This document shows positions 1-64,000 of a stretch of DNA of 64,000 nt, piece by piece. The notes below the pieces were generated by a model, which worked only from the letters and a program-made list of their open reading frames with translations, was not told the DNA's origin and made no database searches. Where the stretch lies: assembly GCA_944989445.1 (NCBI GenBank), contig CALYLW010000184.1:559501-623500 (forward strand), in the 5' to 3' direction. Source of the stretch: Ampullaceana balthica. Its lineage: Eukaryota > Mollusca > Gastropoda > Lymnaeidae. How positions within the stretch are numbered: position 1 is the first letter of the stretch; the number at the start of each line of letters is the position of its first letter. Made by a program: the position numbers and the translations under genes.

Positions 1-496
1 AGCCTTTCATAGCCATTATGGATTCGAAATAAGCCAGATAAACATCCATTTTTTTCTTTTTGGCTATCATATTTTCTTACTTTGATAGTATCCCTTGGTG
101 CTGACCTTCTATTTGTTTCATGGTCAGGATTTTGGCCTCTACTCTCGAGCTCAATTCGTAATTTTAAGTTGTCATTTTGAAGTTGTTCAAATTCTCTTTT
201 TATTATGAGTCTTTGCCTCTCTTTTTCTTCAGCCTCTTTTTGATTTTCTTTTTCTTCAGCCTCTTTTCTTGATTTTCTTTTTCTTCAGCTTTTCTTAGCT
301 TTTTTTCTTCTTTAGCAATTCTTTGATTTTCTTTTTCTTCAGCTATTCTTAGCTTCTCTTTTTCTTCAGCAATGCTTACTTTTTCTTCAATGAAATCTCT
401 CATTTCTTTTCCCTTTAATCCGATCTCTTTAGCTATAGCAGTGAATTCCTTGTAGTGATCCATGTTTTGTTTGCTTGAATAATATGAGTTAAGCAA
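1..496 (-). pseudogene. gag-like N-terminal region, frameshifted
   Basis: The longest frame starts at 496, but the second methionine (near 463, MDHYKEF) is the better start because it begins the pattern I associate with invertebrate Gypsy gag N-termini: a short helical block with IGLKGKEMRDFIEE, then a very charged Lys/Glu-rich coiled coil. The open frame stops at 203. Coding continues in other frames: QRLIIKREFEQLQND lies just left of it, and DVYLAYFESIMAMKG follows at about 5-60, resembling the conserved gag block with Y-L-x-x-F-E. At least two frameshifts separate these blocks, one beside an A-rich run near 50. The protein would package element RNA. Decayed copy; no zinc knuckle is visible because the window ends. 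Confidence 0.5.
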
Positions 497-1322
497 TTTG
501 GTAAGGAATTTAGGTATATGTTGATAAAGTTATAAATCTTCCAAATGAAAAATCTTGAATTCAAAATGTTCAGTTCAAATAAGTGACACGTCTAAACCAT
601 GCAATCTAGTTTTGACAAGGTGAGACAACAAAGAATCCTCACACGGGATCTTTAGTATACTTTATATATTCGCTCCCTCAGATTGACAAAACATATTAAA
701 TGGTCCAATCGTTTTGAATAAAAGTCACTTGGTTAAAATTTCAATTTTCGAGTAGTGTTTTTACAATTTAGTTCACTCCATTAATCCAAAATTGCAATTA
801 TCAAACTCTTCACACAATAAATGGATAAAAATTCTGTTCCTTTATTTATAATTCACACTTCATAATTAAAAGTCCATAGCCTTCCAAGTTCCAGGTTATG
901 TTTACAAATATTTCCTGGAATCAACTTCATTGAGCTTGTTGACGTCACGACTTATATATGTTCACCGTATGTCACCATACAGTAAGCCTACACGACGCAG
1001 ATTCCAGCACTGTGTAGTATGCTTGTACTGTCGTCGACTGTGACCTAGAACAAACTAGGCGACCTAGTTGTATACACCGCACGCCGTGACCATGTGCCTG
1101 TATGCCGCCATTTTGAAATATTCTTGTATTTTCATTGAACCACAAAAGTTTATTCACAGCTTCTTATGAACTTGAATATTAAAAAAATACGATAGCTGCT
1201 AATATTTCTTATTTTAATGAATACTTTCCTTTTTGAAATATCCAATATTTGTTATTTCCACGAAACCTCCTTCTTAAAGTCTCTTGTACTGTGTTCACAT
1301 AGAACTTTTACTTCTGCACCAA

Positions 1323-1615
1323 TGTAACTATATTTTTATATGTATGTATTTAACTCTTTTGTAGGCGTTCTCACAGTACATAATCTTGTGCACAATAATC
1401 CACTGAAGAACTTGTTTATACAAAACAACTTTAATATGTATACTATGTACATAGAAATATCATTTGAGGTAATACAACGTGGAAATCTTGAGGTGCACAC
1501 ACACACTACCTCCTTCCTTGCCGGAAGTCTTCTAACAACTCCTCGCCCAACACTTTCAACCAATAGGAATGCTCCTTTCTTCCCGCGTCCACCATTCACG
1601 TGACCTTACGTCACA
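1323..1615 (-). repeat. 5' LTR of the retrotransposon
   Basis: On the minus strand the segment starts TGTGACG and ends ...TTACA, the usual TG...CA form. It carries a GTCACGTGA block and a CGCGGGA block near its start and an AGAACGCCTAC block near its end. The same blocks occur in the same order in a plus-strand sequence at 19676-19905, which supports both being LTRs of related elements. The segment is about 293 bp. There is no second LTR in the window to compare for age. Confidence 0.55.
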
Positions 1616-1696
1616 AAATTATGTTAATCACATGTGACAGCAAGCGTGGTGGGATGAAATGAAATAAAATATTTTTAAAATCTTTTTTTTTAAAGT

Positions 1697-2481
1697 ACAC
1701 GCTTTTATTTACATATAGAAAGTGCACTAAAAAGAAGAAAATAAAGATGTGCTATTATAACAGGTAAAATAGGTTAACCTATCCACAGCACATAAAAGCG
1801 TGGGGCGCCCATCACAAATCATTTCTCTGCAACAATTTTTTTACATATAGATACATATTTCTAATTAACGTGATAGTAGCGTGTTTATGATAAAAGTTGT
1901 GAAACTTTTAATGTTTATTAATATTCATACAAATTTGTATTTATGTTTCGCAGCCTTGTACATGATAGAGAGTTGTGGTGAGCGTGCCACGCTTTTATGT
2001 GCTGTGGATAGATTCACCTATTTTTACACGCTTTTATTTAAGTCACAATGTTTGTATGTTGTGTCCATCCACCCTTCCTTCCATCCTTCCTTCAAAACTT
2101 GAAATGTAAAATTATACCACTTTTGATAGTCCTAGAGATTTAAAAATTTTACCACAGATAGATCTTGGATGACAATGCATTGTATCAAAGTTTCAGATCG
2201 ATCGAATGTACCGTATTGAAATTATTGCACTTTTAGTTTTTAGTTTTTGTCTATATAAAATAGGAACACTTGCGTCAATGAACCATGCCTCAATTCGCCC
2301 TAGAGGGATACAATTATTATAACTTTAAAAAGTACTATCAACATCAAGTCTTGCTGGTCGAAATATAAGCGTGATCGATTGCCGACATGTGGGTACGAGG
2401 TTCAATTTTCAGTTAGGGGAAAATGTTTTTTTTTGTATTATACATATTTAGTGCAATTTCTATATGTAAATAAAAGCGTGT
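1697..2481. mobile_element. Non-autonomous element with 35-bp terminal inverted repeats
   Basis: Bases 1697-1731 and the reverse complement of 2447-2481 agree at 34 of 35 positions; the tip is ACACGCTTTTATTTA. Poly-T/A tracts outside the tips are also roughly inverted. No coding region lies inside. A second, inner inverted pair sits at about 1783-1806 and 1986-2012 (CACAGCACATAAAAGCGTGG and its complement). The right arm overlaps the next foldback (2026-2787), so boundaries of the true mobile unit are uncertain. Confidence 0.6.
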
Positions 2482-2787
2482 CCTTTTTTTAAAAAAGATT
2501 TTTTTTACATTTAACTTATTACCTGTTATCATAGAACATTTTTATTGATGCGAGTGATAATATTTTAAATAGACATAAACTAAAAACTAAAAGTGCATTA
2601 ATTTAATTACGGTACATTCGATCGATCTGAAATTTTGATACAATGCATTGTCATCCACGATCTATATGTGGTAAAATTTTGAGATCTCTAGGACCATCAG
2701 AAGTGGGTTAAATTTACGTTACAAGATTTGAAGGAAGGGTGGATGGATACAACATACAAACAGTGTGACTTAAATAAAAGCGTGTAA
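2026..2787. repeat. Large foldback repeat with arms of about 230 bp
   Basis: The left arm, about 2026-2262, is the inverse of the right arm, about 2553-2787. Both carry the tip ACACGCTTTTATTTA followed by GTCACAATGTTTGTATG, and both contain the CGATCGATC module seen elsewhere in the window. The arms are about 85-90% alike by eye. The centre is AT-rich with no gene. Confidence 0.6.
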
Positions 2788-2819
2788 TAATTAAATATTT
2801 AAAAAAATATTTTTTTAAA

Positions 2820-3172
2820 AAGGACACGCTTTTAACATAAGCACTACTTTTAGTTATGTCTCATATATAAGGGATTTATAGTCAACAACTTTGTTTTTTA
2901 CACGCTTTTATTTATGTCAACAAAGCAGACGGGTACCGATGCTTATATATAGACTATAGATAAACTAAAAATGCAATAATTTCAATACGGTACATTCGAT
3001 CGATCTGAAATTTTGATACAATGCATTGTCATCCAAGATCTATCTGTGGTAAAATTTTTAGATCTCTACGACCATCAGAAGTGGTATAATTTTACGTTTC
3101 GAGTTTTGAAGGAAGGATGGATGGAAGGATGGATACAACATACAAACAATGTGACTTAAATAAAAGCGTGTA
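2820..3172 (+). repeat. Further copy of the AAAGCGTG-tip repeat
   Basis: Bases 2955-3172 repeat the right arm of the preceding foldback in the same orientation, including the CGATCGATC module and the terminal ACTTAAATAAAAGCGTG. Inverted tips occur at about 2823 and 2900. A segment ATATAAGGGATTTATAGTC at 2866-2885 is shared with the repeats at 38528-39812. Confidence 0.55.
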
Positions 3173-3207
3173 ATAAAATGTACAGCGTTCTATTATCATT
3201 TCCTTAA

Positions 3208-3675
<468 letters not shown>

Positions 3676-3822
3676 CAAGAATGTGTTCTTGTTTTGGGTC
3701 TACCCAGAAAGTAAACGTTTCGTGCCATTCTGGGTTGATGTCATTTTCCTTGACCTTGGTTTTCCTCCAGGAGGACGGCGAGTTGGCCAGGGTCAGTATG
3801 ACGTAAGGGTCCGGCGTGTCCA
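3676..3822 (-). CDS. Cytosolic phospholipase A2-like, C2-domain exon
   Basis: One 147-bp internal exon on the minus strand. It is bounded by a TGCAACAG acceptor (exon starts at 3822) and a GTGAGT donor (exon ends at 3676), phase 1 at both ends. It encodes about 49 residues including DTPDPYV, NDINPEWHETFTF and DPKQEH. These match the first half of the N-terminal C2 domain of group IV cytosolic phospholipase A2, where the Asp-Thr-Pro-Asp loop and the Asn of INPxW bind calcium and bring the enzyme to membranes to release arachidonate. The calcium ligands visible here are intact. No other exon of the gene is recognisable, so introns must be long or the other exons lie outside. An orphan duplicated exon is possible, but the clean splice sites and open frame favour a live gene. 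Confidence 0.8.
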
Positions 3823-4240
3823 CTGTTGCATGCAGTAGTCAGTAGGAACGAAAATAGCACATGGTGTGGTCAAATGAAAGGGTGCAATCAAAATCATGTT
3901 GTTATAATATTTAGGAATGCACATGTACTCCACTTAACCAACATCCATAAAAATAGAGCTGTAATTAGTATAAAGTTTGGGCTCTGTTCTTAAGATATTT
4001 CTTTTACAATTTGGAATTTTTATCCGGTTATTTGAATATCTCGTTTTTCTTTAGCTTTTTTTTTAAAAGAGAGATAAACCTTTGTAAATATTGGATTGTA
4101 GTGTCAAATGTTGAAATGTTTTCATGTGCTCATTTGTATGCAGAGGAGTGTGTTTTTTATTTTTTATATTTCAGTGAATGCGTGATACAGTAGTTATAAT
4201 GCTGTATATTATATTTTATATGTGGTAGGTTGGTTATGGT
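3823..4240. other. Probable intron upstream of the C2 exon, no gene seen
   Basis: AT-rich sequence with no recognisable coding or repeat structure. The expected upstream exon of the phospholipase was not found. Confidence 0.35.
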
Positions 4241-4350
4241 ATGTGTGTTGTGATAGATATGCTATGATATTTTTGTGGCATGTGTGTTGTGGTAGATATG
4301 TAATTATATTTTTGTGGCATGTGTGTTGTGATAGATGCTTTATGGTAAAC
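4238..4350. repeat. 39-bp tandem repeat, three copies
   Basis: ATGTGTGTTG recurs at 4241, 4280 and 4319, giving a period of 39 bp. The copies differ by several substitutions. Confidence 0.75.
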
Positions 4351-4410
4351 GTGTTCTGGAAGGTGTATTATTATCTTACAAAACTAATATCTTTCCTTGT
4401 GAGATATTTA

Positions 4411-4762
4411 TAATTTACGAGCAACAAAGCTCGTCCAAGGACGTTCCGCCACCGTTCGGTGGCATGTTGTAACTCCCCTCCAACAGCCGTCTCGACCGGC
4501 ATACATGTGCATCGCGTCAAAAATACTATTCATTATAGTTAAAATAAATAACTCGTAAGAACAGAGCTTTTGACTATAAATCCCAACGCGCATAACTCAA
4601 AATAAAGTCTTGGAAGAAATACTGCACCAAAACTAACTCGTTTTGAACGTCCACGTAAATGGCGTAAACGTGTTCAATATGATTGGATGTAGGAGTCATA
4701 TGTGTTTGAGGGACCAATCGCTATAAATGACCGGACAGAAACTTGCCTTTTATTATATAGGA
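4411..4762 (-). mobile_element. Short non-autonomous Helitron-like element
   Basis: On the minus strand the segment begins at 4762 with TCCTATATAATAAAAGGC, preceded by A. This is the usual form of a Helitron 5' end. Near the other end a small hairpin (CGAGC...GCTCG, about 4417-4433) is present, but a clear CTRR terminus is not, so the 3' limit is approximate. Part of the interior (4590-4680) is similar to 37975-38045, inside the large Helitron's 5' region. Confidence 0.5.
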
Positions 4763-5130
4763 TGTGTTACTATTATTAACTTACACTTGTCTCTGAGCCA
4801 ACCTTTCGTAATGTTCCTGCCTCTGATAACGTTGACATTAATGATGGCACAATGTTTGTGAGTAACCTGAGACAAATAATTTCGTTGGAGTCAATTTACA
4901 TATATTTGTATACATCTTTTTGTTGCTTCTATTCTTGCAATTCATTTAGTACAAGATCAGCTGTCTATTATCTAAAAATTTTGAATTTAACAGAGACATT
5001 TGTTATGGTCAAAGTAAAGCTAAATAAGGGGCTAAGAAGTTACATTTTGTATTTAACCGCACGAGTAAGAGTAAAAAGGGAACAACACATTTCTATGTTG
5101 CTCGATGTGATGTATACCATGTCTGTAGAC
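4763..5130. other. No gene seen
   Basis: AT-rich sequence. A 99-codon open frame crosses it but has no recognisable motif and unremarkable composition. Confidence 0.4.
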
Positions 5131-5471
5131 TATGGGGCCGTCCATAAATGACGTCACGCAATTTTGACCGATTTTCACCCCCTCCCCCCATCGTCACGCG
5201 TCGTCACAAAAAGTTAGCCCCCCCCTCCAAAAATACGTCACAAAGCTTTGACCCCCCCCCCAAAAAAAAACAAAAAAAAACAACAATTTTAAAAAAAACA
5301 ACAAAAAAACCAACAAAACAACAACAAAAAACACCTTATTTTCTATTTGAAAATGAATATTTTTCAAATCATTTTTATTTTGTCATTTAATTATTTATTT
5401 AGTGTATGTCTACATTGTAATGTCGTAATACGCGTGAAGCTATGTAAAACGGCATTAAATAAATTGTAAGC

Positions 5472-7506
5472 CAGTGCTTCTCAAACTTTTTGGTATTAGA
5501 CGACCGCTAGGTATTTTTTTAATGCATTTCACCAGGTACCGGTGTATTCTTTTCCCGTTTTGACGTGATATTCCCTGTACCGACGTGGTAGCAAAATGAG
5601 CCCCTAGATGGCTTAAAGCCCTATAAGATTAAGTATCATTTCTGCTTGTTTTATATAATATATATTTTTTAAAAATTTGTCTAGTTGCCAAGGCATAGCA
5701 ATACAGCTAACGAACAATGCAGCGGTAATTTCAAAAACCATTTTGATGTGATTAACCTTCGCGATTAAGCTCGCGAATAATAATAATAATAATAAATTTA
5801 TAATTTATATAGCGATGTATCATGCCTGTATCCCAGTAAGGAACTGGCTATGTAACTATTGATATGACACGGATCATTTCATTGTTGATAAACCAAGAAT
5901 ATATAGATACAAGACGATTCCTCAAATTGATTTCAATCTTATAATGACAGTTTTCCTGCTAAGTATATGCACGTCAAAGGCATTTGGTTTAAAATTACCA
6001 CATTGATATCAAATCTCATGTTTTCTAAAAATTATTTGGTATGCGCTGGAAGAGGAATATGGCGAGTACTGTACGAACCCCACATTTGTGCAGGAAAATA
6101 GGGTGTCCTCTTGTGCGTCGCAAAATACAGTAATACTTCAAGTTGAAGATTGAACTATGACATTCATAAAATATCCAATATTATCATAAGTTTTTATTCC
6201 AAAGCTCACGAGTTTTTTGTTGTTGTTGTATTGACGAGGAGGCGTGTTTAAATTGTTGCATTCTCTTGTGGAATTTATAAACTAATTAAAAATACATGGC
6301 TACCGCTAAGCGGGCGCTTATGAGGTTTTACATATGCTATTCACTCATTCTCTACGTATAGATCTCTCTTTGGCCTTCTAAATTAGAAATTTTTAATTTT
6401 TATACCTAACACCTGCCCCACGTTTTTAGTCATATTATATCGAAGTACTTGAACTAATAAGTTTTAACTTATTTTCTTCTTTTTAGTCCGCTTATAAAAA
6501 CGTGGTTTTTTAAAATCTTTTTTTCTACTTCTATTTATTTTATTCTTTTTAGTCCACTTATAACAACCTGGTTTAAAAAAAAATTTTTTTTACCTCTATT
6601 TATTTTACCAAACACCTCACAAGTGCCCGCCCAACGTTTTAAAAACATTGTGATGTGGTCACGGGGTGAACTCGCGGATGTCAACAAAAGCAGACGGTAC
6701 AGATGCTTATATAGACAAAAACTAAAAACTAAAAGTGCAATAATTTAATAACGGTACATTCGATCGATCTTAAATTTTGATACAATGCATTGTCATCCAA
6801 GATCTATCTGTGGTAAAATTTTCAGATCTCTAGGACCATCAGAAGTGGTTCAATTTTACGTTGGCAGATTTGAAAAAATCTTGGACAAACCAACAAACCA
6901 ACAATCAGGAACGAAAGCGAGTTAATAAAAACGTGGTAAAAAAGGGAACTCTTGTCGTTTGACCAAAAACCAATGGAACAATTATATCAAGCTTAAAACG
7001 TTTATAATTGTATCAAATAGATTCCCCCCCCCCAAAAAAAAATAAATAAATAAATAAACTAAAATAAAAATAAAAATTGATATTTCGTGTCGTTTTGACT
7101 TAAAATATCTTTACATAATACTATTCAGATCATTTTTAGACACTTGTCATGCTTGTAAAACTCACCAGTTGCATTTTCGGGGGGGGGTGCTAACGACGCT
7201 CCCCCAAATCCCCGAGTCATGTGAGCAGGACCTCGAGTGGGGGGGGTGGGTAACTCACACAGAAACTTGTATATTTTGGGGTAACGGACAAAAAAGTTCG
7301 TCGACTACTGCCGTGTGAGAGCCAAACGGAGCAGCGGTGACATCAAAATGCTTTGATGTCAACATCAAACGACGCAGGGTAACAATTGCATACATTCTCA
7401 TGAGTTCTCAAACTTAAGGATTATAATTAGATTTAATTTTCATTTCTTGATAACTTACGCCGACCGGCGTCTGATGGCCTACCGACCGGTACTTTGAGAA
7501 GCACTG
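5472..7506. mobile_element. hAT-like element with CAGTGCTTCTCAAA ends, nested in the MITE
   Basis: CAGTGCTTCTCAAAC at 5472 is mirrored by the complement of CAGTGCTTCTCAAAG ending at 7506. No clean 8-bp duplication abuts the ends, but CATTAAATAAATTGTAAG occurs at 5453-5470 and again at 7516-7533, so the host sequence is duplicated around the insert. The interior has an (AAT)n tract near 5775 and another repeat at 6305-6941, and no transposase could be read. Confidence 0.55.
6305..6941 (+). repeat. Dispersed repeat ending in AAAACGTGG (copy 1)
   Basis: Shares GGGCGCTTATGAGGTTTTAC, the CGATCGATC module and the terminal GAGTTAATAAAAACGTGG with the copy at 24868-25569. This copy lacks the left tip. 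Non-coding. Confidence 0.6.
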
Positions 7507-7691
7507 ATTTTAAATCATTAAATAAATTGTAAGTGACCAAATATTTCAGTGGAAGTTTTATTTAAAGTTACCCTTTTGATGTGACGTCACATTTCTTCAA
7601 CCCCCCTCCCTCCCCCTCGACATGCATCGTCACAAAAGTGTGACCCCCCTCCCCCCCTAGGTGCGTGACGTCATTTATGGACGGCCCCTAT

Positions 7692-9228
7692 GTCTCTAAA
7701 TACAGGGGGTTTTTTTAAACGTAAGTCAAACTTGAAAAATAATTATTGAAATCTGCTGAAGTAATATTTCTCATACTTAAATGAATCACTGAACTTAAAG
7801 AAAAAAGTTATAATACTATGAGAAATTTATGTTTTTTACCTCGAAAAGTTGAAAAGGATCAAATCTGAAATAAAATATAAAAGAAATTGCTTGACATTTG
7901 GAATATTAAATACGGTGATACCTTGTTGGGAACTTTGAACTTTGTATATGAGAACTTTGTATATAGAAGCCATGTTGGGACATTTTAATTAGATCATTTG
8001 AAACCTTAGTGGGCACTTCTAGTCACGTGATCTGAATTGACTCTGGATGTTCGCTCAGTGAAACGACGCATCCAGGACTTGTTCGAATAATGAATCTATA
8101 TTTACAAGGAATTCGTAAATTAGTTTGAACTAAAGAACGTATTTTGTTCAGACTATTCAGATATCGCATGAAGAGATATTTATTTTTTTGTTTTTAATTA
8201 ATATTTTTATTTATTTTTTCGGGGGGGGGGCTTGAGGGGGGCCTTGGGGTGGTGGTGAATAAACAGAGGTAAGAAGATCTTACTACAGTAATCTCCTAGA
8301 TTGTTGTGTGTGACGTAACTTAAAGACTAGGAAAGTGGCCTAGCTTCGGTTAGCGCCACCAGGGTTGGGGCACGATTTTAGAAGGCCTACACACAGGAAG
8401 AAAGCTAGAAGTGAGCTAATGATATAAACTTACATAAAAGTATTAGTCACTCAAGAAGGTCCAAATTATCCCTCTACCTTCACAGCACACACCTCACTAT
8501 TCCCTTAGCTAATGATTCAAAACATAGACAGAAGATAGAAGGAGGAACTAACATACGATTTAACAGTATTGTGTAAACTTATTGAAAGTTGATACGACAA
8601 TGTGAGGCTATGGAACCACAACCAGGATCCCTGACCTCGCAAAACATGTTTTTTTTTACACAAAATTTTACTTACATTTCTGTACTCATGATGCTGTCCA
8701 GCCAGTTTCCACCTTTTCAGTCAATGAAACTGTTTTAGAAATCACTCTTCCTCACAACGTTTTAGAGATTATTTTCATAGTTCTTCAGCTTTGATATCTA
8801 CAGGGTATAAACACAGTCTTACAGTGTTTTGAGATATTTTTCCTACATAATATTTTTTAATACTTAAAACCAAGCTGATGTCCTGGTTGTTTATAGCTGG
8901 TCTGTCGGTTTCAGTAACACAATCAGGCTATAGATAAATCTTAACCCGCCTGTATGCGCCTATTGACTTAAGATGAATTAATTCGAGTTAAAATAAATAC
9001 AGATGAAGACAATATGTACACTGTACACACCATAGAAGAATACAAACTGGTCAACGAATCACCCAGGTTCATCAAAATACCAATTCACTGATGGCCATCC
9101 CAGACTGACCAGTGTCCAGTTTCAGTCTTGAAATGTCCTCAGCCAGAACTTTTTCAGATCAAATATCAGCTGTGTAATTCCCAATCAACGGTTTATCTCA
9201 TCCAACGTCAACAGTCACAATCTTGATT
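7692..9228. other. No gene seen
   Basis: About 1.5 kb of AT-rich sequence with a G-run near 8221-8250 and a duplicated GAACTTTGTATAT near 7938-7966. I find no motif-bearing reading frame or known repeat end. Confidence 0.4.
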
Positions 9229-10568
9229 GTGTGCTTGACGGTGTGCTTGACTGTGTGATTGACGGTGTGCTTGACTGTGTGATTGACGGTGTGCTTGACT
9301 GTGTGATTGACGGTGTGCTTGACTATGTGATTGACGGTGTGCTTGACTGTGTGATTGACGTTGTGCTTGACTGTGTGATTGACGGTGTGCTTGACTGTGT
9401 GATTGAAGGTGTGCTTGACTGTGTGATTGATGGTGTGCTTGACTGTGTGATTGACGGTGTGCTTGACTGTGTGATTGACGGTGTGCTTGACAGTGTGATT
9501 GACGGTGTGCTTGACTGTGTGCTTGACTGTGTGATTGACGATGTGCTTGACTGTGTGATTGACGTTGTGCTTGACTGTGTGATTGACGGTGTGCTTGACT
9601 ATGTGATTGACGGTGTGCTTGACTGTGTGCTTGACTGTGTGATTGACGGTGTGCTTGACTGTGTGATTGACGGTGTGCTTGACTGTGTGATTTGACTGTG
9701 TGCTTGACTGTGTGCTTGACTGTGTGATTGACGGTGTGTTTGACTGTGTGATTGACGGTGTGCTTGACTGTGTGATTGACGTTGTGCTTGACTGTGTGAT
9801 TGACGGTGTACTTGACAGTGTGCTTGACTGTGTGATTGACGGTGTGCTTGACTGTGTGATTAAACGGTGTGCTTGACTGTGTGATTGACGGTGTGCTATA
9901 CTGTGTGATTGACGGTGTGCTTGACTGTGTGATTGACGGTGTGCTTGACTGTGTGATTGACGGTGTGCTTGACTGTGTACTTGACTGTGTGATTGACGGT
10001 GTGCTTGACTGTGTGATTGACGGTGTGCTTGACTGTGTGATTGACGGTGTGCTTGACTGTGTGATTGACGGTGTGCTTGACTGTGTGCTTGACTGTGTGA
10101 TTGACGGTGTGCTTGACTGTGTGATTGACGATGTGCTTGACTGTGTGATTGACGGTGTGCTTGACTGTGTGATTGACGGTGTGCTTGACTGTGTGCTTGA
10201 CTGTGTGATTGACGGTGTGCTTGACTGTGTGATTGACGGTGTGCTTGACTGTGTGATTGACGGTGTGCTTGACTGTGTGCTTGACTGTGTGATAGACGGT
10301 GTGCTTGACTGTGTGATTGACGGTGTGATTGACTGTGTGATTGAAGGTGTGCTTGACTGTGTGATTGACGGTGTGCTTGACTGTGTGATTGACGGTGTGC
10401 TTGACTGTGTGCTTGACTGTGTGATAGACGGTGTGCTTGACTGTGTGATTGACGGTGTGCTTGACTGTGTGATTGACGGTGTGCTTGACTGTGGATTGAC
10501 GGTGTGTTTGACTGTGTGATTGACGGTGTGCTTGACTGTGTGATTGACGGTGTGCTTGACTGTGTGAA
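9229..10568. repeat. 24-bp minisatellite, about 56 copies
   Basis: The unit is GTGTGATTGACGGTGTGCTTGACT with scattered substitutions and occasional 12-bp half-unit insertions (TGTGTGCTTGAC). Long open frames run through it on both strands, giving peptides such as HTVNHTVK, SITQSSTP and LDCVIDGV, only because the unit contains no stop in most frames. A few one-base indels switch frames mid-array, which argues against translation. I treat it as a non-coding minisatellite. Confidence 0.9.
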
Positions 10569-10944
10569 TGACGGAAGGATTGTAATTTGTGGTAGGTCAA
10601 ACAGTTCTGAAAAAGATGTTTGGGTCCAGACGCTTTGATTGGGATATTTGGGTATTTGTGTGTTGGTATTGGGACTGGGAGTTTTGTCGATTACCATATG
10701 GATATTCGGTTGAACACTATAATTAGAACAGCTTGTTGAACTGTTGAACTTTTGACACATAAGAATAAGCGTGTTGTTGTTTTTTAAATTTAAATGAAGT
10801 GCAGATGTGTGTGTTTTATCATGAAGAGGGATTTCTCTACATTTATCTTATCTTGTCCAATGTTATACATTAAAGACGCTTCTTATTATTAAACAAATGT
10901 AAACAATTATGAATGGAAAGTGAGTTTGCACGTATGCTTTATAC
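10569..10944. other. No gene seen
   Basis: AT-rich spacer between the minisatellite and a hAT element. The minus-strand frame that runs through the minisatellite begins here (10760) with unique sequence but no recognisable motif. Confidence 0.4.
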
Positions 10945-11107
10945 CAGTGATGGCCAACACTGCAATTTAACCCGAAAATGGGGGTTTGGCTTATCAAAAT
11001 AACATACACTTGTCTTAAGACTTAAAGAGAGAAAAAACAAAAAGAGAGTTTTCAACGATATCAAAAACTTTTTATTATAGAAAATAGATTGGTTTTGCGT
11101 AATTAAT

Positions 11108-11660
11108 AAAATTGGCAAAGCAAGAGCAGCATTTAAACAGCTAAAAATAGTATGGAGCTGCAATAACTTGACGCCCAGACCGAGGTCAGAATATTCAACA
11201 CCACAGTGAAGCCTGTCTTGTTATATTGAGCAGAAACATGGCGAACAACAGCAGCCGGCTCGAAAAAGCTTAAACATTTATAAACATATGTCTCCGAAAC
11301 AAATTCTACGAATCCCTGGCCCAATGTCATCACCAACGAGGATCTCTGGCAACGCACACAACAAGAGCCAGTAGAAGAGCTAATACGCCAGCGCAGATGG
11401 AGATGGATTGGCCACACTCTCAGAAAGCCTAGATCCAGCATTGTGAGACAAGCCCTCACTTGGAACCCACAAGGCAAGAGAAAAAGAGTTCGACCCAAAA
11501 TGACATGGAGAAGGGAGCTGGAGGCAGACACCAAAAAGAGTGGGCACAGATGGGGACAGTTGGAGAGATTGGCGCAGGACCGGGATGCCTGGAGAGCCTT
11601 TGTTTAGGGCCTATGCCCCAGAAGGGACGACAGGCAATGATGATGATGATGATACATACT
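11108..11660 (+). pseudogene. 5'-truncated LINE fragment (reverse transcriptase C-terminus)
   Basis: The plus strand reads, across two or three frameshifts and a stop, the same C-terminal text found in the LINE at 46389-49570: IGKARAAF, RIFNTTVKPVLLY, then [24 protein letters not shown] and WRRELEAD, ending with QDRDAW. The fragment stops in an ATGATGATGATG microsatellite, a common LINE 3' tail. It contains no reverse-transcriptase active site. It lies inside the hAT element at 10945-13518, so it inserted after that transposon. Confidence 0.75.
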
Positions 11661-11699
11661 GTTAATTCGTCAAACCTTTGGCTTAGGCTTCAGTAATTA

Positions 11700-13480
11700 A
11701 GGCACAACACATGCAGCACTCAGATTATCTTGTAAAGTCTGTTTCTTGTGTCACATTTGATATAATTCAAAGCTGAAAAGAGCTGTTCACACGCATAAGA
11801 TAATTTTTTAAAAGTAGGAATATAATAGCATATCCAAGCGTTTTCAATGATTTAAACGTATTTGTAGAGAATTTATCGCTCTAAGGATTTCATTTTCATA
11901 ACAATAAATTGTGTCGTCCTGTGTGATCTCTTCACACTCCATCTTCTCAAGTGTTTCACGCAGATCAGATACTTTACCTTTCCAAGTAAAGCTTTTTTGA
12001 AATTCCAATAGCTCCATTTCCAGATTTTCAAGATCTTACCATTGTAAGCAAGAAATATCAAGTTCTTCACTTGTATATTTATCAGGAGAAGTAGGAAAAC
12101 AATTGTTTGTTTTTTCCATCTTACGGAACTATAGAAATCTGTCACTAAAATTCTCCTTTGGAGCTAGTACGATGCTCGAAAATTCCTTGAAGATTTCTTC
12201 ATGACTAGGGGTATTGTGTGAAAATTTGTGTAGAATTTACAAGATACATCTTTAGATTTGGACAATATTTCAGCTGCTCACTTGCGAAATCTCTTTATAA
12301 AATATGCAGTTTTCTTTCAAAACGTTTCTATATCACAAAACATCCTTCCTGCCGTTTTCCCCAAGCCTTGCAGTTGCTTCTTCAGTATACTGAAGTGTTG
12401 TGTAAAATCTATTTAAAAAATAAAAAAAACGCATAACATTGTGAAGCCTTGGCCAGATGAGTGAGCTGTAGATAATCCTGCACGTTTTCATTCAAAAATA
12501 GCCTAATTTCATCCAAGCAGCTTACAAATCTCTGTAAAACCAGTCCTCTGCCCACATCAGACATTAATTTATCGAAGCAAAGTGTTAAACTGTGCTTGAA
12601 ACACATCAAGAAATGATTGAAACTATCGACAATTAAGAGCGCGAGCCGTGATTCAATTCACAGTTTTGGTGACATCTTCGAGAACATCGGCTAATATTTT
12701 GCAGGTCTCCCTGACACAAAGAGCATTTTGATGAATGAGACAATGAAATTTAATAAATGGATGTTTTGCTTCTTTGAGAAATAACTATATAAAACCTTGT
12801 GTTGTTCCTAAAATGCAAGGCATACCATCAACCATCACTAGTAATTGAAACAACGTTTTCTTGTCTTATGTCTTTCAAAAAAAAGCTTGTATCACGGCAT
12901 TGAATATTTCTATTCCTTGTCTCCTTTCGGGCAAAGATGTCAATTTAACCAGGCCATCTCTCATCGTATAACTCAAAATTATTGCTAGCCTTGCATGTTA
13001 ACTTCTATCTGTGCTCTCATCCAAGCACGCTGAGTATCAAGTTGCCTTTTGTACATCAGTGGTGAGCTGCTGACCAATATCCCTTGTCATCCGCAGGACT
13101 CAATCAATAACAGTATTTTTGCTAAGTGACATCTCGGCGATGCGATGTTTAATTTTATCATTAGTTGGGGTATTACTCCCAGACAACATGACCTCTTTGA
13201 TTAAATCCCCATTGGAGAGTGATTTGACATGTTTTGCCAGACACAGTGACATTTGAAAGCTGTTCGTTTTTGAATGGGCTTTTTTTACAAAAATAATTAC
13301 AAAAAACATCTTTCTGGTAATTATAATCACTCAATTTCCCTTCAATATACATCTTCCATTCAACTTCATCAAGTTCGATAACAAGTAAGTAAGTGAAACG
13401 GTCAAGAACAGACTACAGCACTTAGTAAAATTAAATTTGTTTGTGATTATTGATTAAAAAAGTAATATTTTACTGCCTGT
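11700..13480 (-). pseudogene. Degenerate hAT transposase (GTF2IRD2/SCAND3/ZBED-like)
   Basis: Minus-strand fragments in shifting frames recall domesticated-type hAT transposases. Near 13250-13100 the text reads LAKHVKSLSNGDLIKEVML. Next come pieces equivalent to the catalytic-core start with YSACLDESTD (about 13045-13015), then VMVDGMP-like text near 12830, then EIRLFLNENVQDYL near 12500. Stops and frameshifts occur throughout, so no protein is made. The catalytic RNase H-like fold cannot be scored residue by residue in this state. Its position inside matched TIRs and 8-bp duplication supports the assignment. Confidence 0.6.
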
Positions 13481-13518
13481 TTATGAGTTTATTGCATGGT
13501 ATAAGTTTGCCATCACTG

Positions 13519-15104
13519 CTTTACACGTTTTTGTATGTATAACCAAACTGTCTTGTCATATTTATATTTTAGAATAAGCATTTTAAACTTGTCGATTTGA
13601 CAGGAAGCATCTTTGTTAAATTAACAAATGATCTATCCGGCCAGTAAGCTGATGAAGATGTATGTACGTGTGTGTGTGTGTGTGTGCGCGCGCGCGTGTG
13701 CATGTGCATGTGCGTGTGTGTGTGTGCGCGCACGTCAGCGATAAAGAGAGACTATATGTAAGTGTTTCTAGAAACCAAGTCAACTAGTCATCAGTTGTTG
13801 AATAAACTTCCTGTATTCCTAATTGTGTATCCTAGCACTGTAAATTAATGGCGCTCATGGCGGAGACATCATTGATTGAGATCGACCAGAACGTAAAGAA
13901 ACCATTTTGTTTGTATGAAAAACTCCCGCTATTTTATTCCAACCACAAAGTTTTGACTCGTTGCACATTTCATTATTCATTATAAACAGAGACGATATTC
14001 CATCAAACTGACGTTATTAATGAACCCCTAATGTCCATTTCCTCGGGGCTGGGGGCCCTAAATATGTTTTTACTAAACTTATAATATTGCATTCCCCAGT
14101 CAATTTTACACGATATTGATAAATATAGATAAATATATTTATATATTTGTTATGAAATTGATTGAAATTAACAGATTTTTGAACTTCATATGTTAAACTG
14201 ATAGGCCAGGTGACCCTTAATGTAATTCCTTTTTTATCTATATGTATTCCTTTTTACTGAGATCGTTGCAACTCACGACGGGTCTGCTAGTTCATTATAA
14301 ACATAGAAGATATTCCATCAAACTGACGTTATAGCAAGACTGTATGAAAGTAGACGAAATATGAAAGTGACTTGCAAGTTGCAACACAACACACACAACT
14401 TGTTTTATGTTGAATCATTAATACGTTTTGTCTAAACACAGATAAAAACAATAACTTTAAATCACTTAAAATGATAAAGATGTGAACAAATGATGAAAAT
14501 ATAACCAATTATCATTGCTAGAACGTTAGTCTGTTAAAACATAACAGTTTGGTGTTACATAAAAAACTAAATCATTAATTTTGATTCATTTCTTTTAAAA
14601 TAACTAATTTAATAAATTGTACCAGTGGTTTACAATAGGAAAACCAACAAAAGGGTTTTCTTCTCACCCATCCAAATACCAAACATAGATGACTAACAAA
14701 AGATGAACAATATGAGAAGAATTCAGTTAAACTAAATTCCATCCTCACGAACAACACAGAAAAGTTGCAAAACGTTTGCAATTATCAACTATTTCACAAC
14801 CCTGCTTACAAGAAATATCTCTATACTTGCAGCATGAATAATGTCATGGATTCGGAAATCATTAAAGTATATATTACACACGTTTGTAACGTATTGTTTG
14901 CACAGTATTTCACCTCTGTGCTACACTTACACTCTTATGTCGATGTCTATGGCCGACCTGTTTAAAATTATATAGAAATTCGGATAATTTGGTCGCCCAC
15001 ATTTGGAATTAATCAAACCTTTTTTTTACATCTTAATGGAAAATTAACGAATTGAAGAACTAATTAGCAAATAAGTAATAAAACATAAGACAATTGGTTC
15101 TAAC
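13519..15104. other. Non-coding stretch with Helitron-like scraps
   Basis: Contains a (TG/CG)n microsatellite at 13668-13733. A 42-bp direct repeat (13976-14017 and 14291-14332) flanks a 273-bp segment whose right end is GGGTCTGCTAG followed by T, resembling a Helitron 3' end without a convincing hairpin. No gene is visible. Confidence 0.45.
13668..13733. repeat. (TG)n/(CG)n microsatellite
   Basis: Alternating purine-pyrimidine run of TG with CG and CA interruptions, about 65 bases, potentially Z-DNA forming. Confidence 0.85.
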
Positions 15105-15481
15105 TTGGAAATTCAACACAAAGATAATCTAATAAAAGGCTCAGTTAGAGATAGGGATAAAAACATACGATACGAGTCCTCTGCTGCTACGGTCGACTTA
15201 AGTAAGGATACTGGCGTCCAGTTACCGAGAACTCTCCAGGCTGTGAAGTCAAATGAAATAGGAAATCTTCAGTCTCAACAAGGTCAAAGTCAAGATTGTT
15301 CATTATTTGAAGCTTATATAAAATCCCCACGAGAATAAGTCCAAAGTGTATTTGATCATTGCATCAGTGGCTTGACGCGATTGATGACGCTCAAAGATGA
15401 AAATTGTCAAGAACTACTTCGAAATATCACAGAACAGCTTGAAATTTGCTTCCTTGTCAATAGAAAGCAGAAGGATGAATA
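15105..15481 (+). pseudogene. Unrecognised coding-like fragment with in-frame stop
   Basis: An open frame of 77 codons begins at 15105. After one stop, the same frame continues with plausible protein text (SVFDHCISGLTRLMTLKDEN, then ELLRNITEQLEICFLVN) to about 15481. Composition looks coding rather than random, but I recognise no family. It may be a relic of a mobile-element protein or a decayed exon. Low confidence. Confidence 0.25.
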
Positions 15482-15996
15482 ATTTGATATTAACAAGTGT
15501 TTGGAAATTTCCATTCTCTGAGTGGAGGAAATAACTGTACTGTAGAGATTACAAATATTTTTTTAAAGTCCACTAGCTTGAAATATATGTCTTCCCTTTT
15601 CGTCATTTTTTTAATTGAAACATACATGTAATTCTTAGACAATGCTTTAACAACTCCTTATAACAATTTTAAGACCAGCCCTTTTCTAGACATCAGAACA
15701 CGCAATATATATTATTATTGAGCTTCTTTGATAAAAGTATGCTTCCTGTTTGCATTAAAAATTAAGGAACGCTCGAGGGAGTCCAGAATCTAGGATATTA
15801 AACTTTTGGTTTCTCTAATGTTAGAGGCTGTGACAGAATGTGACAGAATGTGACTGGAGAGTTTGCAGGAACCCTGTGGATTAATACGGCGGTGGAAAAC
15901 TATCATTAATAATGAGTTACTTATAAATGTTTGCCAAACTTTAGAATATGGGCCACAGACTATAGAACAAGATATTATCTTTATCGTTATTAATAG
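15482..15996. other. No gene seen
   Basis: AT-rich spacer. A short duplicated GTGACAGAAT occurs near 15830-15850. Confidence 0.4.
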
Positions 15997-16787
15997 TAGG
16001 GCTGTTAATTTAAATTTAAATAACGATTAATTAATCGTTACTTTCGATTAAAGCAAAAAAAATTGAAATTTATGGTGTCATAAGTAACATTTATTAAAAT
16101 ACTTGTCGAAAATCGAAATAACACTGGAATGTCTTCTTTATATGACATCTTTTAACCAAGAACGCAAACAGACTAGTGTATTGACATTATTTGGTTCAAA
16201 TGATGAGCGGGTCTTATTGACAATATAACCAGCCGAGCTGAACAAACGTTCACAAAGCTTTAGATTGTCTCAGCTGAGGTTCCGATACTGTAGTGGATGT
16301 TTGGTTTGCAGGTGATATGTAAGCGAAGTGTTAGAACCATGGTAGCAATTTTCCCTTTGAGCAGCGCGGCTGCACAGATATTTGACCGACGCCACGCAGA
16401 AGTTTAGAATCACCGCGCAGCAAATTTTGTCAAATATTTCACAAAAAATGGACGTTGTGCAACTTTGCACACAAGTTTTTTTTTAAACTTTGCAAATGGA
16501 ACAACGAAGCTTAGACTTAGAGGGAACATTGCATGTTAGGCAAACGATGTCTCTCTATGGACACAATAACCTGTATCAATATTTTGAACATTCACGTCAG
16601 TCAATAGTTTAAAACCAAAATATTCGTGTAGTCGTCCGGAAATTAGTTTATATTTATCGGCCGAAATATTTTACATTTTGACGTTCAGTATATTTATAAG
16701 TGATGGGTCAATTAATCGTTAAATTTTTTAATCGTTTAAATTTTTAACGATTAATCGAGAAATTAATCGCTAATTTCCGCAGCCCTA
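15997..16787 (-). mobile_element. Internally deleted hAT element joining BED finger to dimerisation domain
   Basis: Ends are TAGGGCTG (15997) and CAGCCCTA (to 16787), each followed inward by ATTAATCG-rich text. Nearby flanks ATTAATAG (15989-15996) and ATTAGTAG (16790-16797) look like a slightly misaligned 8-bp duplication. The minus strand encodes a BED-type zinc finger remnant (16470-16270: CSRAAQ...YHGSNTSLTYHLQTKHP). Directly after it, in another frame (about 16262-16150), comes the hAT C-terminal dimerisation text ERLFSSAGYIVNKTRS and NVNTLVCLRSWLK. The catalytic core is missing, so this is a deletion derivative. Confidence 0.75.
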
Positions 16788-17589
16788 TTATTAGTAGAAG
16801 AAAACAATGACCAGTTCCCGTGATAACACCATCAAACTAACATTTGGCCACTCCCCACTCCCGTCAACACGTGATGCTATTCGGGTCGATGCGTGTCTTT
16901 AGACAAACAAACGGCAATAAGGAAGTCGATGCAAGTTAGCCATTACTTCTTCATGCCATGAAAGCGAGTCTCAAGTTATTGGGGGAAAAGGAAAATGACA
17001 AATACAATTAGGGATGTGACCTTTGGGGTTTTGGGAAAATATCAAGACCAGATAGATTGTGTTGTTATTTAACAAAGAAGTGTGCCTTTAAATTATCTAT
17101 ACAAAAAACAAAAACAGTGAAACCTTCAGTTTTTTGCAAGGAAGGCATTTGCGTGTGAAAGGGAGTGGCGTAGGGGCTCACGATGGAGGGTTTGCTACCC
17201 CAATAATTGCAGAGTGATTTTTGAAAAACGAGTATGGTGGAAACGTCTACGTCACGCCCCGATGGCTGTTACCATAACATAATTTTACAGAAGGTTTTGA
17301 TCAACCCATAACGGGTCGCAAGTTATTACTTCTTACAAATAAAATACAACTCACTTAAATAATATAACTTTAGAACGTTCGAACGAATTTATGCCCTTTT
17401 GTTGTAACAAATAGTTGTTTTTTTTTGCAAGCCGACTACCGAAAATCATTAAGCGAAAATAAATGCATTGAAAAATCCAATGCCTAGTGGGTTAGCGAGG
17501 TTGGCCTTCACTGAGTGACTATCTTAATCCGCCTAATCCTACCTCTTTGAGAAATCTGCATGTTTTTTAGCAACAGCCCAAAGCCCCAA
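16788..17589. other. No gene seen
   Basis: AT-rich sequence leading to a hAT pseudogene; its missing left end may lie here, but no terminal repeat matching 19143 was found. Confidence 0.4.
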
Positions 17590-18680
17590 GCCCCAAGCCC
17601 CAAGCCTTGTTGAAAAACTTCATAGAAACAAGTCTTTCATTTGACAGTGCTAAACGGAAGACACTTCTAGATTTGTGCAAAACAAGATGGGCTGAGCGCC
17701 ACGAATCATAGAAAACACTTCTATCAATAGTATGTTTACAGTTGTTCGGACTCTTGAGATAATTTCACTGCCACATGGAAAACACAACGACCAAGGATTG
17801 GATCCAAGTTTGACTACAAATGGTGATTGGGACACGGACGGTAAGTCTCGAGCAACGTCACTTCTTCATTCCTTGTGTAACTTCATATTTATTGTGACGT
17901 TTGTTGTAACGTACAAACTGTTATCTAGGCTGGAAGGAATAACAGTCGAACTTCAGAAAGAAGCGAATGACTTCATTCGGGCTCTGTCACTTATCGAAAA
18001 CGTTAATCAAGAGTTTTAGAGAAAGATTAGAACACATGTAGATTCTTATTTTCAAAATACGTATGATCATATCGTTATCATGGCGCAGTCTGTAGGAGTT
18101 GAAGCTTCAATGCCTAGAATTGCTAAGCGGCAAATCTACCGAAGCAGTGTGCGTAGAAACACCAATGCAACACTATCTGCGGAACTTAATTAAACCATTT
18201 CTGGAGCACATCATTGCTGAACTAGATATGCGGTTCTCTGGCTTAACCAGGACATCCTCACAACTATTAGCTCTTGTGCCAAGTGCTGTTAGAAATTGTA
18301 CGTATGAAGATCTGAGAGGTGCTGTGGATTTATATGAGCAAGATCTGCCTTCACCAGAGGTGCTGCCCGAACAGTTCAGCGGGTGTAAATTGAGGTTGAG
18401 CCAATGGGAAGAGTCAAAGCTACCAAAACATTGCACGGAAACTATAAAACATTGCAATGAATCGATGTATCTGAATATGTATTGCTTACTGAAAATCGCG
18501 TGTGTGATTCATATGACTTCCTGCGCGTGTGAGCGAAATTTCAATGCACTCCGAAGTTTGCACAATTACATGAGATGTTCAATGGGACAGGAACGACTTA
18601 CCTAGCTTGCATTGATGCATATTCAATACGCTTTCAATATCAACGAGGACAGTGTTTGACAGATATTTGTTAACAAAAAC
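17590..18680 (+). pseudogene. Degenerate hAT transposase (P52rIPK/ZMYM-like)
   Basis: Plus-strand fragments across several frames follow the usual order of this family. KRKTLLDLCKTRWAERHES comes first (about 17650-17710). Then DTDGKSRATSLLHSLCNF (17832-17885) and KEANDFIRALSLIENV (about 17958-18005). The C-terminal block at 18099-18605 reads TPMQHYLRNLIKPFLEHI, then MTSCACERNFNALRSLHNYM and MGQERL, which is the hAT dimerisation region. A stop follows MGQERLT, but LALMHIQYAFNIN continues the match. Stops and frameshifts rule out a working enzyme. The hAT right end is probably at 19143. Confidence 0.7.
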
Positions 18681-19143
18681 CCAAGAAGGATTTACATCGA
18701 AGATGTTGTAAGATAAACTTCATAGCATTGACGTCATCCGCCTTGTCAGTTCTGTACCATAGTGTATGTAATTCAGATTCTTCAACGCTTGCACCTGCAG
18801 ATTTCATCATTAACAAGAAAAGAAATAAACGATCGAGTACTTGCATTTTTAAATAAAATACTTTTTTGGAAACTTTTATTTACAGTGTTAATTATTTATT
18901 GCATGAAAACCTACTTTTCGGTCACTTTCTGTCCGCACTGAAAACAATTTTTGTTTGCAAAACGAGGCAAAAAAGGGCGAGAAGTTTAATCAACGCCCTC
19001 AATAATTGATATATACATAATTATTTATTAAATATTCTCATCCAAATTTAAAGTCATAGCACCATATATTGTAGCTATCGGAACATGAAATGCCTTCACG
19101 CAAGTTTGCGAACCCCCCTGAAAAAAGTCTGGGTACGGCCTTG
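18681..19143 (+). mobile_element. 3' non-coding end of the hAT element
   Basis: The segment ends CTGGGTACGGCCTTG at 19143. Its complement, CAAGGCCGTACCCAGAC followed by CTTTTTTC and a G run, has the form of a hAT terminal repeat. The matching left terminus was not found, so no target duplication can be confirmed. Confidence 0.5.
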
Positions 19144-19675
19144 TAAGGTGCAAATAATTATTTTTTTTTAATGAATTGAAAAAATACAGCAACATGTTAA
19201 AGTTAATGGTTAATCTGAGTTATTTTTTTTTAATTATTTTTTGTTGTTGTTTCCTTAGACTTGGATAAAAAAATTACTTGTATGACACGAATAAGTATAG
19301 CACATGCGTTTTAATCAATATATTTCTTGTGGTGGGCAACATTCGTCCCGCGGGCCATAGATTTGCAGCTAGAGATTCATCAATTTCAAATAGTGAAAAG
19401 ACTTTACATAAAAATTACATTGTAGTATAGTATAACAGAAAGCATGATTTTAAATATTAAATAATTTATACGTTACTATATATTATCTTATGCATTACAG
19501 ACGCTCTTTCTATACAAAGGATTAATGCGTCCTGTTGGACTTGTTAATGTTGATTGTGTGTTCGGTTTTCTGGATTGTTCAGACAACCCATTCCAAACGT
19601 AAAGAAGGAAACTGTATACTATGCGTTAGCTTTTGGAAATGGAATAAGAAAAGTTTTTATACCTATGTGTCACTG
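19144..19675. other. No gene seen
   Basis: AT-rich sequence without recognisable structure. Confidence 0.4.
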
Positions 19676-19905
19676 TGTGAATCACGAGTTTGATGACAGA
19701 GAGGTCACGTGAGTGAAAGCGCGGGAGAATGTTCTAGAGTGTTTCAAGATGGCTGGACTGGTGTGATTATGTTACCACGAAGTGTAACCTCAATTTGATA
19801 TTTGTGTATATAGTGTGCATATTTAAGTTATTTTGTTGACCCTAATGCTTCAAGGATTTATCGCACGAAAGTTTGTGTTATGTTAGAACGCCTACCCCTA
19901 CAACA
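19676..19905 (+). repeat. Solo or truncated LTR relic
   Basis: Begins TGTGAATCACG, carries GTCACGTGA and CGCGGGA, then a TATTTAAGTTATTTTG block, then TTAGAACGCCTAC, ending CTACAACA. These blocks match the LTR at 1323-1615 in order and spacing. About 25 bases downstream, CTGGTGTCAGAAC (19932-19944) resembles the sequence that follows Gypsy LTRs. No gag or pol follows, so it is a relic. Confidence 0.5.
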
Positions 19906-20954
19906 CATATATATATAAGCGAACCAGTTTCACTGGTGTCAGAACTAGTTACATCATGGATATCCGTTGCTGTGCTGTATGTGAAAATTTATAAATTAAT
20001 GCCTTATTTATTATTGCTGCTTTACTTCTTTCCTCAAGTTTTTTTTTCGGTTTAATCATTTAAATTTGCCAATTGGGAATAGTCCCCAGTCCCCAGTAAT
20101 GACTCTTGCAGCACTTTAATGAAATTGTTTCTACTTTATGTATATTTTTGTAGGTAGATAAGTCCCATAGAGAATATGCACAAATCGAGATTAAATCTGA
20201 ACAATTTAAGGTACAGTATTTGTTTATAATATGTAATAAAAAGACAATGTAGGCGGCGAGTGTTTCAAAAAATTGGAATCCCCCCCCCCGCCCCCATAGC
20301 AATGTTCTGTGTAGCATCAGGTTTTTCTAGGGCCCTTTGAAAACAACAACAACAACATTATCATTACGTATGTGCATACCAAATTTGATATAAGTAGCCT
20401 TTGTCTGAAGTCTAAAATAATATTTTATTGCTCATATAAGAAAAAGAAACACGATATTTTAAGTTTAAAAGCCCACTATATTTAAATCTAGATGATGATC
20501 GATTTAAGTTCTAGTTTTGGTTGATATCCGTTACTCCGTGTAGATAAACGTAAGCGGAACAAAAGTGGCAAATCCAACCAGCCAGAAAAAAGTAGTCTTT
20601 TATTTATGTATTGAAGAAAATTATCCACTCTTCGCAGCATAGAAGTATTGCCTTAAAATTTGAATTATGAGGAAACATAAACTTTTACAAAGTGAGAGCA
20701 AATATGCCGTTGATGATTGTTTAAATATATCTTCGAATAAGACGCTTTCGGTTAGCCTCCCCCCCCCCAAACCCGTAAAGAAATTATGTGTGCAAAGGAT
20801 ATTAATTTACTTTTAAAAATTTCGTGGAAAAATAATGAATTATAAAATGTTATAGCCCTAATCTTAACATAAAAATAAAATAACATTTTAAAAAAAGAAG
20901 AAGAAAAAAAGATAAGTCAATTGAAAAAGATTTGGTGTAAAGCAAATTAATAAA
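19906..20954. other. No gene seen
   Basis: AT-rich sequence with C runs near 20281 and 20760 and an (AAC)n tract near 20343. No convincing gene. Confidence 0.4.
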
Positions 20955-21170
20955 TAGCGAAGTCGATAGTGCGCTCGCCTCACAAGCTGAGGTGCGTGGG
21001 ACCCAGCCCAAGTAAAGCCACAATAAAAATGTTGATTAATGACTATTGCTTAAAAAAAAGTATTATGCTGACTTGGAGATGAGATGGGTGCCACCAAGTC
21101 TACCATAGCCCCGAGAAAGTTCTAATAGATCAGTAGAACCCCCTACGACCACGAGGTTATGGGACACAAA
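20955..21170 (+). repeat. tRNA-derived SINE candidate
   Basis: TAGCGAAGTCGATAGTGCGC followed by CTCGCCTCACAAGCTGAGG follows a tRNA from D-arm through anticodon arm; the loop CTCACAA would give anticodon CAC (valine-like). The T-arm part (GTGGGACCCAGCCC) is degenerate, so this is not a working tRNA. Unrelated sequence follows to about 21170. One copy only in the window. Confidence 0.45.
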
Positions 21171-21915
21171 CTATATATCATTAATGACATTTGTGAACAT
21201 ATCTTTGTATCCCCTTAGTATCCCTTTGCCATAAACTTCCAAGTCGATTTAATATGATTCTAATTTTTTATTTTGCAAAATGTTTAATATAATTATTTTT
21301 TTCATTTCATGTTAAAAGAAATTAACTTTCGTTTCCGGTAAAAAAAATTAATACTGTAAATTTGATTTTAAAATGCATCGGGACTAAAATATTTTAAGAC
21401 CTGGATTCTGGATCTTGTTTTTATTTAATAATGAGACAAATAATCATAAAATATTTGATTTTATAAAAGCTGTTAGGTTTTTATTAAGACCAGGGGGCAT
21501 GAATTCAGAACTTTTGTTTAATCATTAACACGGGTAAATCCGTCCAGGACAGCAAGTATCTGCTGAATTTCATTTCGAAAATAATTATCTTAAGACTTTT
21601 AGAAAATGTATGGATTGTTTCTTTTAAAAAACTACCCAAAAAAAAGTGACGCGCTACTAAAGAATGATCAAAGATAGCCCACAAAATCAATAGGAAAGTG
21701 TAAATATGTCAAATATGTAGATAAAGAAACATTATAGCAAAATGAATCAAAACATTTTATTAAAATCATTTGTTTAAATTAAGTGCAAATAATTGCATTG
21801 TTAATACTTAGTCAGAACTTAGTCAGAAGGTCTAGCGTGTTACCTTGGTGAGGAGTAAACCCCAGCATGGTTATAACGTTATAATTCGCATACTGTAATC
21901 ACAGAAATAAACTGA
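21171..21915. other. Downstream region of the GPCR gene, no other gene seen
   Basis: AT-rich sequence; likely includes the receptor's 3' UTR on the minus strand. No further coding text recognised. Confidence 0.4.
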
Positions 21916-23148
21916 TCATCTCAGCATAGACCTCACAGCTCGACGCACCGACTTATTGAAACAATAGATGACAGGATTCAGTCCAGCATTGGAGTACGCC
22001 AGCCAAAGTAAACATATCACACCTATGATGGGAATAAAATGTATCTCGTAGATAAACAGTAGTACCACGATCCAAGTTGGCACCCAGCACACGGTACAAC
22101 ATAGCACAATGCAGCCTATGGTGCGGTAGGCTTTCAGGTTTCTCTTGATCTTCTTGGATGGTGCGCTCTTCCGAATACTTTCTTGATGGACTGTCTCTAT
22201 AGAAGCCACGCCATCTTGTGGTGTGACGTGAAATTCGTTTTGGAGGCCTCGATCTGAAGTTACTTTTAATTCAGTCGTGTCTAGAAATAACTCGCTTTGT
22301 GTCGTGCAATAGGATATGTTGGAGCTTGAACTGTCTGTTGGGGTTGATGTACTCGCTTCAATGGTAAAATTTGCTCTTTCTTTGATGGAACACGAAGAAG
22401 ATATTTTCATTTCGCTGGCACCTGAAACAACTTTCCTGGGATCTCTGTTGTGGAACTTTTTTATTTCGATCAGGATCATGACGTAGAGGATATACGTTAA
22501 GAGCAGTGGTAAATAGAACGCAAATGGAAATATGAGGAACAAAGCAGTAGGGTTGTAGATTGTGCCACAAAGATGGTTGATGTCGTTGCAGTGGACTAGG
22601 TCCTCAACCCCCATGTGATGGAGGCCAGATGCCTCTGGCAGAACGATGAGCAGAGCCGGGAAACCCCAGGTAAGAAGCACCATCAGTGAAGCGTGACGTG
22701 ACGTCAGCAGCCTATACGTCATCGGCCAGCACACGGCGAGGTACCTGTCGACCGCCATACACAGGACGTGGTACACCGACACGGAACACATGAGGTTGTT
22801 CATGACGAGACGGAAGGCACAGAGGCGACCTCCCAGAGTCCACTTCCCATTGTTGGACATCTCCACAATACCGAAAGTCATGACGATCGTTCCGGTCATG
22901 GTGTCCGAGAAAGCGAGAGAAGTCATGAGGATCCGAGTGATAACGCTGTTATCGGCCCTGATTGTCCTCTCGTCACGGAGAATGGACCGAACAAGGGCGG
23001 CAATCATTGTCACGTTGGACAAGATGGTGAACGTGGCGATGCAGGACGTGACAACCGTGGCAATAAAAAGAAGTTCCTTGTGTGGGAAGAATAAATACAT
23101 GAATTCTGGGATTGTTAGTTCCTGGACAATGCACTCTGAAAGATTCAT
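21916..23148 (-). CDS. Rhodopsin-family G protein-coupled receptor, aminergic-like orphan
   Basis: Complete intronless frame of 410 codons. Seven membrane segments are clear: TM1 with SNVT (about residues 28-52), TM2 LAFSD, TM3 ending DRYLAV, TM4 with a conserved Trp, TM5 FYLPLLL, TM6 CWVPTW and TM7 NPVIY. A cysteine at the top of TM3 can pair with the second extracellular loop. The third intracellular loop is long (about 100 residues, Ser/Thr-rich) and the tail after NPVIY is very short. TM7 carries the W-x-x-Y pair typical of amine receptors, but the TM3 position that is normally the amine-binding Asp is Asn (NNLMCSV). The receptor acts at the plasma membrane; ligand unknown. The start at 23148 leaves a short N-terminus with one early glycosylation site (NLS). 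Confidence 0.9.
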   Translation of the reverse strand: MNLSECIVQELTIPEFMYLFFPHKELLFIATVVTSCIATFTILSNVTMIAALVRSILRDERTIRADNSVITRILMTSLAFSDTMTGTIVMTFGIVEMSNNGKWTLGGRLCAFRLVMNNLMCSVSVYHVLCMAVDRYLAVCWPMTYRLLTSRHASLMVLLTWGFPALLIVLPEASGLHHMGVEDLVHCNDINHLCGTIYNPTALFLIFPFAFYLPLLLTYILYVMILIEIKKFHNRDPRKVVSGASEMKISSSCSIKERANFTIEASTSTPTDSSSSNISYCTTQSELFLDTTELKVTSDRGLQNEFHVTPQDGVASIETVHQESIRKSAPSKKIKRNLKAYRTIGCIVLCCTVCWVPTWIVVLLFIYEIHFIPIIGVICLLWLAYSNAGLNPVIYCFNKSVRRAVRSMLR

Positions 23149-23820
23149 GTCTAACCAAATACTTCGGTAGATGTCTACACGGGCTGTTTCAGAGATGTTA
23201 TGTTTCAGATTACAAAACTATCAACCTAAAATTTGATTTAAGGACTAGACATTCCGTGGAAGCACCTATTTTAAATTAATGATTAAAGATATATCTAATA
23301 TATTTATTTTCAAACACAATACAATCACTATTTCAGTTGACACATAAAATATGAACAAAAGTTTATTCCTTCACAGCTTTTCAAAACTAGCTTCCAGGTT
23401 TAAACCACTATCTTTGTGCTAATTTTATATATATCCACAAATGCTCTATAACTAGACTCTCCCCCTAGAAATGATTTAGAATCGGCTTGTGTAGTCTGCA
23501 TGTGGACATACAGCGCTCGTGCAATTATCGTAACATTCATGCGTGGCCTTCCATTAACAGCACTAAAAGTGTTTGTTTATAAAATACCATCGAGTGTGTT
23601 CATACTGTCACAATTTATGCATGCTTTGATAAAGTAAATATAATCACTTATGATGACTGATATTAGTCTGCAATATGTAGGACGATATGATAAAAACATT
23701 ATGTAAACGACATTTATCCGTCTAAAATTGAGGGGAAAAAATATGCCAACGAAAGAAATCGGAAACTTAACAAGATATATTTTAAAATAGTTTTCTATTT
23801 TTTAATTTTAAATCCTTTAT
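23149..23820. other. Upstream region of the GPCR, no gene seen
   Basis: AT-rich sequence that would hold the receptor promoter and any 5' UTR on the minus strand. No element can be assigned with confidence. Confidence 0.35.
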
Positions 23821-24200
23821 ATTAACTCGTGGTGTCTGCTTGCTTGCTTGAGGCGAGCGGTGCCGAAAAATTTGGGATCGATTTTAACCCATTTCCTAGT
23901 AAGCTAGCGAGCTGAAATTTTGCAGGCAGACTCGTGCCTATGATAAAAATGATGTATAAAAATTTCAGATAAATCGAATGTACCGTAATTAAATTAATGA
24001 ATGTTTAGATTATCTTTATGTATCTCTAAGTAACATGTTACATTTTTTTTGCTATAGTGTTGTGGTGCGTATTATATTGAACTGCCTTTTTAATACTTTC
24101 CTGTTGCGCGATTCGGTGCGTATTATATTGACGATACTTTAAAAAAAATATATTCCCGATCTGTAAATGTAAATGCGCACTATGTTAAACATGTTTTTAT
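23821..24200. repeat. Dispersed repeat with GCGTATTATATTGA motifs (copy 1)
   Basis: Similar over about 350 bases to 40255-40600: both contain TTGGGATCGATTTTAACCCA-like text, GAGCTGAAATTTTGCAGGCA-like text, a diverged CGATCGATC module, and repeated GGTGCGTATTATATTGA. Non-coding. Confidence 0.6.
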
Positions 24201-24655
24201 AACCCTTTTCCCGTGATCAAATCGAGACAGGAATCAGAACAACAGCTTTGCACACCCACACAGTGCCGCACCAGTATGCATCGCACTATGAAAATTTAAG
24301 TAGAAAGGAAGTAAAGAGAGAAAGAGTGACGGTTTGTTGTGCCAAACAACAGCAAGGGAGAATATGTGTTTGCGGTGTAGACAATTAACGAGTGTTTGAA
24401 AGCTGAATCCAGAGTTTAACTATGTGTTGCATTGTGCCTAGCTTAGCCACCACTTTGCTACACAATTTGGCTATGTAACAAAGTTATCGTGAATTGTTGT
24501 AAGGCAAAGAATGTACAAAACATTAATAAGAAGAGATTGACCTTTAATTGTTGTTATATTTTATAAGACTTGCAAATGTGAGACATTAATAAGAAAATAG
24601 TGATATTTAATTGTTTTAATTTGAGACATGAATCATAAAAAAAGTAGAGGCTCCT
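24201..24655. other. No gene seen
   Basis: AT-rich sequence between repeats, containing a duplicated ACATTAATAAGAA near 24518 and 24582. Confidence 0.35.
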
Positions 24656-25620
24656 ATGCAAAAAAAAACAGACTTGAAAAAGGAAAAACTAAAGCGTCTA
24701 TTAAAAAAACAAAATGAACTTTCTACTGCATGTGATCTTCGACTTTCAAAACAACGCCAATATGATGCAGAAAGACGTAGTAAAGAATCATCAGTGTCTC
24801 GTGAATCCCGTCTCACGAAAAATCGGCAATCTAATGAAATAAATAGAGGTAAAAAAAGATTTTTAAAAACCACGTTTTATAAGTGTACTTAAAAGAATAA
24901 AATAATTTAAAACTAATAAGTACAAGTACTTACATATACTATGACTAAAAACGTTGGGCGGGCGCTTATGAGGTTTTACATATGCAGTTCACTCATTCGC
25001 TCACTTATAGATATCTTTTTTGCCTTCTTAATTATAAATCTTTAATTTTTACACCAAACACGCGCCCCACGTTTTTAGTCATATTATATGAAAGTACTTG
25101 AACTTATTAGTTTTAAATTATTTTATTCTTTTTAGTACACTTATAAAAACGTATTTTTTAAAATCTTTTTTTTACCTCTATTTATTTTATTCTTTTTAGT
25201 CCACTTACAAAAACAGGGTTTTTAAAAATATTTTTACCTCTATTTTTTTTTATACCAAACACCTCATAAGAGCCCGCCCAACGTTTTAAAAACACGGTGA
25301 TGTGGTCACGGGGTGAACTCATGGATGTCAACAAAAGCAGATGGTACAGATGCTTGTATATAGATAAACTAAGAAATGCATTAATTTAATTATGGTACAT
25401 TCGATCGATCTAAAATTTTGACAAAATGTATTGTTATCCAAGATCTATCTGTGGTAAAATTTTGAGCTCTCTAGGACCATCAGAAGTGGTTTAAATTTAC
25501 GTTGGCAGATTTGAAAAATTGTGGACAGACAATGCCACAGGAACGAAAGCGAGTTAATAAAACGTGGTTAATAAAAAGACGAAGTGAAGAATCATCAGTG
25601 TCTCGTGAATCCCGTCTCAA
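24656..25620 (+). pseudogene. Helitron N-terminal repeat-region fragment, interrupted
   Basis: The frame at 24656-24867 reads a Lys/Arg-rich coiled region with RLSKQRQYDAERRSKESS and SRESRLTKNRQSN. After a repeat insertion (24868-25569), text reading RRSEESSVSRESRL resumes at about 25577-25618. This tandem arrangement of charged units resembles the N-terminal region of the Helitron protein at 33900-34650, although the unit sequence differs. I infer a relic of a second, distinct Helitron-type protein. No Rep or helicase domain follows. Confidence 0.45.
24868..25569. mobile_element. Foldback repeat with AACCACGTTTTAT tips (copy 2)
   Basis: Left tip AACCACGTTTTAT at 24868 is mirrored by ATAAAACGTGGTT-type text ending at 25569. 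Inside, 24870-24960 is inverted relative to 25070-25152, and GTTGGGCGGGCGCTTATGAG is inverted near 25260-25285. The CGATCGATC module is at 25370-25440. The element sits inside the coding relic 24656-25620, so it is an insertion. Copy 1 is at 6305-6941. Confidence 0.6.
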
Positions 25621-25795
25621 AAGCAGCACATTCCATTAATTTGGTTGGGAAAAGTGCAGCAGGTTGTCCTGCTGAAGTCGTATTTTTTTGTCTTCTGCAA
25701 AAATCTTTATACCCGCCTTGTTGCCTCTACTCATAGTTGACAAATACTTTTTTAAAAAAACATGAAATTGATACATGTTAACAAAACCTTGTCTG

Positions 25796-25959
25796 CAGAG
25801 GCGTAACAACGACTTGGCATCGTGGCAGTTGCCAAGGGTGCCGAGGGCTAATCCTTCAATGATCAATTTATTCTGTATAATTTAGTAAATTTTCCCTTTT
25901 TCTCAAGGGCGCAAAAAATGAAATAGCCAAGGGCGCAGAAAACCCCAGTTACGCTTCTG
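25796..25959. mobile_element. 164-bp hAT-type MITE with perfect 8-bp duplication
   Basis: Ends CAGAGGCGTAAC (25796) and GTTACGCTTCTG (to 25959) are inverted with one mismatch. The flanks are CTTGTCTG at 25788-25795 and CTTGTCTG at 25960-25967, an exact 8-bp target duplication. Removing the element and one copy of the duplication restores continuity of the surrounding hAT text. No coding capacity. Confidence 0.9.
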
Positions 25960-26880
25960 CTTGTCTGACACAAGAGGGTCAGCCTGACATGATGCTGTAA
26001 GGTCTGTTAATAACACATACCATGAGAATATCGCAACACTGGAAGAATTAGCAACAAGCGAAAAGCAGTCACGTGACTGTCGACTTGAAGCAGAAGGATT
26101 TCTAAAGGAACAACTGGAAGTCGCTATTTTACTTGAAACTTGGGAAACAATGTTAGAATGGATGTCTCTCATTGAGTTTGTTAAAAGACAGCATTCTTAA
26201 TTTGATTTCTATGAAGACAAGGGAAAGGACAAGTCCATGGTAACAAAGAGTATAAACAATATTCAATGCTATATTTTTTTTAAACAATTTTAGTTTGATC
26301 AAGGGACATCACCAAAACAGTATTCTCCCCGAGACAAAAATTCAAGTTTGAGGTATTTTTGATCATCATTGACAAACTTTCTTAAAACCTACAACATCGA
26401 TTAGGAGCATATAAAGACATCCATGAGAAATTTGGCTTTCTTACAAACCTAACTGAGCTCAGCAATTTTGCCAAGTTAATGGAAGAATATTCAAGCGATT
26501 TCGAAGACTGCTTACCTTCAGAATTAGTCCAATTTTCAGAACTCTTAATCTTTAAAAAAGTATTGTCCAGACCCAGGCTTAGGGTAATGAAAAGGAAGTA
26601 ACTCAATGTCAAACTCAAAACACGTGCACAGAGCTAAAAATTTCGAGGCTTTTGAATGAGCTAAATTTCACATAGTCCTTTACAAATGTACACATCGCAT
26701 TTCGAATCTATCTTTCTATGATGACATCAAACTGCAACGGAGAACGATCCATTTCAAAGTTGAAAAGAATATAAAATGAGTAAAAATTTGCATGGGACAA
26801 CAAAGACTGATTAGTGATTATGCTCTCTATAATGAGCATTGAAAAAGAAACTTACTTGTAAACTTACTTAAGATTGGTCA

Positions 26881-26916
26881 ACACCTCCCAAATGCTCGTG
26901 AGCATTTGGGAGGTGT
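26881..26916. repeat. Near-perfect palindrome, 17-bp arms
   Basis: ACACCTCCCAAATGCTC is followed by GT and then its exact complement. It lies in the C-terminal part of the hAT relic. It could form a hairpin or cruciform. Confidence 0.9.
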
Positions 26917-26990
26917 GGACCGACCGTTCGTTTACTGATTTGATTAAAAACTTCGCCATGAGAAAATTCGCAAACGAAAGTTGTAGTTTG

Positions 26991-27597
26991 AAACAATAAT
27001 AATACATATTTTTCAATAACTTTTTTATATCAAATAGAGAAACCATTTAGTTACCCCATGAAAAACAAAAGTTTAAAAAAATATAATATATATTTAAAAA
27101 TACGGAATAGCTCGTAATATTATTTTCTAAGCGGGCTCGTTCGTAACCACAAAACAGCGTAAGTCGGGATGGAACCGTCGTATTCGGAGGGCTACCTATG
27201 TATATAAACATGCATATTTATGCTTTCACGCCTTTAATAAATATATATAAAACAAAATATTAACTCAAATACATTGAATTAATAATTTACCTCTAAAAAA
27301 CATCAACAAAGAAAACCCATTCTTTGATTTTTAAATTATTATTATTATTATTTTTTTTTAAATTATTTTTGATAAAAATCATTATTGCAAGTTACTGATA
27401 TTTTTATAATAAAAGAATAAAAGTTTTCGCGTTTAACATTTTTCATTGTATTTCTTAATTTCTTTCCGGATGAAAAAATGTGTCCTTTTTTCTGACATAA
27501 AATCGTACACAGTAAAATTTTAGGCTCGGGTGCAACCCCTGATGGGTTTCACCCGGGGCTGCCAACCACCCCCCCCCCGCCCCCCTAGCGATGCCAC
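26991..27597 (+). mobile_element. 3' non-coding end of the ZMYM1-like hAT element
   Basis: AT-rich sequence ending in C-rich text and CCTAGCGATGCCACTG at 27597. The complement, CAGTGGCATCGCTAGG followed by G runs, is a typical hAT terminal repeat. Assigned to the transposase relic upstream by position only. Confidence 0.5.
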
Positions 27598-27629
27598 TGC
27601 ACCTGGATACTCTGCACCCCTACCAACAC

Positions 27630-28029
27630 CCTTGTATTATAACAGTCAGGTACCCGCGTGAAGCTAATGCCTTGTATTATAACAGTCAGGTACCCGTGTG
27701 GAGCTAATGCCTTGTATTATAACAGTCAGGTACCCGTGTGGAGCTAATGCCTTGTATTATAACAGTCAGGTACCCGTGTGGAGCTAATGCTTTGTATTAT
27801 AACAGTCAGGTACCCGTGTGGAGCTAATGCCTTGTATTATAACAGTCAGGTACCCGTGTGGAGCCAATGCCTTGTATTATAACAGTCAGGTATCCTTGTC
27901 GAGCCAATGCCTTGTATTATAACAGTCAGGTACCCGCGTGGAGCCAATGCCTTGTATTATAACAGTCAGGTACCCGCGTGGAGCCAATGCCTTGTATTAT
28001 AACAGTCAGGTATCCGTGGGGAGGCAATG
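27630..28029. repeat. 40-bp minisatellite, ten copies without indels
   Basis: The unit starts CCTTGTATTATAACAGTCAG and continues GTACCCGTGTGGAGCTAATG. Ten consecutive copies keep exactly 40 bp each, with only substitutions; variation is concentrated after the GTAC. Confidence 0.95.
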
Positions 28030-29538
28030 CCGTGAAATCATTTTGAAATTTAATTATACTCTATTACAACCTCAACTTTTTAAATAATACAAAACCTGCT
28101 TCATATGGGTAGCCAATTGAGAGATAATTATAATCTATATTAAAATAGTTTGTCAATCAGTTGAATCTCTTAAAAATGCTTTTTTTTTAAATTATCGTTT
28201 TCATATAACGTCTTATAGATTTATATGGTTTTCGAGCTTAGAGATTGACATTGTTTGAGAACCACTGGACCGAATTATTTTTTTGTTTTATTTCATGTTG
28301 TTTGTTTTAAAATAAATTTTTTATGTTCATGAATATAGCTCAATAACACGATGAGCTAGATGTGTAGTTTTGTTCTGTTCTATTGAACTAAAAATTCCTT
28401 AAATAACAATAACTACGTCCCTAGGGATAGAACTGATGGGGAGCGAATTATATATATATATCTACATTTTTAAAAAAACTCTTTTTCTAAATTTCGCACC
28501 AATATTTGGAAAGGCTTTTACCTATATGAAATATTTCTTTGTTTGATTACCAACGAAAATTCGCACCCTGACCTCGAATAAATTTAGTGAGTTCACCAGC
28601 AGCGCATTGTGGTGCTTGATGTAAATAGTGGAGCGCAAACATATGTGCAGTAGTACATGTATTATAAGAGGGGCAACTCGTGAACTTTATTTAAATACGG
28701 GGTCATCAAACGTTGAAATCTCGAGGAATAAAACTCTGATTTGATTGTGATTATTTATTTAGTTAATTCACTAAATTATGATATTAATTCATTGCATATC
28801 TGATCGACTGTTAATGATATCTTCAAACTGGGCCTGATACTTTTGTTGTTTTAATAATTGTTTAAAAAACATAACTACGCTGTTTGTTCTACTTGGTTTG
28901 ATTTGTGTTCAGGTGAAACGCCTCTGGGAGAAACAACCAACTTTAATCAACATGTGAACACATTTCCTTGCGTCCACTCCCCAACACAGTCAGGTCTACT
29001 CCCCAACAAAGTCAGGTCTACTTCCCAAGAAAGTCAGGTCCAGCCCTCAACAAAGTATAACAATTCTTGCTGAGGTTTATTTAAAGTATTTTTATACTAT
29101 ACTATCCTGGATCTTCTTCTTATCAGTACAGACGCTTCTTCTGATAGAAGAATACTCAGTAGGCATTACATTTTATCCCTAGTGTAGGGATCGTAATTAA
29201 GTGGCATGCCACTTACATCTAAATATAGAAATGAAATAGAGGTCAACAGGGGCATAGATTTTTAGAAATATATATCAAACATATGCATTCTTATTTATTA
29301 GTTTAATTTTTTACAACTTAATTACTTAGTTGCACCTTTTCTATATATTGACTTATAAATAATAATTATTAACATAAGGTTTATTGCACTTATACGTAAT
29401 ATAAATTTGTCTAAAACGAATTTACTATTTCCTGTATCATAAACTTGAAAATTTATATTTAAATGTGCTTAATTTTAACTGGTGAATTACTTCCCTTTAT
29501 AAAAAATGTTTATTTAGTATGGCTCGTTTTATATAATA
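28030..29538. other. No gene seen
   Basis: AT-rich sequence. A short imperfect tandem repeat (AGTCAGGTCTACTCCCCAAC-type) occupies about 28985-29055, and a 71-codon frame crosses it without a recognisable motif. Confidence 0.4.
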
Positions 29539-29682
29539 CTAGCCGGGTTACCCGGCGTCGCACGATTAAAATAATAGTCAACAGATTTTTTAAAAAAATT
29601 ATTTCAATTCATTCATTGAAAAACAATTTAAAAAATAAATTGAAATGTAATTAAAAATAAGTACATGTAATTTATATATCGT

Positions 29683-30297
29683 TTATATTAAGGCTTGTCG
29701 ATAGACTATATTTTTGGTTTTTCCGTCTGGTGCAAAAATGAAAAGATTTGTTGGTGACCCAACTCTAGAACATGCCACATATAGCTGTCCGTGGGCAAAG
29801 CATGCTTCCTCAAGTACAATGCCTGCCACTTTTAAAGACTGTCCCTGTGCCTTGTTGATAGACATGGCAAATGCAAGCCTGATTGGAAACTGGAGGCGCT
29901 TGAAATCAAAAGGCATATCTGTTGGTATGAGTGGAATTCTTGGGATGAAGACATCTTCTCCTTTGGCGCAGCCTGTCAAAATTGTGGCTTCTATTACATG
30001 AGGTAAGAGATGCTTGATGCTCAATCGTGTTCCATTGCATAGTTTAGGGGGATCCAAGTTTCTCAGAAGTATGATAGGAGCTCCGATTTTAAGTTCCAAG
30101 TTATGTGATGGCATGCCAGGAGGATCTAATGAATTCAAAAATTCTGTTGGATAGTAAACAGCTTGGGCCGGATCTGTAACCGTATCAATAGATTTGTAGT
30201 TTTTTTTGAAATGCCTGGTAGAAAATTGTGAATTTGAGAATTGATGCTGTTGACACTTGAATTCTTTGGAGCAAGAATGGCCCTTTCGCACAACCAC
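29683..30297 (-). CDS. Helitron helicase, C-terminal part
   Basis: From about 30200 this frame carries the end of the protein: [20 protein letters not shown], then [20 protein letters not shown], then helicase motif VI in [14 protein letters not shown], and [16 protein letters not shown], ending at a stop at 29683. The upstream codons of the frame (30297-30208) are out of register. Together the three segments would be roughly 1,680 residues, a normal length for an animal Helitron protein. The stop lies about 140 bases before the element's terminal hairpin. Confidence 0.85.
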
Positions 30298-33083
30298 TCA
30301 GGATTTTTAAACTGGTCTTGGATGTTTGGAAAAACGGCAAGTTTCAACTCTTCAAGTGACTTTGCTACAGTGCAAAAATTTGATGGGAAAGAAACTGTTC
30401 CTGATGCTGGGTCTACCTGCCACTTTCCATCGCCAAGTTGAAGCAATTGATGTGAGAAGTAGCCTGCTGCATTATCTCCATGTAAATGGACTCTCATGTT
30501 GGTGGTCAGAGTCATTTTCTTGACCTGTTTCCACAGAGTTGAAGCTTTGAGGAAGGCATTCAACTCATCGCTTGGTGTTGACCTTGGAATGACAGGCAAA
30601 GTTTGTCGAAAATCTCCAGCTAATACCACAACTGTTCCTCCCATTAGTTTTGTGTTTCCTTTTAAATCCTGAAGAGTGTTGTTCAAGGCTTCAAGAGCTC
30701 GCTTGTGTGACATTGTACACTCATCCCAGACAATGAGAGAACACTGTTCTAGTACCTTGGCCTTTCCTGATCCTTTTGATATGTTGCAGGTTACATTCTC
30801 AGAATGGTTCATGTTCAAAGGTAACTTGAAGGCAGAATGAGCTGTTCTACCCCCTGCAAGCAATGTTGATGCTATGCCAGAAGAAGCAACGGCTAGAGCA
30901 ATACCTTTGTCTCGTCTGATTGTAGCCAAGAGCAAATTGATCACAAATGTTTTACCTGTACCTCCTGGAGCATCAAGGAATATGATTCCACCTTTTTTTG
31001 AGGTAACCAGTTCTAAGATGTGAATGTAGGCAGCTCTTTGATCCTCAACTAAACGTGGTTGATTTTCTGAGACATAGGCCATCAATTCATTTGTGTTATA
31101 ATTTTGTTCTCGTAGAATTTCACTATTCTGAAGATTGTTTTCATTTCTTTGAGGCGTTGGTAACCCAAACTGGTCAAGGTTCCTTCCTGACATTGATACA
31201 CACAAATCCTCCAACAACATAAGACACCTGTTGTAAATCTCATTAGAGAACTCAATTAGCAGTGTTTGATTCTCTCTCTTGGTTTGCAACATAATGTCCT
31301 CACTCAAATATGTTTTAAATGTATCCCAGAGAGCAAGTGGATTAGAAACAGAGCATGTTGTCAGCAAAATTGAAAACAGATGTCTCAAACGGGTAGGTGA
31401 TTGAGATGTACATGCCTCCTCCATGGTCAAGACCCAATGGTGATCGTTTTCTAGTAGCCCTTGCATTTGGCAAGCTTCCCTAAATGTAGCACACACATGA
31501 CCATCAACAGTTTTTAAGTCAGTGTAGGATGTTGGTCCTCTAACAACATGAAGTAGCATCCTCAAAAAGAAGCATTCTGCATTAGATGGGTGAACGGTGT
31601 ACACACGTCCCAATGCATCTGAAGATTTTATCCCTGGATGATATTCAACATCTGCTCCTTGTTTTCGGCGTTTAAATAATTTTTGAGAAGCATTCCAAGT
31701 ATAGTACCTTGGAACCACACAATAGAGAATGGTTTTTGCAAAGTCGTCTTGTTGGCACAGTTGAAAAAAAGCTGTCAAAGTTGTTCTTGGTGGCTCCAGA
31801 ATTTGATGATATATATTTTCTTGGTTGAAGTATACTCTTTGCCCATTTTCAAGATGAACACTCAAGTGAACAACTGTTGGATACCGTTCATGAATTTGGA
31901 AATTCAAAATTCTCCAGACTGCTTCATTACTGCTGATGTAACGACCCATTAGAAATTTTTGCACCTCATCTGGATTCTCTTGGTTTCCTTCAAGACCAAA
32001 AACGGCCTGGTCACTTCCTTTATTGACGTACTTGCAGATGTATTTGATGGCCTTGACAGATTGGCAAGATTCGACATTTATGTGAGCTTGAAACATTTTT
32101 GTCAAAATTGGAGTGTAGGGAACCACCCATCTGTTGTCCATTTCTATTTCTTGATATGTTGAACCAACCTTCATTTTGATTTTTGCAGTAAAACCACCAT
32201 CTCCTGGTTTACGGCGTCTGTACACAGGATAGCCATCTTCACCAGTTTTAGTTTCTTGTATCAAATTCCTTGGATATTTTTTTGAGCATTTCCCATCAAC
32301 CATGCAAGCAGAGTTTCTGTTCAAGTTTCCACAGGGTCCATGCAGCATATTTTTCACAACAATTTCAAACAAAAAATTATCTTGTGTAGAGTTTGGTATT
32401 TCTGCTGAGATTACATTGTCAATTTGATTAGGTCGTAATTTTTTCATCAGCCAGATTAGGATGTGTGCATGGGGTAAGCCTCTCTTCTGCCATTCAATTG
32501 AGTACATCCAGCATCTCGTTTCACCATAGACATGACTTTTTGTAATGACTCCCATTAATTTTGATAGTTTTCGTTTGAAGACTCTAGCAACCAAATCATG
32601 TCGATCCACTGCTGATTGGCCAGGTAAAAGATGAGCCTGAATTTCTTGCCATAGTGGATTGCATGTAAAGGTGATAAACAAATCTGGCCTTCCATAATTT
32701 CTGACATAAGTCATAGCATCTTGAGTGTACTCATGCATGTGTCTTGGACTTCCTGTAAATGTTGCTGGCAAGATAACCATTTTCCCCAGATCATTTGGAT
32801 TGGCATCATTTGCAATGGCATCTCTGAGGTGAATGTAGTCTTCAACTCTCAGCTTCTTTTGATTTAGACGGATGTAGAGCAAGCGTTCACTTTCAATTTT
32901 CGCGTACATATCTACGATGAATTGATGGAACAGCTGTCTAAATTTCAAGAGATGGTTATCTTCACCACTGCGAATCATGATTCGATATGCATAAAAGTCC
33001 ATTGCTGTAACCTTTTTACCCAAAACATTGTTTCCCGTGTCTGGGTTTGTCTGAGGAATGCCAAAGGAGTACCCCATCTTCAC
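30135..33083 (-). CDS. Helitron Rep nuclease and SF1 helicase, central part
   Basis: Continues the N-terminal part from about 33074 ([11 protein letters not shown]). The Rep (HUH endonuclease) domain shows [11 protein letters not shown], the metal-binding [10 protein letters not shown] and the two-tyrosine motif KYICKYVNK, which cuts and joins DNA. The Pif1-type superfamily 1 helicase follows with Walker [10 protein letters not shown], Walker B IVWDECTM, and [14 protein letters not shown]. All core catalytic residues I can check are present. The frame fails at an A8 run (30200-30207), after ISKK, and coding resumes in the C-terminal segment. Both breaks are single-base shifts in homopolymers, so the copy is either very young or shows assembly errors. 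Confidence 0.9.
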
Positions 33084-34731
33084 CTTGCCAAAACATTAGG
33101 GGGTATTGCAGAGCATCATAAGAGCGATGAGTTTCTGCAACTCTTTGGAGAAGGTTGTTTCGCTTTTGAAGGACAATGTCACGTCTGTCAAATTCATTTC
33201 CTACCATGACAATGGCCACTTCATCAAATGTTGGTACATTGAACCGCCTTTGGTGTTCATGTCTTGGTGCTTTGTCAGCTCGTATCACAACTTTGTATTC
33301 ATCAGTTGGCATTCTTTCTAGAGCTGTCTTGAAAATTTGAAGGTAGGCATTGTTTGCATGTAGGAGTTCTTGCAACTCCAAAACAACATTTTGTTGCAAG
33401 TCTGGAAAGTTTGCACATCTTTGTTGGACTTCTCTAGCTTGGTCTCCCATGAAATAGATCTGCAGAAACTGAGGTTCGCCTTCAGCTGGCAGCAGAGATC
33501 CAGCCCTGTGATAAATTTGGCCTTGAACTTTAAATGTTGGCATGAATCCTTGTTCACGAATTTCTTTGCTGGCACCAAAAGATGTCATTTGAAAGCATGA
33601 GTTGTATTTTCTGATGTTGGCTAGGAAGCGTTTAGACGTTTGAGATACACCTTGAAGCAAATGATCAAGTGGCTCAGGTGGATGTTGCAGAGTCTCTAGT
33701 TTAACTTTGCCATTTGAACAGCACATTCCAGGGTGCTCATCTTTCCATTTAAATGCACTGCAATGCTTGCAGATCAAGTTCATCTCACCAATGTTGACCT
33801 TATCATGTTGATGGTATGGAATATCTGGGTCATATTGATGAGCAGCACCTTTTAGGTCTTGCTGCATTTCATTTCTTCTTCTGTTTAAATTTCCATTTCT
33901 CTGGTCTGCAAGTCTTATTTGGGTTTGTTTATTTGTTTCATTTGCTCTTCTCATTGAAGATCTGACTCTTTTTTCATCAAGTCTTGCCTGTGTTTGTTTA
34001 TTGGTTTCATTAGCTCTTCTGATTGAAACTCTTTCTCTCTCATCATCAAGTCTTGCCTGTGTTTGTTCACTGGTTTCATTAGCTCTTCTGATTGAAACTC
34101 TTTCTCTCTCATCATCAAGTCTTGCCTGTGTTTGTTCACTGGTTTCATTAGCTCTTCTGATTGAAACTCTTTCTCTCTCATCATCAAGTCTTGCCTGTGT
34201 TTGTTCACTGGTTTCATTAGCTCTTCTGATTGAAACTCTTTCTCTCTTATCATCAAGTCTTGCCTGTGTTTGTTCACTGGTTTCATTAGCTCTTCTTATG
34301 GAACCTCTTTCTCTCTCATCATCAAGTCTTGCCTGTGTTTGTTCACTGGTTTCATTAGCTCTTCTGATTGAAACTCTTTCTCTCTCATCATCAAGTCTTG
34401 CCTGTGTTTGTTCACTGGTTTCATTAGCTCTTCTGATTGAAACTCTTTCTCTCTTATCATCAAGTCTTGCCTGTGTTTGTTCACTGGTTTCATTAGCTCT
34501 TCTTATGGAACCTCTTTCTCTCTCATCATCAAGTCTTGCCTGTGTTTGTTCACTGGTTTCATTAGCTCTTCTGATTGAAACTCTTTCTCTCTCAACAGCA
34601 AGTCTTGCCTGTGTTTGTTCATTCGTTTCATTTTCTCTATGTAAGGCTTGCTTCTTTGCCGTTTTAGAAACACGACCTAATTGAGTTTTTCTTTTTGGGG
34701 GCATGATTTCTCTGAAGAAAGATTGGAACAT
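33016..34731 (-). CDS. Helitron Rep/helicase protein, N-terminal part
   Basis: The frame starts at 34731; a second methionine, MPPKRKTQLGR, is at about 34704 and begins a basic segment, so it may be the real start. Eleven tandem units of 23 residues (RRANETSEQTQARLDDERER type) follow, at about residues 40-300. A Cys-rich patch then reads CKHCSAFKWKDEHPGMCC, typical of the Helitron N-terminal zinc finger. The domain after it ends in [16 protein letters not shown]. The frame is lost at a C4 run (33072-33075), where one base too many moves the reading into the next segment. Text after that point in this frame is noise. Role: DNA binding ahead of the Rep nuclease in rolling-circle transposition. 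Confidence 0.8.
   Translation of the reverse strand: MFQSFFREIMPPKRKTQLGRVSKTAKKQALHRENETNEQTQARLAVERERVSIRRANETSEQTQARLDDERERGSIRRANETSEQTQARLDDKRERVSIRRANETSEQTQARLDDERERVSIRRANETSEQTQARLDDERERGSIRRANETSEQTQARLDDKRERVSIRRANETSEQTQARLDDERERVSIRRANETSEQTQARLDDERERVSIRRANETSEQTQARLDDERERVSIRRANETNKQTQARLDEKRVRSSMRRANETNKQTQIRLADQRNGNLNRRRNEMQQDLKGAAHQYDPDIPYHQHDKVNIGEMNLICKHCSAFKWKDEHPGMCCSNGKVKLETLQHPPEPLDHLLQGVSQTSKRFLANIRKYNSCFQMTSFGASKEIREQGFMPTFKVQGQIYHRAGSLLPAEGEPQFLQIYFMGDQAREVQQRCANFPDLQQNVVLELQELLHANNAYLQIFKTALERMPTDEYKVVIRADKAPRHEHQRRFNVPTFDEVAIVMVGNEFDRRDIVLQKRNNLLQRVAETHRSYDALQYPLMFWQGEDGVLLWHSSDKPRHGKQCFG
33930..34650 (-). repeat. 69-bp coding tandem repeat, about 11 units
   Basis: Each unit encodes 23 residues predicted to form a charged helix. 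The variants GSI, KRERVSI and ERERVSI recur in the same order twice in succession, a three-unit (207-bp) higher-order pattern showing recent unequal exchange or slippage. Confidence 0.9.
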
Positions 34732-35569
34732 AATAGCTTATATATTGTTTTAGTGTACAACTGCTTTTAAGTATTTCCCTTTGTTAAAACTTTCTTCTTA
34801 AATACCATACTGAAGGTTCCCCCCCCCCTTTTAGCATCAATAAACTTATAAGTAACTTAGATAAATAAGTAACTTATAAGTAAATTATTAAATTAGTTTA
34901 AATTTTGCTACCCCATGACTATTTGTTTAATTCGGACACATCAATTGTGTTTAGACATTTGTAAAACAGGTGAAGTGTTAATTTAAGTTTTGGATATATA
35001 ATTTGTTTAGTGATATTTTGTATTGATTATAAGATCCAAAAAAAAATATTCAGAAGAGATTTATTTAATTTAACCTTCACAAGATCAATAAATATATGTA
35101 TTTAATTCATCCTTCTTAACATCAATGAACAGATGAATTTAATTTATTCTATTAGCACCACTAAATGGCTGAAAGGTATTAGATAAGCTAATATATAAAC
35201 TTGTTTACTACTTCAAGTTTGGTTAGGTAGGGTTAGTTATAGTAAAATCTTAAAAAACACATTCTAAAGAGATTAATTTCATTTGTTCTTCTTAAGAATG
35301 TCAAGTTCTAATGATTTTTATGACTCACAAGGCTTCAACTCAATAAGTAAAAACACCATCAGAAGAATCAATATTTTAATTGAACAAAGAAATCCTTCAA
35401 GGCAAAATAATAACAACACTGTGCGTGCTCTCCGCTACAAAATCGTCCCTCTAGCATATCTCTCTATTGACGTCATCCCACACCAAACTACGTCACACCA
35501 AGCATGTGTCAAAATAGTGCGCACTGTGCAACAGTCAAACATTGACATTCCCAAAGCGGGAAAACCCCA
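34732..35569 (-). other. Helitron 5' non-coding region
   Basis: AT-rich, no gene. It would hold the transposase promoter on the minus strand, but no element is assignable. Confidence 0.4.
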
Positions 35570-36300
35570 TCTAATATATAAAGATGAAAGTTTGTTTGTT
35601 TGTTTCTTTTGTTTGTTTTGTTACTCATAGAATGCCACACCGTTGGACCTAGGTGCTGAAATTTTGCATGGGACCCTCATTTGACCCGGGACAGGTCATA
35701 GGCTATGTAGTTTTTTTCTTATATAAAAAACTGACTCATCACTAATTGAATTCTCCAACTTCGCGTGTAGGTAGAAGCATGAAACTTTGGGAAGTTGTTG
35801 AGTAGCCTCTCACGACGATCATTTGCGTAAAAAAGTTGCAATTCAGTCATGGGGGCCGGGGGCACAAAGACGTTTTTTTCATTATATGGGCTATATGAAA
35901 ATTGATATTTAAATATTTTTTTTGCTCGTTACCACCACGGAAGTGTACTTAACAACCACCCAGATTTTTATGCTTCTAACTACACGGAATTAGTGATCTT
36001 TAGGTTCACTTGTGTTAAGTTTAATGACTTTCTTAATAAGTTCGTTAGCTAAAGTTTAAATAGTTAATTTGTTTAGCTTATGTAAACATAAAATTATGTA
36101 AACATGAAATGACAAACATAGGTCCTAGGCCTTTATATGCATGTCAAGATCATTGATTCTTACCTTTAATAAGTAAGTTTATAGTAATGAGCAAGTTTTA
36201 TTATGTTGTTGAAAATATTCAAATAGTTATTTGTTAAGTATGTAAGTGTATGCAACGATTTACTTTCTTCTTATTTTTTTGTATTTCTCTTGATTAACTT
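35570..36300 (+). mobile_element. Second Helitron-like 5' end, opposite orientation
   Basis: TCTAATATATAAAGATGAAAG starts at 35570, preceded by A. The next roughly 150 bases (including ACACCGTTGGACC and GAAATTTTGCATGG) match, in inverse orientation, 38100-38281. Two 5'-type ends thus face each other. The 3' end of the plus-oriented copy was not found. Confidence 0.6.
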
Positions 36301-36442
36301 CATTTAGTGCCCCTTTTCTATACTAATAAAAGCCTAAGCCCCCTTTCACTAATGGTCCAACTTCCCATTTGACTAAAAGTCTTTAAAATTTACGAATCAT
36401 ACTAAAAACAATTAAGCACGACTGAACTCTGAACTAAAAGTA

Positions 36443-36649
36443 ATGAGTAAAAATCGCCCTTTATCTAATTTCCAGAAACAAAAACAGGAATTTTTTTTTA
36501 CAAAATATAATGTTTTATCTGAAAACGGGAATCAAAAAAGAATTGAATCCCTTGGTGAAACAGCAACATATAAGATTTTGGAATCCATCGCTAAATGGGA
36601 CCGTTTTGTAGAAAGGGACAAAAATGAAAAAATTATTGTCAATTTTTAG
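36443..36649 (+). pseudogene. Possible N-terminal fragment of a transposon protein
   Basis: A 68-codon frame beginning MSKNRPLSNFQKQKQ resembles the basic N-terminus seen in some ZMYM-type hAT proteins, but nothing further supports it. Low confidence. Confidence 0.2.
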
Positions 36650-36957
36650 TCAATTAAAGTTAATTTAAAGGCGGGCGCTTAAAATGAAGTCTTGTAAAGC
36701 AGTACTGCTCCAAAAATAAATTGTATACTTGTTTATAGTCTTCATTAATTAGTGTTTTAATATGGAAATGATATATAATGCTTTTATATATTTGTCTCTA
36801 TGTTTTACGATTTAAATTTACGGCTTTTATGTAATAGGTATAATTTTTAAAAGGAATTCAAGTATGTTTTGGACCATGTTTCCCGATGGGACATCATAGT
36901 TTGTAAATTATATTTCAAACACCAGATTTAGTTTCTGAAAAATAAATAAATTATTTA

Positions 36958-37617
36958 CGAAATAGGAAAAAAAGATGCTATGTTTGACTAAACATCTATT
37001 TTTAAAATGGCTTTTGTTATTCCGCAACAGCGTAATGACCATGGCATATTTAATTCGCCGCCCAACTTAATTAATTGCTTATAGGTTCACTTGTATTGAG
37101 TTTAATATGCTTATGTTTATAAGTCCGGTAGAAAGGTTTAAATTGTAAATTTATAGAGCTTATGTAATAAAAAAAACTCAGCATTGGTCGTAGGCTTTTA
37201 TATGCATGTAATATTCATTGATGATTAACTTTAATAATTAAATTTAAGGGATTGAGCAAGTAAAATAAGCAAGAAAAATTAATATTACGAAATAGGAAAA
37301 AAAGATGCTATGTTTGACTAAACATCTATTTTTAAAATGGCTTTTGTTATTCCGCAACAGCGTAATGACCATGGCATATTCAATTCGCCGCCCAACTTAA
37401 TTAATTGCTTATAGGTTCACTTGTATTGAGTTTAATATGCTTATGTTTATAAGTCCGGTAGAAAGGTTTAAATTGTAAATTTATAGAGCGTATGTAATAA
37501 AAAAAACACAGCATTGGTCGTAGGCTTTTATATGCATGTAATATTCCTTGATGATTTACGTTAATAATTAAATTTAAGGGATTGAGCAAGTAAAATAAGC
37601 AAGAAAAATTAATATAG
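36958..37617. repeat. 330-bp tandem duplication
   Basis: 36958-37287 and 37288-37617 are nearly identical, with only a handful of differences. A third, much more diverged copy covers about 36000-36200. Non-coding. Confidence 0.9.
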
Positions 37618-38282
37618 AACACGCATCAAATTTTAAGAAAAACAAACGTATAGTTCCTCTAAATTACGATTAAGCTTTTTTGACTTGGGCAATTTCTTTT
37701 ATTTGTTTAAATTAAAATTTGAGTCATTAGAAACAACATAATAAAACTCTTAATTTAAAAATAAATACCATACATCGTGTGACAAATGTAATGAAATAGT
37801 GTTAACAGATCTATAATATCAAGAAAGTATTTGTATAAAAGGCCACTGTTTTGTACCGCAAGGCCAAAACAAATATGAATGTTATTATAATAAAATTACA
37901 CTGCTCACTTTTAGATGCGTACACGAAAAGGTGCGCACCGTAATTTGACAATAAAAGATTTTTGAAAGCGCACAGCTAAAAATAAAGTATTGTAAAAAAT
38001 AACGCACCAAAATGAACTCGTTTTGAATGCCCGCATGAAGCTGTTCAATATCGAAATGAGAATTTATTTTGTCTTTATTTGGCTCTACATTTTCTGATTA
38101 TGGGCCCCCTTACCCTAGGGGTGGTCACCTGGGGTTGAAACATAGCCTACGACCTGTCTAGGGTCGAATGAGAGCCCCATGCAAAATTTCAGCATCCTGG
38201 GTCCAACGGTGTGGATTTCCATTGGTAACAAACAAACACACAAACAAACAAACACACAAACTTTCATCTTTATATATTAGAT

Positions 38283-38512
38283 AATTCTCTAGGGCGGGAT
38301 AACTCCCAAGAAAAAGACCAAAAAAGTGATTTGAAACATGTTCATTTTCAAATAGAAAATATGACCTTTATTGGGAGGGGGAAAGCTTTGTGACGTTATA
38401 TTGGAAAAGGGGGGGGGGTGTCTAAGTGTTTGGGACAACGTGTGACGAAAAGGAAGGGGGGGGGGTAAAAAATCGGCCAGATTTGTGTGACGTCATTTAT
38501 TGAAGACCCCAT
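38283..38512 (-). mobile_element. Truncated GGGGCCGTCC-type MITE (copy 3)
   Basis: Text such as TGTGACGTCATTTAT, the G runs with GTGTGACGA, and TTCATTTTCAAATAGAAAAT is the inverse of the left part of the MITE at 5134. The terminal GGGGCCGTCC has decayed to GGGGTCTTCA in complement. Confidence 0.6.
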
Positions 38513-38527
38513 AGGGGCGCTATTTTA

Positions 38528-39812
38528 AAATCCTTTATATTAACTTCACCGCCGTCTCTGTCTGTCGTCATCTCATCATCTCATGGGCGGGCCGGCGGAA
38601 AAACAAAAGTCGAAAATAAAATGACCCACTTCCAGTGATCCGATCAAGCTGAAATTTGGCACACGGACCCGTCTAACCTAACAATGCATCGTATCAAAAT
38701 TTCAGATCGATCTAACGTACCGTAATTAAATTAATGCATTTTTAGTTTATCCTTATATGAGGTATGTAATTCAAATTCACGGTTTGTTATTGTTTTTTTC
38801 CCACGTGAAAGTTTGAGTTGACGCTTTGAGGCGACCCATCGACGAACCCGCGTGCTTTGGTTTACATTTTACGTGTCATGCTGAGCTCGGTCAAGCGAAT
38901 CGGTGACCAGACTTTCCCCCTCTACCACAGGGTTATGAAGCAAAGTTGAGTTACGACAGATTCAGTCTGTAAATATTTGTAAATACTTTTAGTTATGTAT
39001 CATACTCATATATAAGGGATTTATAGTCAAAAACTTTGTTTTACGGGTTAGTTCTATTAAATCCCTTATATTAACTTCGCGGCCGTCTCTGTCTGTCGTC
39101 ATCTCATCATCTCATGGGCGGGCGGGCGGAAAAACAAAAGTCGAAAATGACCCTCTTCCCGTAATCCGATCAAGCTGAAATTTGACACAAGGACCCGTCG
39201 AACCTAACAATGCATCGTATCAAAATTTCAGATCGATCGAACGTATCGTAATTAAATTAATGCATTTTTATTTTTTCCTCATATAACGTATGTAATTCAA
39301 ATTCACGGTTTGTTATTGTTTTTTTCCCACGTGAAAGCATGAGTTGACGCTTTGAGGCGACCCATCTAAGTACCGGCGTGCTTTTGTTTACATTTTACGT
39401 GTCATGCTGAACTCGGTCCCCCCCCCCTAGGGTTATGAAGCAAAGTTCAGTTAAGACAGATTCAGTCTGTAAATGCTTGTCGCGTTTGAAAATAATCAAT
39501 ACTGTTAGTTATAACTCATATATAAGGGATTTATAGTCAAAAACTTTGTTTTTACGGGTTTGTTTTTTTACTAGTCTTATATTAGCTTGCTTTGTAAGTT
39601 TAATCGGAACCGTCCGTCCAACTATTTGTTTATAATTTTTTCACGTGCCCAATTCACGCGTTGACGCCGACCGTCACTGTTCACACCCCCTACCGTCCCT
39701 GCGCCCAGGGGAGATAAAAACCAGGGGAGATAATTCTGTTTCAGTCTGTAAATGTCGCGTTTGAACATAATCACTACTTTTAGTTATGTCTCATATATAA
39801 GGGATTTATAGT
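38528..39812. repeat. Tandem set of about 480-bp units with AAATCCCTTATAT tips
   Basis: Unit 1 (38528-39023) and unit 2 (39059-39532) are direct repeats. A third partial unit ends near 39812. Each unit starts AAATCC(C/T)TTATATTAAC and ends TATATAAGGGATTT, its inverse. Each carries CGTCTCTGTCTGTCGTCATC near the start and the CGATCGATC module in the middle. Non-coding. Confidence 0.7.
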
Positions 39813-40254
39813 CAAAAGGTAAGCTGGCTTTGCACTTACTGTAAAATGCGTAGACTAAAAAGTAGAAAATTAGTGCATTTTTAATATAAGACTAGTTTTT
39901 AAAAAGTGTTTTTAAGGTTAATTATTCACTTTTGCACGGACTGGTTGAAAGGATAAGTCCGCCCTGCCCCACTTGTACGTCTGCAGAGAAATGATGTGCA
40001 CGTGCAATATGTGTACGTCATAGTGAGTACCCAGAGCTTGTACTGAGTCCATGCAAAGTGTCTTGATTCGGTGAGTATTATATTGACGATCCTTTTTTAA
40101 AATATATTCCCGATCGGTTCGCATTATATTAAACATGTTTTATGAGACATAGATACAATTTTGGATTTTTGAATTGTCGTGCGATGCGTATTATAATTAT
40201 AATGAGCATTCTTTTACTTATGTCTCGTATATAAAGGATATATAGTAAAAAACT

Positions 40255-40600
40255 TAGTTTTTTTACGTGATGCCTTGCTTGCTAGAATGCCGAAAAAACT
40301 TTGGATCGATTTTTAACCCACATCCTCGTAAGCCAACGAGCTGCAATTTTGCAGGCAGACTCGTGCCGATGATAAAAATGACGTATCAAAATTTCAGAGC
40401 GATCGAAAGTACTGTAATTAAATTAATTAATTTTTAGACTATCTCTATCTCTATATTGCATTTTAATTTTGGTGCTCGAGTGTCGCGGTGCGTATTATAT
40501 TGAACAATCGTTCCTGTCGCACTGTGCGGTACGTATTATATTGACGATGCTTTAAAAAAAATATATTCCCGATCGGTGCGCATTATCATATACAAAATAC
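40255..40600. repeat. Dispersed repeat with GCGTATTATATTGA motifs (copy 2)
   Basis: Second copy of the repeat at 23821-24200. A related scrap is at 40063-40140. Non-coding. Confidence 0.6.
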
Positions 40601-41521
40601 AAAAGCCCAAGTCAATCACTCACTGTTGGATGTACGGATGTGGAACTCTGAGGAACGATGTACAACAGTCTATAGCAGTTGAAAAATCGTGTGTTGATTA
40701 GCACTGTAAAAATATTTAATATGACGTCATTGTTTGATCTTATATTTTAAAATACAAGGTGTGCATCGGTGCGCAAGAAGATTATAAATTAAAGATGCGC
40801 TGTAAAAAATATTATATGACGTCATTGTTTTTAGCTCATATTTTAATTTTGGAAAAGGGAACAATGTAAAAAGAGGATTTGATATGGTCAATTGTAAAAT
40901 ACTTTGTGTACATTCCAGGAAGTTTAATATTTCGTATTTATCAAACAAGGACAAAAAACAAAGTGGGCGCTGTAGGCGCCCTACAACCCCTATTATTAAA
41001 TACTTTGCGTATATTTCAGAAATTTTAATATTTCGTATTTATCAAAAAAGGACAAGTTAGTTGGGCTTTTGAAAAAGGTTTGCGCCGTAGGTGCCCTAAA
41101 TAAAAGTGGGTGCCGCAGGCGCCACGGCGCCCCGGCACAATCTAGTATATAATATAATATTTACGCTCAATTATCGCTGATACCTAACGCTGAGGGACAT
41201 CAGTCTGCTTTTTTTAAATTTTGCGTTGTAAGCAGTGCTGATTGACTCAAATAGTTATTTTTTTGGTGCAGTAATTTGTTGCGCTGCTTTCTAAAATTAG
41301 TTAAAAAATCGTATGGTGATTAGCACTGTAAAAATATTATATAAATACTTTGTTTACTTTTCAGGAATATTTCGTATTTATCATACAAGGATAAGTTACT
41401 TGGGCTTTTGACCAAAAAAAAGTGGGCGCCGTAGTCGCCCTACAACCTCTATTTTAAATTACTTTGTGTACATTTAAGGTAGTTTCTTCTTCTTCGTTCT
41501 CAAAATCTTTTGATAGAGGAT

Positions 41522-44017
41522 TTAGATAGCAAGTCCTATATTTGTGATGAACTGCGCTGTGGCTGTCAGTTGTTCCAGTCCACCATAGAGTTTGTCATCG
41601 AGGGTAGCTTCCTGGGGCCATATGACTGTCCGGGTATGGTGGTACAGAGGGCAGTTTTGGAGAACATGTTCCGCATTTTCCGCAGCTATCCCGCAGGGGC
41701 ACATTTCGCTTTCTCCAATTCGAAGTTTGCGGAACATGTGTTGCCTAAGTTTGTTGTGGCCCGTCCTTAGCCTGAAAATGATGTTTTGTGATTTGCGGGG
41801 GAGTTTGAAGTATGCATCACTTTTTGGGTGGTTTTCTTTGAGCTCGGACCATCTTTCAGATTCACTTCTTTTGAGCATTGCCTTGATTTCTTCGTGGTGT
41901 AGAGATGGCTCTGCCTGGTTTTGACTGCCTCCAGTTTTTGCCAAGGAGTCAGCAGTGTCATTTCCTTCAAGATTCACATGTCCAGGGATCCATTGGAGAA
42001 TAAGTTCTTTTGTTATTTTGCTCAGTTTCAATAGTTCTGTACTGAGTGTCTGATTGATCAAAGTGTTTGGGTTTTTGAGAGACTGAAGCACTGTCTTAGC
42101 ATCAGTGAGGATGACAATCTGACTGTTTTTAGAGTGGGGGTCACTAGTTAGAATTTTTGCGGCAAGCTCTAGTGCTTTCCTTTCAGCTCTAGTGCTATCT
42201 GAGAGACTTCCTATGGCTGTTGCTTTTTCAAGGTGTTCTCCGTTAGGCCACTCTATAAGAATGCCGGCTCCTCCATTTTTTGTGGCTTTTTCTGAGGAGC
42301 CATCGGTGTAGACTCTTATCCAGGAATTTTCAGGATATTGTTCTTTGATGATGTTATTTACTGTTACTTTTAGTATATCTGTTGTGTAGTCAGATTTTTT
42401 TCCTATGTTGATTAAGTTGTCTCTGATTATTTGAGGTGGACTTAGGTCCCAGGGTGGGAAGTGGCTGTGGGGATGTGTCGCTTCAATCACAATGTTATCA
42501 ATTTTATGTTTGGATTTTAGATGTTTGGCTTCTTGTATAAAGTTTGTTCTTCGGAGTCTTTTAGTTGAGTAGGATTTTTGCAGCTTGGGTTTTAGAGGGT
42601 GATGTACTGATGCTTCTAATTTGGTGAACTGCGTTAAGGTTTTGGTTTCTCGTCTAACTTCCATAGAGCTTAGGGTAGCTAGGTCCTCCATTGCTCTGAT
42701 TGGGGTAGTTTTCATTGCTCCTGTAATTATTCGAAGCCCTAGGTTTTGAACTTTGTCTATTTTTTGGAGGTTGGATTTGGCTGCTGTGCTCCACACTGTG
42801 GATCCATATTCTAGGGTAGGTCTTATATAGCTGGTGTATGTTTTCTTCAGGATGTAGTTGTTTGCGCCCCAGTCTGAACCAGCTAGTTTTTTCATCAGCG
42901 CCAGTCTTTGGATTCCTTTTTTTTGTGCGTTATCTATTTGGTTTCTCCAGGTTAGCCTTGGGTCAAATGTAACTCCTAGATATGTCGGATTGTCATTTTT
43001 TTCCAGGACTATTTTGTCTAAGGTTAGTTTGATGCTTTGTTGTTTGGTTGAAAGGGAGAAGATTGTGTAGGTAGTTTTTTTGGAATTTATGGTCATACCC
43101 CATTCCTTAGACCATAGGTTGAGGTTGGTCAGTGCATCTTGTAGCCTAAATTTTGAAGTGCCTGTGTATTCTTCTGTGCTAAGTAGAGCCAGATCATCAG
43201 CGTACATGCTGCCTTTTATTTTTCTAGGAATAATTTGTAGTAAGTCGTTTATAAAAATAAGAAACAGTGTGGGTGACAGAACACCTCCCTGTGGGACTCC
43301 ATTGTGTATCGTAGCTGTGTTGCTCCTTTTTCCTTGCATTTTGACTAGAGCCTTGCGATTTGTTAAATATTCTGTGATCCAGTTAAACATTCGGTGGGAT
43401 ACATGGCTGTTTTGTAACTTTAGAATTAGACCTTCTTTCCAGACCTTATCAAATGCTTTTTCTAGGTCAACCCAGACGACGGTGGTTGATTTCTTTTCCT
43501 GGAAGCCGTCTTCTATTTCTTGGGCTATGTATGCTATTTGATCTTCCGTTGATCTGCACTTCCTGAATCCTGTCTGTTCATATGCAAGTAGATTTTCGGA
43601 TTCAAGTATCCACATAAGCCTATTATTAACCATTCTTTCCATCAGTTTGCAGACGCAACTGGTCAGACTTATTGGGCGGTAGCTGTCAACTTGGCTCATT
43701 GGTTTGCCGGGTTTTGGTATTGGAATCATGATAGCTTTTTTCCAAATAGTTGGGATATTTCCAGACTTCCAGCTGGCATTGAATATTTGTAGTAGTTTCT
43801 TCTTAGCTAGGGGTCCTAGGTGAATGAGCATATCATTTGAGATCTTGTCTGTTCCTGGAGCTTGTTTGGGTTTGAGGAGTTTCAAAGAGTCATTGAGCTC
43901 TTTCAAACTTAGGTTTGCAATCATTCCATGAGAGTGTGGTGTAGCCAATGTCTGAGCTTTTTCTATTTTATCTTTAACTTCTTTGGATCTTTTTTCACTG
44001 ATACTGATATTACCCAC
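41522..44017 (-). CDS. LINE reverse transcriptase and RNase H (C-terminal part of ORF2)
   Basis: 831 codons open from 44017 (the true frame extends upstream to about 44066). Reverse transcriptase motifs: SYRPISL, WVDLEKAFDKVW with the first catalytic Asp, GVPQGGVLSPTLF, and MYADDLALL. RNase H follows with VYTDGSS, TRAERKALELA, ILTDAK and WIPGHVNLEGNDTAD, so the D-E-D-H-D set is complete. The C-terminus carries CPCGIAAENAEHVLQNC, a CCHC-like finger common in this group. The frame is intact, which with the 11-bp duplication suggests a fairly recent insertion. Confidence 0.95.
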   Translation of the reverse strand: MGNISISEKRSKEVKDKIEKAQTLATPHSHGMIANLSLKELNDSLKLLKPKQAPGTDKISNDMLIHLGPLAKKKLLQIFNASWKSGNIPTIWKKAIMIPIPKPGKPMSQVDSYRPISLTSCVCKLMERMVNNRLMWILESENLLAYEQTGFRKCRSTEDQIAYIAQEIEDGFQEKKSTTVVWVDLEKAFDKVWKEGLILKLQNSHVSHRMFNWITEYLTNRKALVKMQGKRSNTATIHNGVPQGGVLSPTLFLIFINDLLQIIPRKIKGSMYADDLALLSTEEYTGTSKFRLQDALTNLNLWSKEWGMTINSKKTTYTIFSLSTKQQSIKLTLDKIVLEKNDNPTYLGVTFDPRLTWRNQIDNAQKKGIQRLALMKKLAGSDWGANNYILKKTYTSYIRPTLEYGSTVWSTAAKSNLQKIDKVQNLGLRIITGAMKTTPIRAMEDLATLSSMEVRRETKTLTQFTKLEASVHHPLKPKLQKSYSTKRLRRTNFIQEAKHLKSKHKIDNIVIEATHPHSHFPPWDLSPPQIIRDNLINIGKKSDYTTDILKVTVNNIIKEQYPENSWIRVYTDGSSEKATKNGGAGILIEWPNGEHLEKATAIGSLSDSTRAERKALELAAKILTSDPHSKNSQIVILTDAKTVLQSLKNPNTLINQTLSTELLKLSKITKELILQWIPGHVNLEGNDTADSLAKTGGSQNQAEPSLHHEEIKAMLKRSESERWSELKENHPKSDAYFKLPRKSQNIIFRLRTGHNKLRQHMFRKLRIGESEMCPCGIAAENAEHVLQNCPLYHHTRTVIWPQEATLDDKLYGGLEQLTATAQFITNIGLAI

Positions 44018-44089
44018 GGTACTAAAGTGGGTTAGAAATTTTTGAGCAGCTTCACGGCCTGTGAGTTTTTTTATTGTCTGCTTCTAGGA

Positions 44090-45370
44090 CTATTGGAGAA
44101 GATTGGTTTTCCTCTTGGTTAAGAGTTTTTGCAATATTCCATAGTTTATGTCCATCTCAACATTTCGTTGTTCGGTTTTTTCGTGCCAGCTTTTCCTTAG
44201 AGAAGAGAGATGTTCCTTTCTGAAGATTGCATTCTCGGCTTTTAGTTGGATATTGTTTTCTACTGTTGGGGATTTTTCTGCTAGATTTCTTGCGTTGATG
44301 GATTCGTTGTGAAGTTGTTCTAAATGTTGAGACCAGTTTGGTATGTAATTTATTCTGGCTCCCCTGGGGATAGATTCCTTAGCGGCTTTGAGGAGAGCTC
44401 TTGAGAAATCAGAGTAGGATTTGTTTACCCGGTTTGTTTTGCAGTTGATGTTCGTCATATATTCATCTGTTAAGCGGGCAAAGAGATCCCAGTTTGCTTT
44501 CTTGTAATTCCATCTGGGAAGGGTGGAGTTTTCTATGGGCAGTTGAATGGTTTCTATGTGTATGAGAATTGGTCTATGGTCACTAGTAGCAAGTTGGTCA
44601 GCGACTTCTCTTTTACTTCCTTTGGATAATTTGTTTGTAGCAAAGGCTAAGTCTGGTGTTGATGTTGTCATCCATACTCTGGAGTAGAAGGTAGGAGTGT
44701 CTTCTGGTTGGTTTAGGAGAATTAGACTGTTTTCAGATTGCCATTCCTCAACTTCTTCTCCTCTGGCGTTTAGGTCTGAGTATCCCAAACTCTGGGAATG
44801 GCTGTTCATATCACCCAGTATTAGATATTCTTCATTGTTTAGTATTTGAATTCTCTCGAGTTCTAGTTCTTTGTCTGGTGGGCAGTAGCAGTTGAAGACG
44901 TTTATGTCCCCTCCTGGGAGGATAAGCTTGGTCCCCAATATTTCTGATTGAGTTGAGTTGGGTATAAAGATATCTGTAGTTGGTATGTTGTTTTTAACTA
45001 AGGTTAGAATTCCCCCTTTGGTTCTGTTTTCTCTGTCTTGTCTTAGACATGTATAGCCTCTAATAGAGAAGCGCAAGTTGTTGTTGAGGTGCGTTTCTTG
45101 GATGCATGCCACATCTATTTCATTTTTATGTAGGAAGATCTTTAAGGCTTCTTTTTTCTTTTGGATGCCCTCTGCGTTCCATTGTAGAAAGACTAAATTC
45201 TGTTTAGTTTTTCTTATTTTGATTTGGTCAGTAGGGTTTACTTCCTTTTCTCTGCTCCTGACTCCACGAGCAGAGGAGGAAGAACCACCAGCTCGCTTGG
45301 GTGGGACTCCTTCGAGGCGGAGAGCCCGGCCCCCTACCTGCGCGGCGGGATTCCACAGGCAGGACGCCAC
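44090..45370 (-). CDS. LINE APE-type endonuclease (N-terminal part of ORF2)
   Basis: After a poorly conserved start of about 55 residues, the AP-endonuclease fold is clear: LQWNAEG, CIQETHL, ILGDMNSHS and the catalytic ATSDHRPI near residue 270. This enzyme nicks target DNA to prime reverse transcription. The linker to the reverse transcriptase is broken: a shift near 44140-44150 and a second in an A7 run near 44066-44072 put EADNKK and LTGREAAQKF in other frames. The two long frames therefore come from one original ORF2. Confidence 0.85.
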   Translation of the reverse strand: MASCLWNPAAQVGGRALRLEGVPPKRAGGSSSSARGVRSREKEVNPTDQIKIRKTKQNLVFLQWNAEGIQKKKEALKIFLHKNEIDVACIQETHLNNNLRFSIRGYTCLRQDRENRTKGGILTLVKNNIPTTDIFIPNSTQSEILGTKLILPGGDINVFNCYCPPDKELELERIQILNNEEYLILGDMNSHSQSLGYSDLNARGEEVEEWQSENSLILLNQPEDTPTFYSRVWMTTSTPDLAFATNKLSKGSKREVADQLATSDHRPILIHIETIQLPIENSTLPRWNYKKANWDLFARLTDEYMTNINCKTNRVNKSYSDFSRALLKAAKESIPRGARINYIPNWSQHLEQLHNESINARNLAEKSPTVENNIQLKAENAIFRKEHLSSLRKSWHEKTEQRNVEMDINYGILQKLLTKRKTNLLQ

Positions 45371-45381
45371 AACTATATTTG

Positions 45382-45591
45382 TTAACTTCTATTTCCTCCA
45401 TCATTTTGAGTTTTGCGTGCCGACGAGTTTTGCGCCAATTGGCCCGTGGTCTCCGACTTCAGCCTGCTGTTTTTCTGGATGTGCTTCCATAGCCTTTGGT
45501 CAGCCAAGACCATCTGCAAGGCAGCAGTTGATTTTTTTTTCAGAGTTTTTTCTCTCAAAAATGAATTGCTATCCCTAGCTGACGGCCTCAT
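45382..45591 (-). pseudogene. LINE ORF1-like remnant or 5' leader
   Basis: A 69-codon basic frame lies between the LINE 5' end and the endonuclease frame. It has no zinc knuckle. It may be the end of an ORF1 or simply leader sequence. Confidence 0.25.
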
Positions 45592-46553
45592 CTGTCCGGG
45601 TTTAGAGTTTGAGCGCTCTATGTTCGCTTTTTGCAGTCATTTCCTTGGGTTTATGAGGCATTTTTTAAAGAGTATCCTTACCACGGGATACCCCACCTCA
45701 CCCTCCACGACAGCAAACCAGTTGGTCCGCGGCCGCTTATTCAATATTCACGGCTAACCTTTATATCTAAAGGTCGTTCCTCTATCCACCGCCTGAGGAC
45801 GCGCTTGGTAGGAGATGGTAGCTCCCCCAAGTAAGGTAGTTTAATATTACGTATCTATCATACAAGGAGATCGACAAGTTTGTTGGGCTTTTGAAAAAAG
45901 TGGGCGCCGCAGCACAACCTATGTTATATACATACTTTGTGTACATTTCAGGGTTATTTCGTATTTATCATACAAGGATAAGTTACTTTTGCTTTTGACA
46001 TAAAAAATATATAAAAAACTATTATAAAATACTTTGTGTACATTTAAGAAATTTTAATATTACGTATTTATCATACAAGGACAAGTTAGTTTGACTTTTG
46101 AAAAAAGTGGGCGCCGCAGGCGCCACGGCGCAACAGCACGAACTAGTATTATATATTTACGCTCAATTATCGCAGATACCGAACGCTGAGGGACATCCCT
46201 CTGCTTTTTTTAAATTGTGCGTTGTAAGCAGTGCTGATTGACTCAAATAGTCATTTTTTGGTGCAGTAATTTGGTGCGCTGCTTTCTAAAATTAGTTAAA
46301 AAATCGTGTGGTGATTAGCACTGTAAAAATTATTATATAAGTGCTTTGTTTAATTTTCAGGAATATTTCGTATTTATCATACAAGGATAAAACTCCGCCA
46401 AGGCCGGTCCCAAGCCCGGGTGCAAAAGGAGGAGGGTTGGCGTGAGGCCAGCGACCTCACCCGTAAAAACAAATTGCTACAGAAACGTCAACAAGAAAAA
46501 ACAAACAAATTTCAGTCCTGAGAAGAGAGGACTCTTCTTCTCCAAGAAGAGCT

Positions 46554-46943
46554 ATGAAGCCTTGTGGCCAAACCCAGGCTATACTGGAAGCCTCAAAGCC
46601 GAAGACCCTCCTTTCTAAGGAAACAAATATAGGCACGTGGAATGTCAGAACCATGTATGAAGCAGGGAAAGCAGCGCAGGTGGCAGCAGAAATGAGATCC
46701 TACAAACTTACACTGCTTGGTATCTGCGAAACAAGATGGATACAAGCTGGGCAAATAACTTTGGCCTCTGGAGAAATGCTAATGTACTCGGGGCATGAGG
46801 AGGAAGATGCTCCGCACACGCAAGGAGTCGCTTTGATGCTGTCAAGGAAGGCACAGGAAGCATTGATTGGATGGGAAGCACATGGACCAAGGATAATAAC
46901 AGCAACCTTCCGAACCAAGAAAAAGAAAATAAAGATGAACTAA
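46554..46943 (+). pseudogene. LINE endonuclease, first segment
   Basis: Begins MKPCGQTQAILE and contains IGTWNVRTMYEAGK and LGICETRW, the first two APE motifs. The frame is lost near 46940 after KKKIKM by a one-base shift, and coding resumes in the overlapping frame below. Confidence 0.8.
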
Positions 46944-48037
46944 TACAGTGCTATGCACCCACCAACGACAGCAAAGAAGAAGAGAAAGAAACATTCTACA
47001 ATAGACTACAAGCACTAATAGAAAAATTCCCAAATAGAGACCTGAACATCCTAATGGGAGACCTTAATGCCAAAATTGGAAAAGACAACAGTGGGTATGA
47101 GGAAACCATGGGACGCCACGGTATAGGAGAGAGAAATGAGAACGGAGAAAGACTAGCGGACTTCTGCGCAACAAACGAGCTTGTTATTGGTGGAAGCGAA
47201 TTTCAACATAAAAACATTCACAAGATAACATGGGTATCCCCAGACAACAAAACGCAAAACCAAATAGACCACATATGCATTAGCAAAAAATTTAGAAAGT
47301 CTCTACAAGATGTACGAGCAAAAAGAGGAGCAGATGTAGCATCCGATCACCATCTGGTCTGTGCAAGACTTAAATTAAAGCTAAAGAAAGACTGGGAACA
47401 GCCAACTGCGAAGCGAACCAAATTCAATGTAGCACTTCTGGCAAATGATCAGAAAAGGGAAGAATTTAGTGCCACCTTGAGGAATAAGTTCCAAGTGCTA
47501 GAAGATCAAACAGAAGACCAAACAGAAGATGACCAAGTAGAACATATGTGGCAAAGTATAAAGACGTCTGTAACATCCACCTGCCTAGAAGTCTTAGGAT
47601 CAGTGAAACAGAAACAAAAAGACTGGCTCTCAATAAACACACTGCAAAAAATAAAAGAGAGAAAAGAAATGAAAAATATAGTTAACAGCAGCCGCACCAG
47701 GGCTGAGAAAACGAAAGCGCAAGAGAGATATAAAGAAGTAAACCAAAAGGTAAAAAACAGCATTAAAAAAGATAAAAATGCCCACATAGATGGCCTAGCA
47801 TCCAAAGCAGAAGAAGCAGCCAGGAAGGGCAACTTGAAAGAGCTCTACGACATAACAAGAAAACTGTCAGGGAGATACAAAAGGCCGGAGAGACCTGTCA
47901 AAGATAGAGAAGGGAGATCTATAACAGAAAAGAAAGAGCAACAAAAAAGATGGATGGAATACTTTAAGGAACTATTAAACAGGCCCCCACCCACAGACAC
48001 GCCAGACATAAACCAGCAAATGAAGACCTACAAATAG
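46871..48037 (+). pseudogene. LINE endonuclease, second segment and linker
   Basis: In register from about 46938. It carries LIQCYAPTND, ILMGDLNAKIG, and the catalytic SDHHLVCAR, then a long charged linker and the [10 protein letters not shown] block that precedes the reverse transcriptase. A second one-base shift near 48020-48030 moves coding into the next frame ([15 protein letters not shown]). Confidence 0.8.
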
Positions 48038-48129
48038 AAGAAGGCGCACCAAATAAGGAAGAAATAGCCCTGGCCATCAAGCAGCTCAAACTAGGGAAAT
48101 CACCGGGACCGGACAACATCACAGCAGAG

Positions 48130-49566
48130 ATGATGAGAGCGGACATAAACACAATAGTCAACATGCTGCACCCTCTGTTTGAGAAGATATGGGAAGAAGA
48201 GAGAGTCCCAAAAGATTGGAAAGAAGGATACCTCATCAAGATCCCAAAGAAAGGGGATCTCAGCAACTGTGCAAATTACAGAGGAATTACACTGCTATCT
48301 GTACCAGGAAAGGTTTTTAACAGAATTATTTTGAACAGAATGAAAGACAAGGTCGACATGCAGCTACGAGATCAACAGGCCGGCTTCCGCCAAAACAGAT
48401 CCTGCACAGATCAAATAGCAACACTGAGAATCATCGTAGAACAGTCCATCGAATGGAACTCCTCTCTATATATAAATTTTATAGACTATGAAAAGGCCTT
48501 TGATAGCCTGGACAGACAAACCTTGTGGAAACTTCTCCGACACTATGGAGTACCAGGGAAACTAGTGAGGATCATTCAGAGCTCTTATGAAGAAATGACA
48601 TGCAGGGTGGTCCACGAAGGTAGACTCACAGAATCCTTTACAGTCGAAACAGGAGTCAGACAAGGATGCCTCTTGTCCCCTTTACTATTCATCCTTGCCA
48701 TTGACTGGATAATGGAAAAATCCACAGACAAAAAGAGGAATGGGATACAGTGGACACTCTGGGAACAATTGAATGATTTAGACTTCGCGGACGACATTGC
48801 ACTTCTGTCCCACAACCAGCAACAAATGCAGGAAAAGACAAAAGACGTAGCCACCTTTTCGGCACAGCTTGGCCTCAACATAAATAAAAGTAAAACAAAA
48901 ATCATGAAGATAAACCCATCCAACCATGAGCATGTCCATCTGGCAGGAAAGGCACTGGAAGAAGTGGAGTCCTTCACATACCTAGGCAGCACCATAGACA
49001 TAAATGGCGGATCCGATGCAGATGTAAGGGCTAGGATTGGAAAAGCTAGATCAGCATTTGTATTATTAAAGAAAATATGGGAGTCGAAGGAGTTGAAACT
49101 GCAGACCAAAGTCAAAATCTTTAATACAAATGTCAAAACAGTCCTCCTATATGGTGCAGAAACTTGGAAAACAACAGCGAGCCTTACGCAGAAAGTGCAG
49201 ACATTCATAAACACATGCCTTCGAAAGATCCTGAAAATCAAATGGCCAAATACTATAAATAACAAAGAGTTACTAGAAAGGACACACCAGGTGCCTATTG
49301 ATGAAGACATCATAAAAAAGAGGTGGAGATGGATAGGACATACGCTCCGAAAACCCCCAGGTAGCACCACCAGACAATGCCTAACATGGAACCCACAGGG
49401 AAAGAGAAAGAGAGGAAGGCCAAAAAATACATGGAGACGCGAGCTAGAGGCTGACATGCAAAATATGGGATACACCTGGAAGCAATTGGAGAGGAAAGCA
49501 CAGGACCGGGAGGAGTGGAAAGTTCTTGTAGACGGCCAATGCCCCAGACGGGGTAGAAAGGCATAA
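48130..49566 (+). CDS. LINE reverse transcriptase
   Basis: The frame is really open from about 48020. Motifs: KSPGPDN (before the track start), [51 protein letters not shown] with the catalytic FADD, and FTYLGSTI. The C-terminal region has [13 protein letters not shown] and [17 protein letters not shown], probably nucleic-acid binding. It ends at 49566. The 5'-truncated fragment at 11108-11660 belongs to a related family. Confidence 0.9.
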
Positions 49567-49984
49567 TCAATACAAGGATAAGTTACTCATACAAGGATAA
49601 GTTATTGGGCTTTTGACCAAAAAATAAGCCTATTATAAAATACTTTGTGTACATTTAAGAAAGTTTAATATTACGTATTTATCATACAAGGACAAGTTAG
49701 TTGAGCTTTTGAAAAAGGTGGGCGCCGTAGGCGCCCTTAAAAAATGGGGGCGCCATGGCACCGCAGCACAAACTAGTCATATACATATTTACGCTCAATT
49801 ATCGCTGACTGTGGCCTATCGCTAAATCATAATCCTTTTGGTTTCCAGATTAACATTAACCAAACAACGCACGAACCTATGACATCAGCATTTGTGTTGT
49901 AAACAGTGCTGACTGATTCAAAGAGTTATTTTTTTTGGTGCAGTAATTTGGTGCGCTGCTTTCTAAAATTATGGAACAACACGC

Positions 49985-51345
49985 CCCTGGTTGTTGGATG
50001 GCATTATGGAACACTATGTCACTGATTGTGGGATAGTGCTATGGAACACTACGTCACTGATTGTGGGATAGTGCTATGGAACACTGCGTCACTGATTGTG
50101 GGATAGTGCTATGGAACACTGCGTCACTGATTGTGTGATAGTGCTATGGAACACCACGGCACTGATTGTGGGATAGTGCTATGGAACACTGCGGCACTGA
50201 TTGTGTGATAGTGCTATGGAACACTACGGCACTGATTGTGGGATAGTGCTATGGAACACTACGGCACTGATTGTGGGATAGTGCTATGGAACACTACGGC
50301 ACTGATTGTGGGATAGTGCTATGGAACACTGCGTCACTGATTGTGTGATAGTGCTATGGAACACCACGGCACTGATTGTGGGATAGTGCTATGGAACACT
50401 GCGGCACTGATTGTGTGATAGTGCTATGGAACACTACGGCACTGATTGTGGGATAGTGCTATGGAACACTACGGCACTGATTGTGGGATAGTGCTATGGA
50501 ACACTACGGCACTGATTGTGGGATAGTGCTATGGAACACTGCGGCACTGATTGTGGGATAGTGCTATGGAACACTACGGCACTGATTGTGTGATAGTGCT
50601 ATGGAACACCATGGCACTGATTGTGGGATAGTGCTATGGAACACTGCGGCACTGATTGTGTGATAGTGCTATGGAACACTACGGCACTGATTGTGGGATA
50701 GTGCTATGGAACACTACGGCACTGATTGTGGGATAGTGCTATGGAACACTACGGCACTGATTGTGGGATAGTGCTATGGAACACTGCGTCACTGATTGTG
50801 TGATAGTGCTATGGAACACCACGGCACTGATTGTGGGATAGTGCTATGGAACACTGCGGCACTGATTGTGTGATAGTGCTATGGAACACTACGGCACTGA
50901 TTGTGGGATAGTGCTATGGAACACTACGGCACTGATTGTGGGATAGTGCTATGGAACACTACGGCACTGATTGTGGGATAGTGCTATGGAACACTGCGGC
51001 ACTGATTGTGTGATAGTGCTATGGAACACTACGGCACTGATTGTGTGATAGTGCTATGGAACACTACGGCACTGATTGTGGGATAGTGCTATGGAACACT
51101 ACGGCACTGATTGTGGGATAGTGCTATGGAACACTGCGGCACTGATTGTGGGATAGTGCTATGGAACACTACGGCACTGATTGTGGGATAGTGCTATGGA
51201 ACACTACGGCACTGATTGTGGGATAGTGCTATGGAACACTACGGCACTGATTGTGGGATAGTGCTATGGAACACTACGGCACTGATTGTGGGATAGTGCT
51301 ATGGAACACTACGGCACTGATTGTAGGATAGTGCTATGGAACACC
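49985..51345. repeat. 35-bp minisatellite, about 39 copies
   Basis: The unit is ACTGATTGTGGGATAGTGCT followed by ATGGAACACTACGGC. The variant ending ACCAYGGC recurs at 50160, 50370, 50615 and 50825, that is every 6 or 7 units, showing a higher-order repeat of 210-245 bp. Non-coding. Confidence 0.95.
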
Positions 51346-52039
51346 ACGAGAACAAATGTGAAAAAACACGTGGACTACATAACTGAATGAACTCAACTTG
51401 ATTGTTTATTGAACTTGCTCTTCAGCAGCGATTCTCAACCTGTGGGTCACGACCCCAAAGGGAGTCTTTTAGCTGATATCTTAGAAACAAAAAAATTGGC
51501 TTAATCTCAAATTCAGGGAAAGGAGACACATTTTTATTGAATTTCACAATCGTGTCCGGGCTTTTGTTATCCAAGCCGCTAAACTGGCGAAGAAAAGTAA
51601 ATATGGGAAACATCGCCATCTTTGAAAAACTCTCCAGTCTGGTAGATGAATGTGAAATCTTAAGGGGGGAGATTACTGGGCATCTTGAATCCCTTGAAAA
51701 CTAACTGCAGCACTGCAGCATTACTTCCCTTAGGGGCCGTCCATAAAGTACGTCCATGGGCGTCGCTAGGAATTTTTCCAGGGGGGGGGGCAAAAAAACA
51801 CCCACTTTTTTATTTTAACTGACAATGCCATACAGGTACAATTTTCAATTAAATTCAAGTTCAGTATAAAATAAGGGTCGAAAAAAGCCTTAGAAATTAA
51901 TAAGACTTACAAATTAGTGCTGTAATTGCTAAAATACAACATTTATTAATGCATTTAATAAATTAAAAACTTAAGTTCTCACGAGAAAATTTGAATTTTG
52001 CTGTGAAATAATATACGTGTACAAGCTGCAGGATTACCA

Positions 52040-53990
52040 AGGATGGATATCAGAAATTTTTTTACAGGCTAAAAAAAAAGTCGAAAAGTAGACCTATCGC
52101 GGGATTCCGAAACGCCGTTATTAGAAGATTTTGGGGCGTCTGCAGCATCTGACTTATCATTGGCATTGAGGACAACAGAACACGTTCAACAGCCAGACAC
52201 AACCGAAGCAACTGTTCCTAATTTGATTGTCGCTGACACTTATTCATTTCCTAAATTGGATATTGGAAGGTATGTCTGGACATACGACCTTTCAAATAAG
52301 TTGAAATTGCAGCTGATTCGTGATTGTTGGACCCTTGATAAAAATTATGATTTTAGAGCTGGCAGTTAGGGAAACAGAGTTTTTAGTTTTTAGATATGCA
52401 TGGTTATCAGACTATTCACCGTGGCTTGTATACTCGCAAATGTTAATAGGTGCCTTTTGCAAATATTGCGTGTTGTTTCTGCAAAAAGTAATTCTATGAG
52501 TTCAGTGGGTATTTGTCATCAAACCATGTACAAAATATAAAGATTTCAACGAAGATGCACGTAGCAACCTGCAAAGCACATTATGGCACAAAGGCTCTCA
52601 TGAAGATGCAAGCAATTGTATTTGCTTTATTGGAAGCCAAAGCAGTTTCTATAGATGAGCAGTTGGACTTATCATTTAGAAGACAAATTCAAGAAAATCG
52701 CAACCAACTGGGTCCCATCATTTCTACAATCCTATTTTTCTGCATGCATGTTTTAGCACTTCGTGAAACAGAATCAAATTCTGGTAATTTGTATGAACTG
52801 TTAGAGTTTCGTGTTGAATCTGGAGATGAAGTTCTTGGTAATCTTTTGTTAATTGGTTCTTGTAGTGCTGAGTATGGTTCATCGACTAAACGCCCCGGAC
52901 AAAACGGCCCCGACAATTGGGCTCCGACATAACGGCCCCGACAAAACGGCCCTGGACTAATAGATGGACAAATAGTAAAATTTACAATCAAATATATTTG
53001 TATTTTTACTCACCTATTCAGTGTCAGGCTTAGCTAACAATATAAACAATAATAATAACACCACAAAAGTGAATTTAATAGCCATTACGCGAAATGGTAC
53101 CAATAACGGTTGTTTGTTGACAAGAAACAATATAATAACGTCACAAGAAATAATTTTACAATTTTACCACTTTTTTAAGGGTGAAAAAATTGACGAAAGC
53201 TTAAAATGCAAACAAAATTAATTTTTTTGTTAAAAAATGTTTACAATTTATCTGGGGCCGTTTTGACCGGGGCCGTTATGTCGGGGCCATTTTATCTGGG
53301 GTCGTTTGACGGGTAACCGCGGAGTGTATCTCGGCAACTACGCAAAACACTAAAATCGAAATTTGTGGGTCTCTCTTGCATGAAGACATTGTTCGTGAAG
53401 CAAATAATTCAGTTGCATTTTCTATACTTGCCGACGAGACAAATGACATTTCGGGAGGCATTGAGCAGATGTCACTTTGTGTTAGTTTTGTAAAATTAAG
53501 AACAAAATGGGAAAATGATGGTCACAGAAGAATTCCTGGGATATATTACAATTGTCAATAGAACAGCTGAAGGTTTAGCCAACACCATCATTACTAATTC
53601 ATTAGAATTTTGATTAAATATGACAATGCTTGTTGGTCAAGTATACTACGAATGTTCTACAATGGCAGGTAAAGAAGGAGGAGTCCAAGCAATAATTTGA
53701 AAAAAATACCCAAAACAGCATTTTTACATTGTAGTTCACATAAACTAAATCTTGTTGTGAAAGATTTAAATAATGTGAATGTTGTACGAAACACAATAGA
53801 AACAATTAAGTCAATTATAGTGTTTTTCCGAGAAAGTAATCAGCAAAGAACACTTATTCTAAATGTCCCTTTGCTATGTGAAACTAGATGGACACAAATA
53901 TAAAAGCTTGCGGATTTTTGCTGAAAATGTTACAGAAATTGTTAAACAACTGGAATATTTAGAACAATCAGTAATGTAATCAGTTATACT
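52040..53990 (+). pseudogene. Degenerate hAT transposase (TTF zinc finger/DUF4371 type)
   Basis: In order across frames: MDIRNFF (52042), SFPKLDIGRYVWTYD (52245-52290), GAFCKYCVLF (zinc-finger start, about 52452-52480), TLWHKGSHEDA (about 52581-52615), then EDIVREANNSVAF and ADETNDISGGIEQMSLCVSF (53379-53490), which contains the first catalytic Asp region of this family. Next FLHCSSHKLNLVVKDL (53718-53770) and LCETRW (about 53874-53892). The C-terminal dimerisation domain is missing. Stops throughout. An unrelated insertion lies at 52876-53318. Confidence 0.75.
52876..53318. mobile_element. GGTTCAYCGAC-ended MITE (copy 1), innermost layer
   Basis: Left end GGTTCATCGAC and right end complement GGTTACCCGTC are inverted. 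Inward, both sides carry tandem CGGCCCCGACAAAACGGCCC-like modules. Flanks GCTGAGTAT and GCGGAGTGT agree at 7 of 9 positions. It interrupts the hAT transposase between SAEY-type text and the next block. The copy at 61852-62225 shares over 80 bases of its left end almost exactly. Confidence 0.8.
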
Positions 53991-54779
53991 TGCAGATATA
54001 ATTCTTTTTTATGTTTGATAAATGTAAACTGTCTTCCATGTAATAAACTTTAAGGAAATTTAGTTCAGTTTTATTGTAACAACTTTATGACATTTTTATG
54101 AATTTTTTTTCTCAAATGTAGGGGGGGGGGCAAATGCCCCCCTTGCCCCCCTTCCCTACGCCCATGAGTACGTCACGCTATTGTTGACAATTTTTGACCC
54201 CCCCCCTCCCCCATTGTCACAAACTGTCACAACTCTCGGGACCCCCCCCCCTAAAGTACGTCACACTTTCCAAAATATTTTTAATTAAAACCTAATTAAA
54301 ATATTTAATTTAATACTTAAAATACACTTCACTATTATATTGTATTAAAATATAAAATTTCCACTTAAAAGTAGGGATGTACCGAATTCAAAATTTTGAA
54401 ATCCGGCTTGAGCTGAAGTGGGCCGGATTTATGAAATAAAATCCGGCTGCAGCCGGAATCAGATTTGTTAAAATGGCTGGATTCCGGATTTTCCGGGGCC
54501 ATTATGATTATGAATATATATATATATAAATTAGGGATCTACCGGCCAGCCGGATTTATGAAGTGAAATCCGACCGGATTCGAAGCCGGAGCCGGATTTT
54601 TAAAATTACATAATAAAAAGGAAACAAAACAATTTGACTATAAAAAAAGACTAGATTGACAAATTATGTGACCAACTCTTGTGCTAGATTTGATCTGTTT
54701 ATAATGGTCCTATGAATTATATTTCATTCAAAAATATTCACTGGACATCATCTGTGTTCATCCATAGTTACGACTGACA

Positions 54780-55449
54780 TCAATCTTTCACAATCATCGT
54801 TTCCTGGAAGGATAATTGCAGACAGATCAACTCGTCCTCATCTAGCCACTCAAAAGCCTCTGTATGTGCATTTTCTCCTCTGGCAATAACTGCCATGGGT
54901 TCTCTTTGACTTCTAGAAGTGATTCTCAAAGAACGGCTGCGTTTTATCTGAGTTGATTCTTGAACAGTTTGGGTGGGCACATCCTTCTGAGCCCGAGCTC
55001 TGTGTTGACCTGTATGTTTCTTCAACATTGTTTTTGAGGCAAAATATGAGTGACATACTTTGCAAAGTCGATCAAATAAGCTGTTAATCATATGGTTGTA
55101 CTTTGAAAGCTCCTGTTGATCTTGGCACAATTTCATAAAATTTTAGAGTTTGTGCTACAAGCAAGGAAGGAAATTTATGAGAATCTGCATCTGCTATTTC
55201 TTAAGCTTTGATTCCATCATTTGTTTGGTTGATTGGGATTGGAGGAGGGAAGAATCTTTAGGGTAAAACGTTAAAATATGAGCTTCGTGCTTTGTCGCAA
55301 CATTTCATGTCCTGATATTTAATAACAATTTGAGTGAAATATGGGCTGGTGCGAATGTGATTGTCAAACCATTCCTGATCGTTCGATATCAGTCCTGCTG
55401 TATCCGATTCAGATTTATGAACAACACATTTAGGAGATACACATTTCAA
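54780..55449 (-). pseudogene. C2H2-finger protein relic inside the GGGGCCGTCC element
   Basis: Minus-strand text from 55449 to 54780 reads as one damaged protein. Segments: CVVHKSESDTAGLISNDQEW and HIRTSPYFTQIVIKYQDMKC, then two in-frame stops around RFFPPPIPINQTNDGIKA, then FPSLLVAQTLKF, a one-base shift, and a C2H2 zinc finger CKVCHSYFASKTMLKKHTGQH-type (20-residue core shown as CKVCHSYFASKTMLKKHTGQ). A basic and then acidic tail ends at 54780. I do not recognise the family; it may be an accessory or transposase-associated protein of this element. Confidence 0.5.
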
Positions 55450-56446
55450 TGCTATTTTGACATAAAACTAATTCTAATGTTTCAAAAAAAAATTGAAATT
55501 TATTTTTAAAGCTACTTAAATTCTACTAAAAAAATATAAATAAATTAGAAAAAAAAACTAAAAATAATAAATAATGTGTGACATCACACATGGCCTGAGA
55601 CCCTCCTCCCCCCTGTCACAAAGTGTCACACTTTCTTAGACCCCCTCCCCCCTTGGAGCGTGACGTACTTTAAGGACGGCCCCTTAGCTGACGTACTGCA
55701 GCATTACTTCCCTTAGCTGACGTACTGCAGTATTACTTCCCTGAGCTGAAAGAAGAAGAGACTACATTGACAAGAAATCCGTTCTCTGCTTTTCTTGGTG
55801 TAGCCAGCATTCCTGATGATTTAAAAGATAAATTCTGGATTAGCGGAATGACTCCTCGGCACATTACTTGTTTAATGAAAAGTTGCTCACTCAATTTTGG
55901 TGAAGTGTGCATCGTTCATACCCAAATGTGGCGATGCTTGCCTTTCGAGTTTTAGTTCCAATTGTGTCTACATATATCTGTGAGGGTGGATTTTCAACTC
56001 TTTTTCATTTAAAAACAAAAGTTAGAAATAAATGAAATGTTGAGAGTGACATGAGGTTGGCTTTAACAAAAACTCACCCGTGAATTCGGAAGCTGGTTGA
56101 TGACATGCAATTTCCACCATCACATTAAACTAATTATTAAACGTAATTTAAAATATAATAATAATATTAATATATATTTTTTAAAAAAATTCTTAAAAAC
56201 ATTATTGAAAACGCCTTATTTAAATTTCATGGTGGTCGTAGGTCACATGGGTTTGAAAAAAGAGATCGCCACCCAAAAAAGGTTGGTAACTACTGGTCTA
56301 CAGCCATTCACGCCCCAGGAGAGTTGTTTCTGGTCAAGTTATGGCACTATGATACATTACATTTCTAGGACAATGATGCAACATATCCGAATGGCGAACA
56401 GCAAACGTAGAAGTTTGGCGACGATGTTTACAATTTCTGGATCCTT

Positions 56447-56622
56447 CCTGATCCTAAAGGAACCCAACCTGCTGACCCTAAAGGAACCCAACCTGCTGAC
56501 CCTAAAGGAACCCAACCTGCTGACCCTAAAGGAACCCAACCTGCTGACCCTAAAGGAACCCAACCTGCTGACCCTAAAGGAACCCAGCCTGCTGACCCTA
56601 AAGGAACCCAACCTGCTACAAT
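56447..56622. repeat. 24-bp minisatellite, seven copies
   Basis: AAAGGAACCCA recurs every 24 bases from 56455 to 56599. The unit has no stops in several frames, producing spurious peptides such as LTLKEPNL. Non-coding. Confidence 0.95.
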
Positions 56623-57057
56623 ACCTGTATAGACTCTGATATAGATAGACGATGTGATCACACACACAAATACACACACGAGCGCACATTCACACAACAG
56701 TTCAGACTTGCAAAACATTTTGATGGAATCATTCTTTTCAAGTTCCTATGTTATTATACACATTTGATTTTTTCTATTTGAGTCCATGAAAACCCTGGTA
56801 TGTGTATGTTTGGGGGGGGGTACTTTTGGTGGTGGTGTTTTTTTTTGCAGGAGGGTGGGGGGGGGGTTAGATGAATATTTGTTCATTGTATCAGTAACAT
56901 CATCTTGACTCCTCAAATATTCAGAAGAAACCAACGTTTTGAAGTCAGCCAGTTTCCTAATTAAACTGTGCATGCTATATCAACAAATGTCCATATTTAG
57001 CTAATATACATAGAGGTCTATGGTATAATGACACCCTTGCACAGTCGAACAGTGCCA
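56623..57057. other. No gene seen
   Basis: Contains a CACA-rich patch near 56660 and G runs near 56811 and 56860. Confidence 0.4.
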
Positions 57058-57722
57058 AGATGGATAGTTGACCAGACGAATAGCCCTATGTTGGATGGTT
57101 GACCAGATGAATAGCCCTATGTAGGATGGTTGACCAGATGAATAGCCCAATTTTGGATGGTTGACTAGATGAATAGCCCAATGTTGGATGGTTGACTAGA
57201 TGAATAGCCCTATGTTGGATGGTTGACTAGATGAATAGCCCAATGTTGGATGGTTGACTAGATGAATAGCCCTATGTTGAATGTTTGACTAGATGAATAG
57301 CCCAATGTTGGATGGTTGACTAGATGAATAGCCCTATGTTGGATGGTTGACTAGATGAATAGCCCTATGTTGGATAGTTGACTAGATGAATAGCCCAATG
57401 TTGGATGGTTGACTAGATGAATAGCCCTATGTTGGATGGTTGACCAGATGAATAGCCCTATGTTGGATGGTTGACCAGATGAATAGCCCAATGTTGGATG
57501 GTTGACCAGACGAATAGCCCAATGTTGGATGGTTGACCAGATGAATAGCCCTATGTTGGATGGTTGACCAGATGAATAGCCCAATGTTGGATGGTTGACC
57601 AGACGAATAGCCCTATGTTGGATGGTTGACCAGATGAATAGCCCTATGTTGGATGGTTGACCAGATGAATAGCCCAATGTTGGATGGTTGACCAGACGAA
57701 TAGCCCTATGTTGGATGGTTGC
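57058..57722. repeat. 31-bp minisatellite, about 21 copies
   Basis: The unit is CCCTATGTTGGATGGTTGAC followed by CAGATGAATAG. Two variants at the fourth base (CCCT/CCCA) and TAGATG/CAGATG alternate along the array. Confidence 0.95.
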
Positions 57723-57899
57723 CATTCATTCGCAAACACTAGGACTACTTTAAGTTTGTAAACAATCCAAAAATTGTACACATTATAAGCAGAGCTAATG
57801 TTATTTTTGTATACAAAAACACTTTACAGAGCAATGTTTGTATTCAGGCAACAATCTATAAAATCATAATTATTATGATAATAGTCGATAAATTACTCA

Positions 57900-58175
57900 T
57901 AAATAAAACTATGTCCTGTACAATACACAGTACAAATAGAACCATGTCCTGTACAATACACAGTACAAATAGAACCATGTCCTGCACAATACACAGTACA
58001 AATAGAACCATGTCCTGTACAATACACAGTACAAATAGAACCATGTCCTGTACAATACACAGTACAAATAGAACCATGTCCTGTACAATACACAGTACAA
58101 ATAGAACCATGTCCTGCACAATACACAGTACAAATAGAACCATGTCCTGTACAATACACAGTACAAATAGAACCA
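57900..58175. repeat. 33-bp minisatellite A, eight copies
   Basis: The unit is AAATAGAACCATGTCCTGTA followed by CAATACACAGTAC. The 33-bp period keeps frames open on both strands, which explains the long open frames here. Confidence 0.95.
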
Positions 58176-58202
58176 TGGTGTACAGAGAACACAACAAACC
58201 TA

Positions 58203-58615
58203 TAACCACATTGCATACAGACCCATGTTGTATGATGTACACATTCCATACAGACCCATGTTGTAAGATGTACACATTCCATACAGATTTATGTTGTATG
58301 ATGTACACATTGCATACAGACCCATGTTGTATGATGTACACATTCCATACAGACCCATGTTGTAAGATGTACACATTGCATACAGACCCATGTTATATGA
58401 TGTACACATTGCATACAGACCCATGTTGTAAGATGTACACATTGCATACAGACCCATGTTATATGATGTACACATTGCATACAGACCCATGTTGTAAGAT
58501 GTACACATTACATACAGACCCATGTTATAAGATTTACACATTGCATAAAGAGCCATGTTGTAAGATGTACACATTGCATACAGACCCATGTTGTAATATG
58601 TACACATTTTATTTA
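58203..58615. repeat. 33-bp minisatellite B, about 12 copies
   Basis: The unit is ACATTGCATACAGACCCATG followed by TTGTAAGATGTAC. Adjacent to array A and with the same period but unrelated sequence. Confidence 0.95.
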
Positions 58616-58849
58616 GAGCCATCATGTAGAAAAGCTTGGCAGAAATTATTTGTTCATTTTAATGACACAGTCAAACTAAACTTAGATTAACATTTACAGA
58701 AGAAAAAACAAATCTTGGTCACATATCTTGAATGTTTTAACCCATTTGGCTGACTAGCAACTTATTTAATTGATTTAGCTAAAATGATGGAGAAATGAAA
58801 ATATTAGAGATTCTTCATGTTTTTGTTGACCATTTATCAGAGACATACC

Positions 58850-60045
58850 TAAATATGTCTTTTGATATATCAATATCTAAATCTGTTGATATATCAATAT
58901 CTAAATCTGTCTGTTGATATATCAATCTCTAAATCTGTCTTTTGATATATCAATCTCTTAATCTGTTGATATATCAATACCTAAATCTGTCTGTTGATAT
59001 ATCAATATCTAAATCTGTCTTTTGATATATCAATATCTAAATCTGTCTTTTGATATATCAATATCTAAATCTGTCTGTTGATATATCAATATCTAAATCT
59101 GTCTTTTGATATATCAATATCTAAATCTGTATTTTGATATATCAATCTCTAAATCTGTCTTTTGATATATCAATCTCTAAATCTGTCTGTTGATATATCA
59201 ATCTCTAAATTTGTCTTTTGATATATCAATATCTAAATCTGTCTGTTGATATATCAATCTCTAAATCTGTCTTTTGATATATCAATATCTAAATCTGTCT
59301 TTTGATATATCAATCTCTTAATCTGTTGATATATCAATACCTAAATCTGTCTGTTGATATATCAATATCTAAATCTGTCTTTTGATATATCAATATCTAA
59401 ATCTGTCTTTTGATATATCAATATCTAAATCTGTCTGTTGATATATCAATATCTAAATCTGTCTTTTGATATATCAATATCTAAATCTGTCTTTTGATAT
59501 ATCAATCTCTAAATCTGTCTTTTGATATATCAATCTCTAAATCTGTCTTTTGATATATCAATCTCTAAATCTGTCTGTTGATATATCAATCTCTAAATCT
59601 GTCTTTTGATATATCAATCTCTAAATCTGTCTTTTGATAAATCAATCTCTAAATATTTCTTTTGATATATCAATCTCTAAACCTTTCTTTTGATAAATCA
59701 ATCTCTAAATATTTCTTTTGATATATCAATCTCTAAACCTTTCTTTTGATATAATTCTCTAAATATGTCTTTTGATATATCAATCTCTAAACCTTTCTTT
59801 TGATATATCAATCTCTAAATCTGTCTTTTGATATATCAATCTCTAAATCTGTCTTTTGATATATCAATCTCTAAACCTTTCTTTTGATATAATTCTCTAA
59901 ATCTGTTGATATATCAATATCTAAATCTGTCTGTTGATATATAAATCTCTAAATCTGTCTGTTGATAAATCAATCTCTAAATCTGTTGATATATCAATCT
60001 TTAAATCTGTCTGTTGATATATCAATCTCTAAACCTGTCTGTTGG
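58850..60045. repeat. 28-bp minisatellite, about 42 copies
   Basis: The unit is GATATATCAATCTCTAAATC followed by TGTCTTTT, with occasional 23-bp short units. A block beginning CAATCTCTTAATCTG recurs 362 bases apart (about 58951 and 59313) with near-identical following units, so there is higher-order structure. Confidence 0.95.
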
Positions 60046-60770
60046 GCTCCAATTCAAAAGAAAATTATGAAGTTATCTACAAGTCTGTGATCATTTGAAC
60101 AATTTTATTGCACATTTTTCAGGCATGCAGCTATACAATTGTAGATCATGAATAAAGCAAACGAGGTAGGTACCCACTAGCATATGGTTATAACAAAATA
60201 AAGTTAGGTAAGTGTACAAAACAATTCCAGGTCAATAATTCAATGGATTTATTTTATTTTTACTTAAATCAAACCACAGCCTTCACTCATTTAAATATTT
60301 CATAAAAACACAAATCACCAGACACAAGAAACAACAAAATAAACTGTTCAGTAATTAAAGCCAAGAAAAATAATAATTTTTTTACAGTAAACAAAATTTA
60401 TTATGACAAGGTAATTTTTACAAAACATGTGCCAGCAATAATTTAAATTAGGGATGAAATAGACAAACTATTAAGAAATTACTGTCTTAAACCTTTTTGT
60501 AACTGTCTGTGCCATTTCCATTCTTTATTTTAATAATAGAATTATATCGTCCCTGTATATGACATCACCCCGTCAGTGGATACTATGTAAAGTAGGAAAT
60601 AATTAAAAGGATGAACATATTGATTCAGCATTTGAAAATAATTTGTATGCAGCAAAAGGTCTTCAAAGAAAAACGAAGTTCCGATACACATGTTAAAAAA
60701 TCTAGTTTTGATACAGATCTGTAGCTAGCTCAATAAGTGAATCTTAGCAAAGCCCAGACCAGTGAATCAA
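60046..60770. other. No gene seen; possible far 3' UTR
   Basis: AT-rich single-copy-looking sequence. On the minus strand, GTGCAATAAAATT near 60100 could be a polyadenylation signal, but any link to the RasGAP gene 3.5 kb upstream is speculative. Confidence 0.25.
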
Positions 60771-60915
60771 TCCCTGGCCTGGTGAAGCTATCCCTGGCCC
60801 GGTGAAGCTATCCCTGGCCCGGTGAAGCTATCCCTGGCCTGGTGAAGCTATCCCTGGCCCGGTGAAGCTATCCCTGGCCCGGTGAAGCTATCGTTGGCCC
60901 GGTGAAGCAATCCCT
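60771..60915. repeat. 20-bp minisatellite, seven to eight copies
   Basis: GGTGAAGCTATCCCTGGCCC repeats every 20 bases from 60781 to 60901. Confidence 0.95.
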
Positions 60916-61189
60916 CAGTCATTTCCCAGTTTCTGTATATCTATTGCACAGTGCTTATTCACTTAGTGCCATATATTTTGAAAATGGGAAAAAATGACAA
61001 ACTTATCATTTATCCTTCCTTTTTTCCTTGACTAAATAAATGCCTGAGCAATGATATGAAATACTGAGAGAGATCATCTGCAATAGGAAATCATTCTAAT
61101 ACTATGGAGCTATTCTATTCTTCTAATCAATGTCATTTGTGGCCAGGCACAAAGAGTAATTTCACAGCTTTTATATTATAACACACACA

Positions 61190-61275
61190 TATTTATATAT
61201 ATATATTTCAAATAATATATATATATATATTTCAAATAATATATATATATATTTCAATTAATATATATATATAAA
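61190..61275. repeat. (AT)n with TTTCAAATA interruptions
   Basis: Three blocks of TA repeats separated by TTTCAAATAA or TTTCAATTAA. Confidence 0.9.
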
Positions 61276-61639
61276 AATATAAGTTGGGATGGGAATTTGG
61301 TTAAGCAATAAGATGAATCACTGGAACTCATTTGTTTATTTAATTGTGACTTTTGTTCTTTTTCTTTTTAATATAATATAAATGTTTATTTTTTTTACCT
61401 TTCTTTACCACTTCTAGTGCCACACAATTTAGTTACCACTTCTAGTGCCACACACTTTATGGGAAAATTGGTACTAAACATTACCTGGTTTTATACACCT
61501 ATGTAGGAATTGTTTTTACTATAGGTACTCAATATAATAACCTAACAATGAGAAAAGATTCTTTCAGGCTAAATATTGGTAACAGCATCAGAAGACAGAG
61601 CAAATATCCCGTGGGTATCGAGAAGACATTCGAACTGTT
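61276..61639. other. No gene seen
   Basis: AT-rich; contains a doubled TTACCACTTCTAGTGCCACA near 61406-61452. Confidence 0.4.
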
Positions 61640-61851
61640 GATACACATTCTTATTGTGGATACAACAATCTTATTGTGGATACAACAATCTTATTGTGGA
61701 TACAACAATCTTATTGTGGATACAACAATCTTATTGTGGATACAACAATCTTATTGTGGATACAACAATCTTATTATGGATACCACAACAGACAATCTTA
61801 TTGTGAATACCACAACAGACAATTTTATTGTGTATACCACAACAGACAATC
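61640..61851. repeat. 20-bp minisatellite grading into a 26-bp repeat
   Basis: CTTATTGTGGATACAACAAT occurs seven times. Then three units carry TACCACAACAGACAAT. The MITE at 61852 inserted into the last of these, since the array text resumes at 62226. Confidence 0.9.
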
Positions 61852-62225
61852 GGTGACCCGTCAAAATGGCCCGAGACATATTGTTAATATTTTTTTACAT
61901 TTTAAGCATTTTTCAACTTTTACGCCCTTAAAAAAAGAAAAGGTAAAATTCTAAAATTATTTCTTGTGATGTTTTTATATTGTTTCTTGTCAACGAACAA
62001 CCGTGATTGATACCATTTCACGTCAAGACTATTAAATTCACTCTTGTGATGTCATTACTATAGTTTATTGGGAGCTAACTAAACCTGACACTGAATATGT
62101 GAGTAAAAATACCAACATAATATTTGATTGGACATTTTACTATTTGTCCATCTATTAGTCCAGGGCCATTTTGTCGGGGTCGTTATGTCGGAGCCCAATT
62201 GTCGGGGGCGTTTTGTCGGTGAACC
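61852..62225. mobile_element. GGTTCACCGAC-ended MITE (copy 2) with 9-bp duplication
   Basis: Ends GGTGACCCGTC (61852) and the complement of GGTTCACCGAC (to 62225). The flanks are CAGACAATC on both sides (61843-61851 and 62226-62234). Orientation is opposite to copy 1 at 52876. A 9-bp duplication is typical of Mutator-like elements, but no transposase is present. Confidence 0.8.
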
Positions 62226-62339
62226 CAGACAATCTTATTGTGGATACCAGGGCAGAAAATCCTTTTGTGCATCACACTAACCATTGACTTGTTACTTTGA
62301 AGGGATTTGAGCTCTGTTCATTTTATGAAAATAATCATT

Positions 62340-62500
62340 GAAATGTTTTTGACATACTTCTTGTAATAAAACAATTATGTGACATACTTCTTGTAAAGAA
62401 GCAATCATGTGACATACTTCTTGTAAAGAAACAATCGTGTGACATACTTCTTGTAAAGAAACAATCATGTGACATACTTCTTGTAAAGAAACAATCACGT
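62340..62500. repeat. 30-bp minisatellite, five copies
   Basis: GTGACATACTTCTTGTAAAG then AAACAATCAT repeats every 30 bases. Confidence 0.95.
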
Positions 62501-63345
62501 CACACATTAGGAGAATGTTGTTACAGACAAAATTTACAGATGGCGTTATACTCCCAACATGATTCCTGGAGCTTTTAAAAACCAAAACTTCTGGGGGTGA
62601 GGGAGAATTTTCTAAATGTTAGATTTACATGCAGATGACATTGTATGTGGTAATGTATGGTAATTCTAAGAAATCATTAAAATGATCATTCACCATATCT
62701 TTTTATATAACTGAAATCATAATATGTCAGAAATAATAAAATGATAGAGAAAGGCAAAACTCTCTAACAGCATTTAATTTCCCACAGCAGTGTGTCAACA
62801 AATACATGAGAATTTCTCTTTATTTTAAATATGTCCCACATATTATGGTCCAGAAATTGATCTAAAATTTTGTCAAGTGAAATGTAACTCAATTTATAAT
62901 CCAGAATACAAGTAATAATATTGAAATATATATATATATAAGCACCAACACTGTCGATTGGGTTTATGAAAACTTACTGTGTTGACAGTAAGTAATTTGT
63001 ATATGTGTTGATGATTGACAAATATGTTGAGGAAACGTAACATTCATACAGTAGTGCACCTTAACTTACAATTTAACTGCGTGGCTTTAACATTCATACA
63101 ACTGTGATCCAATACCCTATGCATAACAACTTCTAAATTATACTTGGTACAAGAAACACTGCACCACTTTGTCAATTGTAAGAGTTAACAACTTGTCACA
63201 TGAATAATTTAAAGCTAAGCCAAATGAACAAATTGTATTCTCCACAATAACATATTCCTTAATGGTTTGATGTTTAAGACAAACAAACTTTAGTCTTAAT
63301 GAAATACAGCACACGGACAGCAACACAAGATACAACCATAGAAAT
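62501..63345. other. Probable 3' UTR or downstream flank of the RasGAP gene
   Basis: AT-rich, no coding text. Minus-strand AATAAA occurs near 62818. The transcript end cannot be set from sequence alone. Confidence 0.35.
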
Positions 63346-63480
63346 CTGTTATGTATACAACATGTATCATTTGTGACAATGTTATGTAAACAACATGTAT
63401 CAATTGTGACAATGTTATGTATACAACATGTATCATTTGTGACAATGTTATGTATACAACATGTATCAATTGTGACAATG
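63346..63480. repeat. 33-bp minisatellite, four copies
   Basis: The unit is AATGTTATGTATACAACATG followed by TATCATTTGTGAC, with alternating ATTT/AATT variants. It lies under 200 bases from the RasGAP stop codon, so it is likely within the 3' UTR. Confidence 0.9.
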
Positions 63481-63665
63481 GCACAGTAACGTGGACCCTG
63501 ATTTAACACTAAACTAAGAACTGACAAGCAGCACTGCGTCTGTCCTACAGGTGTGTCAGCCATCCAGTGAACGTACGGGGATAACAAAGTGTTGATAGGA
63601 CTTTCAGAACTCCGTGGACTGGTCTGCCCATGCAATAAACTCACTAGATTCAGTTCAGTGACATG

Positions 63666-63945
63666 CTAGCAGGAGCTTGTCTTAAACCCAGCAATTTCTT
63701 TAGTGGCGGCGACACCATTGCACAGTGCAGATGTGGCAGAGTTGCTGTTTTCGTCACGGTTCTCCAGCGCTGCTGCTTTAGCCGCCCGGGCCTTAAGGTC
63801 GGCCAACGCCTGAATGAGTTTGTTGTTGGCCTTGTCCAGGTTTTTTATGCGCTGCTCCTGCACCTCGATGACCTGCTGTTTGTGTTCTACAGCACTGGCC
63901 ATCTCAGCCTGCTCTCTCTTGAGTTCTTCCTCTATGGTCTGGAGT
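63666..63945 (-). CDS. RasGAP of the SynGAP/DAB2IP/RASAL2 group, last coding exon
   Basis: The exon starts at 63945 after a CTTTTCCCCAG acceptor and ends with TAG at 63666, encoding about 92 residues. It begins LQTIEEELKREQAEM, then HKQQVIEVQEQRIKNLDKAN and NKLIQALADLK, a continuous coiled coil. It matches the C-terminal coiled coil of DAB2IP/SynGAP-type proteins (EEELKKDHAEMQ...KQKIIDAQEKRI...LD.AN in vertebrates, from memory). The last residues, SSC, also resemble the vertebrate ending. In those proteins the coiled coil drives oligomerisation; the PH, C2 and RasGAP domains that switch off Ras at membranes and synapses would be in upstream exons to the right of the window. The Ala/Asn/Ser-rich linker before the end is lineage-specific. 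Confidence 0.85.
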
Positions 63946-64000
63946 CTGGGGAAAAGATAAACATACTTCAGATAAGCTGCAGAGGCTACAAAAAATTATT

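Follow-up and report, generated by a model that had tools for sequence, protein, structure and literature searches.

Four transposable elements nested at one locus

The window, which comprises 64,000 nucleotides of contig CALYLW010000184.1 of Ampullaceana balthica, contains four distinct transposable elements, one inside the other. A Charlie-type hAT (51426–56295, plus strand) is interrupted by a GGGGCCGTCC element (51733–55683; GGGG element in the following), which harbors a DUF4371-type hAT (51755–54166, plus strand), and the latter carries a GGTTCATCGAC MITE (52876–53318). All four pairs of ends and the accompanying duplications were located where the initial annotation of this DNA had put them. 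Sibling copies from the same 1.1-Gb genome, which we used to peel the layers off one another, place the ends independently and agree with these boundaries. The nest is free of N bases. An Rfam search of the window yielded 0 matches, and a Pfam search with the window's own fragments revealed nothing above the cut-off. Chance levels were derived from 200,000 random position pairs drawn from the window: exact 8-mers occurred in 0.011% of the pairs, at least 6/8 identical positions in 0.73%, at least 7/9 in 0.27%, exact 3-mers in 2.1%, and inverted matches of at least 10/15 in 0.2%.

The ends of the outermost element, CAGCGATTCTCAACC and CAGTAGTTACCAACC, match each other at 10/15 positions. Its duplication is imperfect, as CTCTTCAG (51418–51425) and GTCTACAG (56296–56303) are alike at only 6/8 positions. 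On the left side, eight of 11 terminal sibling matches start at 51423–51426 and three start 8–10 bases upstream of 51426; on the right side, 32 of the 39 non-self main matches listed stop at 56289–56303 and seven stop earlier. The element is an internal-deletion derivative, in which a terminal stretch (51426–51466) is joined to the 3′ part of the transposase gene from position ~51467 onward. The name Charlie stems from the initial annotation; at the superfamily level, a Dimer_Tnp_hAT domain in a sibling copy (L066; Pfam, 1.9e-05) points to a hAT transposon. In elements of the Charlie group, the terminal repeats follow the pattern CAG..TTCTCAACC. The present element may resemble these elements in its terminal repeats and its 8-bp target, and does so in the domain of its sibling, whereas the internal deletion and a 29-bp tandem stretch, variable among siblings, set it apart. 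This stretch starts at 51712–51732 (plus strand), where it is cut by the GGGG element, and its other units were assigned by the repeat finder to 55681–55749 (plus strand). The first three bases of the latter span belong to the GGGG element, and TTA at 55684–55686 is the right target copy of that element. Minisatellites embedded in transposons have been reviewed (PMC6947457). The 29-bp array is comparable in that it lies within Charlie copies and spread with the element, whereas the Charlie 29-bp unit and its family are absent from the available passages of that review.

In silico removal of the inner hAT together with one copy of its duplicated target rendered the GGGG element continuous. The restored element has a length of 1,531 bp and an inverted repeat with 26/27 matching positions. 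It aligned end to end (positions 1–1531, 92%–96%) with five of six fetched siblings and over positions 1–1525 with the sixth. The left end corresponds to query position 14, and all 39 non-self matches listed start at query positions 3–14. By themselves, the TTA/TTA flanks would be weak evidence. A 3-bp duplication is present in the window and in four of the six siblings, with TTA, ATA, and TCA as targets; sibling L071 has the flanks TTA/TTT, and no right end was found for sibling L074. A separate relative in the window (5134–7688) shows TAT/TAT flanks and end repeats matching at 27/27 positions. PIF/Harbinger elements use the 3-bp target TWA, and membership in this group was not accepted because of the ATA, TCA, and TAT targets. 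The coding content of the GGGG element consists of one weak zinc-finger-like fragment (best Pfam value 0.00097, below the cut-off), and a protein search with this frame retrieved four short unnamed relatives.

The third layer is a non-autonomous hAT of 2,412 bp, including the MITE. Its two target-site copies (AGTACGTC; 51747–51754 and 54167–54174) are identical, and the terminal sequence CATGGGCGT matches at 9/9 positions between the ends. The left end, 51755, is query position 23; among the 39 non-self matches listed, 29 start at query positions 20–25, nine at 11–19, and one at 6. The 8-bp duplication is exact in ten of 13 aligned paralogues, matches at 7/8 positions in one, and has no match in two. 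Two loci (L024 and L025) share one flank and may therefore represent one event. A MITE-free relative of 3,516 bp (L070) has the same ends and an exact duplication, and the window copy lacks ~1.0–1.3 kb of the transposase 3′ end present in this relative. Pfam detected DUF4371 (3.7e-16) and, in another frame, Dimer_Tnp_hAT (2.1e-07) in L070. DUF4371 was also above the cut-off in L060 and L062 and weak in L059 (0.024), and the window hAT's own fragments gave no match to it. The 8-bp target duplication and the Dimer_Tnp_hAT domain of L070 support membership in the hAT superfamily; at this level, and by way of the siblings, both hAT assignments of the initial annotation hold. That annotation had called the element ZMYM1-like, a putative assignment; DUF4371 is linked to ZMYM1. 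The hATs with DUF4371 and a C-terminal Dimer_Tnp_hAT (Pfam PF14291, PF05699) share the 8-bp duplications and CATGGGCGT ends, whereas the gene of the window copy is disrupted, 3′-truncated, and contains the MITE.

The innermost layer, the MITE, comprises 443 bp and is flanked by GCTGAGTAT (52867–52875) and GCGGAGTGT (53319–53327), which are alike at 7/9 positions. A separate sibling of 374 bp (61852–62225, minus strand; 85% identity across 334 aligned bases) is bordered twice by GATTGTCTG, an exact 9-bp target duplication as is typical of Mutator-like MITEs, a group to which the present MITE may belong.

Junctions between the three outer elements

The proposed order of arrival, Charlie-type element before GGGG element before hAT, is borne out by empty sites in sibling copies for the two inner steps. 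Layers 2–4 were each encountered both filled and empty in siblings; the hAT site of the GGGG element, for instance, was crossed by all 39 non-self matches listed. Divergence from the siblings drops inwards, from 16%–27% for the Charlie-type element via 4%–8% for the GGGG element to ~1% (from the family centre) for the hAT.

We rejected a joint movement of the GGGG element and the Charlie-type element, since neither was found in six fetched siblings of the other. The two GGGG matches that start earliest (L077 and L078) revealed no Charlie flank and only short A+T-rich repeat matches. Joint movement of the hAT and the GGGG element was likewise rejected, because blastn detected no hAT in the six fetched GGGG siblings and the junction of the two was present in 0/20 fetched hAT loci. 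GGGG-like pieces occur in or beside the hAT at two of these 20 loci (L018 and L020), in positions unlike those seen here, indicating that the two families do meet elsewhere. In the copies examined, the Charlie–GGGG and GGGG–hAT junctions are private, and the order of the three outer elements therefore stands.

The MITE within the hAT subfamily

The presence of the MITE was determined in three overlapping samples, composed of the best matches to the hAT or the MITE at non-self places. In the first sample, 28 of 29 loci carried the MITE at the same hAT site, five of them only in part, and the remaining locus (L042) lacked both the MITE and the left part. The second sample gave 19 of 20 loci, with the hAT match at L018 ending at element position 697, before the MITE site. 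In both exceptions, the hAT match stops short of this site. Furthermore, all 39 closest non-self MITE matches continue into the hAT flanking bases (5–7 given per side). Since the samples consist of a limited number of best matches, they may have overlooked infrequent MITE-free copies within the young subfamily. The flanks GCTGAGTAT/GCTGAGTGT were found in 13/13 aligned hAT paralogues. At the 20 fetched hAT loci, the sequence outside the element bears no relation to that in the window, which argues against the paralogues being copies of this locus.

MITE-free relatives of the hAT exist as well. All 40 matches listed for the joined site run across it, and the five fetched MITE-free relatives contain GCTAAGTAT as a single copy at this position. 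In each of the five, a reading frame continues through this position, the longest frames comprising 546 and 491 aa. In a tree calculated without the MITE region, the 33 MITE-bearing rows, among them that of the window, are separated from the three usable MITE-free rows, which group in a single clade with a support of 1.000. As the MITE is common to the sampled subfamily and the MITE-free copies placed in the tree represent a separate lineage, with a frame in all those fetched, we infer that the MITE was captured elsewhere and that the composite spread. The initial annotation had the MITE arrive last, which is at odds with these results: the MITE is a component of the hAT subfamily and already resided within the hAT when the latter landed here. 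Nor is the claim supported that the sequence fixes the order, since the entry of the MITE relative to the arrival of the Charlie-type or GGGG element here is unreadable from the locus.

Four independent insertions at this locus would account for the nesting and for duplications at all four levels, and we nevertheless judge them highly improbable: almost every close hAT paralogue in the samples already contains the MITE at an identical position, with the flanks GCTGAGTAT/GCTGAGTGT in every aligned one, which refutes this explanation for the MITE step. Equally hard to credit is a hot spot in the hAT that was hit many times independently by the same MITE. The abundance of the MITE (2,643 first-look match candidates) and the existence of MITE-free hAT copies would suit such a scenario, whereas the identical position, the identical left duplication, the separation of the two kinds of copies in the tree, and the extension of the closest MITE copies into hAT bases speak against it. 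The MITE is, in addition, about as diverged as its host element: the window copy differs from the consensus by 0.009 in both the MITE and the rest of the hAT, although the MITE is the more diverged part in some copies (L023, 0.027 vs. 0.015; L028, 0.016 vs. 0.007). An assembly join as the origin of part of the nest can practically be dismissed, as the nest has no N, lies well within a 1.0-Mb contig, and has junctions made of element ends and target duplications, unlike a random misjoin.

Proposed history and nesting as a clock

It is almost certain that the nest arose by three successive cut-and-paste insertions, the last of which delivered a pre-assembled hAT–MITE composite. A Charlie-type hAT, today without most of its transposase gene, would have entered host DNA with an 8-bp duplication. 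The 1,531-bp non-autonomous GGGG element would then have inserted into a TTA within the first 29-bp tandem unit of this copy, and the 2.41-kb defective DUF4371-type hAT into the left terminal repeat of the GGGG element, duplicating AGTACGTC. The MITE would have inserted earlier and elsewhere, with a 9-bp duplication, into a transposase gene belonging to an ancestral hAT, and arrived here as a passenger. The MITE-bearing lineage would also have lost the C-terminal part of its transposase, with either the MITE or the 3′ deletion possibly coming first, and the defective composite would have spread and landed here as a unit. It was probably copied by a transposase acting in trans, most likely from the longer MITE-free relatives. 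That capture of the MITE promoted the spread of the composite, and drove the burst instead of being a side effect of it, appears very unlikely. If this were true, two unrelated transposases could act on a hAT equipped with a second, complete pair of transposon ends; alternatively, the MITE repeats could protect the defective element against silencing.

Nested insertions serve as relative clocks. REANNOTATE inferred 3,619 nested insertions in one plant genome, apparently that of A. thaliana (PMC2672092). As in those clusters, elements lie within elements and the order is read from the nesting level. The innermost layer of the present nest, in contrast, breaks this rule because the host hAT and the passenger MITE were copied together. 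Depth of nesting is thus not order of insertion, and an innermost layer is not necessarily the youngest if it resides in a mobile host. TEnest reportedly also resolves nested transposable-element clusters. The locus is ordinary biology with this one useful correction, and we do not claim that it is unpublished. A simple check for nested clocks consists in asking, junction by junction, if it also occurs at other loci; sibling copies were used for this purpose on the three inner junctions here, of which two appear private and one is shared.

Nested elements and the position of the MITE

All four elements that the initial annotation had described were found, together with their flanks, in the window sequence (G000:C184:559501-623500; genome of 1.1 Gb): a Charlie-type hAT (51426-56295), a GGGG element within it (51733-55683), a DUF4371-type hAT within the latter (51755-54166; 2,412 bp including the MITE), and a MITE inside this hAT (52876-53318). 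Among random position pairs in the window, an exact 8-mer occurred at 0.011%, likeness at ≥6/8 and ≥7/9 positions at 0.73% and 0.27%, respectively, and an exact 3-mer at 2.1%. Because an exact 8-mer is so rare, the 8-bp duplication of the hAT is strong by itself. Given these chance rates, the Charlie, MITE, and TTA flanks require outside support, which is supplied by sibling copies. In the genome searches, at most the best 40 matches per query were scored, and all counts refer to these best matches, not to whole families.

The MITE had been taken as the last insertion. This is not the case, as the MITE occupies the same hAT site in nearly all sampled paralogues. It was present in 19 of 20 fetched hAT loci (interrupted and partial in L020, partial in L022); in the exception, L018, the hAT match ends at element position 697, ahead of the MITE site. 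In a second sample of best matches, the MITE was whole or partial in 28 of 29 non-self loci, and the remaining locus, L042, lacks both the MITE and the left part of the hAT. With the MITE as query, all 39 non-self matches among those listed extended into 5-7 flanking bases per side, which are the hAT target-duplication bases. The three samples overlap. Thirteen of the 20 loci were whole enough to be aligned (L019 and L026 were excluded for an unclear or interrupted end, and the other five lacked one end). The 9-bp MITE flanks are GCTGAGTAT and GCTGAGTGT in 13/13 paralogues, with one private change in the window copy. The divergence of the window hAT from the consensus was 0.009 both within and outside the MITE; some older copies are more diverged within the MITE (L023, 0.027 vs. 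0.015 outside). A separate MITE copy at 61852-62225 sits in a short tandem array with an exact 9-bp duplication, GATTGTCTG.

The search for empty sites of the MITE revealed that a MITE-free form exists. The best 40 matches to a query joined over the MITE site were contiguous in 40/40 cases, with identities of 93-96%. All five fetched MITE-free copies carry a single GCTAAGTAT and a reading frame spanning the site; the longest frames comprise 546 aa in L060 (DUF4371, 9.5e-16) and 491 aa in L062 (DUF4371, 2.7e-16). L070, a longer cut of the locus that yielded L062, is a 3,516-bp element with CATGGGCGT ends as in the window hAT, exact CGTGCTTC flanks, and a 572-aa frame, with Dimer_Tnp_hAT (2.1e-07) in a different frame. 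Compared with L070, the window hAT lacks approximately 1.0-1.3 kb including Dimer_Tnp_hAT, and a further ~0.3 kb near the left end; the edge of the larger gap is blurred by a repeated stretch at the right end of L070. For a tree calculated without the MITE, 54 loci were offered, of which 43 were long enough, and discarding identical rows left 36 including the window; L059 and L061 were too broken to be included. The three usable MITE-free rows formed a single clade (support 1.000), and the window grouped with 32 other MITE-bearing rows on very short internal branches. MITE-free rows differed from the window by 6.9-7.7%, MITE-bearing rows by 1.0-5.5%.

Insertion of the hAT into the GGGG element

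Removal of the hAT with one AGTACGTC restored the left terminal repeat of the GGGG element, which then equals the right repeat at 26/27 positions. The element thereby became continuous (1,531 bp) and aligned with six fetched siblings at 92.4-95.7% identity, five over positions 1-1531 and the sixth over 1-1525. A joined left-end query scored 40 places, one of which was the window locus, broken at the hAT; the other 39 matches listed span the join and start at query 3-14, the first G being query 14. The Charlie flank was absent from both earliest-starting matches. Exact 3-bp duplications flank four of the six siblings (TTA twice, ATA, and TCA), one of the remaining two showing TTA/TTT and the other no recognisable right end.

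Among the matches listed for query 51733-51900, all 39 non-self matches reached the end of the hAT part, one lacking the last base. They started at query 20-25 in 29 cases, at 11-19 in nine, and at 6 in one, query 23 corresponding to 51755. The 8-bp flanks of the 13 aligned paralogues were exact in ten and alike at 7 of 8 positions in one, with none in two. The left flanks of the 20 hAT loci fetched from these matches bear no relation to that of the window, and the GGGG-hAT junction was found in 0/20. The junction thus looks private to the window locus, supporting the initial annotation in that the hAT arrived later than the GGGG element.

In two of the 20 loci (L018, 1522-2772; L020, 317-576), ends resembling GGGGCCGTCC occur within or next to the hAT, at positions different from that in the window, so the two families meet elsewhere too, perhaps in reverse order there. 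The hAT copies L024 and L025 lie in opposite orientation on a single contig (G000:C2284); both have TTTACAAC flanks, and they agree in the 54 bases upstream. This points to an inverted duplication, either of the locus itself or arising in the assembly.

Within the GGGG element, 54373-54620 comprises two same-direction AGGGATGTACCG-type starts (54373 and 54533) followed by CCGGATTT-rich repeats; it is part of the element, because the sibling alignments continue through it. A zinc-finger-like frame of 120 aa (54780-55142, minus strand) has four short unnamed relatives, with 73-87% identity over 53-98% of the frame. A GGGGCCGTCC-type relative of the GGGG element lies at 5134-7688 (TAT/TAT flanks). 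Read by eye, it seems to contain a nested element at 5472-7507 with CAGTGCTTCTCAAAC ends; CATTAAATAAATTGTAAG is present on either side, yet the immediate 8-bp flanks are unlike.

The Charlie-type copy and its tandem repeat

Query 55684-56310 gave 39 non-self main matches among those listed, with identities of 79-84%; 32 stopped at query 606-620, around 612 (56295), and seven earlier. The 37 non-self matches to query 51400-51560 (all candidates scored) fell into two non-overlapping classes, a terminal-stretch class (11/37) stopping at or before 51466 and a coding class (26/37) starting at 51467-51476. The window copy is therefore best read as an internal-deletion derivative, in which a terminal stretch would be fused to the 3' end of the transposase gene. 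In the sibling L066, a 198-aa frame with a Dimer_Tnp_hAT match (1.9e-05) continues through the place occupied by the GGGG element in the window, and neither the GGGG element nor the hAT was present in any of the six fetched Charlie siblings. The sibling-defined ends and the 6/8 duplication point to the Charlie copy as the outermost insertion.

Siblings carry a 29-bp unit at the place of the GGGG insertion, with one copy in L066, one degenerate copy in L067, two in L065, ~14 in L068, and ~43 in L064; none was recognised there in L069. The window copy holds ~3 units (51712-51732 and 55681-55749), and CCCCTTAGCTAACG in L065 resembles CCCTTAGCTGACG, the sequence left in the window once the GGGG element is removed. 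This minisatellite within a transposase gene has a very variable copy number and a unit length that is no multiple of three; contig C201 (G000:C201:823234-826197) contains almost 3 kb of matches to it. Several other minisatellite arrays, with units of 24-35 bp, lie on both sides of the nest (49970-51348, 56448-56617, 57061-57721, 57901-58177, 58207-58608, and 58849-60000, the last reaching the edge of the scanned stretch).

Proposed order of events

We propose that the MITE inserted into a transposase gene, creating the 9-bp duplication, in a lineage that also lost the C-terminus. The defective hAT-MITE composite retained its ends and multiplied, and its transposase must therefore have been supplied from elsewhere, most likely by MITE-free relatives such as L070. 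One composite copy then entered a GGGG element already resident in the Charlie copy, inserting into the element's terminal repeat. Sibling divergences, read as family distances rather than dates, drop inwards from 16-27% for Charlie through 4-8% for the GGGG element to ~1% from the family centre for the hAT, in agreement with the proposed order.
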